In this document: piece after piece, positions 1 to 64,000 of the stretch | How positions within the stretch are numbered: position 1 is the first letter of the stretch | Layout: every line of letters starts with the position of its first letter | NCBI RefSeq assembly: GCF_029892285.1 | Contig: NZ_JARXVM010000021.1 | Span: forward strand, 1 to 64,000 | DNA from: Rhizobium sp. SG_E_25_P2 | Lineage (GTDB): Bacteria > Pseudomonadota > Alphaproteobacteria > Rhizobiales > Rhizobiaceae | DNA length: 64,000 bases | Direction: 5' to 3' | The notes under the pieces: model-generated | Told to the model about the DNA's origin: nothing | Seen by the model: only the letters and a program-made list of their open reading frames with translations | Databases searched by the model: none | Program-made: the position numbers and the translations under genes

Positions 1-60
1 CCGCACAATCTAACGGTCCAAGCCAGAGGTCTCTCAACTACTATGTAGAACTCGTCCAGT

Positions 61-84
61 CCTCCACCGTAGGTGGAGGTTTAT
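61..84 (+). terminator. hairpin, possible terminator of an upstream gene or mobile-element end
   Basis: Bases 61-68 (CCTCCACC) pair with 72-79 (GGTGGAGG) around a 3-nt loop, followed by TTTATTT. On the + strand this looks like a rho-independent terminator for something left of the window. Hairpins of this kind also occur at the ends of IS200/IS605-type elements. The window starts too close to tell the two apart. Confidence 0.35.
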
Positions 85-96
85 TTACTTCATAAT

Positions 97-123
97 AAAA
101 AAGGGCCATACACGGCCCTTTTG
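97..123 (-). terminator. rho-independent terminator after murB
   Basis: AAGGGCC (101-107) pairs with GGCCCTT (114-120) across a 6-nt loop. Read on the minus strand the stem is followed by six T residues. It lies 29 bases past the murB stop, so it should end the cell-wall operon. There is a shorter T stretch on the + side, so it may work in both directions. Confidence 0.75.
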
Positions 124-148
124 TCTTTGACGACATCTGTGAGCCGCC

Positions 149-1111
149 TCACGGCGCGAAGGCCATCACTTCATAACCCGGCATGAAATTGCCAATACGC
201 TTGATTTCCCATTCCAGCAGCACGCCGGAATTCTCATAGACGCGCTGGCGGACGATTTCGCCGAGCTTTTCGAGATCGTGGGCGGTCGCCTGACCGATAT
301 TGATCATGAAATTGCAGTGCAACGGCGACATCTGCGCGCCGCCGATCTGCAGTCCGCGGCAGCCTGCTTCGTCGATCAGCTTCCAGGCCGAATGGCCCTC
401 CGGGTTCTTGAAGGTCGAGCCGCCGGTCTTTTCCTGCACCGGCTGCACCGTTTCGCGGTGATGGCGCACGGCGTCCATGTCGGCGCGGATCTTGGTCTTG
501 TCCTCGGCATAGCCTTGAAAGACCCCATGGGTGAAGATCAGCCCTTCCGGCGGCGCAGAATGGCGATAGCTGTAATTCATCTCGGCATTGGAGAGCGTCA
601 CGCGCTCGCCCTTGCGGGTCACAGCCTCGATCTCGACCAGGCGTTCGCGCGTTTCCGCCCCATTGGCGCCGGCGTTCATGCGCAACGCCCCGCCGATAGA
701 GCCGGGAATGCCGTAATAGAAGGCAAACCCGCCAATGCCGTGATCGAGCGCCATGGCGGCGAGATTCTTGTCCGGGCAGATCGCGCCGGCGCGGATGCGG
801 TTCTCGCCCGCCAGTTCGACATCGCCGAAACCCTTGGCCGACAGACGCAGCACCACGCCCCTGACCCCGCCATCGCGGACCAGAAGATTGGAGCCGACGC
901 CGACCACCGTCAGCGGCACCTCATCCGGCAGCGCCTTGAGAAAAGTGACGAGATCGTCCACGTCATGCGGCTGGAACATCAGTTCCGCCAGACCGCCGGC
1001 GCGGAACCACGTCACCCGGTCCATCGGCGCGTCTGGGGTCAGCCTACCCCGGACATCCTGGATCGCGCTGCCGAGTTCGGCCAGCAGCTTCTTGCCATCT
1101 ACCTGCTTCAT
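149..1111 (-). CDS. murB: UDP-N-acetylenolpyruvoylglucosamine reductase MurB
   Basis: Flavoenzyme that reduces UDP-GlcNAc-enolpyruvate with NADPH to UDP-MurNAc in the cytoplasm, the second committed step of peptidoglycan precursor synthesis. 320 aa. The FAD-binding half carries [14 protein letters not shown]; the catalytic YSYRHS tyrosine region, [10 protein letters not shown] with the active-site serine, and the C-terminal LLEWEIK glutamate are all present. The longer open frame begins upstream, but the ATG at 1111 has an AGGAAAG ribosome site and overlaps the murC stop as ATGA, so I chose it. It is the last gene of the operon here; ddl and ftsQAZ, which often follow in relatives, are not in the remaining 148 bases. 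Confidence 0.96.
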
Positions 1112-2523
1112 GCCTTCTTTCCTGACAGGGACGCGAGTTCCTTGGGGAGCGCCGCGGCCCAATTTGTGATGCTTCCGGCCCCGAGCAGGACGACGAAATC
1201 GCCAGGCTCGGCCAGCGACGCCACGAAAGGCGCGAGCGCATCCGGAGAAGACAGGAAGCGCGCGTCGCGGTGGCCGCCGGATTTGATGCGAGACACCAGC
1301 TCTTCAGCCGTGACTCCATCGATTGGATCTTCGCCCGCCGAATAAATCGGCGCAATGAAAATCGTGTCGGCATCGTTGAAACAGGCGGCAAAATCCTCGA
1401 AAAGACTGTGGACTCGGCTATAGCGATGCGGCTGATGGATGGCGATGATGCGGCCCTTGCAGGTGTCGCGGGCGGCTTTCAGCACCGCCTTGATCTCGAC
1501 CGGGTGATGTCCGTAATCGTCGAACACCTGCACGCCGTTCCATTCGCCGGTATGTGTGAAGCGACGCTTGACGCCGCCGAAGCTCGCGAGCCCCCTGGCG
1601 ATCGCCTCTTCGCTCATGCCCAGACGGTGGGCGACAGCGATCGCGGCGGTGGCGTTGGACACATTGTGCCGGCCCGGCATCGGCAGCCTCAGCCCGTTCA
1701 TCTCGATCACCTGGCCGGTGCGGCGGCGGCGAATGACCACGTCGAAGATCGAGATCGCGCCTTCGTAGCGCAGATTGAGGAAGCGCACATCGGCCTGCGG
1801 GTTTTCGCCATAGGTGATGACCTTGCGGTCCTCGATCTTGGAGACCATGGTCTGCACTTCGGGATGGTCGAGGCACATGACGCCGAAGCCGTAGAACGGC
1901 ACATTCTCCACGAACTGCCGGAAGGCGGCGCGGGCATTGTCGAAGGTTCCGTAATGGTCGAGATGTTCCGGATCGATATTGGTGACCACGGCGACGTCGG
2001 CAGGCAGCTTGAGGAAGGTGCCGTCGGATTCGTCAGCCTCCACCACCATCCACTCGCCCGCGCCCATGCGGGCATTGGTGCCGTAAGCGTTGATGATGCC
2101 GCCATTGATCACGGTCGGGTCCAGCCCGCCGGCCTCGAGCAGCGTGCCGACCATCGAGGTGGTCGTCGTCTTGCCATGCGTGCCGCCAATGGCGATGGCG
2201 TTGCGGAAGCGCATGAGTTCGGCCAGCATTTCGGCGCGGCGGACGACCGGCAGCAGCTTCTCGCGCGCGGCGATCAGTTCAGGATTGTTTTTCTTGATGG
2301 CGGTCGACACCACCACCACCTCGGCCTCGCCGAGATTGTCGGCCTTGTGGCCGACAAAGACATCGATGCCCTTGGCGCGAAGGCGCTGCACATTGGCGCT
2401 GTCAGCCTGGTCCGATCCCTGCACCTTGTGGCCGAGATTATGCAGCACCTCGGCGATGCCGCTCATGCCGATGCCGCCGATGCCGATGAAGTGGACGAGC
2501 CCGATGCTCTTGGGCATTTTCAT
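1108..2523 (-). CDS. murC: UDP-N-acetylmuramate--L-alanine ligase MurC
   Basis: Cytoplasmic ATP-dependent ligase adding L-Ala to UDP-MurNAc, the first amino acid of the peptide stem. 471 aa, a normal MurC length. Order: N-terminal Rossmann domain with [15 protein letters not shown] (residues about 11-25), central ATPase domain with [10 protein letters not shown] as P-loop (about 112-121), then the C-terminal Mur-ligase domain with [11 protein letters not shown]. It overlaps murG upstream and murB downstream by four bases each (ATGA), implying translational coupling. Confidence 0.97.
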
Positions 2524-3647
2524 GCGTGAACCCCTTTGAAGTCTGAAACCGTCTCGCCCTTCGCGATCGCTTCGACCAGATCGGCGAGCGTGTCAGCGGC
2601 TTGCGGCTTGCCCGTCTGGCGGGCGGCGCTCGCCATGGCGGCGAGCCTGTCCGGCTCGGCCATGGCGGCAGTGATGATTTGCGCAATGCGCTCCGGCGTC
2701 AGTTCCGCCTGCGCGATCACCTCGGCGCCGCCCTTGGCCTTCAGCGCTGCGGCATTGGCGGCCTGGTCATGGTCGAGTGCATAGGGATAAGGCACAAGCA
2801 CGGCCGGACGGCCGATGACGGCGAGTTCCGAGACGGTGGAGGCGCCGGAACGGCAGAACACCAGATGCGCCCTGGAGATCTTTTCCGGCATGTCACTGAA
2901 GAAGGGCGCAACCTCGGCCGGCAAATTGAGCTTGGCGTAGGCTGCCGCAACCGCGTCCTTATCCTCTGGCCGGGCCTGCTGAACGATGCGAAGCCGCGCG
3001 CGCTGCGCCTCATCGATCAGGCAGATGGCCGAGGGAATGGCCTTGGAGAAGAACTGCGCGCCCTGGCTGCCGCCGAAAACCAGCAGTTCGAACGGATCGT
3101 CGCCATAGGACGGCTGATAGGATTGGGACGCCGCAGCAATGACGCCCGGCCGCACCGGATTGCCAGTCACCAGCGTCTTGGCGGCATAAGCGCCGTTATT
3201 CTCCGGCAGAAAGCCGCCGGCGATGGCGTCGACACGCGGCGCGAGCTTCTTGTTGGCGCGGCCCATGACCGCGTTCTGCTCGTGGATGAGCGTGGGAATG
3301 CCGAGGCCGGAGGCCGCCATCAGAGGCGGCGCGGTCGGATAGCCGCCGAAGCCGACAACCGCCAGCGGCTTGATGCGCTGAAACAGCGCTTTCGCCTTGC
3401 GCATGCCCGTCCACAGCGTCCAACCGGTCTTCAGGATCGCATAAGGCGTCTTGGAGGCGAAGGTGGCCGAAGGCACGACATGGATCTCGTCGGCGGGAAA
3501 CTTGCCGGCAAAGCGTTCGGCGCGGCTGTCGGTGACCAGATGCACGGAATAGCCGCGCGCCCGAAGCGCATGGCCCAACGCTTCGGCCGGAAACAGATGG
3601 CCGCCGGTTCCCCCGGCAGCCAGAGCGATAATGCCCTTGCTCATCAT
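2520..3647 (-). CDS. murG: UDP-GlcNAc:undecaprenyl-PP-MurNAc-pentapeptide transferase MurG
   Basis: Peripheral inner-membrane glycosyltransferase that adds GlcNAc to lipid I to make lipid II. 375 aa. The N-terminal glycine-rich loop [12 protein letters not shown] (about residues 10-21), the [12 protein letters not shown] segment and the C-terminal GGSQGA and [10 protein letters not shown] motifs of GT28 enzymes are intact. Two adjacent ATG codons could start it (3647 or 3644). It begins one base after the end of ftsW and overlaps murC, so flippase-side and lipid II synthesis genes are co-translated. Confidence 0.96.
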
Positions 3648-3648
3648 T

Positions 3649-4803
3649 TTACTCCGCAGGCGCCAAAGTCGGTACGCGGAACAGGCTGCGCTCCTGCGCG
3701 CGCTTTTCCGGCCGTTGGCGCGTCAAGGCGAGAACGAAACCGGCGGTCACGCATATGGCAATCTGCGAGGAACCGCCATAGGAAATCAGCGGCAGCGTCA
3801 TGCCTTTCGCGGGCAGGAGCTGAAGATTGACGCCGATATTGATGATCGACTGGAAACCGATCTGCAGCACGAGGCCCGCCACGGCGAAACGAGTGAAATC
3901 ATTGCGGTCGCCGCGGGCATGGGAAAGCCCGCGCATGACCACAAACATGTAGAGCGACACCAGCGCGATGCAGAACACCACGCCGAATTCTTCCGCCGCC
4001 ACCGAAAACACGAAGTCGGTATGGCTGTCGGGCAGGATGCGCTTGACGACACCTTCGCCCGGACCCATGCCGAACCAGCCGCCGCGCACGATGGCGTCAT
4101 GGGCGGTGTCGACCTGGAACGTGTTGCCCTCGCCGGTCAGGAACTGGTTGATGCGCTGGGCGGCATGCGGCAGCACCGTATAAGCGACGAACAGGCCGCC
4201 CGCCGCGCCAATCGCCATCAGTGCGATCCAGAACCAAGGCATGCCCGCCATGAAAAACATCGAACCCCAGACGGCCGAGGTCAGAATGGTCTGACCGAGG
4301 TCTGGCTCGGACACCAGCAGCGCCGCCACAATCACGAACAGCATCATGGCGAACAAATTTCCCGGAATGTCGGGCTGTTTCTGGTTTTCCGCGAACAGCC
4401 AGGCGCAGACCACCACGAATGCCGGCTTCATGAATTCCGATGGCTGGATCGACAGAAACGAAATGCTGATCCAGCGCCGCGAGCCCTTCACTTCCATGCC
4501 GATGAACAGCACCAGCACCATGGCCACCAAAGCGCCGATCAGCATGATCATGGCGACGCGGCGCACCTGGCGCGGCGACAGGAAGGACAGGCCAAACATC
4601 ACCGCCAGCGACGGCAGCATGAACAGGCCGTGACGCTCGACGAAATGGAACTGGTCGAGCCCGATGCGCTCGGCAACCGCCGGAGACGCGGCGAAGGACA
4701 GCATGAAGCCGATGCCGAGCAACAGCACGAACACCGCGAGGAACAAGCGATCGATCGTCCAGAACCATTCGGCCAAGGGCCCGCGCTCAGCTCTGCTCAC
4801 CAT
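3649..4803 (-). CDS. ftsW: SEDS-family septal peptidoglycan polymerase FtsW
   Basis: Polytopic membrane protein that polymerises lipid II at the septum together with the transpeptidase FtsI. 384 aa from the chosen ATG at 4803, which has GAGGTGAT just upstream; the frame stays open to 4878 but without a ribosome site. About ten hydrophobic segments, with SEDS signatures such as [17 protein letters not shown] and the C-terminal [13 protein letters not shown]. It follows a 135-base gap after murD, the largest gap between adjacent genes from mraZ to murB, and that gap holds a CtrA-type box, so ftsW-murG-murC-murB may have its own promoter. Confidence 0.96.
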
Positions 4804-4859
4804 CAAATCACCTCTTCGTGCCGCAATGGATTTTTCCCGCGAGAATGCAGGCGAATCTC

Positions 4860-4874
4860 TTAATTTGTCATTAA
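4860..4874. promoter_or_regulatory. CtrA-type box before ftsW
   Basis: TTAA-TTTGTCA-TTAA followed by C is an exact match to the alphaproteobacterial CtrA consensus TTAA-N7-TTAA(C). It sits 57 bases upstream of the ftsW start in the only substantial gap of the operon. ftsW is a reported CtrA target in Caulobacter, as I recall; binding here is inference. Confidence 0.5.
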
Positions 4875-4938
4875 CCACGCGCTGCGGATCAACAAGGATC
4901 GGAGCTTACGCCCCGAACCCTGTGAGAGGCTGAAGGTT

Positions 4939-6339
4939 TCAGCCGCCGGAGACCGGCACCAGCATTTCGACGCCGTCGAGTTCGGAGACGAGCGTGACGA
5001 AGCGATCGCCGCGCACCTCGAAATTCTTGAACTGGTCGAAACTCGCGCAGGCCGGCGACAGCATCACCACGGCGCCGTCAACAGCCGCAGCATCCTGGGC
5101 GGCATGCGTCACCGCCCGTTCGAGCGTTCCTGAAATCTCGTAGGCCACGTCATTGCCGAGCGTGGCGGCGAATTGCGGCGCGGCCTCGCCGATCAGATAG
5201 GCCTTGGCGACCCGCGAAAACAGCGGCTTCAAGGCGGCGATGCCGCCCTCCTTGGGCAGGCCGCCGGCGATCCAGTAGATCTTCTCATAGCTGGACAATG
5301 CCGGCGCGGCGGCTTCCGCATTCGTCGCCTTGGAGTCGTTGACGAAGGTGACGCCGCCTTTGCGGGCGATGGGCTGCATGCGATGCTTGAGACCCGGGAA
5401 AGATCGGAGCCCTTCGCGGATTTCATCTTCGCTGACGCCGACCGCCAGGCAGGCGCCGATGGCCGCGGCCGCATTCTGGGCGTTGTGGCCGCCGCGTAGC
5501 GTCTGGATACCGTCGAGATCGGCGATGAGACGCGCGCCGCTGTTGTCGGCGGCCATGATCGCCGAGCCCTCGGCATAGAGACCATGCTCCAGCGCCTGAC
5601 GACGGGAAATGCGGGTGACCGCCACGCCCGCCATCTCAACCCGGTCGGAGATCAGGCTGCAAAAACTGTCATCGACGCCGACAATAGCGTTGCGGGCGCC
5701 GGCGACCAGCCTCTCCTTGACGTCGGCGTAATGCTGCATCGTTCCGTGACGGTCGAGATGATCTGGCGTCAGGTTGAGCAGGATGCCGGCGGTGGGATTG
5801 ATCGTCGGGGCGAGATCGATCTGATAGGACGAGCATTCGATCACGAAAAAGCGGTTGGCAGCCGGCGGATCGAGCGTCAGCACCGCCGTGCCGATATTGC
5901 CGCCAAGCTGCGTATCGCGGCCCGACGCGCGAAGAATATGGGCGATCAGCGCTGTGGTGGTCGATTTTCCATTCGTGCCGGTGATAGCGATGAACGGGCA
6001 ATCCGGCGCATCCGCCCGACGCTGGCGCACGAAAAGTTCAACATCGCCGATCACCTCGACGCCAGCGGCGCGGGCGAGTTCCACCGTCCAATGCGGCTTG
6101 GGATGGGTGAGCGGCACGCCCGGCGACAGCACAAAGGTTGTGAATTTCGACCAGTCGGCCTGGCGCAGATCGCCAGTTCCAACGCCGCGGCTCCGCGCCT
6201 TGTCGACACTGTCGGGATTGTCGTCCCAAGCGGTGACGTCTGCGCCGCCAGCGATCAGGGCTTCGGCGGTGGCGAGGCCCGAGCCGCCGAGGCCGAACAA
6301 AGCGACGCGACGGTTCTTGAAGGTGGTGACCGGGATCAT
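4939..6339 (-). CDS. murD: UDP-N-acetylmuramoylalanine--D-glutamate ligase MurD
   Basis: Cytoplasmic ATP-dependent ligase adding D-Glu to UDP-MurNAc-L-Ala. 466 aa. N-terminal Rossmann-like [13 protein letters not shown] (about residues 16-28), P-loop [16 protein letters not shown] (about 118-133), the HLDRHGT motif and the C-terminal FVNDSKATN substrate loop are present. It starts 7 bases after mraY. A 135-base intergenic stretch separates it from ftsW. Confidence 0.97.
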
Positions 6340-6346
6340 GACGGCC

Positions 6347-7447
6347 TCAGCGGATTTTCAGCGTGGACAGACCAACCAGCGCCAGGATCACCGAAATGAT
6401 CCAGAAGCGGATCACCACCTGGCTCTCCGTCCAGCCCTTCTTCTCAAAATGGTGGTGGATCGGCGCCATCAGGAACACGCGCTTGCCGGTGAGCTTGAAG
6501 CTGCCGACCTGAATGATCACCGACAGGGTTTCCATGACGAAGACGCCGCCGATGATCGCCATGACGATCTCATGCTTGGTGGCGACGGCGATCGAGCCGA
6601 TCAGGCCGCCCAGAGAGAGCGAGCCGGTGTCGCCCATGAAGATCGCGGCCGGCGGCGCGTTGAACCATAGAAAGCCGAGGCCCGCGCCAATGACGGTTGC
6701 GACCACCACGGTCAATTCACCCGTGCCCGGCACGAAATTGACCTGCAGGTAATTGGCGAATACGGCGTTGCCGACCAGATAGGCGATGGCGCCGAAGGAC
6801 GCCGAGGCGATCATCACCGGCACGATGGCGAGACCGTCGAGACCATCGGTGAAGTTGACCGCGTTGCCCGCCGCGACAATGACGAAAGCGCCGAAGACGA
6901 TGAAGAACCAGCCGAGATCGATCAGCAGATCCTTGAAGAACGGAAAGGCGATCGCAGAGGCGATATCGCTACCGCTCGGGCCAGCCGCTTTCGCCGCCAG
7001 CATCATGAAAAACACCGCGATGCCGGCGATCACGAATTCCGCCAGCAGGCGCATGCGGCCGGAAAAGCCCGCCGTCGACTGCTTGGTGACCTTGAGATAG
7101 TCGTCATAAAAGCCGATCAGTCCGAAGCCGAGCATCACCAAAAGGCAGCTGACCACATAGACATTGCCGAGATCGGCCCAGAGCAGCGACGAGGCGACGA
7201 CGGAGGCGAGGATCATCAACCCGCCCATCGTGGGCGTGCCGGCCTTCTTGAAATGGGTCTGCGGCCCGTCGGCGCGGATCGGCTGGCCCTTGCCCTGACG
7301 GACGCGCAGCGAGTCGATGATCTTCGGCCCGAAGAAGAACACAATCAGCGCCGAGGTGAAGAGCGCGGCTCCCGCCCTGAAGGTGATGTACCGAAACAGG
7401 TTGAACACCTGCAGGTGATCCGAGAGCTCCACCAGCCACAACAGCAT
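6347..7447 (-). CDS. mraY: phospho-N-acetylmuramoyl-pentapeptide transferase MraY
   Basis: Integral membrane enzyme that transfers phospho-MurNAc-pentapeptide to undecaprenyl phosphate, making lipid I. 366 aa from the ATG at 7447; the frame is open to 7525 but that region overlaps the end of murF. About ten membrane segments. The catalytic signatures are [23 protein letters not shown] with the two aspartates, and the C-terminal [13 protein letters not shown] histidine cluster. It starts 20 bases after murF. Confidence 0.97.
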
Positions 7448-7467
7448 CCGCGCTTTTCCTTCTGTCC

Positions 7468-8889
7468 TTAAGCCGACGCCGACGCCGGATATTGTTCCAT
7501 CAGCGCAGCGACGATCCGCCCGCATCCCGAGCCATTCGACGACTTGATCATCACCACGTCGCCCGGCCTGACATTATCGACCACATGGGCCTTCATTTCA
7601 TCCACCGTGGGCCAATAGAGCACCGCGCGGTCATCGCCAAGAGCGTCGCGCAAATAGGCCATGTCGGGACCGGCGAGCCATACCGCATCGATCGGCTCGG
7701 CGCCAATGGGCAGGGCGAGATCGGCATGCACCTGCGCAGAATAGTCCCCCATCTCCAACATGTCGCCGAGCACGGCGATACGGCGACCGGCCTCCTCGGG
7801 CCTGGCCGCGCCCAGAAGCGCGATCGCCGCCCGCATCGAGGCCGGGTTGGCGTTGTAGCTTTCGTCGATCAGGGTGAAGGCGCCGCCGGGCAGCATCAAC
7901 CGGCTGCGGGCGCCGCGGCCCTTGCCGGCGGAAACGCCCGAAAAAGCCGAGACGACTGTGTCGAGATCGGCGCCGGCGAGATAGGAGGCGGCAAGCACGG
8001 CAAGCGCGTTTTCGGCGATATGCCGGCCCGGCGCCTGAAGCACGACTTCAATGGTCCGGCCGGCGATGATGGCCCAGAACACGCCATGATCATCTTCCTG
8101 CTGATAATCGACCAAACGGAAATCCGCCTTGGGGTGGGCGCCGAAGGAATAGCTGTGGGCCACATGGGCCTCGGCCGCCAACTGGTCGAGCAGTTCGAAC
8201 TGCTCGATGTCGCGATTGATCAGCGCAGCCCCGTTTTCCGTCACCCCCTCAAAGATTTCCGCCTTGGCGCGGGCGATCTCGTCGAGGCCGGAGAAATTGC
8301 CGAGATGGGCGGCGGCGATCGTGGTGACGATCGCCACATGCGGCCGCACCATTTTCACCAGAGGCCGGATCTCATCGGGATGGTTCATGCCGATTTCGAA
8401 GACGCCATAGTCGACATCCGCCGGCATGCGGGCAAGCGTCAGCGGCACGCCCCAGTGATTGTTGAAGGAAGCAGGCGAATAATGCACCTTGCCTGCCGCG
8501 CTCAGCACCTGGCGCAGCATGTCCTTGGTCGTGGTCTTGCCGACCGAGCCGGTGACGGCGATGATGCGCGCAGCCGAACGGTCGCGCGCGGCCCGGCCCA
8601 GCTTTTCCATGGCTTCCAGCACATCGGGCACCACCAGCATTGGCGCACTGACCGCGCCCAGCGCCGGCAACCTGCCTTCACTCACAACCAGCAGCGCCGC
8701 GCCATGGGCGGCGGCGATATTGGCGTAGTCATGCCCGTCGACGCGATCGCCCTTGATGGCGAAGAAGGCTTCGCCCGGCTGGATCGCCCTGGAGTCGATT
8801 GAAATTCCGGTGATGCCTGCGGGCATGGTCCCGCGCGGCCGGCCATTGGTGGCGGCGATCAGGGCTTCGCTGGTCCAGAGATAGGCCAT
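7468..8889 (-). CDS. murF: UDP-MurNAc-tripeptide--D-Ala-D-Ala ligase MurF
   Basis: Cytoplasmic ATP-dependent ligase that adds the D-Ala-D-Ala dipeptide to complete the UDP-MurNAc-pentapeptide. 473 aa. The P-loop is [15 protein letters not shown] (about residues 112-126), followed by [13 protein letters not shown], and the C-terminal domain has [14 protein letters not shown]. It starts 3 bases after the murE stop and ends 20 bases before mraY. Confidence 0.96.
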
Positions 8890-8892
8890 GGA

Positions 8893-10338
8893 TTATCCTT
8901 TGAGCGCGTTGCGGATTTCCTCGTGATCGGAAAAGGGCAGCACGACATTGCCGATCTTCTGCCCTTCCTCATGCCCCTTGCCGGCGACGATCAGCGTGTC
9001 GCCCGCAGCCAGCAACGAGACGGCGTGGCGGATCGCTTCATGCCGGTCGCCGATCTCGATCGCGCCGGGGGCCGCGGCCATGATCTCAGAACGGATCGTA
9101 GCCGGGTCTTCGCTGCGCGGATTGTCGTCGGTGACGATCACCACATCCGACAGTCGCGTCGCCACCTCGCCCATGATCGGGCGCTTGCCCTTGTCGCGGT
9201 CGCCGCCGCAGCCGACCACGGTCACGACGCGGCCGGTGGTGAAGGGACGCACCGAGGTCAGGACATTGGCCAGCGCATCCGGCTTATGGGCGTAATCGAC
9301 ATAGCACAGCGCGCCATCTGTGGTCTTGCCGACCAGTTCCAGCCGTCCCGGCGCGCCTTTCAGATGATCGAGCGCGTCGAAGGCCTTTTCCTGATCCGCC
9401 CCCGTCGACAACGCAAGCCCCAGCGACACCAGCGCATTGGCGATCTGGAAATCGCCGGCCAGCGGCAGATGGATCTCGTAGATGGCGTCGCCGAAATGGA
9501 TTTCAGCCACCTGCTTGTCCCGATAGTGTTCGACCCGCTTCAGCACCAGATAATCGCCAAAACGGCCAACCTTGCGCACATCGAGACCCGCCTTGCGCGC
9601 CGCTGTCGCGGCTTTGTCCGACCATTCGTCGTCGGAAAAGATCACCGCCGGCGCGCCCTTGGCCATCAGCGTATCAAACAGGCGCATCTTGCAGGCGAAA
9701 TATTCCTCCATCGTCGGATGATAATCGAGATGGTCGCGGCCGAGATTGGTGAAGGCTGCGGCGGAAAGCGTGACGCCATCAAGACGACGCTGGTCAAGGC
9801 CGTGGCTGGACGCTTCCATGGCGGCATGGGTCACGCCCTCGCCCTTCAATTCCGCCAGCAGTTTCTGCAGCGTCACCGGATCGGGCGTGGTCAGCGACCC
9901 CTCGTCGATACGGCCCGGAGCGATGACGCCTGTGGTGCCGATCTGCGCGGCGGCAAGACCGGCATGCGCCCAGATCTGACGGGTGAAGGATGCCACGGAG
10001 GTCTTGCCGGCGGTTCCGGTCACGGCGACCATGGTGTCCGGCTGGCCGGGATGAAGTGCAGCCGCAGCCAATGCCAGGGCGCGACGAGGATCGTCCGAGA
10101 CGATCACCGGCAGCGTCGAAGAGGCCGAAGCGCCCGTTTGCACGAGAATGGCGGCGGCGCCCTTCGCCTCGGCGTCGCCGATGAACTTTCCGCCATCGGT
10201 CTTGACGCCCGACAGCGCCACGAACAGATCACCCGGCTTCACCTGCCGGCTGTCGGACGTCACGCCGGTAATGTCGATTTGAGCCGCAGCGCCGTCTATG
10301 CGCACGCCTGCGCTGTGAAGCACATCGCCGAGTTTCAT
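8893..10338 (-). CDS. murE: UDP-MurNAc-L-Ala-D-Glu--meso-DAP ligase MurE
   Basis: Adds the third stem residue. 481 aa. P-loop [30 protein letters not shown] and the C-terminal [13 protein letters not shown] are visible; the DNPR tetrapeptide is the known hallmark of enzymes that use meso-diaminopimelate rather than lysine, so this organism should have DAP-type peptidoglycan. It lies 54 bases after ftsI and 3 bases before murF. Confidence 0.96.
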
Positions 10339-10392
10339 GTCGCCCCCTCGCTTTTCTTTATCGAAACGATTCCTTGGGTTCGTTTATGCCGC

Positions 10393-12147
10393 TCAATAAG
10401 ACACAAGCAAGGCATTTCCGTCAGGGCCGAACTTGGGCTTGACGCCCAGAAGCGCGCCGGCCCGGCGGATGATGTTGCCAGCGATCACACCGGCATTGCA
10501 GCCTGCGGTGACGCCACAGCCTTTATAGGGCTTTTTGGGCTCGTCGACGATGGACAACACCACATATTTCGGATTGTCGACCGGGAAAGCGGACAGAAAC
10601 GCATTGAAACGCACATTGCCCGCATATCGGCCATTAACGACCTTTTCCGCCGTGCCGGTCTTGCCGCCGACATTGAAGCCGGCAATGTTGGCGCGGCGGC
10701 CGGAACCATCGAGCACATTGGCGCGGAACAGAGTGCGCATGTTTTCCACCGTGCGCTCGTTGACCACCACCTTGGCGATCTCGTTGGCCTTTTCCTGGTC
10801 TCGCAGCAGAAAGGTCGGCGGCAGCAGCTTGCCGCCATTCATCAGCGCCGCGCCCGCCACCGCCGTCTGCAAGGGCGTGGTCGACACACCATGGCCGAAA
10901 GCCACCGTCATCGACGTGATCTTCTTCCAGGTTTTGGGCTGCGACGGCGGGACCACTTCCGGCAATTCGGTGTCCATACGGGTCAGCAGGCCGAGCCGGG
11001 TCAGGAACTCTCTATGCCCCTCCACGCCCACGGCGTCGGCCATGCGGGCCGAGCCGATATTGGAGGAATGGAGGAAGACGTCGCGCACCGACAGGATGCG
11101 GCGCGTGGCGTGGAAATCGTGAATGGTGAAGCCGCCGATATAGAGCGGCTTGCGCGCATCGAACGTGTCGTTCATCGACACTTTGCCGGAATCGAGCGCC
11201 ATGGCCGTGGTAAAGGCCTTGAAGGTCGAGCCCATTTCAAACACTCCGCCAGACATGCGGTTCATACCGCTCTTGGTCTTGAGATCGATGGTTTCGCCGG
11301 GATTGTTGGGATCGAAATCGGGGGCGGAGGCCATGCCCAGCACTTCGCCGGTATTGACGTCGAGCACGACGGCGCCCGCGGCGATGGCGTCGAAATCAGC
11401 AAGACCGCGCTTGATTTCGTCATGCACGATGTTTTGCACACGAAGATCGATCGACAGCTTGACCGGCTCCAATTCCGAGGTGCTGGTCATGCCGATGGCG
11501 GCAAGATCGGCCAGACCCTGATTGTCGAGATATTTCTCCATGCCCGCGACGCCGCGATTGTCGATATTGACATAGCCGACCACATGGGCCGCAGCATCGC
11601 CCGCCGGATAGAAACGCCGCTTGGCGGGACGGAAGCCAACGCCGGGAATGCCAAGCGACAGGATTTCGCTTTGCTGCTTGGGCGTCAGCTGACGCTGTAG
11701 CCACTGGAAGCGGGAATTGCCGGTCAGCTTCTTATAGATCGCCTTGCGGTCGAGATTGGGCAATACGGTGGACAGCAACTCCACCGCCTCGTCGGGATCG
11801 ACGATCTTGTGCGGCTCGGCGAACAGCGACACGGTGCGGACATCGGTCGCGAGAATTTCGCCGTTGCGGTCGAGAATGTCGGGCCGCGACGCGACCTGAT
11901 TGTCGGCGGGACGGATCGACGACACCATTTCGGGCGGCGTCATGCCGTAATAGACCAGACGGCCGCCGATAATGGCGTAGACCAGCGTGAAGGCGCCGAT
12001 CATGATGGCGATGCGGCTTCTGGCCTGTTGACCGGTGGTCTTGCGCACCCCCTGGAAAATCTGGCCATTCTCGGCCTCGAAACCGCGCGACCCGGCGCTG
12101 AAATGCGCCTTGCTTTTCAATACCATAATGCGGGAAAGGAAGGACAT
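10393..12147 (-). CDS. ftsI: septal peptidoglycan transpeptidase FtsI (PBP3)
   Basis: Class B penicillin-binding protein that cross-links septal peptidoglycan in the periplasm and partners with FtsW. 584 aa. One N-terminal membrane segment (about residues 45-67, RIAIMIGAFTLVYAIIGG) follows a cytoplasmic leader; the pedestal domain comes next, then the transpeptidase domain with MGSTFKAFT (SxxK serine and lysine), HSSNIGSA (SxN) and VGGKTGTAEK (KTG). Its start overlaps the ftsL stop by one base (TAATG). Confidence 0.96.
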   Translation of the reverse strand: MSFLSRIMVLKSKAHFSAGSRGFEAENGQIFQGVRKTTGQQARSRIAIMIGAFTLVYAIIGGRLVYYGMTPPEMVSSIRPADNQVASRPDILDRNGEILATDVRTVSLFAEPHKIVDPDEAVELLSTVLPNLDRKAIYKKLTGNSRFQWLQRQLTPKQQSEILSLGIPGVGFRPAKRRFYPAGDAAAHVVGYVNIDNRGVAGMEKYLDNQGLADLAAIGMTSTSELEPVKLSIDLRVQNIVHDEIKRGLADFDAIAAGAVVLDVNTGEVLGMASAPDFDPNNPGETIDLKTKSGMNRMSGGVFEMGSTFKAFTTAMALDSGKVSMNDTFDARKPLYIGGFTIHDFHATRRILSVRDVFLHSSNIGSARMADAVGVEGHREFLTRLGLLTRMDTELPEVVPPSQPKTWKKITSMTVAFGHGVSTTPLQTAVAGAALMNGGKLLPPTFLLRDQEKANEIAKVVVNERTVENMRTLFRANVLDGSGRRANIAGFNVGGKTGTAEKVVNGRYAGNVRFNAFLSAFPVDNPKYVVLSIVDEPKKPYKGCGVTAGCNAGVIAGNIIRRAGALLGVKPKFGPDGNALLVSY

Positions 12148-12551
12148 TAGCGCGCCACCGATCCTGTCTTGATGTCGTCCGTCTTCGACTTCGAGGCGGA
12201 GGCCGCCTTGTCGCCGGTCTTCTTGTCGTCCTTGGCGTCGGCCTCCTCGACGGGCGGCAGATCCGCCTTCAACATCGGCAGCTCCACCGGCTGCACCATC
12301 TGCGTCGTGTCGGTCGGCTGCAGCTTCAGCTCTTCCTGATAGAGCGCGATGAGTTTTTCAAGCCGGGCGGGCTGGGTCAGCAGCGCCCAATCGGCGCGCA
12401 ACAGGTCGATCGTATCTTTTTCCAGCCGGATATTGGCCTCAAGTTTGCGCACTTCCTCAAGCTTTTCCTCGGCGCGATGCTTGATCGTATAGGTGATGGT
12501 CGCCACCGCCGTCATGATCACGATCAACAGAATATCCAGCGTGCGCAGCAT
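12147..12551 (-). CDS. ftsL: cell division protein FtsL-like
   Basis: Small bitopic divisome protein. 134 aa: one membrane segment at about residues 5-22 (LDILLIVIMTAVATITYT), then a charged region likely to form a coiled coil (residues 25-70, HRAEEKLEEVRKLEANIRLE), and a low-complexity Lys/Asp/Ser-rich tail. The position between rsmH and ftsI and the RADWALLTQPARLEKL stretch, common to FtsL proteins, support the call over generic membrane protein. In the family it forms the FtsQ-FtsB-FtsL complex that activates FtsWI. Confidence 0.88.
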   Translation of the reverse strand: MLRTLDILLIVIMTAVATITYTIKHRAEEKLEEVRKLEANIRLEKDTIDLLRADWALLTQPARLEKLIALYQEELKLQPTDTTQMVQPVELPMLKADLPPVEEADAKDDKKTGDKAASASKSKTDDIKTGSVAR

Positions 12552-12552
12552 G

Positions 12553-13575
12553 TCAGCCCCTCAGTCGTTCGATGTCGGCGAGTTGCGGCAGATCAAAGAT
12601 CGAGGCGTCCGGCTTGCCGGCTTTGGCCTCGGTGCGGACGCCGCAGCGCAGCTTGGCGGAGCGGGCGCGCGGATTGACCTCCGCCTCGGCCTCGCTCGCC
12701 TGCACCGCCTGTTTCGGCTCGGGCTTGAAGATCACCGGCGCCGCCGCAATCTCGGGCAGATGCCGCGATCCCGACGCCTTGCCGGCGCGATCGGCAAAGA
12801 AGCGCTTGGCGATGCGGTCCTCCAGCGAATGGAAGGTGACGACGACCAGCCGGCCGCCGGGTTTCAGCGCGCGTTCGGCGGCAAACAGCGCCGAGACCAG
12901 TTCGCCGAGCTCGTTGTTGACGAAGACGCGCAACGCCTGGAAGACGCGGGTCGCCGGATGGATCTTGTCGGTCATCTTGCGGGGCGTGACGATTTCGATA
13001 AGGCCCGCGAGATCGCGCGTGGTCTCGAACGGCTTATCCAGCCGCTTCTTGTCGATGGCGTGGGCGATGCGGCCCGCCTGGCGCTCTTCGCCGAGGAAGG
13101 AGAAAATGCGGATGAGGTCGTTGACCTTGGCGCGATTGACCACATCGGCGGCGCTGACGCCCGCGCCCGACATGCGCATGTCGAGCGGACCATTCCGCTG
13201 GAAGGAAAAGCCGCGATCGGCCTCGTCGATCTGCATCGAGGAGACGCCGATATCGAGTACGACGCCGTCGAGCCCGCCTTCGGGCGCGAAGTTGTCGAGC
13301 TTGCCGAAATTGGTGTGATGCAGGCTGAAGCGGTCAGGATATTCCGCGAGCAACCCCTGCCCCCCGGCGATCGCCGAGGGGTCGCGATCGAGCGCGATCA
13401 CCGTCGCGCCCGTCCCTAGAATGGCCCGGCTATAGCCGCCGGCCCCGAATGTGCCGTCGAGAATGGCGCGTCCTTGCTCCGCCCCGAGATGCGCGAGCAC
13501 CTCGGACAACATGACCGGGATATGACGCATCGGTCCGCCAATGGCATCGTCCGCTCCGTTGCCATGATCCGTCAT
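12553..13575 (-). CDS. rsmH: 16S rRNA (cytosine(1402)-N4)-methyltransferase RsmH
   Basis: SAM-dependent methyltransferase (formerly MraW) that modifies C1402 in the ribosomal P site. 340 aa. SAM-binding [14 protein letters not shown] (about residues 40-53), [10 protein letters not shown] and the C-terminal [16 protein letters not shown] are characteristic. The frame remains open far upstream through mraZ, so the start was set at 13575 (MTDHGN), 20 bases after mraZ. Its stop lies one base from the ftsL start. Confidence 0.95.
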
Positions 13576-13595
13576 CGTCCTGTCACCCCGCACCA

Positions 13596-14033
13596 TCAGG
13601 AGCCGCGGCTTTCGCCCCGCAACTCCAGTCTCGCCGCATTCTGCGCGGCCAGGAACTGATCCGGCCGCCACAGCTGAAAGAAATCCGCCCGACCGACGAA
13701 CGTCGCCTCGTTTTCGATCCCCGTATAGGCCCGGATGAAATCCGTGACCATCAGGCGACCCTCCGTATCGAGCTTCATATGAACGCCGCCGCCATGAATG
13801 AGCAGCGACATCCGGTTTGCTTCCGGCGCAAAGGGATCCATGTCCTGAAGACGCCTTTCTAAGCGCGCCAGCAGGTCGGGTCCCCCGACATTGATCGCCG
13901 GATAGTGGAAATCCTGAAAGCCGTAGAGCTCCTCCACGCCCTGCGCGGCAAGCACGGCGCGAAAGGAGGATGGCACAGAGACCCGCCCCTTGGCGTCGAC
14001 CTTGTTCGTCGCATTGGAAAGGAACCGGCTCAT
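13596..14033 (-). CDS. mraZ: division/cell-wall cluster regulator MraZ
   Basis: AbrB-fold DNA-binding protein that in E. coli represses its own operon. 145 aa. Two SpoVT/AbrB-like half-domains are seen: [16 protein letters not shown] near the N terminus and [15 protein letters not shown] at about residues 84-98. The ATG at 14033 (MSRFLSN) was chosen; the frame extends 11 codons to a TTG. It is the first gene of the operon, and the TGGG repeat array 177-216 bases upstream is its likely target. Confidence 0.95.
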
Positions 14034-14209
14034 GACGCAATACTTCCGCTTCCAGAAAACGAGCAACGTTGAGCGAAGCCGTCATCCACTTGATTTTGAA
14101 CGCGAAAGAGAGGTCCTGTCTCGCTTTTGCGCCCAGGCCGGAAGGATGATCCCACCGGTCTGCACCAGTCTTGAAGCGGGCTGTCTGTCGCCCTTTTTCA
14201 GTGCGCTTT

Positions 14210-14249
14210 TGGGATAGCATGGGACCATATGGGCGTCAATGGGACTGGG
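14210..14249 (-). promoter_or_regulatory. operon promoter overlapping a TGGG-N6 repeat array (MraZ operator)
   Basis: On the + strand, TGGG occurs at 14210, 14220, 14230 and 14240, exactly every 10 bases, with a fifth copy at 14246. E. coli MraZ binds direct TGGGN repeats with 5-nt spacers, the same 10-bp period. Read on the minus strand, TTGACG (14239-14234) and TATCCC (14216-14211) are 17 bases apart and form a plausible sigma70-type promoter. The repeats cover both elements, which fits self-repression of mraZ and the operon behind it. Confidence 0.7.
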
Positions 14250-14320
14250 TCGCCCGCGAACGGGAGGCCGGTCTCCCATTCATAAGCTGTTAAGTTTAAC
14301 GAAAGGTTGAGAAATGCCCT

Positions 14321-14347
14321 GAGGAAGGGGATGGCGTCCCCTTCCTC
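14321..14347. terminator. perfect 11-bp hairpin between rnpB and the mraZ promoter
   Basis: GAGGAAGGGGA (14321-14331) pairs with TCCCCTTCCTC (14337-14347) around a 5-nt loop. It lies about 34 bases past the rnpB 3' end, on the same transcriptional path as the mraZ promoter. The T tract after the stem is weak (CATTTC), so it may act as an rnpB terminator or as an insulator for the operon. Confidence 0.45.
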
Positions 14348-14380
14348 GAACGTGAAATATTTTTCAACTTTTGGAAAATT

Positions 14381-14786
14381 AATCGCCAGTCGGCCTGTAA
14401 GCCGGGTTCTGTAAGGCTCCGGATTTCTCCGGAACGTGGCAGCCATTCATCTGGGACGCCGCTTGCGCGACGCCTCTCGCAACCCACCCGGACGACTGGC
14501 CCAGAAACAGGCCTGCCGCATGAAGCGGACGCGTCGTCCCTATTCGGTCTTGCTCCCGGCGGGGCTTGCCATGCCGTCTCCGTTGCCGGATCCGCGGTGG
14601 GCTCTTACCCCACCTTTTCACCCTGACCCGGCATGCCGGGCGGTCTGTTTTCTGTGGCGCTATCCCTGGGGTCGCCCCCGCCGGACGTTATCCGGCGCCG
14701 TGTTTCCGTGGAGCCCGGACTTTCCTCACCTCACGGCCTTTCGACAATGTGAAGCGCGGCTGCCCGGCCGACTGGCGAGGCGGTCC
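14381..14786 (-). ncRNA. rnpB: RNase P RNA, alphaproteobacterial type A
   Basis: Catalytic RNA of RNase P, which trims the 5' leader of tRNA precursors. On the minus strand the 5' part holds the highly conserved GAGGAAAGTCCGGGCTCC; further on are CAGGGTGAAAAGGTGGGGTA and, near the 3' end, CAGAACCCGGCTTACAGGCC. The ends pair with each other (GCCAGTCGGCC near 14776 with GGCCGACTGGC near 14384), which defines limits of roughly 406 nt. Exact ends are uncertain by several bases. Confidence 0.95.
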
Positions 14787-15172
14787 TTAAAGCAAGGATG
14801 CGGTTATGGGAAGGTTTTATTTCGGGAGCGTTCATGTCGACCAACCTCGATGGTGGAGACCGGAAGCAATCAGACCTCTTGGCGACGGCGCGGTTCGGAA
14901 ACGAGATTTCGACCGCGATTTCCAAGACTGTCAGCTACAGTGCCAGGCACCCGGACCAGAGCCGACTGGAAACTCCTGCAGACTTTCATCGATAGACCGG
15001 GAAAGAATGCCGGGCCGACACCCAAAAACTGAGAGAAGAGGCGCAAACAAGCAGACAAAAACAGGCTTCAATGCAACCTGAAATCCACGCCGCCTGAATC
15101 CGCTTCAAAGCATGGCGCCGTCAGGTGAATACCGCCTTTGTACGGGCGGAACATATGCATGAAGAGGTATCG
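14787..15172. other. gene-poor stretch between rnpB and an AT-rich ORFan
   Basis: About 386 bases. The first 50 should hold the rnpB promoter on the minus strand, but I could not settle on -35/-10 boxes. One small open frame (14834-14995) has a plausible ribosome site and is listed separately at low confidence. Composition shifts from GC-rich to AT-rich toward 15170, marking the edge of a foreign segment. Nothing else is recognisable. Confidence 0.4.
14834..14995 (+). CDS. possible small protein, 53 aa, unknown
   Basis: ATG at 14834 is preceded by GGGAGCG at a suitable distance. The predicted product begins MSTNLDGGDRKQSDLL, is hydrophilic, and has no membrane segment or motif I recognise. 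It is transcribed away from rnpB, and its start lies in the region needed for the rnpB promoter. It may well be a chance frame; there is no conservation evidence available to me. Confidence 0.22.
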   Translation: MSTNLDGGDRKQSDLLATARFGNEISTAISKTVSYSARHPDQSRLETPADFHR

Positions 15173-15649
15173 ATGCGTACAGAAATTGAGCAAAAGCAAT
15201 TTGAATTGGTTTTGGATATATCCGAGCGGAGGGGGGTTGAAGGCGTTAAAATATTACACTTCGTCATAGAGGAGTGTTTGAGATTTTATCAAAAAAAATA
15301 CGGGATCGATTTTTACGAAGAAATATTACAATTGCTTGAACTTAAGGGAGCGATGGAGAGCAGGATTCGACACCTCCCAAGACCCGTAAAAAGTTTATAC
15401 TATCAATTACACGCAAATAAATTTCAAATAACCGAAACTTGCGACTTCGATGAAGAAATGCAGGAAAGTATTACATTTCAAATAGACGAAATATTTTTAT
15501 GTGACGGCGTTTCGGCATCAGACGTTTTACATATCTTTGAAACAGGCCTAAAGAGAAGCAACACAGAGAAACTACCAGAATTTTACAAGCTTAACGAACA
15601 CGCTATCAATGAAAAAATTGACGCTGCCAACGACACAACAAAACTCTGA
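15173..15649 (+). CDS. AT-rich hypothetical protein (ORFan)
   Basis: Unknown function. 158 aa from the ATG at 15173, chosen because GAAGAGGT precedes it; the frame opens at a GTG at 15125. Codons are strikingly AT-rich (runs such as AAAAAAAATA, TTTTTACGAAG) compared with GC-rich neighbours, a strong sign of recent transfer. The product is soluble, acidic to neutral, apparently all-helical, with QFELVLDISERRG near the N terminus, FYQKKYGIDFYEEILQLLEL in the middle and DEEMQESITFQIDEIFLCDG later. No signal peptide or membrane span. It is convergent with an orphan ParD-like gene and next to rnpB, a spot where accessory genes can settle. Confidence 0.75.
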   Translation: MRTEIEQKQFELVLDISERRGVEGVKILHFVIEECLRFYQKKYGIDFYEEILQLLELKGAMESRIRHLPRPVKSLYYQLHANKFQITETCDFDEEMQESITFQIDEIFLCDGVSASDVLHIFETGLKRSNTEKLPEFYKLNEHAINEKIDAANDTTKL

Positions 15650-15674
15650 TAGATCTGGTTAAGCGTGATCTACA

Positions 15675-15935
15675 CTAGCCACGCTGGGCGCGCCGCTCCG
15701 CCTTCAGCTCGTTGAGGAATTGGATCGGGTTAATTTCTTGCGGCTCGCCGCTGGCCTTGCCATCCGCATATTCGCGTTTGAGAAATTCCAGTTCGAGCGC
15801 CCGCGCTTTCTCATGTTCTTCGAGCAGGCGGAGGCTATCGCGCATGACTTCACTGACGCTCTCATAGCGCCCGCTTTCGACGAGTTCGCGCACGAAGCCT
15901 TCGAAGTGATCTCCGATATTGTAAGCGGATGTCAT
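15675..15935 (-). CDS. ParD-like type II antitoxin, orphan
   Basis: 86 aa. The N-terminal ribbon-helix-helix region FVRELVESGRYESVSEVMRD is typical of ParD/CopG antitoxins, followed by LRLLEEHEKARALELEFLK and a C-terminal tail that would wrap a ParE toxin. AGAGGT precedes the ATG. In ParDE modules parE follows parD immediately, but here the next gene in that direction is the convergent AT-rich ORFan, and the 25-base gap has no room for a toxin. It is therefore either a degenerate module whose toxin was lost, or an antitoxin acting on toxins elsewhere. Confidence 0.8.
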   Translation of the reverse strand: MTSAYNIGDHFEGFVRELVESGRYESVSEVMRDSLRLLEEHEKARALELEFLKREYADGKASGEPQEINPIQFLNELKAERRAQRG

Positions 15936-16008
15936 GGCTGTACCTCTCGATCAGCAGACACTACCAGTTTTTGCTTGAAGAGCCAAACGGAACCGCCCGA
16001 CAGGGTCC

Positions 16009-17214
16009 TCACACAAACCTCGGCCTGAAATCCGCCGCCGGATAGGCCGGATCAATGATCTGACCATGAACGAGCAGTTCCGCCCCCAGCCGGCCGATTT
16101 CGTCCGAGCTCTTGGCGGCGGCGCCGCAGCCGCCGGCCATGACGAAGATCGACGGCGCGCTGGTTGGCCCGATCGCCGGGTATTTGGTGGGCTTGCCCTG
16201 GTCATGCGGATAGGAGGTGACGCAGGTTACGGGGCGAGCGTCCTTGATATCCAGCGAGGGAACGAGGCGCTTCATCATGGCGACGAGATGATCGAAATTG
16301 CGCGGGCTGCCGCCGCCCTTGAACCAGTCGCGCACGGCGTCGGTGTTTTCGAGCAGGATATCGGTCATATCGCCGCCGATTTTCAGATAATATTTGCCGT
16401 CCGGATAGAGGATCGGCGGCAGCATGTAGACGCCGAGTTCTTCCGGCTCGTCCTCGAAAATCAGCGACGGCATGGAGGCGAGCCTGAGAGCCTCGGCCTC
16501 GGAGACTTCAAACAGGCTGATCGTGCGGCCATAGACCTGCATGTCGAGAACGTCAGGCAAAAGCCCCGGCTGATTGGTGAAGCCGCCGGCTGCGACCAGC
16601 ACGCGGGCGGCGCTCACCGTCTCGCCGCCATCGAGCGAAATCTCGGCGTAACCGTGCTTCTGGGCGATCGACAGCGCCCGCTTGCGGATGACATTTGCTC
16701 CGGCTTTCTCCGCCGCGATCGTCTGCGCCGCCACCAGCCTGCGCGGGCTGACATAGCCGGCATTCACAGGCTCGAACACAGCGTCGGAGCCGTCGGGGAA
16801 ACTGAAATAGGGAAATGTCGACTTGAGGCCCTCATCGTCCAGCAGCACGGGCTCGACGCCCACCCGCGCGGCGGCGGCGCGGATATTGGCCATATAGCTT
16901 TGGCTGCGGCCGGTCTTGAGGCCGGAGATCAGGCAACCCTTTTCGCCGTAGAATGTCACGCCGCTTTTCGCCTCGATCTCCCGGTAGCGCGCGATCGAGC
17001 GGTTGGCGAGCCGCGCCCAGACTTCGTTGGGATCGATGGTGCGGGTGATGCGGCCCTCGTCGTAATGGCTGGCGAACACACCCTGATGGCTGGCCCAATC
17101 GACAGGCTCATCCGGCCCGATCAGCACGACGCCGGGAAACTGTTCGGCGAAATGGCGGGCGGCGGCGGAACCGGTCAGGCCGCGTCCGACCACGGCGTAT
17201 TGGAACTGGGGCAC
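16009..17214 (-). CDS. FAD-dependent oxidoreductase, DAO / sarcosine-oxidase-like
   Basis: 401 aa from a GTG at 17214, chosen because CGGAGA lies just upstream; the frame continues 13 codons to a TTG. The N-terminal dinucleotide fold is YAVVGRGLTGSAAARHF, and the C-terminal TCVTSYPHD resembles the segment in monomeric sarcosine oxidases where a cysteine carries covalent FAD. The family oxidises secondary or primary amines to imines with H2O2 release; the substrate cannot be read from sequence. It ends the minus-strand run begun by the HscC gene, 42 bases after the first J-like gene, but a role in that group is not obvious. Confidence 0.8.
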   Translation of the reverse strand: MPQFQYAVVGRGLTGSAAARHFAEQFPGVVLIGPDEPVDWASHQGVFASHYDEGRITRTIDPNEVWARLANRSIARYREIEAKSGVTFYGEKGCLISGLKTGRSQSYMANIRAAAARVGVEPVLLDDEGLKSTFPYFSFPDGSDAVFEPVNAGYVSPRRLVAAQTIAAEKAGANVIRKRALSIAQKHGYAEISLDGGETVSAARVLVAAGGFTNQPGLLPDVLDMQVYGRTISLFEVSEAEALRLASMPSLIFEDEPEELGVYMLPPILYPDGKYYLKIGGDMTDILLENTDAVRDWFKGGGSPRNFDHLVAMMKRLVPSLDIKDARPVTCVTSYPHDQGKPTKYPAIGPTSAPSIFVMAGGCGAAAKSSDEIGRLGAELLVHGQIIDPAYPAADFRPRFV

Positions 17215-17256
17215 GGGAAATCTCCGGACTCGAAAATGGCGAATGGCGCTCAAGTT

Positions 17257-18558
17257 TTATTGCAGAACAAGGCGCAGGAAAACAGCGGCGAGCAAAATGA
17301 AAATGCCGAGCGCCATTTTGGTTCTGTCGGGCGACCCGAAGGCGGCGGCGGCCTCTTTCAGTTCATCGAAAGGCGCGCCTTTGGCTTTCAGCGGCGCGAG
17401 ATGTTCGCTGAGCGCCGCAAGCCTCAATTTACGCCAGTTGAAGGCGGTCGACAGCGCCACGACGATATAGATGACGCTGACCACGCCCGAGAGGCCCGCC
17501 GCGCTCGGAAAATTTTCCCGGATCGACGGCGCGCGCAAAACGGCGCTGAGGATCGACAGAACAGCGGCGAAAGCCGCCAGTTTGCCGAGCCGGTAATAAA
17601 AGGCGAAGGGAACCGGAAACAGCAGCCCGACCACGGAGAACGCCCAAGGGTAGCCGCGTTCGCGAATGGCGCGCTCGAAATAGGCGATCATTTTCGGATC
17701 GCTCGCGAAGGCGCGCGCCACCAGGGTCGGATCGAGATCATCGACGCCGTCAAGCGTTTGCGGTTGTGCGCCGCCTTCAGCCGGCCCACGCCGGTCGGTG
17801 GCGTCCGACAGCGCGTCGATGAGATATTCCGCATCTTCGGGCCGCATATGGCGGAGCATTCGGCGATCGTTCGACAGGAGATCGAAGCGATGATCGAGCT
17901 CGCGCAACACCGCCGGCTGGTCATGCGGCTTGAGATCATTGGACTGGATCTGATCGAGAAGATCGCGGAGCGCCACGCCGAGGGCATCGTCGAATTCGCC
18001 GAGCGGCAGGTTTTCAAGCGCGTCGAAAACTCTCTCCCAGGCATCCAGCGGTCGCCGCCAGGGTTGGGTCTTGCGCGTCTCCTCGAGCAGTTCCCAGATC
18101 TCGGGCTCTTCGTCGAAGTCGTCATAGGCGTCCGCCGGCGACTCGCCAGCCGATGCGTCAGGAGCAGGCGTGGGATAGGATAGGTCGACAACCACCCGTT
18201 CAGCGTCGGACGGATGAGACGGCGTGAGAGCGGGCGCATCTTTCGCCTCGACCGTCACCGCCTCAGCCAGATCAAGACCGGACAGATCTGCCGCCAGGCC
18301 ATCCGCCTCGACTGAAGGGACAACCGGCGCGACCGCCGCATCCTCCGGCGAGGCATTCAAGGCAGCGCCCTCTTCCTCGCTGGTGACCCAATGGCTTTCC
18401 TCCAAGGCCGCATCGCGCGCTTCGACCAGCGCCTGGAAGCCGGCGGGGTCCTCATCCGGACGCGTCACTTTGAGCTTGCGCGCATAGGCCTTGCGGATCT
18501 GCTTCTGGTCGGAGGTCGCATCGATATCAAGAATGGTCCAGGGATAGCGACGGGTCAT
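17257..18558 (-). CDS. J-domain-like membrane protein (DjlB/DjlC type), copy 1
   Basis: 433 aa from the ATG at 18558, which overlaps the stop of the upstream paralogue as ATGA. The N terminus YPWTILDIDATSDQKQIRKA plus AYARKLKVTRPDEDP matches a J-domain, but the canonical HPD reads RPD. A long acidic Ala/Pro/Asp/Glu-rich linker follows (about residues 55-160), then a cytoplasmic region with VARAFASDPKMIAYFERAI and three or four hydrophobic segments at the C terminus (for example FSVVGLLFPVPFAFYY and MALGIFILLAAVFLRLVL). It is the third gene of an hscC-J-J group; in E. coli HscC works with the membrane J proteins DjlB and DjlC, so a co-chaperone role is inferred. Confidence 0.75.
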   Translation of the reverse strand: MTRRYPWTILDIDATSDQKQIRKAYARKLKVTRPDEDPAGFQALVEARDAALEESHWVTSEEEGAALNASPEDAAVAPVVPSVEADGLAADLSGLDLAEAVTVEAKDAPALTPSHPSDAERVVVDLSYPTPAPDASAGESPADAYDDFDEEPEIWELLEETRKTQPWRRPLDAWERVFDALENLPLGEFDDALGVALRDLLDQIQSNDLKPHDQPAVLRELDHRFDLLSNDRRMLRHMRPEDAEYLIDALSDATDRRGPAEGGAQPQTLDGVDDLDPTLVARAFASDPKMIAYFERAIRERGYPWAFSVVGLLFPVPFAFYYRLGKLAAFAAVLSILSAVLRAPSIRENFPSAAGLSGVVSVIYIVVALSTAFNWRKLRLAALSEHLAPLKAKGAPFDELKEAAAAFGSPDRTKMALGIFILLAAVFLRLVLQ

Positions 18559-19748
18559 GGCTGGGGTCCATAAACGGCGGCGCGGATGCCCGCGGCGAGC
18601 ACAAACAGGAATATTGTACCAAGCCAAGGATTCTGCGGAGACGCCACGCCGAGCTCGGCCAGACGCCGCAAGGCATAAGCAGGCGATCTTCTACGCCTTT
18701 TCAACACATCCACCCATAGCCGAAGTTGGAAAACACGCAATTGATCCGCCTTGATACCCACACACAGGCATTGGACCACATACAGCAAGATGAGCCCGCT
18801 CTGTAATGCACCGCCAAGAGGGATCATCTCCTTTGGAGTAAGGCTCAGATAGAGAACCGGTGGAAGCCCAATCAGGGCCGCAAGCCAGTAAATCCGGTGA
18901 TAAAGAGCGAAGAAATACGGAAAAAACAGTCCAAAAAGATCTACGTTGAGTGGGAAGCGGCCCGTGGTCTTCGCAATATCGCAGATCCGCAGCATGCGCT
19001 TGCTCGAGGCGAAAGTCGTCAGGATGAAAATGTCATCGACATAGAGCGGCGGCCTTTCTCGGGAAGCGGAACCGCCCGGTCCTTGTCCAATCGCAAACGC
19101 AAGGAGAGAGGCGAAATGCAGCGCTGCATCGGAACCAAAATAGTTAAGCAGGATCCGCTCGTCGCCGAAAATCTTGAAGCGACGATCAAGCTCGATCAGG
19201 ACCTGTTCGTAAGGCCCGAGTATGTCGCGTGGCTCTTGGAGCGTAACGTCCTGGAACGCGCGAGGCTGACGATGCGCCAGCCCTTCTGCAATATGGCGAA
19301 TGACCCGACCCAAAAACTGCCCCACCTCTTGTAGGGGCGCGTTCTCTACAACGTCAAAAGCGTCAGAATAAGCCGCCACGACATCGCCATTCTTCTCAAA
19401 AGCAACATCTACCTGCTCTAGCGCCTTAAATAATCGCCAGATATCAGTGGCGTCGGTCTCTTGTGGTAGTTGCGTGCCAAGCTCGGGCTGAAGCACCTGG
19501 ATAACTGGGCGGAATTTTGTGTTGGCTTCGTTCTCGTCTGCCGTCGCCGACAGGATTGCGCCGCCATGGGGAGCGGTGACCGCCAGCCGTAGCGCCTCGT
19601 TCCGCGCCGTCAAGAGCCGTTGAAACGCTTCTGGATCCTCGTCCGGCCGCGCAGATTTCAACGCGATGGCGTAGGCCTTGCGGATGACCGCAGCGTCGGT
19701 CGTCCGTGCAATCCCGAGCGTCGACCATGGATAGTCCGAGGTCTCCAT
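18555..19748 (-). CDS. J-domain-like membrane protein (DjlB/DjlC type), copy 2
   Basis: 397 aa. Paralogue of the next gene in the operon: N terminus YPWSTLGIARTTDAAVIRKA followed by AYAIALKSARPDEDP, again with RPD where a J-domain has HPD. The middle contains LDRRFKIFGDERILLNYFGSDA, and the C-terminal third holds several hydrophobic segments (LFGLFFPYFFALYHRIYWLAAL, IFLFVLAAGIRAAVY). Its codon use is somewhat less GC-rich than the flanking genes. It starts 7 bases after the hscC stop and overlaps copy 1 by four bases, so all three are probably one transcript. Confidence 0.75.
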   Translation of the reverse strand: METSDYPWSTLGIARTTDAAVIRKAYAIALKSARPDEDPEAFQRLLTARNEALRLAVTAPHGGAILSATADENEANTKFRPVIQVLQPELGTQLPQETDATDIWRLFKALEQVDVAFEKNGDVVAAYSDAFDVVENAPLQEVGQFLGRVIRHIAEGLAHRQPRAFQDVTLQEPRDILGPYEQVLIELDRRFKIFGDERILLNYFGSDAALHFASLLAFAIGQGPGGSASRERPPLYVDDIFILTTFASSKRMLRICDIAKTTGRFPLNVDLFGLFFPYFFALYHRIYWLAALIGLPPVLYLSLTPKEMIPLGGALQSGLILLYVVQCLCVGIKADQLRVFQLRLWVDVLKRRRRSPAYALRRLAELGVASPQNPWLGTIFLFVLAAGIRAAVYGPQP

Positions 19749-19755
19749 GCCCGCC

Positions 19756-21453
19756 TCAATCGCGGTTGAAGACGAATTTGTCGAACTGGTTCAGGAACGC
19801 GCGGAATTCGTCGCGCACCGCCTCGATATCGCGCAGCCGCTGGTCCTCGATCTCGGCGGTGAATTGCATCAGCCCGTCGGCGATCACCTGGCGGTCCTGT
19901 TCGAGCGCTTCGGCATAGATGCGTTCGGCGCGGGCGATGAGTTCGCGGTTTTCCTGCTGGTCGCGCGGCGCGAGCTTGATCTTGGACAATTGCTCGAAAC
20001 GCTTGGCCAACTCCTTCTCGTCGAGACCGGACTCGTTGGAAAACAATGTCTTGAACACTTCCTTGGTCGATTGCACCGTCGCCTCGACTTCGAGCGCGCC
20101 GTTGATGTCATAGGTGAAGCGCACATCCACGCTTTCATGGCCGGCCGGTCGGCGCGGGATCTTCACATTCAGCGTGCCGATATGGACATTGTGCTCGGGG
20201 CGGATGTTTTCGCCCTGATAGATGCGCAGCGCAATTTCGGTCTGGTTGTCTGACACGGTGGTGAACGGCTCGACGCGGCTGATCGGCACGGTGGCGTTGC
20301 GCTCGATCAGGGGCGAGACGACTTCCTCCCGCTTGCCGTCAGGCCGCGTGCGCATCGAGGCGACGCCGAGCGTGAAGGGGCAGACATCGGTCAGCAAAAC
20401 ATCCTCAACGGCGGCGTCGCGGCTTTTCAACGCCGACTGGATCACTGCGCCCATAGCCACCACTTCGTCGGGATTGATGGTGACGAAAGGCAGCTTGCCG
20501 AACAGGCGCGCGATCATCTGCCGGATCGCCGGCATGCGGGTGGCGCCGCCCACCAGCACGATCGCGTCGAGTTCGTCAGGCGAGATGGAGGAATCGCGCA
20601 GCGCCCGTTCGAGCGGATGCCGGAGCCGCCGCATCAGATCGGACGCCTCCGCTTCGAATTCTTCGCGCGTGACGACGCCTTCGAGGACAGCTTTTTCAAG
20701 CGTGATGCGGTAATCGAGGCTCGCTTTGCCCGACAGATCGATCTTGATCGTGTCGGCGGCGCGCAGGATGCGCGCCTGGTCGATCTTGCCGAGGCTGACG
20801 CGGTCGATATTGCTCTTGCGGAGCAGAAGACCGGCCAGCGCTTCGGTGAAATCGTCGCCGCCGAGGAAATTGTCGCCGGCGGAGGCGCGGATTTCGAACA
20901 CGCCGTCATATTTGTGCATGATCGACACGTCGAATGTGCCGCCGCCGAGATCGAAAACCAGGAACTGGCCGTCGTCGCGAGTCTCCAGACCATAGGCCAG
21001 CACCGCCGCCGTCGGCTCGTTGATCAACCGCTCCACTTTCAGGCCCGCAAGCTTGGCCGCATTGATGGTCGCCTTGCGCTGGCCGTCATTGAAATAGGCC
21101 GGGCAGGAAATCACCGCTTCGGTGATCTCCTCGGCATATCTGGATTTGTAGTCATCGATCAGCGATCTGAGAATGAAGGAAGACAGCTCTTCGGCGCGAA
21201 AGCTGCGCTTGCCGAGCGACACGACGCGGTCGGTGCCCATCCAGCGCTTGAACGACATTACCGCGGCGTCGGGATTGGTCAGCGCCATTTCCCTGGCGGC
21301 CGCGCCGACGACGATCTCGCCATTCTGATCGACATAGACGGCCGACGGCGTGAGAAAGCCGCCATTGGCGTTTTCGATCAATCTGGCCTTGCCGTCCTCG
21401 AACACGCCGATCAGGGAGTTGGTCGTTCCAAGGTCGATGCCGACAATTGCCAT
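19756..21453 (-). CDS. hscC: Hsp70-family chaperone, HscC-like
   Basis: 565 aa, shorter than DnaK (about 640) and matching HscC. The nucleotide-binding domain has [17 protein letters not shown] at the start, [11 protein letters not shown] (about residues 185-195) and [15 protein letters not shown]; the substrate domain follows with [18 protein letters not shown], and the lid is short. The ATG at 21453 (MAIVGIDLG) is the natural start. It lacks the long C-terminal EEVD-like tail of DnaK. Followed in order by two J-like membrane proteins, mirroring the E. coli HscC/DjlB/DjlC partnership. Confidence 0.88.
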
Positions 21454-21526
21454 ATTGAACCCGCGCACTGATTTTCGTCTTTGAATTTATTAGTCAGTGT
21501 CCGATGACCGGACAACAGAAAGTTGC

Positions 21527-22288
21527 TTAGCCGTCCGGCAACGCCCTCAGCAATCTGTGCAACGTGTCGATGGTGGAGGCGTCCGCGACGCCATCGATGC
21601 GTTCGGGGCGGAAATGCCGCTGGAAGGCTTCGACCACGCCGGCCGTGCGGTCGCAGAATTCGCCGCTGACCGGCGCATGATAGCCGTAGAGCGCCAGCAT
21701 CGCCTGCAGCGCTTCGACCGGAGGCCCGGCGTCGCCGCGTTGGAAAAACCGCCCGCCCGAGATGACGGCGGGTTCGACATGATGGCCGACGCCGGCTTCG
21801 GCCAGCGCCTCCCAGGGAAATTTTTCACCCGGATCGACCTTGCGCACCGGCGCGACATCGGAATGGCCGAGCACGCGCTCGGGGGCGATGTCATGACGGG
21901 CGGCGATGTCACGGCAGAGCGCGATCACCGCCTCGATCTGCGCGGCGGGAAATGCCGGCAGGCCGCCGGGATGGCCGGCATTGGCGATTTCCACGCCAAC
22001 AGAGTGGGAATTGATGTCGGCCTCGCCTTTCCAGAAGCTTTTGCCGGCATGCCAGGCGCGCTTGTCCTCGGCCACCAACTGGCTGACGCGCCCGTCTTCC
22101 CAGACGAAATAATGGCTGGAGACTTCGCTTTCGGGCCGGCGCAGCCAGTCGAAGGCCGCCGCCGCCGTGGGCATGCCGGTGTAATGCAGGATGATCATGT
22201 CGGGGCGCGACACGTCCTTGCGATCGCCGAAATTGGGAGACGCGGCCACATCGGCTTGCGCAAAATCAGGAAGGAATTGGGTCATCAA
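21527..22288 (-). CDS. N-acetylmuramoyl-L-alanine amidase (AmpD/AmiD type) with PG-binding domain
   Basis: 253 aa. Zinc amidase fold at residues 25-165: ILHYTGMP carries the first histidine, EIANAGHPGG follows mid-domain, and LGHSDVAPVRKVDPGEKFPW carries the later histidine and aspartate ligands. A peptidoglycan-binding repeat lies at about 185-245 (PVEALQAMLALYGYHAPVSG). No signal peptide is apparent, which favours a cytoplasmic AmpD role in recycling anhydro-muropeptides, although AmiD-like outer-membrane enzymes have the same domains. It starts 18 bases after the DjlA-like gene, suggesting co-transcription. Confidence 0.88.
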   Translation of the reverse strand: MMTQFLPDFAQADVAASPNFGDRKDVSRPDMIILHYTGMPTAAAAFDWLRRPESEVSSHYFVWEDGRVSQLVAEDKRAWHAGKSFWKGEADINSHSVGVEIANAGHPGGLPAFPAAQIEAVIALCRDIAARHDIAPERVLGHSDVAPVRKVDPGEKFPWEALAEAGVGHHVEPAVISGGRFFQRGDAGPPVEALQAMLALYGYHAPVSGEFCDRTAGVVEAFQRHFRPERIDGVADASTIDTLHRLLRALPDG

Positions 22289-22306
22289 CAGACTCGAATG
22301 CTGGCG

Positions 22307-23017
22307 TCAGGCCGCGCGAAGCTCGCGCTCGATGGCGGCATAGGCGGCGTTATACTTGGCCATGCGCTCATGCGCCACCGCCTGGAACGAGGTCGGCAGC
22401 CCCCGCGCGATCATCCGATCTGGATGATGCTCCCGCACCAGCGCCCGATACTGCTGGCGGATGGTCTGGAAATCATCCTTCCGCGACACGCCGAGCACGC
22501 TGTAGGGGTCGGCGCCCTCGACATAGACATGCCGGGCCAGGATCTGGGCGAAGCGGTCCTCCGAGATCTGGAAGATCGCAGCGACATTTTCGAGAAAGGA
22601 CAATTCGCGCTCATGCACCGCGCCGTCGGCCTTGGCGATGTGGAACAGGCCGTCCATGACGTTTTCGAGCATGGCGCATTCGGGTTGGCCGGATCGGCAG
22701 AGGCCGGAGAGCTTTTCGGCATAGGCTTCGAAGCCCGCGACGTCCTGTTTGGCGAGATTGTAGAGACGGGCGACATTGCGCGCCTCTTCGGCCGGGTAGT
22801 CAAAGATTTCCTGGAACGCCTCGATCTCATTGGGGGTGACGACGCCATCGGCCTTGGCCATCTTGGCCGACAAGGCGATGACGGCGACAGAGAACGCCAC
22901 CTTGCGTCGCGTCTCGGGATCGCCCTCGAACACGGTCCGGATCGCTTCGATCAGGCTCGACAAGGCGTTGGTCGCGGTGTCGGCGACTGCGCTGAAGAGC
23001 TTTTCCCAAAAAGACAT
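22307..23017 (-). CDS. TerB and J-domain protein, DjlA-like
   Basis: 236 aa from MSFWEKLFSAVADTATN; the frame stays open a further 72 codons, but without a convincing start. A TerB-like helical domain occupies roughly residues 35-150 (SAKMAKADGVVTPNEIEAFQ, then LFHIAKADGAVHERELSFLE), and a J-domain lies at 165-230 with DPYSVLGVSRKDDFQTIRQQ and an intact EHHPDR (HPD present, unlike the two J-like proteins nearby). DjlA proteins stimulate DnaK at the membrane; here there is no clear membrane anchor, only a hydrophobic patch near residue 45. Confidence 0.85.
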   Translation of the reverse strand: MSFWEKLFSAVADTATNALSSLIEAIRTVFEGDPETRRKVAFSVAVIALSAKMAKADGVVTPNEIEAFQEIFDYPAEEARNVARLYNLAKQDVAGFEAYAEKLSGLCRSGQPECAMLENVMDGLFHIAKADGAVHERELSFLENVAAIFQISEDRFAQILARHVYVEGADPYSVLGVSRKDDFQTIRQQYRALVREHHPDRMIARGLPTSFQAVAHERMAKYNAAYAAIERELRAA

Positions 23018-23185
23018 GATCGCGCCCGGCCGGAGAGGAGTTTCAGAAAAAGGGTGAACAATTGTCGGCTCAAAAGCAAGCCACGGCGAGAATGAAATTT
23101 CCGTAATGGAATTTGATCGGAAACGATCTTGTCGTCGATTTAGCGTGACGAAGCACGAATGCGCGCAGGAAAGCGGGGGACGAAT

Positions 23186-23217
23186 CGAAAACGGTCCCGC
23201 CGGCTGACGGAACCGTT
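23186..23217 (-). terminator. terminator after the small secreted protein gene
   Basis: AACGGTCCC (23190-23198) pairs with GGAACCGTT (23209-23217) with one mismatch. On the minus strand it is followed by TTTTCG. It lies 30 bases past the stop of the 80-aa secreted protein gene. Confidence 0.55.
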
Positions 23218-23246
23218 GAAATGGCCTGCGCACAAGGGCGCCGGCC

Positions 23247-23489
23247 TTACGGGCAGACGCGCGATTTGGTGATCACCGTCTTGTTGTTGGTGATCTTCTT
23301 CACCGTCTTGGTGTAGCAGGGCTGGCGCACCACGACTTTCTTGACCACCGGCGGGCGAACGATCACGCGCTGGGCGGGGTTGTTGGGCGCCACGCGAATG
23401 GTGAGACTGTCGGCGAAGGCCGGCGCGGTAAACGCGGAGGCCAGACCCAGCGCCGAAGCGGCGATCACCATCTTGAACGAAGTCTTCAT
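23247..23489 (-). CDS. small secreted protein with two cysteines, unknown function
   Basis: 80 aa from the ATG at 23489, which follows GGAGAAG at good spacing. A clear signal peptide (MKTSFKMVIAASALGLASA, cleavage probably after AFA) precedes a basic mature part of about 53 residues. The mature part has VIVRPPVVKKVVVRQ, then a cysteine (PCYTKTVKK) and a second cysteine two residues from the end (SRVCP), which could form a disulfide in the periplasm. I do not recognise the family. It has its own terminator and is divergent from pfp, so it looks like a stand-alone gene. Confidence 0.7.
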   Translation of the reverse strand: MKTSFKMVIAASALGLASAFTAPAFADSLTIRVAPNNPAQRVIVRPPVVKKVVVRQPCYTKTVKKITNNKTVITKSRVCP

Positions 23490-23758
23490 CGGTCTTCTCC
23501 TTATGAAGCAAATCCTGTCATCGCCGTAAAAACGCGCCGTCAAACAGAAGGTTCCGGCCGCTGGCCCCGCCGGGACCGCTCGACTGATTATCCACAAGCC
23601 CCAAGGCGGGCTTTTCATATTGAATCGTTTAAGTCAGGCGCAGCCCCCCGGGAGCGCGCAACGGGCCTGTTCTTCATCATCTCTTCACTTTACAGAAGGC
23701 ACAGGCTGGCCCATCGATGCCGGCTGCAAAGGCTAACGCCGCATGGGAGATTTCAATC

Positions 23759-24970
23759 ATGGCCAAACAAAAAGCCGCAATGCTGACAGCGGGCGGGCTC
23801 GCCCCTTGCTTGTCTTCCGCCGTGGGCGGACTGATCGAACGCTATAGCGACGTCGCGCCCGAAGTGGAGCTGATCGCCTATCGCTCGGGCTATCAGGGCG
23901 TGCTTCTCGGCGACAGCATCCAGATCACCAAGGACATGCGCGAACGCGCCCATCTCCTGCATTATCATGGCGGCTCGCCGATCGGGAACAGCCGCGTCAA
24001 GCTGACCAATGCCGCCGATTGCGTCAAGCGCGGCCTGGTGAAGGAAGGCGAGAACCCGCTGCGCGTGGCGGCGGAACGGCTGACGCGCGATGGCGTCACC
24101 ATTCTCCACACGATCGGCGGCGACGACACAAACACCACTGCAGCCGATCTCGCGGCCTATCTCGAGGCCAACGGCTACAAGCTCACCGTCGTCGGCCTGC
24201 CCAAGACCGTCGACAACGACGTGGTGCCGATCAAGCAGTCGCTCGGGGCCTGGACGGCGGCCGAAGTCGGCGCGCATTTCTTCGACCATGTGTCGAACGA
24301 GCAGAGCGCCGCGCCCAAGACGCTGGTGGTGCATGAGGTGATGGGACGCCATTGCGGCTGGCTGACCGCCGCCACCGCGCGCGCCTATATCCAGGACACC
24401 AAGGGCCGCGACTATGTCGAAGGCCTGATGATGAACACCCAGCTCAAGAACATCGACGGCATGTATCTGCCGGAAGTCGCTTTCGATCTCGAACAGGAAG
24501 GCGCCCGCCTCCGGCAGATCATGGAGACGACAGGCTTCGTGACCATCTTCGTCTCGGAAGGCGCGGCCCTCGACACGATCGTCGCCGAACGCGAGGCCTC
24601 CGGCGATCACGTCAAGCGCGACGCCTTCGGCCATGTGAAAATCGACACGATCAATGTCGGCAACTGGTTCTCCAAGCATATCGGCCATATGATCGGCGCC
24701 GAGCGCGCGATGGTGCAGAAGTCGGGCTATTACGCCCGCTCGGCTCCGGCCAACCGCGACGATCTCCGGTTGATCCAGAGCATGGTGGACCTCGCCGTCG
24801 AAAGCGCGCTCAACCGCGTCTCCGGCGTGACAGGCCATGATGAAGACCAGAACGGCAAACTGCGCACGATCGAATTCTCGCGCATCAAGGGCGGCAAGCA
24901 TTTCGACACCGACCAGCCGTGGTTCTCCGAAGTCATGGACTATATCGGCCAGCCCTGGCGGGCAGTCTGA
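23759..24970 (+). CDS. pfp: diphosphate--fructose-6-phosphate 1-phosphotransferase
   Basis: Reversible, PPi-dependent phosphofructokinase of glycolysis/gluconeogenesis. 403 aa from the ATG at 23759, preceded by GGGAGA; two alternative upstream codons have no ribosome site. Family motifs: AAMLTAGGLAPCLSSAVGGL for nucleotide/PPi binding, TIGGDDTNTTAADLA, and PKTVDNDVVPIKQSLG, where the TVDND stretch replaces the ATP-type TIDND and is typical of PPi enzymes; also EVMGRHCGWLTA. The gene stands alone, followed by a hairpin terminator. Confidence 0.93.
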   Translation: MAKQKAAMLTAGGLAPCLSSAVGGLIERYSDVAPEVELIAYRSGYQGVLLGDSIQITKDMRERAHLLHYHGGSPIGNSRVKLTNAADCVKRGLVKEGENPLRVAAERLTRDGVTILHTIGGDDTNTTAADLAAYLEANGYKLTVVGLPKTVDNDVVPIKQSLGAWTAAEVGAHFFDHVSNEQSAAPKTLVVHEVMGRHCGWLTAATARAYIQDTKGRDYVEGLMMNTQLKNIDGMYLPEVAFDLEQEGARLRQIMETTGFVTIFVSEGAALDTIVAEREASGDHVKRDAFGHVKIDTINVGNWFSKHIGHMIGAERAMVQKSGYYARSAPANRDDLRLIQSMVDLAVESALNRVSGVTGHDEDQNGKLRTIEFSRIKGGKHFDTDQPWFSEVMDYIGQPWRAV

Positions 24971-24981
24971 CATCAATAACA

Positions 24982-25014
24982 ACCGGCGCGGAAGGCTCTC
25001 TCCGCGCCGGTTTG
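24982..25014 (+). terminator. terminator after pfp
   Basis: ACCGGCGCGGA (24982-24992) pairs perfectly with TCCGCGCCGGT (25001-25011) over an 8-nt loop, followed by TTTG. It starts 12 bases after the pfp stop. Confidence 0.75.
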
Positions 25015-25478
25015 TCAAATTTCTTAATTTAGTTTTTCTTACGGTTAACCGTTCTCATTTCAACAGATCTGATTGTCGGATCCGGCGCCCGGCGCGACCG
25101 TGGAAGGATTTTCTCGCCATCGGCATTGGCGTCCACCCCGGCTTTGCAGTTACGCCCGCGCTTCACAACAATGTGAGTTTTCAGCAGCTTCCCGCCCGCC
25201 CGCGTCGAGAGCCGCATGTATTCACGAAGGGCGCGACGAAGACGCAAATCGCGAATTAAGCCTTGGTTAACCATGATCATTCATAATCCATTAACTCTGG
25301 AAGAGGCGAAGGCGATGAAATCACTGGTTTTATTTTAACCTTGAAAATCTTCCTATGCGCGAAAGATCAAGGCGAGCGGCTTGTCGGCTGCCGTTTAATC
25401 GAGTATCAGGACGTAACGATTTGTGAAGACTCTCCCCCTTCGAAGGGAGGGCGGACCTCAACAAAGCGGACGGGGTTA
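25015..25478. other. long non-coding stretch upstream of the SLT lipoprotein gene
   Basis: Together with the pfp terminator this forms a 508-base gap. The AT-rich second half has a CtrA-type box (25256-25270) and probably the promoter for the lipoprotein gene. A very short frame at 25315 (MKSLVLF then stop) has a GAAGAGG site before it but is too short to judge. No structured RNA was identified. Confidence 0.4.
25256..25270. promoter_or_regulatory. CtrA-type box upstream of the SLT lipoprotein gene
   Basis: TTAA-GCCTTGG-TTAA followed by C, an exact TTAA-N7-TTAAC match, about 208 bases before the lipoprotein start. Cell-wall hydrolases are plausible cell-cycle targets, but no binding data exist here. 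Confidence 0.4.
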
Positions 25479-26513
25479 ATGAAAAAATATGTGACGCATG
25501 CCACACGGATCGCGCTGATTTCAGGCGCGGTGGGACTGACGGCGTCCTGCCAGTCCGCCAAAGTGAGCGCGGCCAAGGTGGATGTGAAGCCGGCGGCCCA
25601 GCAAGTGGCCATGACCACGCAACTTCAGACGGTCAACACATCCAGCACGGCGATGCTGACCACCGCGCCGGCTCCGATTTCGCCGGTCGACCTCGCGACC
25701 GACAAGACCATATCCATGGCCTACGCCATCCCCTCGCCCAAGCCGATTACCGACGCAGCCCAGGCGTTCAACGCCGTGGAGGTCGCATCTGTCGATCCCG
25801 CCGCGATGGGATTGCCGACCCCGACCTCTGTGCCAACTCCGATTCTGCAGCAGCAGGCGACAGTCGGCGAAGCGACCGTTCAGCCTGTCACCGCCGCCAA
25901 CCCAGCCGCCCCCCAGACCGCCGCTGCGCCAGCAGCCGCACAGCCCCTGGCGACGCAGCCGCGCAAGACAGCCGTGATGGCCGACAGTTTCGGGCAGCCC
26001 GACGTCGCCGCCGTCTTCGCGATCCGGATGGGCGGGCCTGCGGCTCCGACAGCAAAAGCCGCGACCAGCGTTCAGGTCGCCAGCGCCGATCCGTCCGCAG
26101 CAACGGCGTTTGCCGCGCAACCGGCGGCCAGCGCCTTCGAGCCGGTTGTCACATCGAGCAAGAATACCGACCTCAACCAACTGATTTCCAAATATGCCGC
26201 GCTTTACGAAGTGCCGGAACATCTGGTGCACAAGGTGGTTCGCCGCGAAAGCAATTACAATCCCGGCGCCGTGCATCGCGGCAATTGGGGCCTGATGCAA
26301 ATCCGCTATCGCACCGCCAAGGGAATGGGCTATGCCGGCTCGCCCAACGGCCTTCTGGACGCCGAAACCAACCTGAAATACGCCGTCAAATATCTGCGCG
26401 GCGCCTGGCTGACCGCCGACAAGGACGTGGCGAAGGCCGACTGGCTCTATCGCACCGGCTATTATTACCAGGCCAAGCGGAAGCAGCTTTTGGAAGTCAT
26501 TCACGCGGATTGA
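25479..26513 (+). CDS. lipoprotein with lytic transglycosylase (SLT) domain
   Basis: 344 aa from the ATG at 25479 (MKKYVTHATRIALISGA). A lipobox-type signal (VGLTASC) would leave an acylated cysteine around residue 24. A long Ala/Pro/Thr/Gln-rich low-complexity region covers about residues 30-215, then the catalytic domain: LISKYAALYEVPEHLVHKVV, RRESNYNPGAV with the catalytic glutamate, NWGLMQI and LKYAVKYLRGAW. The enzyme should cleave glycan strands in the periplasm, giving 1,6-anhydro-MurNAc ends. A CtrA-type box is upstream. Confidence 0.87.
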   Translation: MKKYVTHATRIALISGAVGLTASCQSAKVSAAKVDVKPAAQQVAMTTQLQTVNTSSTAMLTTAPAPISPVDLATDKTISMAYAIPSPKPITDAAQAFNAVEVASVDPAAMGLPTPTSVPTPILQQQATVGEATVQPVTAANPAAPQTAAAPAAAQPLATQPRKTAVMADSFGQPDVAAVFAIRMGGPAAPTAKAATSVQVASADPSAATAFAAQPAASAFEPVVTSSKNTDLNQLISKYAALYEVPEHLVHKVVRRESNYNPGAVHRGNWGLMQIRYRTAKGMGYAGSPNGLLDAETNLKYAVKYLRGAWLTADKDVAKADWLYRTGYYYQAKRKQLLEVIHAD

Positions 26514-26629
26514 TCCGGGCGCGCGCGATCGATGATTTGACAGGGCAAGCTCTGTTAAGAGTTATATACTCGACCTGACTTGGTCGGAATTTCAATCAAT
26601 TCATTACTTGCTGATTTCGGACAGGCGGC

Positions 26630-27514
26630 ATGAAGATTGTTCTTACCGGAAGCTCTGGTAGAGTCGGACGATCGATTTACACCGCCCTTTCCAATCGACA
26701 TGAAGTGGCTGGCGTTGATCGAACGCCTTTCTCAACGACGAGCCTTCTCGGCGATCTCAACGATGCATCCTTGCTTCGTGGGGCCTTGCAAGACGCGGAC
26801 GCAGTTATTCACACTGCGGCGCTTCACGCGCCACATGTGGACCTGATCGCGGATGAGGAGTTTTATCGCGTCAATGTCGAGGCGACACGCAACCTTGCTG
26901 GCCTCGCCGCCGAGGCCGGCGTGAGGCGATTTGTGTTCACGAGCACAACCGCGCTCTATGGGCAGGCGGTCGAGGACGGAAAATGCGCTTGGCTTGACGA
27001 GGACACGCTGCCCCAGCCGAGAACAATCTATCACAGGACCAAACTCGACGCGGAGCGGGCGCTCGCGGATTTTGCAAGCCCCACATTCGACGTGCGCGTG
27101 CTGCGCATGGCGCGGAGTTTTCCCGAACCCGCCGACCAGATGGCTGCTTATCGACTGCATCGCGGCATTGACATACGCGACGTCGCCGACGCCCATCTGC
27201 TGGCGCTCGACAATCCAGGCGATCCATTTCAGATGTTTGTCATCTCCGCCGCCACACCTTTTCTGGTCGAGGACCGGGGCGCCCTCGCCTCTGACGCGCC
27301 CTCTCTCATACGCCTGCGCGCGCCGGATGTCGCCGCAGCGTTTGAAGAGCGCGGATGGCGGCTGCCGAAAACCATCGACCGCGTCTACGATTCGGGCAAA
27401 GCACGGCGGTTGCTCGGCTTCGCGCCGAAATATGGTTTTGGCGAAGTCCTGGCGCAATTGGATCGTCGCAGCATGGAAACGCTTCCATGCCGACCAAGCT
27501 CGAACACGCTCTGA
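26630..27514 (+). CDS. NAD(P)-dependent epimerase/dehydratase-family oxidoreductase
   Basis: 294 aa extended SDR. The N-terminal cofactor loop is VLTGSSGRVGRSIY (GxxGxxG type), then ADAVIHTAALHAPH, the catalytic serine region RFVFTSTTALYG and YHRTKLDAE with the tyrosine and lysine of the active site (YxxxK). Substrate unknown; such proteins act on nucleotide sugars or other carbonyl compounds. It converges with the TetR gene, the two stops being only 9 bases apart. Confidence 0.82.
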   Translation: MKIVLTGSSGRVGRSIYTALSNRHEVAGVDRTPFSTTSLLGDLNDASLLRGALQDADAVIHTAALHAPHVDLIADEEFYRVNVEATRNLAGLAAEAGVRRFVFTSTTALYGQAVEDGKCAWLDEDTLPQPRTIYHRTKLDAERALADFASPTFDVRVLRMARSFPEPADQMAAYRLHRGIDIRDVADAHLLALDNPGDPFQMFVISAATPFLVEDRGALASDAPSLIRLRAPDVAAAFEERGWRLPKTIDRVYDSGKARRLLGFAPKYGFGEVLAQLDRRSMETLPCRPSSNTL

Positions 27515-27523
27515 GGCTGCATC

Positions 27524-28171
27524 TCATCCGGACGCCCGCTTGTCATCCGGCTGCCTGAGGCGGGACAAAAATGTCTCCACAAGCAGGATGAGTGCAGCTC
27601 GAATGAAGCCGTCACTCAACTGTCCCCGCCGCGCGGCATTGTGAATGACCCCGTCCACAGCGTCCGACAGGACCATGGCGTCAGCCCGCGACTTTTCGTC
27701 AAGCGCCCGCCCTGCGAAGATGCCGAGCGCATGGGCATAGATGCCGATATATTCAGTTTCAAAGGCGCTGGCGGGATCCAGATGGCCGCCGCTCGGAACC
27801 TCGTCGAGGAGCACTCGATGCAAACCGGGATGCCGACCATGGGCGGAAATAAGGGCGTCTACCAGGGCGGCGGCGAAATCCTCGATACGCACGGCGTCCA
27901 TCGGCAACCCGCGCAAGGCGATCAAACAGTCTTGGAGATGCTGGTCCCGGATCGCGTCGATCAGCGCCAGTTTGTCAGGAAAATACTGATAAAGCGAGCC
28001 GATGCTGACGCCGGCCAGTTCTGCCACGGCATTTGTGTTGAAACCGGCCCAACCTGACCCGCTCAGAATGCGAGCCCCGGCTTCAAGGATTGCCTCGACC
28101 ATCCGCCGAGACCTGGCCTGTCGAGGCTGTTTGCGCATCTGAGTTGCGGCGACTGCAATGCGAGTAGACAA
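27524..28171 (-). CDS. TetR/AcrR-family transcriptional regulator
   Basis: 215 aa. N-terminal HTH: ILEAGARILSGSGWAGFNTN followed by AVAELAGVSIGSLYQYFPDK, typical of TetR proteins; the C-terminal part is a helical ligand domain. The TTG at 28171 has GGAG about 8 bases upstream; the ATG at 28138 is the alternative without a good ribosome site. It is divergent from the DinB gene, and a perfect 8-bp inverted repeat lies between them, so it most likely controls itself and the DinB gene. Confidence 0.88.
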   Translation of the reverse strand: MSTRIAVAATQMRKQPRQARSRRMVEAILEAGARILSGSGWAGFNTNAVAELAGVSIGSLYQYFPDKLALIDAIRDQHLQDCLIALRGLPMDAVRIEDFAAALVDALISAHGRHPGLHRVLLDEVPSGGHLDPASAFETEYIGIYAHALGIFAGRALDEKSRADAMVLSDAVDGVIHNAARRGQLSDGFIRAALILLVETFLSRLRQPDDKRASG

Positions 28172-28189
28172 ATCGTCGCTCCCGACAAG

Positions 28190-28212
28190 AATGTGAGCAT
28201 TGTACTCACATT
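28190..28212. promoter_or_regulatory. TetR-type operator between regulator and DinB gene
   Basis: AATGTGAG (28190-28197) and CTCACATT (28205-28212) form a perfect 8-bp inverted repeat with a 7-base spacer. It lies 18 bases from the TetR start and 22 bases from the DinB gene start, a typical place for an operator serving both directions. Confidence 0.65.
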
Positions 28213-28234
28213 TTTTTCAGAGAGGAAACAGATC

Positions 28235-28753
28235 ATGTCCAACCCGTTCCCCACTATATTCGCCTATCACGCCTGGGCCAATGCCGACCTCATCAACAAA
28301 CTGGCTGAACTCGAAGAGAAGGCCCCAGCCGCCGCCTATCTCGACGCCCTACGCCTGGCGAGCCACAGCCATGTCGTAGCCCGCATTTTCTCGGGGCATC
28401 TCACAGGCGCGCAGCATGGCTATGTGAACGATAATGTCGATCCCTTACCTTTGCTTGAGACGCTGCGGACACAGATGGCGGCGATCGACACTTGGTACAA
28501 CAATTATGTCGCGGAGGTCTCTGAGCAAGATCTACTCGAACCTATCCGCTTCACCTTCACCGACGGCGATCGGGGATGCATGACGCGTCAGGAGATGTTG
28601 ATGCACGTGGCGCTGCATGGCGGCTATCACCGTGGCGAGATTGGCCAGATGTTACGGCGAGCGAACATCGCCCCGCTCTGGGACACTGTCGCAGTCCATC
28701 TCCATCAGGCCGATCCCGCACGCCGAAAATCGGCATCCGCGGCCCCGGCATAA
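28235..28753 (+). CDS. DinB-family metal-dependent protein
   Basis: 172 aa from the ATG at 28235 with AGAGGAAA upstream. A DinB-like four-helix bundle: FAYHAWANADLINKLAELEE at the N terminus, LRLASHSHVVARIF with one histidine of the metal site, and LMHVALHGGYHRGEIGQML with the paired histidines. DinB proteins bind Zn or Ni, and some are thiol transferases (bacillithiol, mycothiol or glutathione-related). Specific function unknown. Divergent from and probably regulated by the TetR protein. Confidence 0.83.
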   Translation: MSNPFPTIFAYHAWANADLINKLAELEEKAPAAAYLDALRLASHSHVVARIFSGHLTGAQHGYVNDNVDPLPLLETLRTQMAAIDTWYNNYVAEVSEQDLLEPIRFTFTDGDRGCMTRQEMLMHVALHGGYHRGEIGQMLRRANIAPLWDTVAVHLHQADPARRKSASAAPA

Positions 28754-28760
28754 GAAGCGG

Positions 28761-29276
28761 CTATCGATCCAGGCCGAGCGCCTGCCTGATATCGGTCCGC
28801 AGCCTGCCCACGTCCTTAGCCTCCGGCTCCTGATAAAATCCGTGCTCCTGCCCCTCATAGATGCGCGACGATGTCGGCATGGAGGCGCGCCAGGTTTCGT
28901 CGGGAATATTCGGGTCGTTCCCGCCCCAGAAAGTATGGGCTGGGATCGACAGCCTGCTGGTCTCCTGCCTCAACCGCGTCGAGGACACGCAGACGAGCGC
29001 CCGCAGAGGCATGCCCTTCGCCACGGCCCGCCACAACGCCGTGCCGCCCGCGCTGAAGCCGATGCCAGCGGTCTCGCCGTCTCCGAACGAAGCGAGATGG
29101 GCTACGGCAGCGTCCATACCGCCGTCGCTGAACAGATAATGATGTAGCGCCTCGCCTGTGAGATGACCGGCGCCGGCGGCGGCGCTCAGCCTGATGATCT
29201 CGACCTCCAAGTCTTCCCCGAGCCAGTCGGCGTCAGCAGGCAAGCCGTGAATGTCGGATGCGAGGATGATTCGCAT
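28761..29276 (-). CDS. dienelactone-hydrolase-like alpha/beta hydrolase
   Basis: 171 aa, short for the family. Nucleophile elbow GIGFSAGGTALW with serine, acid residue in FWGGNDPNIPDE, and histidine in GQEHGFYQEPEA, giving a complete Ser-Asp-His triad. No signal peptide. Substrate unknown. It converges with the DinB gene (7 bases apart) and lies downstream of the serine hydrolase gene on the same strand. Confidence 0.8.
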   Translation of the reverse strand: MRIILASDIHGLPADADWLGEDLEVEIIRLSAAAGAGHLTGEALHHYLFSDGGMDAAVAHLASFGDGETAGIGFSAGGTALWRAVAKGMPLRALVCVSSTRLRQETSRLSIPAHTFWGGNDPNIPDETWRASMPTSSRIYEGQEHGFYQEPEAKDVGRLRTDIRQALGLDR

Positions 29277-29307
29277 TTTCTGCTCCCATCGACGTGAAAA
29301 TCAGCCT

Positions 29308-30711
29308 TTACGGCTGCGCCGGTTCCGGTTCGGGCTCCGGCAGCGGCTCCATGGTCGCGCCAAGCAGCGCCTTGACGAGCGGCGCGGGATCATAGTTCAG
29401 CTTGGAGGGCGTCAGGCCCAGGCGCACCACAACGAGATTGGCCGAGGGAATCATCGCGATCGACTGCCCGTCATGGCCAAGCGCCCAGAAGGCGTCAGGC
29501 GGAAGGCCCGTCTGTTCGGCAGTTTGCTCGCCCGTGCCGCTTTTCCAGGCCAGCGCCTCGGTATAGAGGCCGCCGGAGACGGCGCTGGCGCGGCCGACGC
29601 GCTCGATATAATCGACCGGCAGGATCTGGTCGCCGTTCCAGTCGCCGCCATTGGCAAGCAGCAGGCCGAAGCGGGCCCAATCGCGCCCAGTGGCGTAGAG
29701 CAGCGAACCGCCGGAGAATGTGCCGGTTTCATCCGTCTCGAAAATCGCCGACCGCATACCGATGCGCGAAAACAGCGCCTGGCGCGGATAAGCGAGCCCG
29801 GCGTCGCGATCGGCGAGCGTGTCTTGCACGGCGCGCGCCAGGAGCACGGCCGTGCCGGTGGTGTATTCGAATTTTTCGCCCGGTTTGGCTTCGAGCGGCT
29901 TGTCGCGCACGAATTTCGCCTGGTCGGGCTCTAGAAACAGCATGCGCGTGACATCGTCGACATCGCCATAGCTCTCGTTGAGCGACAGGCCGCTGGTCAT
30001 GGCCATCAACGCGGCGATGGTGATGCCGGCGCGATCATCGGTCCATTCGGAAAACAGTTTGGCCTTGTCCCAGGAGAACGCGCCGTCCTGGATGCGCAGG
30101 GCAGCGAGCGCCCCGGTCACGGTCTTGGTCATCGACCAGCCGAGCAGCGGCGTCTCGGCGTTGAAACCCGGCGCATAGGCCTCAGCGACGATGCGTCCGT
30201 CCTTGACCACGACCAGCGCCCGCGCGCCCGGGCCGATCAGCTTGGGATCGGCGAGCAGCGCTTCGGCGCGGAGATCGGCCTTGCGGCTGACCGTGTCGCC
30301 GAGCGGCCATTCAAAATCAGAGACGGGAGGGATGACCGGCGGCGATGTCAGCGCGACCGCGCGCACAGCGTCGAGATCTCCATTCGGCGCCGAAGCGCAG
30401 CCGAGACCCGGACGATAGACGGCCGATTCGGCGGCAAGGAAGCCGAACAGCTTCGCCGTCACCACATCCTCGCCGCGCGCGATCGACACATATTTCAGCA
30501 GCCAGTGGCCGGGGGCCTGCACATCGTCGGCGAGAACTTCCTCCGCCTTGCGGCCGGAAACGAACACGCTCGAACAGATGATCTTGGCCGAATAGGCGTT
30601 GGCGACGCGAAACTCCTCGGGCGGATTGAGATAGAGCCAGCCGACGGCGCCGAAAGTGACGACGACAATAAGGGCGACCAGCCAGGCCAGAATCCGGGCG
30701 ATGAGTTTCAT
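29308..30711 (-). CDS. beta-lactamase-fold serine hydrolase, membrane-anchored
   Basis: 467 aa from the ATG at 30711 (MKLIARILAWLVALIVVVTF), which has GGAG before it. An N-terminal membrane segment (about residues 8-28) anchors the protein facing the periplasm. The beta-lactamase-related domain has LGWSMTKTVTGALA, where SMTK supplies the SxxK serine and lysine, and a later FEYTTGTAVLLARA with the Tyr region. Related proteins include esterases and 6-aminohexanoate-dimer hydrolases. The C terminus is Pro/Glu-rich. An unusual 67-base hairpin lies just upstream. Confidence 0.82.
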   Translation of the reverse strand: MKLIARILAWLVALIVVVTFGAVGWLYLNPPEEFRVANAYSAKIICSSVFVSGRKAEEVLADDVQAPGHWLLKYVSIARGEDVVTAKLFGFLAAESAVYRPGLGCASAPNGDLDAVRAVALTSPPVIPPVSDFEWPLGDTVSRKADLRAEALLADPKLIGPGARALVVVKDGRIVAEAYAPGFNAETPLLGWSMTKTVTGALAALRIQDGAFSWDKAKLFSEWTDDRAGITIAALMAMTSGLSLNESYGDVDDVTRMLFLEPDQAKFVRDKPLEAKPGEKFEYTTGTAVLLARAVQDTLADRDAGLAYPRQALFSRIGMRSAIFETDETGTFSGGSLLYATGRDWARFGLLLANGGDWNGDQILPVDYIERVGRASAVSGGLYTEALAWKSGTGEQTAEQTGLPPDAFWALGHDGQSIAMIPSANLVVVRLGLTPSKLNYDPAPLVKALLGATMEPLPEPEPEPAQP

Positions 30712-30731
30712 GAGCAGTCTCCAGAATAAAA

Positions 30732-30798
30732 TGAACTGCGTTGACATCGAAGGAAAGCAGTGGGGGCGAACGCTTTCCAAAGATGTCAACGCAGTTCA
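30732..30798. repeat. 67-base perfect-armed hairpin
   Basis: A 17-base arm (30732-30748, beginning TGAACTGCG) is matched exactly by its reverse complement at 30782-30798 (ending CGCAGTTCA). Inside, GGAAAGC (30752-30758) pairs with GCTTTCC (30772-30778). A second small hairpin follows directly: TTTCCTG (30801-30807) with CAGGAAA (30815-30821). No poly-T on either side. It lies between the GGDEF-EAL gene end and the serine hydrolase start. Confidence 0.7.
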
Positions 30799-30875
30799 GG
30801 TTTCCTGACTTGAGCAGGAAATCGGTTGTTGGGGAAGAGCGAAGGGGCGCGCCTTCCCCAACTTCCGAGCGCGGT

Positions 30876-32462
30876 TCAGGCGCTTGCGAAGTGGGCGGGT
30901 CCTAGGGGCGATGGACCCGCGGCCACAATAAGCGACTGAACCGTATCTGCGGGAATCGGGCGAGAGATCATGTAGCCCTGGAGAGAAGTCGCTCCCAGTC
31001 CCACCGCCAGATCCAATTGAGTTTGTGTTTCCAGGCCTTCGATCGTCGCGCCGATATTGAAAGCCTTTCCGAGCCGCACCATGATATCGACGAGTTCGCG
31101 GTCTGGCCCGCCATCGCCCATGCCGCGGGCGAAGGAGCGGTCGACTTTCAACTGATCGAGCGGAAACTGCCTCAGATGGTTGATCGACGAACAACCGACG
31201 CCGAAATCGTCGAGCGCGATGCGCACGCCCATATCCTTGAGCGCCAGAAGCGCGACCCGGATACTGTCGTGATCAACCAGAAAGGCTTCTTCCTTCACCT
31301 CGATCATCAGCCGGCGCGGATTGACGCGATGCTGATCGAGGCATTGACGCACATGGCGCACGAGCCCGGGATCGCGGAATTCGTCGCCGCTGACATTGAC
31401 AGACACGCCGATTTCGTCGGGCCAGTCAGCCGCGTTGGCGATCGCCTTGGAGAACACCATCCGGCCTATCCGCATGATGTGTCCCGAACGACGGGCGACA
31501 TCGAGAAACGCGTCTGGACGCAACACGCCGCGGCGCGGATGCCTCCATCTCAGGAGCGCCTCAAAGGCGTTCACCCGACGCTGCTCGGCGTGCATGATCG
31601 GTTGATATTCAAGGAAAAACTCGTCATTGCGCACGCCGTTGGCGATCTCTTCCTCAAGACGGGCATGTTCGCTCAATGCGCGTCCAAGCGCCTGCGTGTG
31701 AAAGATATGTTTCGAGCCGGGCATGTCCTTGGCGACGTAGAGAGCGGCGTCGGCGCGGCGCAGCAGATCGCCGATATGTTCATCGCCGTCCTCGACATAA
31801 CAAATGCCGATCGAAATGCCGCAACCGATGCGGCCGTCGCCGAGTTCATAGGGCTCCGCCGCTGTCGTCTCGATCAGCCGGCACAGCCGCTCGATATCGC
31901 TGTCCCTGGGTTCACCGGCCACCGTCACCACGAATTCATCGCCGCCGAGCCGGAAGATCCGCGCCAGCGGGCCAAGCACGGCGTTGAGACGGGTTGCGAA
32001 GACGCGCAGCAGCGTATCGCCGGCGTCATGGCCGAACATGTCATTGATGTGTTTGAACTTGTCGAGATCCATCAGAAGGATCGCGGGACGGAAGCTGCCA
32101 TAGCGCTTGGCGTCGATGAAGCGTTCGATTTCAAGTTCGAGCGCACGACGATTCGCAACACCGGTCAGGCGGTCCTTGAGGGACAGCTCGAACAGTTGCC
32201 GCGCCGCCCGGTCGCGCTGTTCGAGACGACGCTCGAGCGCTTCCTTCAGCGAACCAATACGATGAAAGGCCAGCCCACACAGAATGGGCGCCGTCAACAT
32301 GAGGGCCTGCGTCGGCGTCAGTCCTGCTGACGCCGCCCCGGTCCCCGGGTCATTGATCACGGCTTCCGCCGTCATTCCGATTATGGGCAATAACGCCCCT
32401 ATTGCCGAGCCAGCGAAAGCATATCGCTGAGATATCCTCGGCAGAAACGTTCGCAACATCAT
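30876..32462 (-). CDS. GGDEF-EAL cyclic-di-GMP signalling protein
   Basis: 528 aa from the first of two ATGs at 32462, with AGGAG upstream. Two hydrophobic segments near the N terminus (AGSAIGALLPIIGMTAEAV and LTPTQALMLTAPILCGLAF) place it in the inner membrane. The GGDEF domain has RLTGVANRRALELEI and an intact FRLGGDEFVV; the EAL domain has FEALLRWRHPRRG, SVNVSGDEF, ALDDFGVGCSSINHL and LKVDRSF. Both synthesis and breakdown of c-di-GMP are possible from the residues seen. A near-match to a CtrA box lies 44 bases upstream of its start. Confidence 0.92.
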   Translation of the reverse strand: MMLRTFLPRISQRYAFAGSAIGALLPIIGMTAEAVINDPGTGAASAGLTPTQALMLTAPILCGLAFHRIGSLKEALERRLEQRDRAARQLFELSLKDRLTGVANRRALELEIERFIDAKRYGSFRPAILLMDLDKFKHINDMFGHDAGDTLLRVFATRLNAVLGPLARIFRLGGDEFVVTVAGEPRDSDIERLCRLIETTAAEPYELGDGRIGCGISIGICYVEDGDEHIGDLLRRADAALYVAKDMPGSKHIFHTQALGRALSEHARLEEEIANGVRNDEFFLEYQPIMHAEQRRVNAFEALLRWRHPRRGVLRPDAFLDVARRSGHIMRIGRMVFSKAIANAADWPDEIGVSVNVSGDEFRDPGLVRHVRQCLDQHRVNPRRLMIEVKEEAFLVDHDSIRVALLALKDMGVRIALDDFGVGCSSINHLRQFPLDQLKVDRSFARGMGDGGPDRELVDIMVRLGKAFNIGATIEGLETQTQLDLAVGLGATSLQGYMISRPIPADTVQSLIVAAGPSPLGPAHFASA

Positions 32463-32505
32463 GTTCGCCGCTCCTGGTGTTGAGTCGTAACCTAGCGACG
32501 ATGTC

Positions 32506-32520
32506 TTAACTTGTGGTAAA
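32506..32520. promoter_or_regulatory. near-match to a CtrA box before the GGDEF-EAL gene
   Basis: TTAA-CTTGTGG-TAAA: correct spacing, one base off the TTAA-N7-TTAA consensus. Weaker than the other three sites. Confidence 0.2.
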
Positions 32521-32567
32521 CGCGATCTGCGTCCGACGCCCCATATCGATGCAAATACCCACAATCT

Positions 32568-32585
32568 CCGTCATCAAACCGTCGC
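32568..32585 (+). promoter_or_regulatory. PHO-box-like site before btaA
   Basis: CCGTCAT-CAAA-CCGTCGC is two 7-base units 11 bases apart, close to the PhoB consensus CTGTCAT-N4-CTGTCAT. A possible -10, CAATAT, follows at 32593-32598. The btaA start is 46 bases past the site. PhoB control of betaine-lipid genes is known in Sinorhizobium meliloti. Confidence 0.6.
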
Positions 32586-32631
32586 GCATTTGCAATATTC
32601 GCTACGCATCTGTTGGATCGAGGAAATGCAC

Positions 32632-33882
32632 ATGATCGACGCCATCATCCGCAAGCGACGCATCGGCCTGGACGAGAGATTGAAAGGCGCGCTGCTCCAG
32701 CATCGGGCGCTCAGCCTGGACGGAATCTCGGAGCGGATTTTCGGCCTGTTGTTCTCCGGTCTTGTCTATCCGCAGATCTGGGAAGACCCGGAAGTCGATC
32801 TGGCCGCCATGGAGCTTCAGCCGCATCACCATGTGCTGACCATCGCCTCGGGCGGCTGCAACATGTTGAGCTATCTGGCGAAAGGCCCTGAAAGCATCGA
32901 CGTCGCCGATCTCAACGCCAGCCATATCGCGCTCAACAGATTGAAGATCGCCGCTTTCCGGCATCTGCCCGCCCATGCCGATGTGATGCGCTTCTTCGGC
33001 GTCGCCAATGAACGCGCCAACAGCGACGCCTATGACCGCTTCATCGCGCCGCATCTGGACGGCAGGAGCCGCCGCTATTGGGAAGGCCGCCGCCTGACCG
33101 GCAAACGCCGCATCGAAGTGTTCAACGGCAATTTCTACCGCACCGGCCTGCTCGGGCGCTTCATCGGCGCAAGCCACATCGCCGCCCGCCTCTACGGCGT
33201 CGACCTGAATGAACTGATGCAGGCCCGTAGCCTGGAAGAACAGCGCGAGGTCTTCGACCGCCGCATCGCGCCGATCTTCGACCGCAAGGCGGTGCGCTGG
33301 ATCACCGCGCGCAAGAGCTCGCTGTTCGGCCTGGGCATTCCGCCGCGGCAATTCGACGAACTCGCCAGCCTGACCGAGGAGAAGACGTTGGCGGGCGTGT
33401 TGCGCGAGCGGGTGGAGAAACTGGCCTGCCATTTTCCCCTTCAGGACAATTATTTCGCCTGGCAGGCTTTTGCCCGCCGGTATCCGTCGCCCGCCGAAGG
33501 CAAGCTGCCGCCCTATCTCGCTCATGACAATTACCATGCGATCCGCGACAATCTCGACCACGTGACGCTGCATCATGACAACATCGTCCATATTCTCGAA
33601 GGCAAGGCGGCCGGCAGCATGGACCGCTACGTGCTGCTCGACGCGCAGGACTGGATGACCGATGAGCAGGTCAATGCGCTCTGGCGCGAAATCACCCGCA
33701 CCGCCCGGCCCGGCGCGCGCGTGATTTTCCGGACAGCCGCAGAAAAGAGCATCGTCGCCGGACGTCTCGCGCCCGAGCTCGACGCCGCCTGGGGCTATCT
33801 CGAAGAAAAGTCGCTGGCGCTTGGCCGCGCCGATCGCTCCGCCATCTATGGCGGCTTCCACATCTATGAGAAGACGCCATGA
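32632..33882 (+). CDS. btaA: S-adenosylmethionine:diacylglycerol 3-amino-3-carboxypropyltransferase BtaA
   Basis: First enzyme of diacylglyceryl-trimethylhomoserine (DGTS) synthesis: moves the aminocarboxypropyl group of SAM onto diacylglycerol. 416 aa from the ATG at 32632 with GAGGAA upstream; longer forms begin at weaker codons. Belongs to the DUF3419 family, with SGLVYPQIWEDPEVD, LTIASGGCNMLSYL for SAM binding and VADLNASHIALNRLK. Membrane-associated without clear spans. Overlaps btaB by four bases and sits behind a PHO-box-like site. Confidence 0.92.
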   Translation: MIDAIIRKRRIGLDERLKGALLQHRALSLDGISERIFGLLFSGLVYPQIWEDPEVDLAAMELQPHHHVLTIASGGCNMLSYLAKGPESIDVADLNASHIALNRLKIAAFRHLPAHADVMRFFGVANERANSDAYDRFIAPHLDGRSRRYWEGRRLTGKRRIEVFNGNFYRTGLLGRFIGASHIAARLYGVDLNELMQARSLEEQREVFDRRIAPIFDRKAVRWITARKSSLFGLGIPPRQFDELASLTEEKTLAGVLRERVEKLACHFPLQDNYFAWQAFARRYPSPAEGKLPPYLAHDNYHAIRDNLDHVTLHHDNIVHILEGKAAGSMDRYVLLDAQDWMTDEQVNALWREITRTARPGARVIFRTAAEKSIVAGRLAPELDAAWGYLEEKSLALGRADRSAIYGGFHIYEKTP

Positions 33883-34544
33883 CCGACCAGACGCTTGATA
33901 GAAGCAGCCATTCGAGCCTGATGGATGACATCTATCGCCATCAGCGCCACATCTATGACCTGACGCGCAAATATTATCTGCTCGGCCGCGACGAGACAAT
34001 CCGGGGCTTGACGATGACCGCGCGCCAGAGCCTGCTGGAAGTGGGCTGCGGCACGGGGCGCAATCTCGTTGTCGCCGGACGTCTGTTTCCCGGCATCCGT
34101 CCGTTCGGACTCGACATCTCCGCCGAAATGCTGGCGAGCGCGCAAAAGCGGCTGACGATCGAAGGCATGCCTGCGCCGGTGTTGAAACTCGCGGACGCGA
34201 CAAGTTTCGCGCCGAATGAATTTGGAGTGGCCGGCTTCGATCGCATCCTGATTTCCTACGCCTTGTCGATGATCCCGGATTGGCAACAGACCATCGAGCA
34301 ATGCGTCAACGCCTTGAAACCGGGCGGTTCGCTGCATGTCGTCGACTTCGGCCAGCAGGAAGGCCTCCCCTCCCCGTTCCGCGCCGTCCTGTTCGCCTGG
34401 CTCGGACGTTTCCATGTCGCGCCCCGCGCCAAACTGCGCATGGCAATGGAAAAGACCGCCGCGTTGCATGACTGCGATTTCGAATTTCATCCGATCAAGC
34501 GCGGCTATGCCTGGCGGGCGATCATCCGGCGCACGCGCGGCTGA
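33879..34544 (+). CDS. btaB: DGTS N-methyltransferase BtaB
   Basis: 221 aa class I SAM methyltransferase that trimethylates the amino group of diacylglycerylhomoserine to give the betaine lipid DGTS. SAM-binding LLEVGCGTGRNLVVAG (about residues 52-67), then FGLDISAEMLASAQKR and LKPGGSLHVVDFG. RHQRHIYDLTRKYYLLGRD at the N terminus is typical of BtaB. The start overlaps the btaA stop (ATGA), and fused or adjacent BtaA-BtaB genes are the rule in bacteria with this pathway. Confidence 0.92.
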   Translation: MTDQTLDRSSHSSLMDDIYRHQRHIYDLTRKYYLLGRDETIRGLTMTARQSLLEVGCGTGRNLVVAGRLFPGIRPFGLDISAEMLASAQKRLTIEGMPAPVLKLADATSFAPNEFGVAGFDRILISYALSMIPDWQQTIEQCVNALKPGGSLHVVDFGQQEGLPSPFRAVLFAWLGRFHVAPRAKLRMAMEKTAALHDCDFEFHPIKRGYAWRAIIRRTRG

Positions 34545-34714
34545 CGCGGAAATCCCGGCCGACAAAAGCGCGGCGCAAGCAGAAAGCTGCAATTTTCGCT
34601 TGGAAGCTAACCGATTCTTTACGATGATGTCGCAGGATCGGCGCTTACGCCCTGTGCTGACGTGGGAAACGGCAGGCGGCAGGGACCCATGTATTGCGTC
34701 CTATCGGGGGAAAA

Positions 34715-35497
34715 ATGCGTCGCTTCGCGCTTTTCGTCATGCCCTTGCTGATTGCGATGGCGTCATGCTCGTCTGTCGAGTACGACCTCGTGGAAACGGC
34801 CTCCGTGCCGCCGCGCTTTCAAGACATGGACCCACAGGACTTCGGGCCGAAGACGCCGCATCATCACCCCGTTCACGGCATCGACGTGTCGAAATGGAAC
34901 GGCGACATCGATTGGCGCCAGGTGCGCGCCTCCGGCGTCGCCTTCGCCTTCATCAAGGCGACCGAGGGCAAGGACAATATCGACAACCGCTTCCATGAGA
35001 ACTGGCGCGCCGCGAAATCGGCGGGCGTGCCGCCTGCGCCCTATCACTTCTACTATTTCTGCTCGACGGCCGATCAACAGGCCGACTGGTTTATCTCGAA
35101 TGTGCCGAAGGCCGCCATGGTGCTGCCGCCGGTGCTTGATGTGGAATGGAACGGCGAATCCAAGAATTGCCGCTATCGGCCGTCCAAACTGACGGCGGTG
35201 CAGGAATTGCAGCGCTTCCTGAATCGGCTGGAAGCGCATTACGGCAAGCGCCCGATTATCTACACGACCGTCGACTTCCATCGCGACATGCTGGTGGGCG
35301 AGTTCAAGAACTATCATTTCTGGCTGCGCGCGGTGGCCGATCACCCCAGCAATATCTATACCGATCGTCGCTGGGCCTTCTGGCAATACACCAGCACGGG
35401 CCGCATTCCCGGCATCAAGGGCGACACCGACATCAATGTCTTCGCTGGCTCCGCCAAGAATTGGCGCAACTGGCTGACCGCCGTCGCCGAAATGTGA
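34715..35497 (+). CDS. GH25 muramidase lipoprotein
   Basis: 260 aa from the ATG at 34715, preceded by CGGGGG. The signal MRRFALFVMPLLIAMASC has a lipobox (AMASC), so the protein should be a lipoprotein. GH25 lysozyme motifs: GIDVSKWNGDIDW near residue 60, FAFIKATEG, PYHFYYF, LPPVLDVEWNGE with the catalytic Asp and Glu pair, and WAFWQYT. It would cut MurNAc-GlcNAc bonds in the periplasm. Confidence 0.9.
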   Translation: MRRFALFVMPLLIAMASCSSVEYDLVETASVPPRFQDMDPQDFGPKTPHHHPVHGIDVSKWNGDIDWRQVRASGVAFAFIKATEGKDNIDNRFHENWRAAKSAGVPPAPYHFYYFCSTADQQADWFISNVPKAAMVLPPVLDVEWNGESKNCRYRPSKLTAVQELQRFLNRLEAHYGKRPIIYTTVDFHRDMLVGEFKNYHFWLRAVADHPSNIYTDRRWAFWQYTSTGRIPGIKGDTDINVFAGSAKNWRNWLTAVAEM

Positions 35498-35623
35498 TCT
35501 GATCGGCAAGACCGATGGTCCACCCCTCGGCCTTGCCTCGGTCCCTGCGCCCGGATTGGGCTTGCATCCGCCATAATTCTCTGAAAAACCTTTGGCCGAT
35601 TTAGCTCTTTCGGAAGGTTCATC

Positions 35624-36835
35624 ATGCAGCGTTCGCTGGCCGCTTCCCTCTTCTGCGCCCTGACGGCGCTTGCACCTTTGTCCGCCACCGCCCAGACGGC
35701 GGAGCCGGCAACGCCAGCGGTGGCCTGCGGCGGCGATCTCGCAGCGTTTCTTGACGGTGTGAAGGCAGAGGCCGTGGCGCAGGGAATACCGGCCGCAGCC
35801 GTCGATCAGGCGCTCGCGACGGCGCGGATCGACAAGAAAGTTCTGTCGATGGACCGCGGCCAGGGCGTATTTCGCCAGACTTTTCTTGAATTCTCCAAGC
35901 GCGTCGTCAGCCAGGCTCGCCTCGATATCGGCCGCAGCAAGATGAAGACCCACGCCGCGACCTTCGCCAAGGCGGAAGCCGATTATGGCGTGCCCGCCCC
36001 CGTCATCACCGCCTTCTGGGCGCTGGAAACCGATTTCGGCGCCGTTCAGGGCGATTTCAACACCCGCAATGCGCTGGTGTCTCTCGCCCATGATTGCCGT
36101 CGCCCCGAGCTTTTCCGGCCGCAACTGATCGCGTTGATCAAAATGGTCGCCGATGGCGACCTCGATCCCGAGACCAATACCGGCGCCTGGGCGGGCGAAA
36201 TCGGCATGGTGCAGATGCTGCCCAAGGACATCATCGCCTATGGCACGGATGGCGATGGCGACGGCCATGTGAACCTCAAGAAGAGCGACGACGACGTCAT
36301 TCTCACCGCCGCCCGCTTCATCCAGAGCCTGGGTTTCCGCCGTGGCGAACCCTGGATCCAGGAAGTGACCTTGCCCGAGAACCTGCCGTTCGAGAAGAGC
36401 GGCCTTGGCGGCAGCCTGAAGGCGCAGGACTGGTTCGCGCTCGGCGTCACGCCGCGCGACGGCAATACCGGTTTCGGCCAGTTGAATGCGGCGCTGGTGC
36501 TGCCTCAGGGCCGTCTTGGCCCGGCCTTTCTGACCTATCCGAACTTCGCCATCTATCTGGAATGGAACAAGTCCTTCATCTACACGACATCAGCGGCCTA
36601 TTTCGCCACGCGGCTCGCCGGCGCTCCGCCTTATGTGAAGGGCAATCCCGAGCCGGGCCTCGACACCGACTCGATGAAGACGCTGCAGACGAAGTTGCAG
36701 GCGCTCGGCCATGATGTCGGCAAGATCGACGGCATTCTCGGCGGCGGCACCCGCATCGCCATCCAGAAGGAACAGCAGAGGCTGGGCATGCCGGCCGATG
36801 GCTGGGCGACGCCCGCGCTTCTGAACGCGCTCTGA
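35624..36835 (+). CDS. lytic murein transglycosylase, MltB type, with PG-binding domain
   Basis: 403 aa with a Sec signal peptide (MQRSLAASLFCALTALAPLS, cleavage after ATA). The SLT_2 catalytic domain covers about residues 35-325: VITAFWALETDFGA holds the catalytic glutamate, and AGEIGMVQMLPKDII and ILTAARFIQSLGFRRGE follow. The C-terminal 60 residues are a PG_binding_1 repeat (LQTKLQALGHDVGKIDG). Periplasmic, cleaving glycan strands to anhydro ends. It is the second muramidase in a row after the GH25 gene; the two are 126 bases apart, so separate transcription is possible. Confidence 0.9.
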   Translation: MQRSLAASLFCALTALAPLSATAQTAEPATPAVACGGDLAAFLDGVKAEAVAQGIPAAAVDQALATARIDKKVLSMDRGQGVFRQTFLEFSKRVVSQARLDIGRSKMKTHAATFAKAEADYGVPAPVITAFWALETDFGAVQGDFNTRNALVSLAHDCRRPELFRPQLIALIKMVADGDLDPETNTGAWAGEIGMVQMLPKDIIAYGTDGDGDGHVNLKKSDDDVILTAARFIQSLGFRRGEPWIQEVTLPENLPFEKSGLGGSLKAQDWFALGVTPRDGNTGFGQLNAALVLPQGRLGPAFLTYPNFAIYLEWNKSFIYTTSAAYFATRLAGAPPYVKGNPEPGLDTDSMKTLQTKLQALGHDVGKIDGILGGGTRIAIQKEQQRLGMPADGWATPALLNAL

Positions 36836-36903
36836 TTTTTCGGGTGGCGGATCATCCCGCCCTCGCCTAGACCTGTCCCACAATCATTGCCGGGAGAGGA
36901 CGC

Positions 36904-37848
36904 ATGGCGAAGGCCGCCGACCAACCGAAATCCGCCATATCGCCCCTCGCCTGGGCGCTTCTGATCCTGTTGGGATTGCTCTGGGGCGGATCGTTCTTCT
37001 TCGCCCGCGTGGCGGTGCAGCATGTGCCGCCGCTCACGCTGGCGCTGTCGCGCTTCGTGATCGCGGCCATCGCGCTGCACATCTATCTGCGCGGCAGGAA
37101 CGGTTTTTACCAAACACTCCGCAGCCGCGCCGGATCCTTCTTGCTGCTCGGCCTGCTCAACAACGCCATTCCCCACAGCTTCATCTTCATCGGCCAGACC
37201 CATATCGGCGCGGGCCTCGCCTCGATCCTCAACGCCACGACGCCGGTCTGGACGGTGCTGATCGCACATGCGCTGACGCGCGACGAAAAACTGACCGGCG
37301 CCAAACTTGTCGGCGTCGCCCTCGGGCTATCAGGCGCGGTGCTGCTGTTCTCGCCGCATCTCGGCGCGGGCGCCGACGCGCCGCTCTGGGCGATCGCTTT
37401 GCCGTTGCTGGCGGCGGTCTCCTATGGTTTCGCCGCCATCTTCAGCAAGCGCTTCCGCGGCGTCGAGCCGACCGCTATCGCCGCCGGCCAATTGACAGCC
37501 TCCACGCTGATCATGACGCCCGTGGCGCTGATCGTCGACCAGCCGTGGAGCCTGCCCTTGCCGCCGCCTGGGGCGCTCGCCGCCATGCTGGCGCTGGCGC
37601 TGGTCTCCACCGCCTTCGCCTATATCCTGTTTTTCCGGATCATCGCACTGGCAGGCGCCACCAACGCCTCTCTGGTGACGCTTCTGGTGCCGCCGAGCGC
37701 CATCCTGCTCGGCATGATGTTTCTCGACGAAAGGCTGGAAATGGTGGAATGGGCCGGGATGGGTGTAATCGCGCTCGGCCTCGTAGTGCTCGACGGCAGA
37801 CTCGCTTCGCTTGTGCGACGCAGTGCGGTCCGCGCCCGAACCCCTTAA
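36904..37848 (+). CDS. EamA/DMT-superfamily transporter
   Basis: 314 aa, ten predicted membrane helices in two EamA repeats of five (repeat one begins PLAWALLILLGLLWGGSFFF, repeat two ALPLLAAVSYGFAAIFSKRF). GGAGAGGA precedes the ATG. Members export metabolites such as amino acids or nucleotides from the cytoplasm; the substrate is not readable. Confidence 0.9.
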   Translation: MAKAADQPKSAISPLAWALLILLGLLWGGSFFFARVAVQHVPPLTLALSRFVIAAIALHIYLRGRNGFYQTLRSRAGSFLLLGLLNNAIPHSFIFIGQTHIGAGLASILNATTPVWTVLIAHALTRDEKLTGAKLVGVALGLSGAVLLFSPHLGAGADAPLWAIALPLLAAVSYGFAAIFSKRFRGVEPTAIAAGQLTASTLIMTPVALIVDQPWSLPLPPPGALAAMLALALVSTAFAYILFFRIIALAGATNASLVTLLVPPSAILLGMMFLDERLEMVEWAGMGVIALGLVVLDGRLASLVRRSAVRARTP

Positions 37849-37920
37849 AAAGCATGGTGAAGCGACGGTTTATGTTCAGTTTTCAGTCATCTCTGTGAAA
37901 AAAATGTGAAATCGTGAAAA

Positions 37921-37937
37921 TCTATGAATTTCATAGA
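37921..37937. promoter_or_regulatory. 17-base perfect palindrome upstream of the small membrane peptide gene
   Basis: TCTATGAATTTCATAGA reads the same on both strands apart from its central base. It lies 121 bases before the start at 38059. Three GTGAAA units at 37895, 37906 and 37914 precede it. A regulator binding site is likely, but its identity is unknown. Confidence 0.4.
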
Positions 37938-38058
37938 GTTGTGCCTGTGGATTACCGATGGCGCGCCTTATTTCGCCGCACTGCGTCATAATTTCCGCTT
38001 TTCAGACACCGAAAAAAGCGCTTAACTTCAGCCGTCAACACGAGCAGGAGGTTCGAGC

Positions 38059-38136
38059 ATGGGAATTACTCAATCCCTCAATATGGTGTTGGTTGGCGCG
38101 GCATTTTTGTTCGTCGGCGTAATGCTGTTCATCTGA
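38059..38136 (+). CDS. 25-residue single-span membrane peptide
   Basis: ATG at 38059 is preceded by AGGAGG at 7 bases, a near-perfect ribosome site. The product begins MGITQSLNMVLVGAAF and is followed by LFVGVMLFI; almost the whole chain is hydrophobic, one transmembrane helix with a short polar N terminus. A strong rho-independent terminator begins 47 bases after the stop, so this is a stand-alone small transcription unit. Function unknown. Small membrane peptides often tune larger membrane complexes, but no partner can be named. Confidence 0.7.
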   Translation: MGITQSLNMVLVGAAFLFVGVMLFI

Positions 38137-38183
38137 CAAGACGCGCCGGTAAAGGCCTGAGCCATAGGTCTTGACGGAATTTC

Positions 38184-38216
38184 AGGCGCCGGATCTTTCG
38201 ATCCGGCGCCTTTTTC
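38184..38216 (+). terminator. strong rho-independent terminator after the small peptide gene
   Basis: AGGCGCCGGAT (38184-38194) pairs perfectly with ATCCGGCGCCT (38201-38211) across a CTTTCG loop, followed by TTTTTC. Transcription on the + strand ends here; metF comes from the other side and stops at 38233. Confidence 0.88.
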
Positions 38217-38232
38217 ATGTCGCATTTTTCAG

Positions 38233-39129
38233 TCAGGCGGCGATGGTGAGCGCCGGCGTTTCGAACCGGGCAGGCTCGAAGCCGGACAGGCGCAGCACCT
38301 CGGAGGTCAAAGCCGAACGGTTCATCGTATAGACATGGAACTGGTCGACGCCGCGACGGATGAGATCGAGCACCTGGGTCGCAGCGAGCTCGGCGGCGCG
38401 ACGGAAGCGCTCTTCGGGGTGATCTTCGACCGAACCGAGAGTCTGTTCCACAAAATCAGGCACGCTCGCGCCGCACATGCCCGCAAAGCGCTGCACCTGG
38501 GTGAGGTTCGGGATTGGCAGGATGCCGGGCACGATCGGGATCGTGACGCCAGCGGCCAGCGCCTTGTCGACATAACGTTCATAGAGATCGTTATCGAAGA
38601 AGAATTGCGTCAGCGCGCGTGCGGCGCCGGCATCGGCCTTGCGCTTGAGATTGTCGATCTCGGCGGCCCAATCCCGGCTTTCCGGATGCCGTTCGGGATA
38701 GGCCGAGACGGAAATGTCCAGACCGCCGATGTCGGCGAGCCCCGCCACCAGATCGGACGCATAGGCATAGCCCTCCGGATGCGGAACATAGGCATTGCCG
38801 AGCCCGCCCTGCGGATCGCCGCGCAGCGCCACGATGCGGCGAACGCCGGCTCGCTTGAGATCGGCCACCACCTGGCGCACCTCGTCGCGGCTCGAGCCGA
38901 CGCAAGTCAGATGCGAGGCGGCGTCGAGGCCGTGTTGGGAGAGAATGGTCGACACCGCGCCGAGCGTGGTGTCGCGGGTCGTGCCGCCCGCGCCATAGGT
39001 GACGGAGACGAACTCCGGCTGCCATTTCTTGAGATCGTCGACCGTGTCCCACAGCTGAGAGGCGGCGTCGGCGTTTTTCGGCGGGAAGAATTCGAAGGAC
39101 AGGGCAATGTCGCGGCAATATTTGGTCAT
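38233..39129 (-). CDS. metF: 5,10-methylenetetrahydrofolate reductase MetF
   Basis: FAD enzyme that reduces methylene-THF to methyl-THF, the methyl donor for methionine synthase. 298 aa, the usual bacterial length. SFEFFPPKNADA at the N terminus has the conserved glutamate; VSVTYGAGGTTRDTT, HLTCVGSSRDEV and RRIVALRGDPQGG are family signatures. It begins one base after the ArsR-methyltransferase gene, with AGGAGATCC as ribosome site inside that gene's end, so the two are co-transcribed. Confidence 0.96.
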   Translation of the reverse strand: MTKYCRDIALSFEFFPPKNADAASQLWDTVDDLKKWQPEFVSVTYGAGGTTRDTTLGAVSTILSQHGLDAASHLTCVGSSRDEVRQVVADLKRAGVRRIVALRGDPQGGLGNAYVPHPEGYAYASDLVAGLADIGGLDISVSAYPERHPESRDWAAEIDNLKRKADAGAARALTQFFFDNDLYERYVDKALAAGVTIPIVPGILPIPNLTQVQRFAGMCGASVPDFVEQTLGSVEDHPEERFRRAAELAATQVLDLIRRGVDQFHVYTMNRSALTSEVLRLSGFEPARFETPALTIAA

Positions 39130-39130
39130 G

Positions 39131-40150
39131 TCAGGATCTCCTGCTCGTGGCCGTCAGCGCAGGCGCGCTTTCGGCGGCGATTTCAATGCGGCGGTCGCGG
39201 GCAAGCCATAGGGTTACGGTCAACGCCTCGCCCGCCGTTTGCGGGGTCAGGTCCTTGACCTCGACCAGGTCGAGGCCAATTTCTTCGAGCCAATCGGACA
39301 TCTGCTGATGCGAGAAACCGAGGCGGGCGTGGTGATGTTCGCTGCGGAGACTGTCGAGGCCGTGAGGGGCGAAGTCGACCACGACGAGCCGCCCCCCCGG
39401 CCTGAGCATTCGGGCGGCCTCCGCCAGCGCCAATTCGGGATTCTCAAGGAAGTGCAGCACCTGATGGATCGAGACGAGATCATAGCTCTCGCTTTCCAGC
39501 GGCAGGTTGAAAATGTCGCCCAGCCGGATGGTCGCCTTGGCGAGACCGGCTTTTTCGAGATTGGCGCGGGCCACCGACAGCATTTCGCGGCTGGCGTCGA
39601 CGCCGGTCGCGGTGCGATAGATGCCTTCAAACAGTTGCAGCAGCCGGCCGGTGCCGGTGCCGAGATCAAGAAAAGCGTTGACGGGGCGCGTCCCCACCAT
39701 GGCGCGCAATGCCGCTTCCACCTTTTCCTCGGCGACATGCAGCTTGCGCAACTGGTCCCAGCCTTCGGCGTTCTGGCTGAAATATTCACTGGCCTTCTGC
39801 GCCCGGCCGACCCTGACCTGGGCGAGACGCGCCTGATCCCGCGTGATGACGGCGTCGGCGCCCGAGGCGCTTTCGATGATCTTGCGGGTGAGCGTGGCGC
39901 TTTCGCCGTCGCGACGCAGCCGAAACCAGGCCCAGGCGCCTTCCTGATAGCGCTCGATCAGGCCTGCTTCGGCAAGCAATTTCAAATGCCGGGAAATGCG
40001 CGGCTGCGACTGGCCGAGGATTTCGGTAAGATCGCTGACGGTGAGATCGCCCGACGACAGTAGAACCAGCAGCCTGAGCCGCGTCGGCTCGGCCGAGGCT
40101 TTGAGAATTTCCACCAGACTGTTCAGCGAGAAACCGCTATTATTGGCCAT
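39131..40150 (-). CDS. ArsR-family regulator fused to a SAM-dependent methyltransferase domain
   Basis: 339 aa. Residues 1-90 are a winged-helix ArsR domain (ILKASAEPTRLRLLVLLSSG, then SDLTEILGQSQPRISRHLKL). Residues 140-310 form a class I methyltransferase fold with FLDLGTGTGRLLQLFEG for SAM/SAH binding and [14 protein letters not shown]. The gene leads the operon with metF and has a perfect inverted repeat 21 bases upstream. SahR-type ArsR regulators sense S-adenosylhomocysteine and control SAM-cycle genes; this protein fits that role, with the methyltransferase-like domain as the likely sensor. An actual methyltransferase with an accessory HTH is the alternative. Confidence 0.88.
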   Translation of the reverse strand: MANNSGFSLNSLVEILKASAEPTRLRLLVLLSSGDLTVSDLTEILGQSQPRISRHLKLLAEAGLIERYQEGAWAWFRLRRDGESATLTRKIIESASGADAVITRDQARLAQVRVGRAQKASEYFSQNAEGWDQLRKLHVAEEKVEAALRAMVGTRPVNAFLDLGTGTGRLLQLFEGIYRTATGVDASREMLSVARANLEKAGLAKATIRLGDIFNLPLESESYDLVSIHQVLHFLENPELALAEAARMLRPGGRLVVVDFAPHGLDSLRSEHHHARLGFSHQQMSDWLEEIGLDLVEVKDLTPQTAGEALTVTLWLARDRRIEIAAESAPALTATSRRS

Positions 40151-40170
40151 GCATCACCCAATCAAGACAT

Positions 40171-40190
40171 AAACATATCTTTATATGTTT
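40171..40190. promoter_or_regulatory. operator candidate of the ArsR-methyltransferase/metF operon
   Basis: AAACATAT (40171-40178) and ATATGTTT (40183-40190) form a perfect 8-bp inverted repeat with spacer CTTT, 21 bases before the regulator's start. AT-rich against a GC-rich background. The likely binding site for autoregulation. Confidence 0.65.
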
Positions 40191-40261
40191 TGAGCGATGG
40201 CGCAAGCGGAAAATCAAACGGCGCGGGCAGAAAACTATCCGTATAATTTGCGCGACCGCGC

Positions 40262-40294
40262 AAAAAGGAACCCCCGGCGCGAGCCGGGGGTTCC
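40262..40294 (-). terminator. terminator after ettA
   Basis: GGAACCCCCGGC (40267-40278) pairs perfectly with GCCGGGGGTTCC (40283-40294), loop GCGA. On the minus strand TTTTTG follows. It starts 21 bases past the ettA stop. Confidence 0.88.
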
Positions 40295-40314
40295 AAACCG
40301 TATTGAAGGTTAGG

Positions 40315-41964
40315 TCAGCGCGTCAGGCGCTTATAGGTCACGCGGCTCGGATTGAGCGCATCGGGGCCGAGACGACGAACCTTGTCCTGCTCGTAATCCT
40401 CGAAATTGCCCTCGAACCATTCGACATGGCTGTCGCCTTCAAAGGCTAGGATATGCGTGGCGAGACGGTCGAGGAACATGCGATCATGGCTGATGATCAC
40501 CGCGCAGCCCGCGAAATTTTCGAGCGCGATTTCCAGCGCCGCCAGCGTTTCGGTGTCCAGGTCGTTGGTCGGTTCGTCGAGCAGCAGCACATTGCCGCCG
40601 GACTTCAGCATCTTGGCGAGGTGGACGCGATTGCGCTGGCCGCCCGAGAGATTGCCGACCTTCTGCTGCTGGTCGCCGCCGCGGAAATTGAACGTCGAGC
40701 AATAGGCGCGCGAATTCATCTCGTGCTTGCCGAGCTTGATCACTTCGGCGCCGCCGGAGATTTCTTCCCAGACGGTCTTGTTGGCGTCGAGCGCGTCGCG
40801 GCTCTGGTCGACATAACCGAGATGCACGGTCTCGCCGATGCGGATGGAGCCGGCATCCGGCGTTTCCTGGCCGGTGATCATGCGAAACAGCGTCGTCTTG
40901 CCGGCGCCGTTGGGGCCGATCACGCCGACAATGCCGCCCGGCGGCAATTTCAGCGACAGGCCGTCGATCAGCAACCGTTCGCCATAGCCCTTGGAGACGC
41001 CATCCATCTCGATGACCACCTGGCCAAGGCGTTCACCCACCGGAATGATGATCTGCGCGTCGCCGGGGCGCTGATTTTCTGCTGCGTCCACCAGTTCGTC
41101 ATAGGAGCGGATACGCGCCTTGGACTTGGCCTGACGGGCCTTGGGGCTGGACGAAATCCATTCCTGTTCGCGGGCGATCGCCTTCTGACGGGTGGCTTCT
41201 TCGCGATTTTCCTGCAGCATGCGCTTGGCCTTGGCCTGCAGATAGGCCGAGTAATTGCCCTCATAGGGGATCGACCGGCCGCGATCGAGTTCGAGAATCC
41301 AGCCCGTGACATTGTCGAGGAAGTAGCGGTCGTGGGTGATCATCAGCACGGCGCCGGGATATTGGCGCAGATGCTTTTCGAGCCAGGCGATCGTCTCGGC
41401 GTCCAAATGGTTGGTCGGCTCATCGAGCAGAAGCAGGTCGGGCTGCGACAGCAGAAGCTTGCACAGCGCGATACGACGGCGTTCACCGCCCGAAAGGCTG
41501 GTGACGTCAGCATCCGGAGGCGGGCAACGCAGCGCGTCCATGGCCATTTCGACCTGCTGCTCCAGATCCCACAGGTTCTGGGCGTCGATGATGTCCTGGA
41601 GTGCGGCGCCTTCGTCGGCGGTCTCGTCGGAATAGTTCATCATCAGTTCGTTATAGCGCTCGAGAATGGCCGTCTTCTTGGCCACGCCTTCCATCACATT
41701 TTCAAGCGCCGTCTTGTTGGGATCGAGTTGCGGCTCCTGCGGCAGATAGCCGATGGTTGCGCCGTCGGCGATCCAGGCCTCGCCGGTATATTCCTTGTCG
41801 AGGCCGGCCATGATCTTGAGGATCGTCGACTTGCCGGCGCCGTTAGGGCCGAGGATGCCGATCTTGGCGTCCGGGTAAAAGGAGAGATGAACATTCTCCA
41901 GAACCTTCTTGGCGCCGTAGGCCTTGGTCAGCCCCGACATATGATAGATGAATTGACGCGCCAT
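40315..41964 (-). CDS. ettA: energy-dependent translational throttle protein EttA (ABC-F)
   Basis: 549 aa cytosolic ABC-F ATPase that binds the ribosomal E site and gates the first elongation step according to ATP/ADP. Two ABC domains: Walker [16 protein letters not shown] (about residue 37) and [14 protein letters not shown] (about 340); signatures [15 protein letters not shown] and [15 protein letters not shown]; Walker [15 protein letters not shown] and [13 protein letters not shown]. The linker between them is the P-site-interacting region. The start [12 protein letters not shown] matches the family. Monocistronic, with its own terminator. Confidence 0.95.
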
Positions 41965-42077
41965 GCCATAACCTCGACAAACCGATTTAGGGAATTGCCG
42001 GCTATGTAGGGCAAATCCGTTTCTGGGGCAATGTTCGATTTGCCGTCTCCCCCAGGCTTGGGCGCTGCTGTCGCCCC

Positions 42078-42836
42078 CTATTGCAAACCCGCTGCGTCAA
42101 CGATTCCGGAAGCACAGCCGAACTTGGTCGGCTTCGCCCGCGCCAGAAGCGCGGCCAGACCGAGCCCCTTCTCGCCCTCTTTTTCCGCGCCGAGACCGAC
42201 GGACAGGCCGGAGATCAACCGCCGTCCGCCATCCTTGCGGCAGCGCATCCTCACTTTGTCGCCGCTCCCCGGACCAAAGGCTTGGTCGAACGCCGCCTTG
42301 ATCTGAGCCTCATCCAGCGTTTTGCCGATATTGGCGGAAAACAGCGCCCCCACGGCCGAGCGGTTGACCTCGTCGGTCAGGCCGAGCGCCCGGCGGAAAT
42401 AGTCGTCCGCCAGCCCGCCCGAGCACAGCCCATGCTTCACCCATTCATGCCGGTCTAGACCGGACGCGACGCCGGGCATGGCGCGAGACAGATCCGCCGC
42501 AAGACGCGGATCCAACGCCAGCGCCGGCATTTTCAGCCAATCGCCGGCCTTGTCGGCCGTCTTCAGGCTGTCTGGGGCGCCGCAATAGCTCTTGCGCAAG
42601 ATCCATAGCCCGTGCAACGAAAGTTGGCGCGCCGATTGCGCCTCCGCCGAAGGGTGGGCGCATTCCGGCCGATTGCGCTGGCCTTCACAGAAGGCGGGAT
42701 GCCAGGATAGACCCAGCGCCATCACGGTTTTTCCCGGCGAACCGGTTTCCATCGCCAGAACCGGACCTGCCGCCAGCCAGACGAGGAGCATGACTATATT
42801 AGCGATTCTTGAAGATATTTTGCGCCCGCACATCAC
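42078..42836 (-). CDS. secreted ribonuclease T2
   Basis: 252 aa with a signal peptide ([18 protein letters not shown] at about residues 11-28). RNase T2 catalytic segments: CAS-1 [11 protein letters not shown] with the first histidine, CAS-2 [11 protein letters not shown] with the second histidine, glutamate and lysine. Cysteines are conserved around both. It would degrade RNA in the periplasm or outside the cell via 2',3'-cyclic phosphates. ATG pair at 42836 and 42833. Divergent from the hydrolase gene to the right. Confidence 0.9.
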
Positions 42837-43016
42837 AGTTTCCTAAAATCAAAGTGAACGCCTAGTGAACATAATGAATACATACGGGATATTTGCAATC
42901 ATTAACTTCATATAAATTCATACACAACCATTAACGATTTGACTCGGTTCAGGAATTTTTTCGCACCGAAACAGATCGCCGCATGGCGTCCGGCGCGGCG
43001 ATGAAGGGGAGAGAGG

Positions 43017-43961
43017 ATGTTCGAGAAGACAGAAATCGTCGAACGCGACGGCGCCAGAATTTGCCTGCGCCACCACGCGGCGAAAGAGCCCGCCCGGGGC
43101 GTAGTGATGATCTGCCACGGACTGGCCGAACATGCAGGACGGTATCGACGCTTCGCCGCGTTTCTCGCCGACCGCGGCTACCATGTCTACGCCCATGATC
43201 ATCGCGGCCATGGCTCAACCACCGCTTCCGACGCGCCAATCGGGCGTTTCGCTCGGATCGACGGCGCGACCATCGTCCTGGCCGATGTCGCCGCCGTCCG
43301 GGCGCTGGTCGCGGCGCGGCATCCGGGCGTGCCGGTGGCGTTGTTCGGCCATTCCATGGGCGGAATGATCGCGATGAACGCGGCGCAGGAGCGCCCTGAG
43401 GATTACGCCGCGCTCGCCGTGTTCAACAGCAAGCTCAATCCCGGCGCGGCCGGCGCCGTGGGCGCGCTGGCGATCAAGGCGGAACGCTTTTTCAAGGGCT
43501 CGGACGTGCCGAGCATGATCGGGCCCAAGGCCACCTTCGAGGCCTGGGCAAAGAGCATTCCCTACGCCCGCACCGATTTCGACTGGCTGAGCCATGACAA
43601 GGCCGAGGTCGACGCCTATGTCGCCGATCCACTCTGCGGCTTTTCAGCCACTGTGTCGATGTGGCTCGACCTGATGGTGCTGTCGCGTCGGGGCGGCGAC
43701 GGCGAGCGGTTGGCCCGTCTCCCCAAGGATCTGCCGATTTATCTGGTCGGCGGCGGGGAAGATCCGGCCACAGCCAATGGCGAGGATATGCTCTGGCTGG
43801 AAAAACGTCTGGGCAAAGCCGGCGCGCGTCGCGTCACGACCATCATCTATCGCAACATGCGGCATGAAACGCTGAACGAGATCGGCCGCAACGAGGCCAT
43901 GCTGAATTTCGCGGCCTGGCTTGACGCCGCGCTCGAACGAAACGTCAGACGCGCGTCATAA
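43017..43961 (+). CDS. alpha/beta hydrolase, monoacylglycerol lipase / lysophospholipase-like
   Basis: 314 aa. N-terminal strand and oxyanion region GVVMICHGLAEHAGRYRRFA, then YAHDHRGHGST, nucleophile elbow LFGHSMGGMIAMN, acid in VGGGEDPATANGE and histidine in NMRHETLNEIGR, the layout of Hydrolase_4 lysophospholipases (PldB-like). Cytosolic, no signal. GGGGAGAGG precedes the ATG. Likely releases a fatty acid from lyso- or monoacylglycerol lipids. Confidence 0.88.
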   Translation: MFEKTEIVERDGARICLRHHAAKEPARGVVMICHGLAEHAGRYRRFAAFLADRGYHVYAHDHRGHGSTTASDAPIGRFARIDGATIVLADVAAVRALVAARHPGVPVALFGHSMGGMIAMNAAQERPEDYAALAVFNSKLNPGAAGAVGALAIKAERFFKGSDVPSMIGPKATFEAWAKSIPYARTDFDWLSHDKAEVDAYVADPLCGFSATVSMWLDLMVLSRRGGDGERLARLPKDLPIYLVGGGEDPATANGEDMLWLEKRLGKAGARRVTTIIYRNMRHETLNEIGRNEAMLNFAAWLDAALERNVRRAS

Positions 43962-43994
43962 AGTGACGGCAGCTCAGCCCGGTGGATGGCGGGT

Positions 43995-46073
43995 TCATGC
44001 CTCAATCCGCCGGAGCGTGGACACATCCTCATCAATCTTGCGCATCATGCCGCGCTGAGAGGCGATCATGTTTTCCACCTCCGACATGGCGCTGTCGATC
44101 TTGCTGAAGCTCGAAAAAATGCTGACCAATTGCTGCGAGATCTCACCATAGCCGTCATGCGCCGTGGCCAGACGGGTTTCCGAGATCTTGATGTTTTCAC
44201 CGAGAATGCCGATGCTCGCCTCCACCTGCGCAATCGCTTCCCGGCTGTTGTCGAGCGTGGATTTCGTGGTGTTGGCGAGGTTGCGGACCTCATTGGCGAC
44301 CACCGCGAAAGAGCGGCCGGCCTCGCCTGCGCGGGCAGCCTCGATCGTGGCGTTGAGCGAGAGCAGGTTGGTCTGCATGGTGATCTTGTCGATCACTTCG
44401 ACGATGTCGTTGAGTTGCCGCGTCGTGCGCGCCACCTTGAGGAACTCTTCCTCCAGAATGCCGGTTTCGGCGTTCTGCGTCACCTCAGCCATGCGCCGCT
44501 CCATGTCGCTGCGAATGCCCTGGACGCTCAGGCGCACGTCATCGGTTCGTCCGACGACCTCGTCGAGCTGGCTCGCAAGCGTGGCGGTCTTGCCGATGAA
44601 GCCGGTCAGCCGGCCGATCAGCTTTTGACGCATGTCGTTGACGAGCTGCTGCTGGCGCAGCCGGCACTGGGTGAAATACCGGGCGAACCGCGCATAGTGA
44701 ACCGGAAATTCATCGATATAGTGATCGGCGAATGCTTCGCCGCCTGACACGTCGAAAAACACCAGCGCCGTCAGCGTCTGGTTGACATTGATCCCGAGGA
44801 GTTCCCCGAAGGTGGAGAAACCCGCCGCAGGAATGGTCCAGGCGCCGTTCATGTCTTTCAGGCGTCCTGCATTGCCCAGGCGGCGCAATATGCAGTCGTT
44901 GAGAACGGCGCCCAGCGCTTTCGGCTTGCCGCGGAAAAACGCCTGCATATCGGCGCGCGTCTGGCCGGCGAAATCGGTCGCCTTGACGAGATGCAGTTCA
45001 TCGCCCGGATTGACGTCGCAATAGAAGTTCACCGCGCCTGCGGCGAGATCGATGGAGGCGATCGAGCGGACGAACAGCTCGTCGTCCATCTTGATCGCGA
45101 AAGTATAGCCTTCAAGCCTGCGGGTGAGATCGCCGGGTTGGCATTGCATCATCCGGCAAAGGGCGTCGACAATCGGCACGAGTTCGACCGTGCCGGTATC
45201 GACCGCCGCCGTCACTTTGCGCATTTCCGGACAGGCTTCCATGATCACCAGTGATTTGCCGGTCGCGACGAAGTTCTGGCTTTTCAACACGCCGAACCGG
45301 GTTTGCGACGGAGTCTTGGCGAAGATGATCACCGCATGGTTCTGGATCGGCCGCTGTCCGTCGAAGATATAGCTGTGCTGGAAATCGAGTTTTCCGCCCG
45401 ATGAGCCGCCGATGAACAGGCACGGAAACCGACCGCATTCGTAGATGGCTTCCATAAGGTAGTTTTCTGACGCCGACAGACCGTCGACCAGGGTGATGGC
45501 AAGCGTGTCATCGGCGCGGATGCGAAACGGCAGCCGCAGCCGGCTCAAATGGCCGACCAGTTCGGACACCCGCTGCGCCTGCGGCTTGCCAGGCGCGCCG
45601 GACCGGATATCCTCATTGCAGAGCGGCACGGTCTGGATCGAGACCATCTCAAGCAGATCGGCGCCGAAAACCTGAATCACGACATTGTCCCAGGTTCCGG
45701 AGGCGGCGCAGTAAAGGGCGCCGTCGACTGCGTCCTCCACATTGCACAATTCGCCGGCCGTGGTGGTGGCAACAAACGGCGTCGTCCCACAGCGCATCTG
45801 AATCTGGCGGCACACAGCCTGAAAATCCACATGCGGCGATATGTAGGCCATGATCAGTCTGGAGGGCGCCCCATCGATTTCCGCGAGCGACGGGGGTAAC
45901 GTCGACAAACGGGAATCGGTCTTGAACACCAGCATGGGTCGCTTCGGCCTGGCGGCATTGGCCTGAGGATCAGACTCGACGGATATCGCTTCCGGCGCGC
46001 CGCCAACGTCGGTTTCCAGAGGAGACGTCTCGATCACTGGCTGGGGGATGCGCGCCTTCTTGATACCAAACAC
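43995..46073 (-). CDS. FIST-domain cytoplasmic methyl-accepting chemoreceptor
   Basis: 692 aa with no membrane segment. Residues about 45-420 contain FIST_N ([35 protein letters not shown]) and FIST_C ([20 protein letters not shown]). Residues 470-690 are the signalling domain: [20 protein letters not shown] and [22 protein letters not shown], an MCP hairpin shorter than in typical receptors. FIST domains are thought to bind small ligands such as amino acids. The protein would signal to CheA/CheW from the cytoplasm; no che genes are nearby. Confidence 0.9.
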
Positions 46074-46334
46074 CGAGTCTGCCCTCCAATACGAAGCGGC
46101 CTATAAATATATGTATTTTCGTAACTTCTAATTAATAACATTTATCAAGTTCTGGGCAACGTCCGGCGGCCCTGCGCTGCTGCACGAGCATTGTGGACGT
46201 CACTTTGGATTGTTGCAGTCCAAAAAACGGAACCCAAGAGCCTGCATAGTCTTTTCCTTCCACCGCGCCTTGCCATCACCGGCAGGACCGTTATCAATGG
46301 CCGCGACAAAATGGCCGATGGGGACCCTTTGCCG

Positions 46335-47123
46335 ATGTTCGAAAACCTCTTCACCTTCGAAAGCCTGATCACCTTCCTGATCCTGACCGCGCTCGAGACC
46401 GTGCTCGGCTTCGACAATCTTCTCTACATCTCGATCGAGGCCAAGAAGGTCGATCCCGCCCGTGAGGCCTATGTCCGCCGCACCGGCATCATTCTGGCGA
46501 TCGGCTTGCGCATCGTGTTGCTGTTCGTGGTGCTGAAGCTGATCGACACGTTCCAGGCTCCGCTCTGGGAAGCGCATACGAGCGTCTTCACCGCCGCCGT
46601 CAGCGGCCATTCGCTGATCGTGCTGTTCGGCGGCGTCTTCCTCATCTACACCGCCATCAAGGAAATCTTTCACATGATCGGCGCGCCGCATGAGGAACAG
46701 AACGCCACGCGCGCCGCCCGCCGCAGCGTCGCCTCGGCGCTGACGATGATTCTCATCATGAACATAGTCTTCTCCTTTGACACAGTGCTGTCGGCGGTGG
46801 CGCTGACGCATAATTTCATCGTCATGGCCGCCGCCATCATCGTCTCCGGCGTCTTGATGGTGGTGATGGCCGACACGGTGTCGAACTTCCTCAAGAAAAA
46901 CCGCATGTATGAAGTGCTCGGCCTCTTCGTACTGCTGTTGGTCGGCTATATGCTGATGTCGGAAGGCGGCCACCTCGCCCATCTGTCCTTCTTCGGCTAT
47001 CCGGTCGAGCCCATGGCGAAGTCGACATTCTACTTCGTGCTGGTGACTTTGATCATTGTCGAAATCATCCAGGGCCGCTATCAGAAGCGCATCCTGGCCG
47101 AGCAGGAGCGCAACAACCATTGA
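46335..47123 (+). CDS. TerC-family integral membrane protein
   Basis: 262 aa from the ATG at 46335; a second in-frame ATG at 46311 is possible, and neither has a strong ribosome site. Seven to nine membrane helices. The TerC signatures TALETVLGFDNLLYISI and LIMNIVFSFDTVLSAVALT contain the conserved acidic residues. Members are linked to manganese or calcium export and tellurite resistance. I looked for a Mn-sensing yybP-ykoY leader and found none. The ThDP enzyme gene follows after 53 bases. Confidence 0.88.
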   Translation: MFENLFTFESLITFLILTALETVLGFDNLLYISIEAKKVDPAREAYVRRTGIILAIGLRIVLLFVVLKLIDTFQAPLWEAHTSVFTAAVSGHSLIVLFGGVFLIYTAIKEIFHMIGAPHEEQNATRAARRSVASALTMILIMNIVFSFDTVLSAVALTHNFIVMAAAIIVSGVLMVVMADTVSNFLKKNRMYEVLGLFVLLLVGYMLMSEGGHLAHLSFFGYPVEPMAKSTFYFVLVTLIIVEIIQGRYQKRILAEQERNNH

Positions 47124-47176
47124 CGGCGTCGCGCGCGCCTTCTCGGCTTCCCTAAAGCTGACAAAGAGTGTGCGCG

Positions 47177-48838
47177 ATGACCAAGAAGACCGGCGGCCAA
47201 CTGATCGTGGAGGCGCTTGTCGCCAATGGCGTCAAGCGTATCGCCTGCGTGCCGGGCGAGAGCTATCTGGCAGTGCTGGATGCCCTGCATGACACAGAAA
47301 TCGACGTGATGGTGTGCCGCCAGGAAGGCGGCGCAGCGATGATGGCCGATTGCTGGGGCCGGCTGACCGGCGAGCCCGGCATCTGCATGGTCACCCGCGG
47401 CCCCGGCGCCACCAATGCCACCGCCGGCCTGCATGTGGCCCGGCAGGATTCCGTGCCGATGATCCTGTTTATCGGCCAGGTGCAGCGCGACGCCCGCGAG
47501 CGCGAAGCCTTCCAGGAAGTCGAATATCGCCGCGCCTTCACCGAATTCGCCAAATGGGTCGGCGAGATCGACGACGCCCGCCGCATTCCGGAATTCGTCA
47601 CCCGCGCTTTTGCGGTGGCGACCTCTGGCCGCCCCGGCCCGGTCGTGCTGTCGCTGCCGGAAGATATGCTGACCGATCTGGTTGAGGCGGCGGACGCCCG
47701 CCCCTATCAGCCGGTGGCCACCCATCCCGCGCCGAGCCAGATCGCCGATCTCAAGGCGCGGCTCGAAAAGGCCGAGCGTCCGCTGGTCATTCTCGGCGGC
47801 ACGCGCTGGAGCGAGGCCTCCGTCGCCGCCTTTCAGTCCTTCGCCGAAGCCTGGGATCTGCCTGTCACGGTGTCCTTCCGCCGCCAGATGCTGTTTGATC
47901 ACGCCCATCTGAACTATGCCGGCGATGTCGGCATCGGCGTCAATCCGAAGCTCGGCGAAGCGGTGAAGAACGCCGATCTGCTGATCATGCTCGGCGGACG
48001 TTTCTCGGAAATGCCGTCCTCGGGCTATACGCTGGTCGATATTCCCTACCCGCGCCAATCGCTCGTCCACATTCATCCCGATTCGTCCGAACTCGGCCGC
48101 GTCTACCGTCCCGACGTCGCAATCAACGCCGATCCCTCGAGCTTCGTCGCGGCACTTGCGGGCGTCACCCCGAGCGCGCCAGTCGCCTGGTCCGAGCGCA
48201 CCAAGTCCATGCGCGCCGATTACCTGGCCTGGTCTACACCGCCGATGGAAGGTCCCGGCGAGGTCGCCATGGGTCCGATCATGTCCTGGCTTGAGGATAA
48301 TCTGCCGAAGACGGCGATCATGACCAATGGCGCCGGCAATTACGCCACCTGGCTGCACCGCTTCCACCGCTTCCAGGCCTATGCGACGCAAGCCGCGCCG
48401 GCCTCGGGCTCGATGGGTTATGGTCTGCCCGCCGCCGTAGCCGCCAAGGCCGCCTTCCCCGAGCGGGAAGTCGTGTGCTTCGCCGGCGATGGCTGCTTCA
48501 TGATGCATGGCCAGGAATTCGCCACCGCCGTGCGCTACAATCTTCCCATCATCGTGGTGCTGGTGAACAACGGCATCTACGGCACGATCCGCATGCATCA
48601 GGAGCGGGAATATCCGGGCCGCGTCTCGGCCACCGGTCTCACCAACCCGGATTTTTGCGACTACGCCCGCGCTTTCGGCGGCCATGGCGAGAAAGTGACG
48701 AAGACCTCGGATTTCGCCGCCGCCTATCTGCGCGCAAGAGAGAGCGGCAAGCCGGCGATCATCGAGGTCATCCTCGATCCGGAGGCCATCACGCCCACCC
48801 GTACGTTGACCCAGATCCGCGAAGCCGCCAAGGGCTGA
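47177..48838 (+). CDS. thiamine-diphosphate-dependent enzyme, acetolactate-synthase-like
   Basis: 553 aa from the ATG at 47177; a GTG three codons earlier is also possible. The PYR domain has GVKRIACVPGESYLAVLDAL and the catalytic glutamate in VCRQEGGAAMMAD; the middle domain is FAD/nucleotide-like; the PP domain has CFAGDGCFMMHGQEF and the Mg/ThDP loop ending VLVNNGIYG. It resembles acetolactate synthase large subunits, but no ilvH-like small subunit is adjacent, so it is probably a decarboxylase or carboligase of unknown substrate. Follows terC on the same strand. Confidence 0.85.
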   Translation: MTKKTGGQLIVEALVANGVKRIACVPGESYLAVLDALHDTEIDVMVCRQEGGAAMMADCWGRLTGEPGICMVTRGPGATNATAGLHVARQDSVPMILFIGQVQRDAREREAFQEVEYRRAFTEFAKWVGEIDDARRIPEFVTRAFAVATSGRPGPVVLSLPEDMLTDLVEAADARPYQPVATHPAPSQIADLKARLEKAERPLVILGGTRWSEASVAAFQSFAEAWDLPVTVSFRRQMLFDHAHLNYAGDVGIGVNPKLGEAVKNADLLIMLGGRFSEMPSSGYTLVDIPYPRQSLVHIHPDSSELGRVYRPDVAINADPSSFVAALAGVTPSAPVAWSERTKSMRADYLAWSTPPMEGPGEVAMGPIMSWLEDNLPKTAIMTNGAGNYATWLHRFHRFQAYATQAAPASGSMGYGLPAAVAAKAAFPEREVVCFAGDGCFMMHGQEFATAVRYNLPIIVVLVNNGIYGTIRMHQEREYPGRVSATGLTNPDFCDYARAFGGHGEKVTKTSDFAAAYLRARESGKPAIIEVILDPEAITPTRTLTQIREAAKG

Positions 48839-48855
48839 TCAATCCAGACAAAGTT

Positions 48856-48884
48856 GCGCGCCGCGCTTTCGCCGCGTGGCGCGC
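48856..48884. terminator. GC-rich hairpin between convergent genes
   Basis: GCGCGCCGCG (48856-48865) can pair with CGCGTGGCGCGC (48873-48884) with small bulges. It lies between the stops of the ThDP enzyme and pentapeptide genes. No T tract, so termination is only possible. Confidence 0.3.
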
Positions 48885-48888
48885 GACA

Positions 48889-49596
48889 TCAATCGTCGCC
48901 GAACTTGCAGGGCCAGTTCTTCGACGGCTTCAAGCCCTCAGGCAGCTTGGTGTCCTTGTCGCCGCAGGCCATGTCGAGCTGCCATTGGTTGAGACCGGTC
49001 GCCCCCGACAGATCCACGCCCTCGATCCGGGTGAGGAAGAAAAAGGCGCGGTCGAAATCCGCCGGACGGCTGAACTTGGCGTCGCGGAAATCAGCCCGGG
49101 CGAGATTGGTCAGCGCAAAGCGGCTGCCGCTGACATCGGCCTTGTCGAATTGCGACCGTCCCATATCCGCCTTGGTGAAATCGACATCGGTCAAAATCGC
49201 CGCATGGAAGTTCGACCGCTGCAATTCGCCGCTGCGAAAGATCGCGCCCGGCGCGTTGATCTCGCTGAAATCGGTGCGATAGGCTTCCACGCGGGCAAAC
49301 CGCGCCCCCGACGCCGATGCGCCGGCAAGGCTGGCCCTGACCAGCGTGGCCTTTTCGAAAATCGCCGAAACCAGATCGGAGCCGGCGAGATCGGTGCCGC
49401 TGAAATCGACATCGGTGAGATTGGCGCCGCGCAACTCGCCGTTTGGCAGCATGAGATTGCGCTTGTTGCATTCGCGCCAATCGATGCCGGCGCGCGGCGA
49501 ATCATGGCAATCGTCGGCGGCGAGAGCTGCGGCACCCGCCGATAGCGCGACGACCAGTGCGATCAAGCTCGAAACGGCAAAATGTCTTACGCGCAT
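48889..49596 (-). CDS. secreted pentapeptide-repeat protein
   Basis: 235 aa with a signal peptide (SSLIALVVALSAGAAALA). From about residue 50 to 185 the chain repeats A(D/N)Lxx units (for example ELRGANLTDVDFSGTDLAGS), the pattern of a right-handed quadrilateral beta helix. Four cysteines, two near the start of the mature protein and two near the end, could be disulfide-bonded. Periplasmic or outer-surface; function unknown, perhaps structural or inhibitory. Confidence 0.88.
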   Translation of the reverse strand: MRVRHFAVSSLIALVVALSAGAAALAADDCHDSPRAGIDWRECNKRNLMLPNGELRGANLTDVDFSGTDLAGSDLVSAIFEKATLVRASLAGASASGARFARVEAYRTDFSEINAPGAIFRSGELQRSNFHAAILTDVDFTKADMGRSQFDKADVSGSRFALTNLARADFRDAKFSRPADFDRAFFFLTRIEGVDLSGATGLNQWQLDMACGDKDTKLPEGLKPSKNWPCKFGDD

Positions 49597-49688
49597 GATC
49601 GGCTCCGCGATTGCGATGACTGGCGGCGTCGCACGACGCGCGCCGCGCCTATATTAGGCGCGCGACGCGCGAAGGAAAAGGGCCTGTA

Positions 49689-51179
49689 TCAGTGCAAAGT
49701 CGCGCTGGCGGCCTCGCGTTCCGCCTTGTCATGCAAGGCGAACTGGTCGACCATATCAGCGCTCGCCGCGTTGAAGCCGACAATCTCGACCTCGACGCCT
49801 GCCCGCCGGAACTTCACCACGACCTTATCGAGCGCGCCAACGGCTGTGATGTCCCATAAATGCGCCTGCGACACATCGATGAGCACTTTCTGGACGCTTT
49901 CGCTGAAATCGAATGCGCCGACGAAATTTTCCGCCGAAGCAAAGAAGATCTGCCCTTCGACCTTATAGACGACTTCGCCTTCGCCTGGCGCGTCGAGACG
50001 CGTGACGCGGAACAGCCGCGCCACCTTTCCGGCGAAGAAGACGCCGGACAACAGCACGCCGACCAGCACGCCCTTGGCGAGATCATGCGTGCCCACCACC
50101 GTGACGACGGTGGCGAGCATCACCACCGAGGACGGCAGCGGATTGCGGCGGAGATCGAGGATGGAACGCCAGGAGAAGGTGCCGATTGACACCATGATCA
50201 TCACCGCCACCAGCGCCGCCATGGGGATAATCCGCACGAGATCGTCGAGCGCCACGATCAGCACCAGCAGAAAAGCGCCGGCGACGAAGGTCGACAGGCG
50301 CCCGCGGCCGCCCGAGGAGACGTTGATCACCGACTGGCCAATCATGGCGCAGCCACCCATGCCGCCGATCAGCGCCGAGGCGATATTGCCGGCCCCCTGC
50401 CCCAGGCATTCCTGGCTCTTGTTGCTCGGCGTGTCGGTCATGTCGTCGACGATCTGCGCCGTCAGCAGCGATTCCAGCAGACCGACGGCGGCGAGCGTCA
50501 CCGAATAGGGAAAGATGATCTTCAGCGTCTCGAGGGTCAGCGGCACATCCGGCAGGATGAAGGAGGGAAGCGCCGAGGGCAATTCGCCGAGATCGCCGAC
50601 TGTGCGCAGGTCCATTCCCGTCCACCAGGCGACCAGCGTCAGCGCGGCGATCGCCACCAGCGGCGACGGCACTGCTTTGGTCACATAGGGAAACAGGTAG
50701 ATGATTCCGAGCCCGGCGGCGATCATCACATAGGTGAGCGACGGCACGCCGATCAGTTCCGGCAGCTGCGCCATGAAGATCAGGATGGCCAGCGCATTGA
50801 CAAAGCCGGTTATCACCGAGCGCGACACGAAGCGCATGACCCGCCCGAGCTTGAGGAAGCCCGCGAGAATCTGGATGAGCCCCATCAGGATGGTGGCGGC
50901 GAACAGATATTGCAGGCCATGCTCCTTGACGAGCGTGACCATCACCACGGCGGTGGCCGCCGTGGCGGCCGAAATCATGCCGGGGCGTCCGCCGACCACG
51001 GCCGCGACGCAGGCGATGGCGAAGGAGGCGTAGAGGCCGACCTTGGGATCGACGCCGGCGATCACCGAAAAGCCGATCGCCTCGGGAATGAGCGCCAACG
51101 CGACGACGACGCCGGAGAGGATGTCGCCGCGAATATTATGAAACCACTCGTGGCGGTAACGAGAAAAAGTCGTTTGCAT
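49689..51179 (-). CDS. SulP-family anion transporter with STAS domain
   Basis: 496 aa. Ten to twelve membrane helices in the sulfate-transporter domain ([20 protein letters not shown] at the N terminus; [20 protein letters not shown]), then a C-terminal STAS domain from about residue 395 ([20 protein letters not shown], then [20 protein letters not shown]). Possible substrates are sulfate, bicarbonate or dicarboxylates. No obvious ribosome site precedes the ATG, and the 5' leader folds into hairpins. Confidence 0.9.
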
Positions 51180-51204
51180 ATCTGGAAAACCACAGTTGAA
51201 GGCA

Positions 51205-51300
51205 ACGGGCCGAGAGTATCAGGCCCAGGGAAGGTTGCGTTGCTGTGTTGTCTGGCGGATCGGCGGCCAGAAGAGCCACCCGGAATTACACCGGGTCCTT
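51205..51300 (-). promoter_or_regulatory. structured leader of the SulP gene, possible riboregulator
   Basis: Read on the minus strand, three hairpins follow one another: ACCCGG/CCGGGT (51296-51291 with 51283-51278) around TGTAATT, CTGGC/GCCAG (51270-51266 with 51256-51252), and GGGCC/GGCCC (51226-51222 with 51211-51207), the last about 28 bases before the start codon. The first one resembles the CCGGTGTAATTCCGG core found in some cobalamin riboswitches, but the B12 box is absent. RNA motifs have been described upstream of sulfate-transporter genes in Alphaproteobacteria (I recall one named sul1). Confidence 0.35.
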
Positions 51301-51375
51301 GTGGATACCTGTCCGTAATCAAGTTTTTGACGAAGGGCAAGGTTCTATCAGGGATCATAAACGCAGAAACGTCGA

Positions 51376-51395
51376 AGGCCGGCTTGCGCCGGCCT
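51376..51395 (-). terminator. hairpin after the MCP gene
   Basis: AGGCCGGC (51376-51383) pairs with GCCGGCCT (51388-51395), loop TTGC. It lies 28 bases past the MCP stop. T residues after the stem are sparse, so this is a likely but weak terminator. Confidence 0.45.
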
Positions 51396-51422
51396 CCTTG
51401 TGTCTACGAGACGATTTTCCGC

Positions 51423-53324
51423 TCAGGCGGCGTAGCGTCGCTGCGCGCCTGCCTTTTCTTCCAGCTGGAAGCGGCTGATCAGCTGCACCAGACGGTCGGC
51501 TTCGCTCGCCAGCTTCATCGTGGCGGCGGAGGTTTCCTCCACCATCGCGGCGTTCTGCTGCGTCACATTGTCGATCTGGTTCACGGCCTGGTTGATCTCG
51601 TGCAGGCTGGTGGCCTGTTCACTGGCCGAGTGGGCGATCGAATGAATGTGGCTGTTGATCGAATAAACGCGCTGTTCGATTTCGGACAGGGCCGAACCGG
51701 TCGCCTGGACGAGCTGCACGCCGGTTTGCACTTCCCCGCCTGACTTGGTGATCAGCGTCTTGATGTCCTTGGCGGCATTGGCCGAGCGTTGCGCCAGTTC
51801 GCGCACTTCCTGGGCGACGACTGCGAAGCCCTTGCCGGCATCGCCGGCGCGGGCGGCTTCGACGCCAGCGTTCAGCGCCAGCAGGTTGGTCTGGAAGGCG
51901 ATCTCGTCGATCACGTTGATGATCTGGCTGATCTCCTGCGAAGCCTGTTCGATGCGGCCCATGGCGTCGATCGCCTGTCCCACGACCTGGCCGGCGCGCG
52001 CGGCGTTGTCCTTGGCCTGGGTCACCATGCTGGCGGCTTCCTGGGCCTTGTCGGTGGCGGTCCGGACGACGCCGGTGATTTCCTTCAGCGCCGTCGAGGT
52101 TTCCTGAAGAGCGGCGGCCTGCTGTTCGGTGCGGCGCGACAGGTCGTTGGTCGAAGAGCCCAGCTCGTTGATGTTGCCGTTGATCGAGTCGGAGGTGGCG
52201 AGCACTTCGCGGATGGTGCGCTTGAGGCTGTCCATCGTCCCGTTGACGTTGCCCTGAAGTTCGGCGAAGGCGCCGGTGTAGCGACCGTTCATAGAGCGGG
52301 TGAGCACACCCTCGGCGAGATTAGCCATCACGGCGCGCATTTCGGTGATGCCGGCGTCGACGCTGGCGAGCAGCTGGTCAATATTGTTGGCGACGGCGTT
52401 CAGATTGGCGTCGCCGAAGTCCTGGTCGATGCGGCGGCTGAAATCGCCCGCGGCGGCGGCGGCGACGACTTCCGACATGCGGGTTTGCAAGTCGTCATTG
52501 CGGGCGCGGCGGGCGGCTTCGAGGCTGTTCATCTGCACGACGGCGCGCCCGTTGTCCTTGAACACCCCGACGGCCTGCGCCATCTCGCCGATTTCGTCCT
52601 TGTGGCCGAGGAACGGTACGGCAATCTCGAAATTGTTGGCGGCGACGGCGCGGATCGTGTCGGTGATCCGCTTGATCGGCGCGCTCAGATGGAAGCGGGC
52701 AATATAGAAACCGAGGCCTGCGCCAGCGATGATGCCGAGCGCTGCGGTCGCCATGACCACTGTGAAGATCCAGGTTTTGAAACTGCTGATCGACTCGTCG
52801 ATCGCCGTCAGAGCCGCCTGGTCGGTTTCAACGATGGCGTCGATCTGCTTCTGGAACGCCTTGCGGTTTTCGCGGTTGGCCTCGTTGTTGCCCTGCGCGT
52901 CGGCATCCTTCGGGCTGACCTCGGTGCCGAGACGAACGGTTTCGCTGCGGAACTTGCGGAATTCCGCCGACTTCGCGGACATAGCCTCGAACTGCGCCTT
53001 CTGCTCAGCCGGAACCTGCGGCGCCCACTTGGCCATGACGGCGTCCATTTCAGCCAGATGCTCCATCAGGCCGTCGCCGAACTTTTTCGCTTTTTCCGTA
53101 GAAGCCGCATGATAGATCCCGCGCGCTTCCATGACAACGGCGGTGACATAGCGGTTCAGGCGTTCACCGTAATAGGCGCGTTCGGAAACGTTCTTGTATT
53201 CCTGCAGCTTCTCGTCATATTTCGAAATCGCGAAAAGCGACACGCTGCCAATCACCAGCGAAGCGGCGCACATTACGCCGACAAGACTGTAGATTTTACC
53301 GGAAATCCTCACAATGCACCCCAT
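51423..53324 (-). CDS. transmembrane methyl-accepting chemotaxis protein
   Basis: 633 aa. First membrane segment at about residues 13-33 ([20 protein letters not shown]), a periplasmic helical sensor to about 185, second membrane segment [20 protein letters not shown], then HAMP ([20 protein letters not shown]), a second HAMP-like stretch, and the MCP signalling hairpin with [20 protein letters not shown] and [20 protein letters not shown]. The sensor looks like a four-helix bundle type; ligand unknown. Its C terminus lacks an obvious CheR pentapeptide. A perfect CtrA-type box lies 57 bases before the start. Confidence 0.93.
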
Positions 53325-53380
53325 TAACGACGAACGGAGCCTTTCTCCGCCGGAATTTCGTTAATTGGATCACAGGGCGC

Positions 53381-53395
53381 TTAATTAAGGGTTAA
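53381..53395. promoter_or_regulatory. CtrA-type box before the MCP gene
   Basis: TTAA-TTAAGGG-TTAA, exact TTAA-N7-TTAA, 57 bases before the MCP start. Motility and chemotaxis genes are frequent CtrA targets in Alphaproteobacteria, so the site is in a sensible place. Confidence 0.45.
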
Positions 53396-53541
53396 ACGAA
53401 AAACCCCTGAAAATCAGGAGTAATTCCCAAAAACAACCTGGCGATGTCTCTGAACTGGGTAAAAATATTGCTTAAATAGTTAATTGCCGGTCCAAATCTT
53501 AAAAAGGGCGGAGCGACGGTTTCCGCCCTCCGCCCCGGCAT

Positions 53542-53874
53542 TCATCGGATATGCAGCGTCTGCTGATAAATCACCGTGGAGCGATTTCCCGAGCGGCAAT
53601 AGCCCAACATCGGTTTCGGCAACTCGTCGAGCGCGTCAACCATGGCGCGCACGGCCTCGACCGGAATTTGTCCCACCACAGGAATATGGGCAGTTTCCAG
53701 GCCGAGTTCGGCGGCCTTGGCGGCAATCTCGTCGAAAGACGGCTGGCCGGGATCTTCGTCATCGGGACGATGGCAGACAATCGACTTGTAGCCCATGTCC
53801 TTCAGCGTCTGGACGTCTTCGAGGGAAATCTGCGGTGAAACCGAATATTCCTCGGTCAACTGGCGAATCTGCAT
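53542..53874 (-). CDS. TIGR01244-family phosphatase-like / sulfur-transferase protein
   Basis: 110 aa from the ATG at 53874, which has AAAGGA upstream; a second ATG at 53887-53889 has none. A dual-specificity-phosphatase-like fold with the active-site loop GYCRSGNRST (CxxGxR) near residue 95 and QISLEDVQTLKDMGYKSIVC at the N terminus. In relatives this domain is fused to Blh beta-lactamase-like persulfide dioxygenases. Stand-alone here; catalytic role likely but unproven. Confidence 0.85.
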   Translation of the reverse strand: MQIRQLTEEYSVSPQISLEDVQTLKDMGYKSIVCHRPDDEDPGQPSFDEIAAKAAELGLETAHIPVVGQIPVEAVRAMVDALDELPKPMLGYCRSGNRSTVIYQQTLHIR

Positions 53875-53955
53875 GGCGTGTCCTTTCATGCGGCGTCGGG
53901 CCTGTCTCTAATCCATTCGAGGCGGCAGGAAAACCGCTTTCCTCCGCCCGCGCGC

Positions 53956-54786
53956 TCAAACGAATCGGAACCCCAGGCGAAAATGCCGGGCGTCGCCGGG
54001 ATGAAGCGCGGGCATCAGGCCGCTTTGCGCAAGTTCGGTGCGCTTCTTCAGCGGATGGCTGGCGGGTTCTATGCCGATGACGTTGCAGTGACCCGCCTCG
54101 TTGCGCCACATCTGCAGATGCGGCATGGCGTCGGCGTCGAACCAGACGTCGAGCGCGCCGCCCTCCGCCCCTGGGATCGGCCCCAGCGACACATGCGCCT
54201 TGCCGGCGTCGTCAAGCATGGCCGGAGAGCAGATCACCGCCCCCTCGCCGTCGCCGAAGCGCCACCCGATCCGACCTTCGGGAAATGACGCTCCCGAAAA
54301 GCCGGTATCATCGTCAAAATGACGGGCGCCGACATTCATGTGATACATCATCATCGGCGCAAACGGCGAAGACCCGACATTCTGCACCGTATCCTCCAGG
54401 GTGAAAGCGCCCGTGGCGGCGTCGAAATGCCAGAGCCTGAGAATTTCGGCGATGCCGCCATCGGCGAGCGCCACCTTGATTCGCGCCTCGACCGACAGGC
54501 CGGTCTCATTGGCGCTCTTGCTGGTGATGACGGCGCTATTGCCGCTCATCGATCCATGCAGGGGGAAAAACAGGCCGTCGGCATTTTCAACGGGCTCGGG
54601 ATGGCGAATATGATCGGGACCGCAGGTGAAGAGGAAACCGTGAACCGCCCGGAAAATCCGGGGATCGCCGTCATCCGGCACCGCGCCGCCGGGGGCGAGA
54701 TCGACGCCGCGAGCCGTCGCCGACAGCACATCCAGCGCCGATAGTTCATCGAGTTCGAGTTCGAACCGCCCGTCACCCAGTCTCAT
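53956..54786 (-). CDS. DUF4432 / aldose-1-epimerase-like protein
   Basis: 276 aa, GAGGGGT precedes the ATG. Galactose-mutarotase-like beta-sandwich: FFPLHGSMSGNSA, FTLEDTVQNVGSSPFAPMMM plus YHMNVG with a conserved histidine, and GIEPASHPLKKR. The family is thought to act on carbohydrates, but no activity is known. Likely cytosolic. Confidence 0.8.
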   Translation of the reverse strand: MRLGDGRFELELDELSALDVLSATARGVDLAPGGAVPDDGDPRIFRAVHGFLFTCGPDHIRHPEPVENADGLFFPLHGSMSGNSAVITSKSANETGLSVEARIKVALADGGIAEILRLWHFDAATGAFTLEDTVQNVGSSPFAPMMMYHMNVGARHFDDDTGFSGASFPEGRIGWRFGDGEGAVICSPAMLDDAGKAHVSLGPIPGAEGGALDVWFDADAMPHLQMWRNEAGHCNVIGIEPASHPLKKRTELAQSGLMPALHPGDARHFRLGFRFV

Positions 54787-54960
54787 TCCATACCCCTCAA
54801 TTGGATCCTCACGCGCAATTTACATGAAACCACTTGAACGAAGGGATGAAATTCAGCATTTGTTCACCGCGTTTGTTGAAATTCCACAATAGAGTCAAAT
54901 TCGGCATGTTTGGCTCTTGAAGCGCCGCACTGGCGGAAGCGCCGCCGGAACCCTAGGATC

Positions 54961-56337
54961 ATGTTAACAAGAACGATCGCATTTTCTCTTTTGACGCTGC
55001 TCTCGGTCATGCCCGCATCGGCACAGAGCGTGAATGACGGACAAATCATCCTCGTGACGCCCGAGGGCGATGTGCTCGATTACGTGCCCGATGCGGCCGA
55101 TGTGATCGTGCGCACCAACAAGCGCGGCCAACGCGTGCTCATCGATCACTACGGCAATCTGGTCGCCACGGAAATGCGCCCCTCCGATCTCGGTGGTCGG
55201 CGCAGCCCTCGCGATGGACTGCCGGGCGTGGAGGATTACGCCCGCGCCGGTGGCAACAATGCCGAAGAGGATCCCGGCTATTTCCCGCGAGCTCCGCAGC
55301 CGGATTCTCAGGAATCGACCGGATCGCTGCCGACCTATCCTGATAACAATGAGGGCTATCAGGACCAGCCGCTGCCCGGCGACGGAATTGCCCGCGACAA
55401 TACCGGCGACACCGACATGGCCTCGCTCGATCCCAATCTACCGGCCGTAGAACAGCGGCAGCCCGATCCGGTCATCACGCTGGACGGCAAGAAATCCCAA
55501 TATGAAATCACCGCGCTTCAGGTTTTCCTCGATCGCGCCGGCGCGTCGCCCGGCGTCATCGACGGCAAGATGGGCATGAATGTCTCCAAGGCCGTCGCGG
55601 CCTATGACAGGATCACCGGCGAGACGCTCGACCCCAACAATATCGAAGAACTCATGACCCGGCTCGGCTATACTGGCGGCCTGCCGATCATGGAGTATCA
55701 GATCACCGCCGCCGACGCCGCCGGCCCCTATGTGGCGGCGATCCCCGAGGACTATGCCCATAAGGCCGCGCTGCCGGGCATGAATTACACCTCGGTGACC
55801 GAGGCGTTGGCCGAACGGTTCCATATGGACGAAGGCTATCTCAAGACGCTGAACCCCGGCGTCGACTTCACCATTCCCGGAACCATCGTCAAGGTCGTCA
55901 ATCCAGGCCAGCCGAAGAAGGCGGAAGTCGCGCGTATCGTCGCCGACAAATTCCGCAAGCAGGTTTATGCCTATGACGCGGCAGACCAGCTGGTGGCTGC
56001 CTATCCGGCTTCTATCGGCTCCAGTGACACGCCCTCGCCATCCGGCCTGCACACGGTCGAACGCGTCGCGCTGAACCCGAATTACACCTATAATCCGAAG
56101 ATCAATTTCCAGCAGGGCAACAACACCAAGGTGCTGACCATTCCGCCCGGCCCGAACGGACCCGTCGGCACGGTATGGATCGCATTGTCGAAGCCGACCT
56201 ACGGCATTCACGGCACGCCGGACCCGTCGCGCATCGGCCGGAGCCAGAGCCATGGCTGCATCCGCCTGACCAATTGGGACGCCACGGAACTCGCGAAAAT
56301 GGTTAAACCTGGAGTTACGGTCGAGTTCATCGATTAA
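54961..56337 (+). CDS. L,D-transpeptidase (YkuD domain) with PG-binding region
   Basis: 458 aa from the ATG at 54961; the frame opens 17 codons earlier. Signal peptide MLTRTIAFSLLTLLSVMPAS with cleavage after SAQ. An acidic low-complexity stretch at about residues 95-175, a peptidoglycan-binding-like repeat (ITALQVFLDRAGASPGVIDG) and a LysM-like part precede the C-terminal YkuD domain: YGIHGTPDPSRIGRSQSHGC then IRLTNWDA, giving HGxxx...SHGCIR with the catalytic cysteine. Forms 3-3 crosslinks or attaches lipoproteins to peptidoglycan in the periplasm. Confidence 0.92.
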   Translation: MLTRTIAFSLLTLLSVMPASAQSVNDGQIILVTPEGDVLDYVPDAADVIVRTNKRGQRVLIDHYGNLVATEMRPSDLGGRRSPRDGLPGVEDYARAGGNNAEEDPGYFPRAPQPDSQESTGSLPTYPDNNEGYQDQPLPGDGIARDNTGDTDMASLDPNLPAVEQRQPDPVITLDGKKSQYEITALQVFLDRAGASPGVIDGKMGMNVSKAVAAYDRITGETLDPNNIEELMTRLGYTGGLPIMEYQITAADAAGPYVAAIPEDYAHKAALPGMNYTSVTEALAERFHMDEGYLKTLNPGVDFTIPGTIVKVVNPGQPKKAEVARIVADKFRKQVYAYDAADQLVAAYPASIGSSDTPSPSGLHTVERVALNPNYTYNPKINFQQGNNTKVLTIPPGPNGPVGTVWIALSKPTYGIHGTPDPSRIGRSQSHGCIRLTNWDATELAKMVKPGVTVEFID

Positions 56338-56361
56338 AGGCGTTGAATCCCCTTTTACATC

Positions 56362-56392
56362 AGGCCCGGCGAATATAACGCCGGGCCTTTTG
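56362..56392 (+). terminator. terminator after the L,D-transpeptidase gene
   Basis: AGGCCCGGCG (56362-56371) pairs perfectly with CGCCGGGCCT (56379-56388) around AATATAA, followed by TTTTG. It starts 25 bases past the stop. Confidence 0.85.
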
Positions 56393-56590
56393 CGTTAACC
56401 AAGTATCCAGAGATATTCCCGTTTTGACGCATGTCTCATTCTGGACCAATTGACTAATGTTTATCATTCGTTAATCTTTCTAAATGGTTACGGCGGAGTG
56501 TTGAGAACCGCTGGAAAGAGCGGGCGCCAGCAACTCTCGATCTGAACCGGATGCCTCGATAGTTCAGCGCGTATTGGCAAAGGTGACGTT

Positions 56591-57967
56591 ATGTTCGAAA
56601 ACATTCCCGGACAATTGAGAACAAGTCTTCCAGCAGTCGAGAAATACAACCAGCCGACCAATCTTCTGGACCGCTGGTCGGAATCCGGAGCCTGGTGGGA
56701 AAGCCGCGTGCAACACAAGCTCGATCCCTACCAGAAATACTCTACCAGCCGCGTCGGCAACTATATCGAAGGCGCGCACCGCGACGGCACGGCCTTCGCG
56801 GGTCATAACTTCGCCAGCCAGGATTACCTGTCGCTGGCCTCGCATCCGATGCTGATCCAGCGCGCAAAAGACGCGATCGATCAATATGGCCTGCATAGCG
56901 CCGGCTCCGCTGCGCTGATGGGCAACACCGCCCTCTCCGTCGAACTCGAACGCCGCCTCGCCGCCTTCACCGGCTTTGAAGATGTCGTCGTCTTCCCAAT
57001 CGGCTGGGCCGCCGGCTACGGCTCCGTCAAGACGCTGGTCAAGCCGACCGACCATGTCGTCATCGATATTCTCGCCCATGCCTGCCTGCAGGAAGCCGCC
57101 CGCGACGCCACCGAAAATGTCCACGTCCATTCGCACCTGAACGTCAAGGCGATCGAAAGCCGTCTGGCGCGCATCCGCCGCGAAGACGAGGACTGCGGCA
57201 TCCTAGTGGTGACCGAGACCCTGTTCTCCATGGACAGCGACGTCCCCAACATTCCGGAAATCCAGGAGGTCTGCCGCCGCCACAACGCCACCCTGCTGGT
57301 CGATTGCGCCCATGACCTCGGCGCACTCGGCGAGAACGGCCGCGGCAAACTCGAAGACTTCGGCATCGTCGGCGGCGTCGACATTCTCGTCGGCGCCTTT
57401 TCGAAGAGCTTCGGCTCCATGGGCGGCTTCGTCGCCTCCAACAGCCGCGGTCTTCGCTTCGGCCTGCGCGGCCAGTGCGGCCCCTCCACCTTCACCAACG
57501 CGATGTCGCCGATCCAGGCCGCCGTCGTGCTCGGCTCGCTCGACATCATCGAGGGCGAGGAAGGCCGCGAGCGCCGCGAACGGCTGATGCGCAACAGCCT
57601 GCGCTTGCGCGCCGGCCTCGAGGAAGAAGGCTTCGAAGTGCTGGGCAAGCCGAGCGCCGTGGTGCCGATGCTGATCGGCGACGTGCTGCTCGCCCGGCTG
57701 ATGACACGTTACGCGGTGGAGATGGGCGGCATCGTCAATCTCGTCGAACATCCGGCCGTCGCGAAAAACGCCTGCCGCTGGCGCCTGCAGGTGATGGCCG
57801 ACCACACCGAGGAACAGATCGACGCGATGATCGAGATCGCCGTCAAGGCCCGCGACATGGCCGAGGCGCATGTCGAATGGCTCTCCGCCAACGACAATGA
57901 CGAAGGCGAACGCCGTCTGGTGGCCGCCAACGATGCGAGCGCCGCGACCGCAGCGGCGGCCGAATAA
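56591..57967 (+). CDS. PLP-dependent alpha-oxoamine-synthase-family enzyme
   Basis: 458 aa, AAAGGTGA precedes the ATG. Fold-type I aminotransferase of the AOS group (KBL, BioF, ALAS, SPT, CqsA): NFASQDYLSLASHPML, SAGSAALMGNT, LVDCAHDLGALGENGRG with the cofactor aspartate and histidine, and VGAFSKSFGSMGGFVASNS with the Schiff-base lysine. An N-terminal extension of about 55 residues and an Ala-rich tail are added. These enzymes condense an acyl-CoA with an amino acid. BioF or ALAS context genes are missing; the next gene is a LuxR solo, which raises a CqsA/LqsA-like signal-synthase role, but serine-palmitoyltransferase-like activity is equally open. Confidence 0.85.
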   Translation: MFENIPGQLRTSLPAVEKYNQPTNLLDRWSESGAWWESRVQHKLDPYQKYSTSRVGNYIEGAHRDGTAFAGHNFASQDYLSLASHPMLIQRAKDAIDQYGLHSAGSAALMGNTALSVELERRLAAFTGFEDVVVFPIGWAAGYGSVKTLVKPTDHVVIDILAHACLQEAARDATENVHVHSHLNVKAIESRLARIRREDEDCGILVVTETLFSMDSDVPNIPEIQEVCRRHNATLLVDCAHDLGALGENGRGKLEDFGIVGGVDILVGAFSKSFGSMGGFVASNSRGLRFGLRGQCGPSTFTNAMSPIQAAVVLGSLDIIEGEEGRERRERLMRNSLRLRAGLEEEGFEVLGKPSAVVPMLIGDVLLARLMTRYAVEMGGIVNLVEHPAVAKNACRWRLQVMADHTEEQIDAMIEIAVKARDMAEAHVEWLSANDNDEGERRLVAANDASAATAAAAE

Positions 57968-57980
57968 CGTCCGCCCCAAG

Positions 57981-58009
57981 GCGAGAGGAGCACCGCCCGC
58001 TCCTCTCGC
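57981..58009. terminator. perfect 11-bp hairpin after the PLP enzyme gene
   Basis: GCGAGAGGAGC (57981-57991) pairs with GCTCCTCTCGC (57999-58009). It starts 13 bases past the stop; no T tract follows. Probable transcript end or 3' stabiliser. Confidence 0.5.
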
Positions 58010-58145
58010 ACACGGGCGCAAGCGGCGCCCCAGCGGCGCCATGCGCTTTGCCGCAACAAATCCTGTTCTGCCAGCCTGACTCGCGTTTCGCGCAGGCGCC
58101 GGCTTTGGTGCGCGTTTGTTTCCCTTTCGCCGGAACTCCTTGCCT

Positions 58146-58161
58146 CACGTAACGTTAAGTG
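58146..58161. promoter_or_regulatory. near-palindrome upstream of the LuxR gene
   Basis: CACGTAACGTTAAGTG is a 16-base inverted repeat with one mismatched pair, 99 bases before the LuxR start. The size fits a lux-box-like element, but the motif is not the classic one. Confidence 0.35.
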
Positions 58162-58260
58162 GCTCACGGCGCTCTCATGAATTAACAAACGCATCTACTG
58201 TAATTTTACCCCTAAATTTTACTGGACTCCGATAGCGCCGCAAATGAATACTAGCGCCCA

Positions 58261-59013
58261 ATGAACCAACGCGACAATAATAATAGGCCCCTGGACGTGC
58301 AAAAGACCGAGGACGCGGCACATACGATTTTTGAGATTTACAGCAGAACAGATTATTCGACTTGTGTTGAAGTATTTTTGGAATTTATCTCGGCTTTCGG
58401 CATCAAGAATTTCACAATTTTGGAAACCGATCTCGGTTGCCGTCAACGCGATGTGATGCTGGCCCATTCCTGGGACGACCGCTGGCGGAGCTTCTGTCTC
58501 CAATCGAGGCATTTGCATCACGACCCCCTGCTAGCGATGATTGAGCGCGACCACGGCGCTTTCACCTTGAGCGAAAGGATGGATGCGCCCAGGGTCTGCG
58601 CCGACACCACCCAGATCCTGCAACGATTTTCAGCCTTCGGCTGGAAGGACGCGCTGTGCGTGCCCATCCATCGGGGCGGACTGCGCTACGGCGTGGCGAG
58701 CCTGATTTCGGCGCGACGGATTTCCGCTGAAGACAAGGCGCAATTGACGGCGGCCGCCTTCGCCTTTCACCAGCGCCTGCGCTGTCTGGCGCCGAAAGAG
58801 GGCTTCAGGACGCCGCCCGCCGGGCTTGGCGCGGACGAGATCGACTGTCTGCGGCTGCTCGCCACGGGCCTGTCCGATGTCAAGGCAGGCGAGATGCTGG
58901 GGCTCGGCGGCGGCGCTGTTCACGCCCATATCGAAAGCGCCAAGCAGAAGCTAGCCGCGCAGAACCGCGCCGAACTGGTGAGCCTTGCTCATTCCCTGGC
59001 GATCATCGCCTGA
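58261..59013 (+). CDS. LuxR-family regulator with autoinducer-binding-type domain
   Basis: 250 aa. Residues about 15-170 match an autoinducer-binding domain, with W-rich LAHSWDDRWRSFCLQSRHLH, HDPLLAMIERDHGAF and FSAFGWKDALCVPIHRG. Residues 180-245 are a LuxR HTH (LGADEIDCLRLLATGLSDVK, then AHIESAKQKLAAQNRAEL). The HTH lacks some usual residues: KAGEMLGLGGGAVHAHIESA replaces the common AxxLxIxxxTVxxHxxxA pattern only loosely. No LuxI synthase is nearby, so it is a LuxR solo. Less GC-rich at its start than the neighbours. Confidence 0.85.
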   Translation: MNQRDNNNRPLDVQKTEDAAHTIFEIYSRTDYSTCVEVFLEFISAFGIKNFTILETDLGCRQRDVMLAHSWDDRWRSFCLQSRHLHHDPLLAMIERDHGAFTLSERMDAPRVCADTTQILQRFSAFGWKDALCVPIHRGGLRYGVASLISARRISAEDKAQLTAAAFAFHQRLRCLAPKEGFRTPPAGLGADEIDCLRLLATGLSDVKAGEMLGLGGGAVHAHIESAKQKLAAQNRAELVSLAHSLAIIA

Positions 59014-59020
59014 ACGAAGA

Positions 59021-59050
59021 AGCCCGGCGCGATGGCCGGGCTCCCTGTTT
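59021..59050 (+). terminator. terminator after the LuxR gene
   Basis: AGCCCGGC (59021-59028) pairs with GCCGGGCT (59035-59042), followed by CCCTGTTT. It begins 8 bases past the LuxR stop and before the convergent alcohol dehydrogenase gene end. Confidence 0.55.
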
Positions 59051-59067
59051 GATCTCAGCTGACGTTA

Positions 59068-60213
59068 TCAGATGCACTGCGCAAACAGCGTCTTGGCCGC
59101 ATCCAGCGTCAATTCCACCGGATTGCCGCCGGCGGTCGGGTCGACGATGGCCATGGCGGCCATTTCATCGATGCGATCCGTGCCGACGCCGAGCGCCGAC
59201 AACTTGTCCGGCACGCCAAGTTCCTCGCGCAGCTTCAGCACATAATCATAGAAGCCATTGAAACCGCCGGAAATTCCGAGATAAGCGGCGGCCGCAGTGA
59301 TCTTGTCTTCGATCGCCGGGCGGTTGAAAGCGAGCACCGGCGGCATCACCACAGCGTTCGTCATGCCGTGATGAGTGTTGTAGATCGCGCCCACAGGATG
59401 GCTAAGCGAATGGATTGCGCCCAAACCCTTCTGGAAGGCGACAGCGCCCATGGCGGCGGCGCTCATCATATGCGTGCGCGCTTCAATATCGGTCCCGTCC
59501 TTGAAGGCGCGGGGCAGATATTCCTTCACCAGACGCAGACCTTCAAGCGCAATGCCCTGGCTCATCGGGTGGTAGAAGGGCGAGGAATAGGCTTCCAGGC
59601 AATGCGCGAACGCATCCATGCCGGTGCCGACGGTGATGACCTTGGGCATGCCCACGGTGAGTTCCGGATCGCAGATGGTCACGGCCGGCAGGAACTTCGG
59701 ATGGAAGATGACCTTTTTGGTGTGCGTCGCCGAATTGGTGATGACTGAGGCGCGTCCGACTTCCGAGCCGGTGCCGGCGGTGGTCGGCACGGCGACGATC
59801 GGCGCAATGCCTTCGACCGAAGCGCGGGTCCACCAGTCGCCGATATCCTCGAAATCCCAGACCGGACGGCTCTGGCCGGCCATGAAGGCCACGCATTTGC
59901 CGAGATCGAGGCCCGAGCCGCCGCCGAAGGCGACGACGCCGTCATGGCCGCCATCTTTGAAGGCTTTGACGCCGGCTTCGAGATTGATGTCGTTCGGATT
60001 GGGATCGACATCGGCAAAGATCGCGCGACCGAGGCCGGCGGCTTCCAGAATATCAAGCGCGTTCTGGGTGATCGCCATCGGCGCCAGACCGCGGTCGGTG
60101 ATCAGCAGCGGCTTCTTCATGCCGACCGCCTTGCAATGATCGGCGAGTTCCTTGATCCGGCCCGCGCCCATCTTGATGGCGGTCGGATAGCTCCAGTTTG
60201 CGGTGATCGACAT
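59068..60213 (-). CDS. iron-containing alcohol dehydrogenase
   Basis: 381 aa from the ATG at 60213 (MSITANWSYPTAIKMGAG). NAD-binding GGGSGLDLGKCVAF, metal ligands in TGMDAFAHCLEAYSS and AIHSLSHPVGAIYNTHHG, and VPTTAGTGSEVGR are typical of family III alcohol dehydrogenases. Starts one base after the aldehyde dehydrogenase gene, so an alcohol-aldehyde-acid route is encoded in one operon. Substrate could be an amino alcohol or a product of polyamine breakdown. Confidence 0.92.
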   Translation of the reverse strand: MSITANWSYPTAIKMGAGRIKELADHCKAVGMKKPLLITDRGLAPMAITQNALDILEAAGLGRAIFADVDPNPNDINLEAGVKAFKDGGHDGVVAFGGGSGLDLGKCVAFMAGQSRPVWDFEDIGDWWTRASVEGIAPIVAVPTTAGTGSEVGRASVITNSATHTKKVIFHPKFLPAVTICDPELTVGMPKVITVGTGMDAFAHCLEAYSSPFYHPMSQGIALEGLRLVKEYLPRAFKDGTDIEARTHMMSAAAMGAVAFQKGLGAIHSLSHPVGAIYNTHHGMTNAVVMPPVLAFNRPAIEDKITAAAAYLGISGGFNGFYDYVLKLREELGVPDKLSALGVGTDRIDEMAAMAIVDPTAGGNPVELTLDAAKTLFAQCI

Positions 60214-60214
60214 A

Positions 60215-61597
60215 TTAGAACGACTTTCTGAGGTGGTAGGATTTCGGACGGGTGAGGTTCTGGAAGCCAATGACGGAGAGCGAGCCGCCGCGGCCCGTTT
60301 CCTTCACGCCGGTCCAGCACAGAGCGGGATCGAGATAATCTGCGCGGTTCATGAACACGGTGCCGGTTTCCAGCTCATCGCCGATGCGGGCGGCGCGTTC
60401 GACATCTCCAGTCCAGACCGAGGCGGTGAGACCGTATTTGCAATCGTTCATCAGCGCGATGGCTTCTTCGTCGGACTTCACCTTCATGATGCCCACGGCC
60501 GGGCCGAAGGTCTCTTCATTCATGAAGGACATGGAGTGATCGACATCGACGAGGATCTGCGGTGCGATATAGGCGCCGCCGTCATCGGCCGGGAACAGTT
60601 TGGGATCGACCAGCGCCTTGGCGCCCTTGGCGACGGCTTCCTCGATCTGGGCGCGCACGGTCGCGGCGAAACGCTTATGCGCCATCGGCCCCAGCGTGGT
60701 GTCGGGATCAAGCGGATTGCCGAGCTTGTAGTTTGACACCCAGGCGACCGACTTTTCGACAAAGGCGTCGTAGAGGTTCTCGTTCACATAGATGCGCTCG
60801 ATGCCGCAGCAGCACTGGCCGGAATTATAGGTCGCGCCATCCATCAGCGTATCGACGGCGGCGTCGAGATCGGCGTCCTCCATCACATAGCCGGGGTCCT
60901 TGCCGCCAAGCTCCAGGCCGATGCCGGTGAAGGTGCCGGCGGCGGCGCGTTCGATCGAGCGTCCGCCTTCGACCGAGCCGGTGAAGTTGATGAAATTGAA
61001 CGAACCGGCCGCAATGAGCTTCGAGGTCGTGTCATGGTCGAGGAAGACATTCAGGAACACGTCTTCCGGCACGCCCGCTTCGTTGAAGGCGCGCACCATG
61101 CGCTCGCCGACCAGCAGCGTCTGGCTGGCATGCTTCAGCACCACGGTATTGCCCGCCATCAGCGCCGGCGCGACCGTGTTGATTGCGGTCATATAAGGAT
61201 AGTTCCACGGCGCGATCACGAAGACCACGCCATGGGCCTCGCGCTTGATATAGCGCTCGAATTTGTCGCTCTTCTCGATGAGCAGCGGCGCCAGCGCATC
61301 ATGGGCGATCGAGGCGACATAGTTGGAGCGCTCGTTGAAACCCTTGAACTCGCCGCCATAGCGCACCGGCCGGCCCATCTGCCAGGCCAGTTCCTGAACG
61401 ACCTCGTCGGACATTTCGTTGAGACGGGCCACGCCCTTCATCACCAGCGACACGCGCTCTTCGAGCGGACGCTTGGCCCAGGACTTCTGCGCCTTGCGCG
61501 CGCGCGCCACGGCCTGAGCCGCATCGTCAAAACTCATGGCCGGACGCTCGGCATAGACCGAGCCGTCAACCGGCGATATGCATCGGATCATCGTCAT
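60215..61597 (-). CDS. NAD(P)-dependent aldehyde dehydrogenase
   Basis: 460 aa. Cofactor motif FTGSVEGGRSIERAAAG, general-base glutamate in GLELGGKDPGYV and nucleophile in YNSGQCCCGIERIYV (three adjacent cysteines). Also VIAPWNYPYMTAINTVAPAL. Related rhizobial enzymes sit with gamma-glutamylpolyamine genes, and a glutamine-synthetase-like gene is indeed about 900 bases upstream, separated by a toxin-antitoxin pair. It is the first gene of the pair with the alcohol dehydrogenase. Confidence 0.92.
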   Translation of the reverse strand: MTMIRCISPVDGSVYAERPAMSFDDAAQAVARARKAQKSWAKRPLEERVSLVMKGVARLNEMSDEVVQELAWQMGRPVRYGGEFKGFNERSNYVASIAHDALAPLLIEKSDKFERYIKREAHGVVFVIAPWNYPYMTAINTVAPALMAGNTVVLKHASQTLLVGERMVRAFNEAGVPEDVFLNVFLDHDTTSKLIAAGSFNFINFTGSVEGGRSIERAAAGTFTGIGLELGGKDPGYVMEDADLDAAVDTLMDGATYNSGQCCCGIERIYVNENLYDAFVEKSVAWVSNYKLGNPLDPDTTLGPMAHKRFAATVRAQIEEAVAKGAKALVDPKLFPADDGGAYIAPQILVDVDHSMSFMNEETFGPAVGIMKVKSDEEAIALMNDCKYGLTASVWTGDVERAARIGDELETGTVFMNRADYLDPALCWTGVKETGRGGSLSVIGFQNLTRPKSYHLRKSF

Positions 61598-61613
61598 CTT
61601 TCTTCACTCCAGT

Positions 61614-62024
61614 TCAACAGGCCAGCACTCTCACATGGCCCGCCGCGCCATAGGCCAATATGGCCTGGTCGCGGGTAATGATGGTCAAATCGTGTTCGCG
61701 CGCGGTGGCGATGAGGATGCGGTCGGCGGGGTCATTATGCAGCGGCTGCGGCAGGAATGACGATGCGACCAGAACCTCCGGCGTCACATCAAGCACACGG
61801 GTATTGCGGTCGTCTACAAAACTCCTGAACCACTCGATCGGGGTCTGTGTGAGATGAACGCGACCGCGCGACACCAACAAACCAATCTCCCACGCGCTGA
61901 TGGCCGAAACGAAATAGTCGCAGCCATCCATAACAAGGACATCACGAACAGCCGGCGCGATCCTTTCCTCAGGGCGAGCCAGAAAAAGGAGCAGACAAGT
62001 GTCAAAGATGAATCGGGTATTCAT
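61614..62024 (-). CDS. PIN-domain toxin (VapC-like)
   Basis: 136 aa from the ATG at 62024; two more in-frame ATGs lie 6 and 12 bases upstream. PIN ribonuclease residues: FIFDTC with the first aspartate (residue 8), ISAWEIG with glutamate (46), HNDPADRILIATA and LTIITRDQAIL with the later aspartates. It overlaps the end of the antitoxin gene by 23 bases or more, so the two are translated together. Would cut tRNA or other RNA when free. Confidence 0.9.
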   Translation of the reverse strand: MNTRFIFDTCLLLFLARPEERIAPAVRDVLVMDGCDYFVSAISAWEIGLLVSRGRVHLTQTPIEWFRSFVDDRNTRVLDVTPEVLVASSFLPQPLHNDPADRILIATAREHDLTIITRDQAILAYGAAGHVRVLAC

Positions 62025-62430
62025 GGCCATCTTCATACACCCGACCCCATTCGGGGTCTGCCGGCTGCGTCACATCAACGCCAGGCAAAACCGTGACCGT
62101 TCCCTGCATTTTGCTGCGAATACGGTCAAGGTAGCTGGCGGACGTCGATCCTGCTCCACGCTCTCCCACCGCATGATCATCCTCATGCTTGAATACCTCT
62201 TGTCCGCGCTCGCTCATACCATGCGCTTGACCTCGACGTCGCGCCGCGATTTCACTCAGCGGCACGCCAAGATAGTCCGCTATCTCATCCTGTTCGTCGG
62301 CGCTCATCTTCCGCTCTCCCCTGAGCATTCGCGACACCGCGCTCGGATCCAGCCCCATGGCGCGGCCAAGGCTCCGAATTGACTGCCCATTGGCCTCAAG
62401 CTGGCGATAGAACCACTCGCTGTCGATCAT
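62002..62430 (-). CDS. XRE-type HTH antitoxin partner of the PIN toxin
   Basis: 142 aa with TGGAGG before the ATG. HTH at about residues 15-60 (GQSIRSLGRAMGLDPSAVSR, MLRGERKMSADEQDEIADYL). The C-terminal 35 residues (TVTVLPGVDVTQPADPEWGR onward) probably wrap the toxin. PIN toxins more often pair with AbrB, RHH or Phd antitoxins, so the XRE pairing is less common. A 14-bp inverted repeat just upstream suits autoregulation. Confidence 0.85.
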   Translation of the reverse strand: MIDSEWFYRQLEANGQSIRSLGRAMGLDPSAVSRMLRGERKMSADEQDEIADYLGVPLSEIAARRRGQAHGMSERGQEVFKHEDDHAVGERGAGSTSASYLDRIRSKMQGTVTVLPGVDVTQPADPEWGRVYEDGHEYPIHL

Positions 62431-62446
62431 CGTGCGCCTCCATTGA

Positions 62447-62480
62447 TTGTGATTTTAGCAAACCAATGCCAAAATCACAA
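62447..62480. promoter_or_regulatory. operator of the XRE-PIN module
   Basis: TTGTGATTTTAGCA (62447-62460) and TGCCAAAATCACAA (62467-62480) are inverted copies with one mismatch, spacer AACCAA. They lie 17-50 bases before the antitoxin start, where the promoter should be. The XRE protein is the natural ligand. Confidence 0.7.
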
Positions 62481-62490
62481 CATGGGCGAT

Positions 62491-63858
62491 TTACGCACGC
62501 TCGAAGCCGCGCGCCACCTCCCAGTCCGTCACGCGACGATCATACTCCTCCTGCTCCCAGCGCGCCGCGCGGGTGTAATGATCCACCACGTCGTCGCCGA
62601 AGGCTTCCCGCAGCAGGGTCGAATTGGTGAACATGTCGGTGGCGTCGCGCAGCGTTTTTGGCACTTCGCGCACGCCGGCTGCGCCATAGGCGTCGCCGCT
62701 GAACGGATCTTCGAGCTCCATCTTCTTCTCGATCCCGTCGATGCCGGCCGCAAGCAGCGCCGCAAAGGCGATATAGGGATTGAGGTCAGAGCCGCCGACG
62801 CGGCATTCGATGCGGATGCCTTTGCCGCCGTCGCCGCACAGGCGGTAGCCGGCGGTGCGGTTGTCCTTGGACCATACCGCCTTGGTCGGCGCGAAGGTGC
62901 CAGCCACGAAGCGCTTGTAGGAATTGATATAGGGCGCGAGCGCCAGGGTGATCTCACCGGCATGCGCCAGCAGGCCCGCCACATAATGCTCCATCAGCTT
63001 GGACATGCCGTAGCGGCCATTGGGATCAAAGAACAGCGGCTTGCCGTCGAGCGACCACAGCGACTGATGCACATGCGAGGACGAACCGGCGGCGGTGTAA
63101 TTCCACTTGGCGAGGAAAGTGATCGCCTTGCCGCGGCTCCAGGCGATTTCCTTGCAGCCATTTTTGATGATGGCGTGCCGGTCGGCCATGGTCAGCGCTT
63201 CGGCATAGCGGACATTGATTTCTTCCTGGCCGGCGGAGGCCTCGCCCTTGGAATTCTCGACCGGAATGCCCGCCCCCTGCAATCCGTTGCGGATCGCCCG
63301 CATCACGTCTTCTTCCTTGGTGGTCTGGAAGATGTGGTAGTCCTCATTATAGGCAGAGACGAGTTGCAGATCGCGATAGCCGCTCTGGCGGGCGTCGTCA
63401 TAGGTCTGGTCGAACAGGAAGAATTCGAGTTCGGTGGCCATGAAGGCCTTCATGCCCATGGCTTCAAGACGCTTGACCTGTTTTTTGAGGATGGCGCGCG
63501 GCGAATGCGGCACTTCCTCGTGGGTGTGATGGTCGAGCATGTCGCACAGCACCATGGCTGTGCCTTCGAGCCAGGGAATACGACGCAGCGTCGAAAGATC
63601 CGGCTTCATCGTATAGTCGCCATAACCCTTTTCCCAGGACGTCGACTTGTAGCCGGAAACGGTCTCCATCTCCATGTCGGTGGCGAGCAGATAGTTGCAG
63701 CTATGGGTTTCCTCATAAGCGCTTTCGACGAAATACTGCGCCTGGAACCGCTTGCCCATCAAGCGGCCCTGCATATCGACCTGAACGGCCAGAACCGTGT
63801 CGATACGGCCCTCGGCCACGTCCTTCTTGAGGTCGTCGAATGAATAGGCGGTGCTCAT
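62491..63858 (-). CDS. glutamine-synthetase-family protein, gamma-glutamylpolyamine synthetase-like
   Basis: 455 aa from the ATG at 63858; the ATG at 63870 is an alternative, and the ribosome site is weak for both. Glutamine synthetase fold: ATELEFFLF with metal-binding glutamates, GQEEINVRYAEALTMADRHA, GSSSHVHQSLW, and AVWSKDNRTAGYRL plus IECRVGGSDLNPYIAFAALL in the ATP site. These match PuuA/GlnT-like enzymes better than GlnA, lacking an adenylylation loop. Likely links glutamate to putrescine or another amine, feeding the aldehyde dehydrogenase downstream. Confidence 0.87.
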   Translation of the reverse strand: MSTAYSFDDLKKDVAEGRIDTVLAVQVDMQGRLMGKRFQAQYFVESAYEETHSCNYLLATDMEMETVSGYKSTSWEKGYGDYTMKPDLSTLRRIPWLEGTAMVLCDMLDHHTHEEVPHSPRAILKKQVKRLEAMGMKAFMATELEFFLFDQTYDDARQSGYRDLQLVSAYNEDYHIFQTTKEEDVMRAIRNGLQGAGIPVENSKGEASAGQEEINVRYAEALTMADRHAIIKNGCKEIAWSRGKAITFLAKWNYTAAGSSSHVHQSLWSLDGKPLFFDPNGRYGMSKLMEHYVAGLLAHAGEITLALAPYINSYKRFVAGTFAPTKAVWSKDNRTAGYRLCGDGGKGIRIECRVGGSDLNPYIAFAALLAAGIDGIEKKMELEDPFSGDAYGAAGVREVPKTLRDATDMFTNSTLLREAFGDDVVDHYTRAARWEQEEYDRRVTDWEVARGFERA

Positions 63859-63925
63859 GAGGAAATCCATTCTTGTTCTGTCCGGGCCGTCCGGCCCGTT
63901 GTTCCCGTTATTTATGGAAAGAGAA

Positions 63926-63959
63926 AGCCGCCTCCGGCCCACCATGACCGGAGGCGGCT
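63926..63959 (-). terminator. terminator of the gene at the right edge
   Basis: AGCCGCCTCCGG (63926-63937) pairs perfectly with CCGGAGGCGGCT (63948-63959). On the minus strand TTTCTCTTTCC follows. It starts 12 bases past the stop of the partial gene. Confidence 0.75.
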
Positions 63960-63971
63960 CACATTCTTGGA

Positions 63972-64000
63972 TCAGCCTTCGCCCACCGCCCGTTCGGCAG
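63972..64000 (-). CDS. C-terminal end of an unidentified gene (cut by the window)
   Basis: The TGA at 63972-63974 closes a minus-strand frame reading AERAVGEG at its end. A terminator directly downstream supports a real stop. Too short to identify; in similar clusters another glutamine-synthetase-family or amidotransferase gene may lie here. Confidence 0.4.

Follow-up and report, generated by a model that had tools for sequence, protein, structure and literature searches.

An RPD-type HscC/DjlC operon in Rhizobium and the absence of HPD among surveyed HscC-linked J-like proteins

Hsp70 partners and the HPD motif

In the DnaK–DnaJ pair, each residue of the HPD tripeptide has a defined contact on the Hsp70: H33 bonds the carbonyl of L391, P34 is in contact with P419, and D35 forms bonds with R167 and Q378; changes of His33 abolish ATPase stimulation in the Hsp70s tested (PMC8215388). 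HPD has been described as the indispensable Hsp70 trigger, and a 2026 review gives the HPE of E. coli as its only tolerated replacement (PMC13254874). The closest described relatives of the locus studied here are E. coli HscC and its co-chaperones DjlB and DjlC, both of which carry HPE. According to the summary of Kluck et al. 2002 in PMC8215388, HscC is stimulated by DjlC alone and not by DnaJ, CbpA or HscB. The J-domain of DjlC is reported not to replace that of DnaJ (PMC1906734). DjlC is described as an inner-membrane protein with a tail anchor, and E. coli is reported to become sensitive to Cd2+ when it loses either hscC or both djlB and djlC (PMC8215388, PMC1906734).

The hscC–J1–J2 locus

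The window, a 64,000-nt stretch from Rhizobium sp. SG_E_25_P2, encodes on its minus strand an HscC-type Hsp70 of 565 amino acids (hscC, 19756..21453, start ATG at 21453; Pfam HSP70, PF00012, 1.2e-133) and, directly downstream on the same strand, two DjlC-type J-like co-chaperones, J1 (18555..19748, 397 aa) and J2 (17257..18558, 433 aa). A 7-base gap separates hscC from J1, and J1 and J2 meet in an ATGA overlap, the start of J2 lying inside the stop of J1. The two J-like proteins are paralogs with 28% identity (E=1e-25).

The Hsp70 shares 41% identity with E. coli HscC across 544 aa and 37% with the organism's own DnaK, and its length falls inside the HscC-type range of 550–580 aa. It displays a 24-residue alignment gap at DnaK 76–101, in lobe I of the nucleotide-binding domain (NBD), and a 6-residue gap that removes the GrpE signature (DnaK ~290–295); the organism's own DnaK retains both. 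After 'LGVASM', near DnaK 405 in L1,2 of SBD-beta, it has 8 extra residues relative to DnaK, where the HscC-type insertion measures 4–8. A tree from which HscA and other Hsp70s were left out groups it with E. coli HscC, a long branch setting DnaK apart. Together with the J-domain alignments described below, the Pfam match, the identities and the HscC-type deletions bear out the gene identities proposed in an earlier, sequence-only reading of the window, and the tight packing of the three genes is as that reading claimed.

The three genes have an amidase gene on one side and a gene for an FAD oxidoreductase on the other. We rejected the oxidoreductase (17253..16009) as a fourth operon member, as it occupies the same place in genome G1220, where hscC is missing from the locus, a judgement made by place only. 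The genes just upstream of hscC, which encode a peptidoglycan amidase (21527-22288) and a DjlA-like protein with TerB and an HPD J-domain (22307-23014), were also rejected: the order djlA–amidase–rnpB–mraZ is identical in relatives that lack hscC, and so is independent of it. G317, a genome from a different genus, carries hscC with its J gene, but on a separate contig from the djlA–amidase locus. The hscC–J1–J2 operon is an accessory unit, gained or lost as one, because hscC-negative relatives keep the neighbour order and G317 has hscC elsewhere.

Other features of the window include a ParD-like antitoxin gene (15675-15935, minus strand) and, convergent to it, an orphan open reading frame with no Pfam match (15125-15649, plus strand); both are shared with Rhizobium sp. 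FKL33, a near relative of the window's genome. RNase P RNA lies at 14382-14775, sRNA Atu_C9 at 38033-38212 and a sul1 RNA motif at 51246-51301.

J-like domains with RPD

J1 and J2 have the pattern KAYA..LK..RPDEDP..FQ.L in common, and the RPD of each aligns without gaps to H33-P34-D35 of DnaJ, confirming the earlier observation that RPDEDP occupies the HPD site in both N termini. In J1 these residues are R34-P35-D36, and the J-domain from the start through RPD covers 19641..19748 (minus strand). In J2 they are R33-P34-D35, encoded at 18454..18462 within a J-domain of residues 1–55 (18394..18558, both minus strand). Profile alignment against PDB sequences also sets RPD opposite the HPD of DnaJ-type J-domains, with E. 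coli DnaJ (5NRO) among the matches. The Pfam J-domain scores of the two proteins, 19.4 and 13.2 bits, fall below the cut-off of 27.8, which E. coli DjlB and DjlC miss to a like degree, at 21.1 and 19.3 bits. Judged by these alignments, the J-domain homology of J1 and J2 is real though below the Pfam cut-off.

The N terminus of J2 is predicted to adopt the J-domain fold of three helices, RPD lying in the loop between helices II and III. The AlphaFold2 model of residues 1–63 (mean pLDDT 80) has helices at 7–10, 18–31 and 38–59, and the DnaJ domain of 5NRO superposes on it at 1.4 Å over 49 columns. For this model, most PDB matches from Foldseek are J-domains, with probabilities of 0.9–1.0 and, for so short a chain, E-values of 0.001 or more throughout. 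The full-length J2 model has a mean pLDDT of 51, and its Foldseek result is uninformative apart from the J-domain matches.

Beyond the J-domain, the long acidic linkers previously ascribed to both proteins suit J2 well and J1 weakly, because residues 56–160 of J2 include 27 that are acidic and 2 that are basic, against 16 and 8 in the linker of J1. The C-terminal membrane segments, and with them the idea of recruitment to the membrane, are upheld: three hydrophobic segments are predicted near the C terminus of each protein, by simple hydropathy rather than a trained topology predictor.

J1 and J2 thus resemble E. coli DjlB and DjlC in having an N-terminal J-domain with a compact, 5-residue II–III loop, a gene adjacent to hscC, a tripeptide other than HPD and a C-terminal anchor (by hydropathy), and their Hsp70 belongs to the same subfamily. 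They differ in carrying RPD, neither the HPE of E. coli nor the canonical HPD, and in having three hydrophobic C-terminal segments rather than a single tail anchor. The window's J genes lie directly downstream of hscC in one operon, whereas those of E. coli are convergent to it, and the window has no DUF1266/Sel1 neighbours. In a BLASTP comparison of J2 with DjlC, similarity is limited to residues 7–52 and none is detectable outside the J-domain; we therefore call J1 and J2 DjlC-type on the strength of their J-domains and linkage and do not treat them as DjlB/DjlC orthologs.

Sub-threshold Pfam scores would also be expected of degenerate remnants, that is, J-like genes drifting, with RPD as a product of decay. 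Against FKL33 orthologs, however, dN/dS is about 0.1 for both J-domains and 0.06 for hscC; both J-domains are under purifying selection. The frames are open, and the RPD motif is common to several classes and families of the phylum and conserved in distant relatives, all of which makes decay very improbable. Because arrangement and motif are conserved in relatives and dN/dS against FKL33 is this low, the RPD arrangement is not due to chance. The J1 ortholog of FKL33 is 93% identical, and the comparison looks mosaic, with dS at 0.47 in the J-domain and 0.10 over the whole gene, a pattern that suggests recombination in the gene outside the J-domain.

Tripeptides across HscC loci

A contig scan with J1 as query matched FKL33 only, so we anchored the survey on hscC, using the window's HscC as query in whole-genome searches. 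A look at hscC neighbours across Alphaproteobacteria, as the sequence-only reading had advised, found hscC itself to be rare in the class (2 of 289 genomes); it was present in 5 of 9 genomes of the genus, 6 of 200 of the family, 18 of 398 of the phylum and, in two further families, in 23 and 39 of 198. The sample examined comprises the surroundings of 63 hscC genes, those of E. coli and the window included.

A J-like gene adjoins hscC at all 63 loci, on the same strand and directly downstream at 56 and convergent at 7. Their 77 J-like domains carry RPD (54), HPE (11), RPE (4) or one of eight tripeptides found once each (NPE, GPE, DQQ, DVE, DPA, DVD, DQV and DLA); none carries HPD. Thinning at 80% identity leaves 73 domains and the same picture. 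Pro34 is present in 72 of the 77 and an aspartate or glutamate at position 35 in 73, and the loop from residue 35 to F47 is exactly 5 residues long in every one, DjlB and DjlC included, against 11 in E. coli DnaJ. On the HscC tree, whose deep branches are poorly resolved, RPD occurs on most branches and two changes are required to account for HPE. Because most of the wider group carries RPD, HPE is a mark of the E. coli branch and one other rather than of the family. The window operon represents the HscC/DjlC system in its RPD form and is unremarkable for its family. RPD is unusual for a J-domain at large but not for a partner of HscC, and the exceptionality at first implied for it does not hold.

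Several loci of the survey have features of their own. The seven convergent arrangements (L045, L048, L049, L120-L122 and L006) are all HPE and fall in one HscC clade. L128 and L133 have three and four tandem J-like paralogs, respectively, all with RPD. At L034 (3675-6485), an HscC-linked J-like protein with the tripeptide DVE is fused to 11 Sel1 repeats, unlike the E. coli hscC locus, where the Sel1 genes are separate.

The number of copies bears on a Pam18/Pam16-like division of labour, in which one paralog would stimulate HscC and the other, J1 or J2, would regulate or localise it by heterodimerising. The two diverged tandem paralogs are kept in FKL33, two are also present in G1222, and other loci have up to four (L133). 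Yet J1 and J2 carry the same RPD, unlike Pam16 with its lost motif, and G372, of the same genus, has a single copy; we regard such a division as improbable.

With a profile of the J-like domains, strong matches (>= 65 bits) among the 200 family genomes occur in exactly the six that bear hscC, and among the 398 phylum genomes (>= 61 bits) in exactly the 18 that bear it. Because some hscC-bearing genomes supplied rows of the profile, the telling part of this result is the absence elsewhere. The next-best 24 matches, whose loci we read in family genomes without hscC, all have HPD. The organism's own genome holds five Pfam-level J-domains, all HPD, and RPD is therefore no peculiarity of the organism.

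A second non-HPD pair was seen in phylum genomes without a strict hscC match (L221, 2950-5701; L222, L223 and L224). Its operon encodes a TPR protein, a 110-aa J-like protein (SPD, SPE, PPD or PPE), a GrpE-like protein (assigned by eye) and an Hsp70 with 38–40% identity to E. coli DnaK and 32–37% to HscC. Mini-J proteins also occur in L213-L218.

Both sides of the interface

Compared with DnaK and its partners DnaJ, CbpA and DjlA, the window system has the same J-domain fold and tripeptide position, with RPD in place of HPD, and its HscC retains R167, Q378, L391 and P419 (DnaK numbering). Across the 63 HscCs, D393 and P419 never vary, Y145 is kept throughout, position 391 is always L or M, position 167 is basic in 61 (R in 49, K in 12), and Q378 is replaced by A in 20. 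Two changes are HscC-specific and present in all 63: L392 to T, at the linker position beside the H33 contact, and D477 to T or S. On the J side, position 48 (K48 in DnaJ) is Q in 65 of the 77 domains, and most HscC pairs lack both residues of the K48–D477 salt bridge of DnaK–DnaJ. These changes are a coherent rewriting of both sides, though a correlation within one family. The D211 loop missing from HscC was considered as a counterpart of the RPD change and rejected, as it is absent also from the organism's own DnaK, and the DnaJ of the organism carries HPD.

A proposed HscC-specific trigger

Our preferred reading, to which we give a probability of about 0.72, is that J1 and J2 are membrane-anchored DjlC-type co-chaperones dedicated to HscC, and that RPD represents an altered residue 33 in a pair insulated from DnaK. 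The C-terminal helices would anchor both proteins in the inner membrane, an orientation that we infer, with the compact J-domain displayed on a flexible linker. From there they would bind HscC, recruit it to putative membrane clients and trigger its ATPase. Arg would replace His33 next to an unchanged Pro34 and a still acidic residue 35, which would keep the contacts of Asp35 with R167 and Q378 and of Pro34 with P419; Arg33 is proposed to contact the L391 carbonyl in the rewritten HscC linker (LLTDVCP). The altered interface would keep the HscC–J pair insulated both from DnaK and from the HPD proteins that serve DnaK. That RPD works as a trigger adapted to HscC is suggested by the fit of the window operon, with its J-domain, linker, hydrophobic C termini and purifying selection, to the published E. 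coli DjlC–HscC system. The lack of similarity between J2 and DjlC beyond the J-domain weighs against this reading.

The sequence-only reading had posed a choice between altered chemistry and a mere tether. The first is better put as a change in one contact, that of residue 33, since Pro34 and an acid at 35 are still there. On the second, J1 and J2 would be pseudo-J (type IV) proteins, tethering bound HscC to the membrane but leaving its ATPase unstimulated; this is a live but minority reading, and we consider it unlikely. The effect of His33 changes in the tested Hsp70s speaks for it (PMC8215388), recruiter-only pseudo-JDPs are raised as a possibility by the 2026 review (PMC13254874), and in 6 of the 77 surveyed domains (DQQ, DVE, DVD, DPA, DQV and DLA) the basic residue at position 33 is gone along with most of the motif; some members may therefore act without the trigger. 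RPD, however, is conserved across deep HscC branches, and HscC keeps the residues touched by Asp35 and Pro34. The type IV proteins Pam16 and DNAJB13 likewise have a J-domain with an altered HPD, of the kind DKE/DKS or HPL (PMC13254874), whereas J1 and J2 keep P34 and D35 and are co-encoded with a dedicated Hsp70 that retained its contact residues. E. coli DjlC, also non-HPD, is reported in the summary cited above to stimulate HscC (PMC8215388), so loss of the canonical HPD alone does not imply lost stimulation, and ATPase stimulation by RPD is inferred from this analogy. Of the refutation that the sequence-only reading itself had named, RPD being usual and normally functional in E. coli DjlB and DjlC, half applies: the motif there is HPE, but DjlC is reported to stimulate HscC.

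Returning to the dedicated co-chaperone reading, a broader form of it seems to us evenly balanced between right and wrong: HscC and its partners would have a separately wired interface, orthogonal to DnaK, that shuts out HPD and is triggered with full effect by Arg33 or by the combination of His33 and Glu35, and the TPR/J-like/GrpE-like/Hsp70 operon would be at least one further case of the same route.

Significance for the HscC family

A literature search for RPD in J-domains, assayed RPD J-proteins included, found none, although the original HscC paper or a 2020 survey of bacterial J-domain proteins may mention it. The point of interest is the family-wide absence of HPD among HscC partners, of which we found no statement in the literature searched. 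At the sequence level, our survey amends the description of HPD as indispensable and HPE as its sole substitute: in one Hsp70 subfamily, HscC, the neighbouring partners are never HPD and mostly RPD. The natural series of RPD, RPE, HPE, NPE, GPE and complete losses, each with its matching HscC, offers material for testing the role of the tripeptide and the insulation from DnaK.
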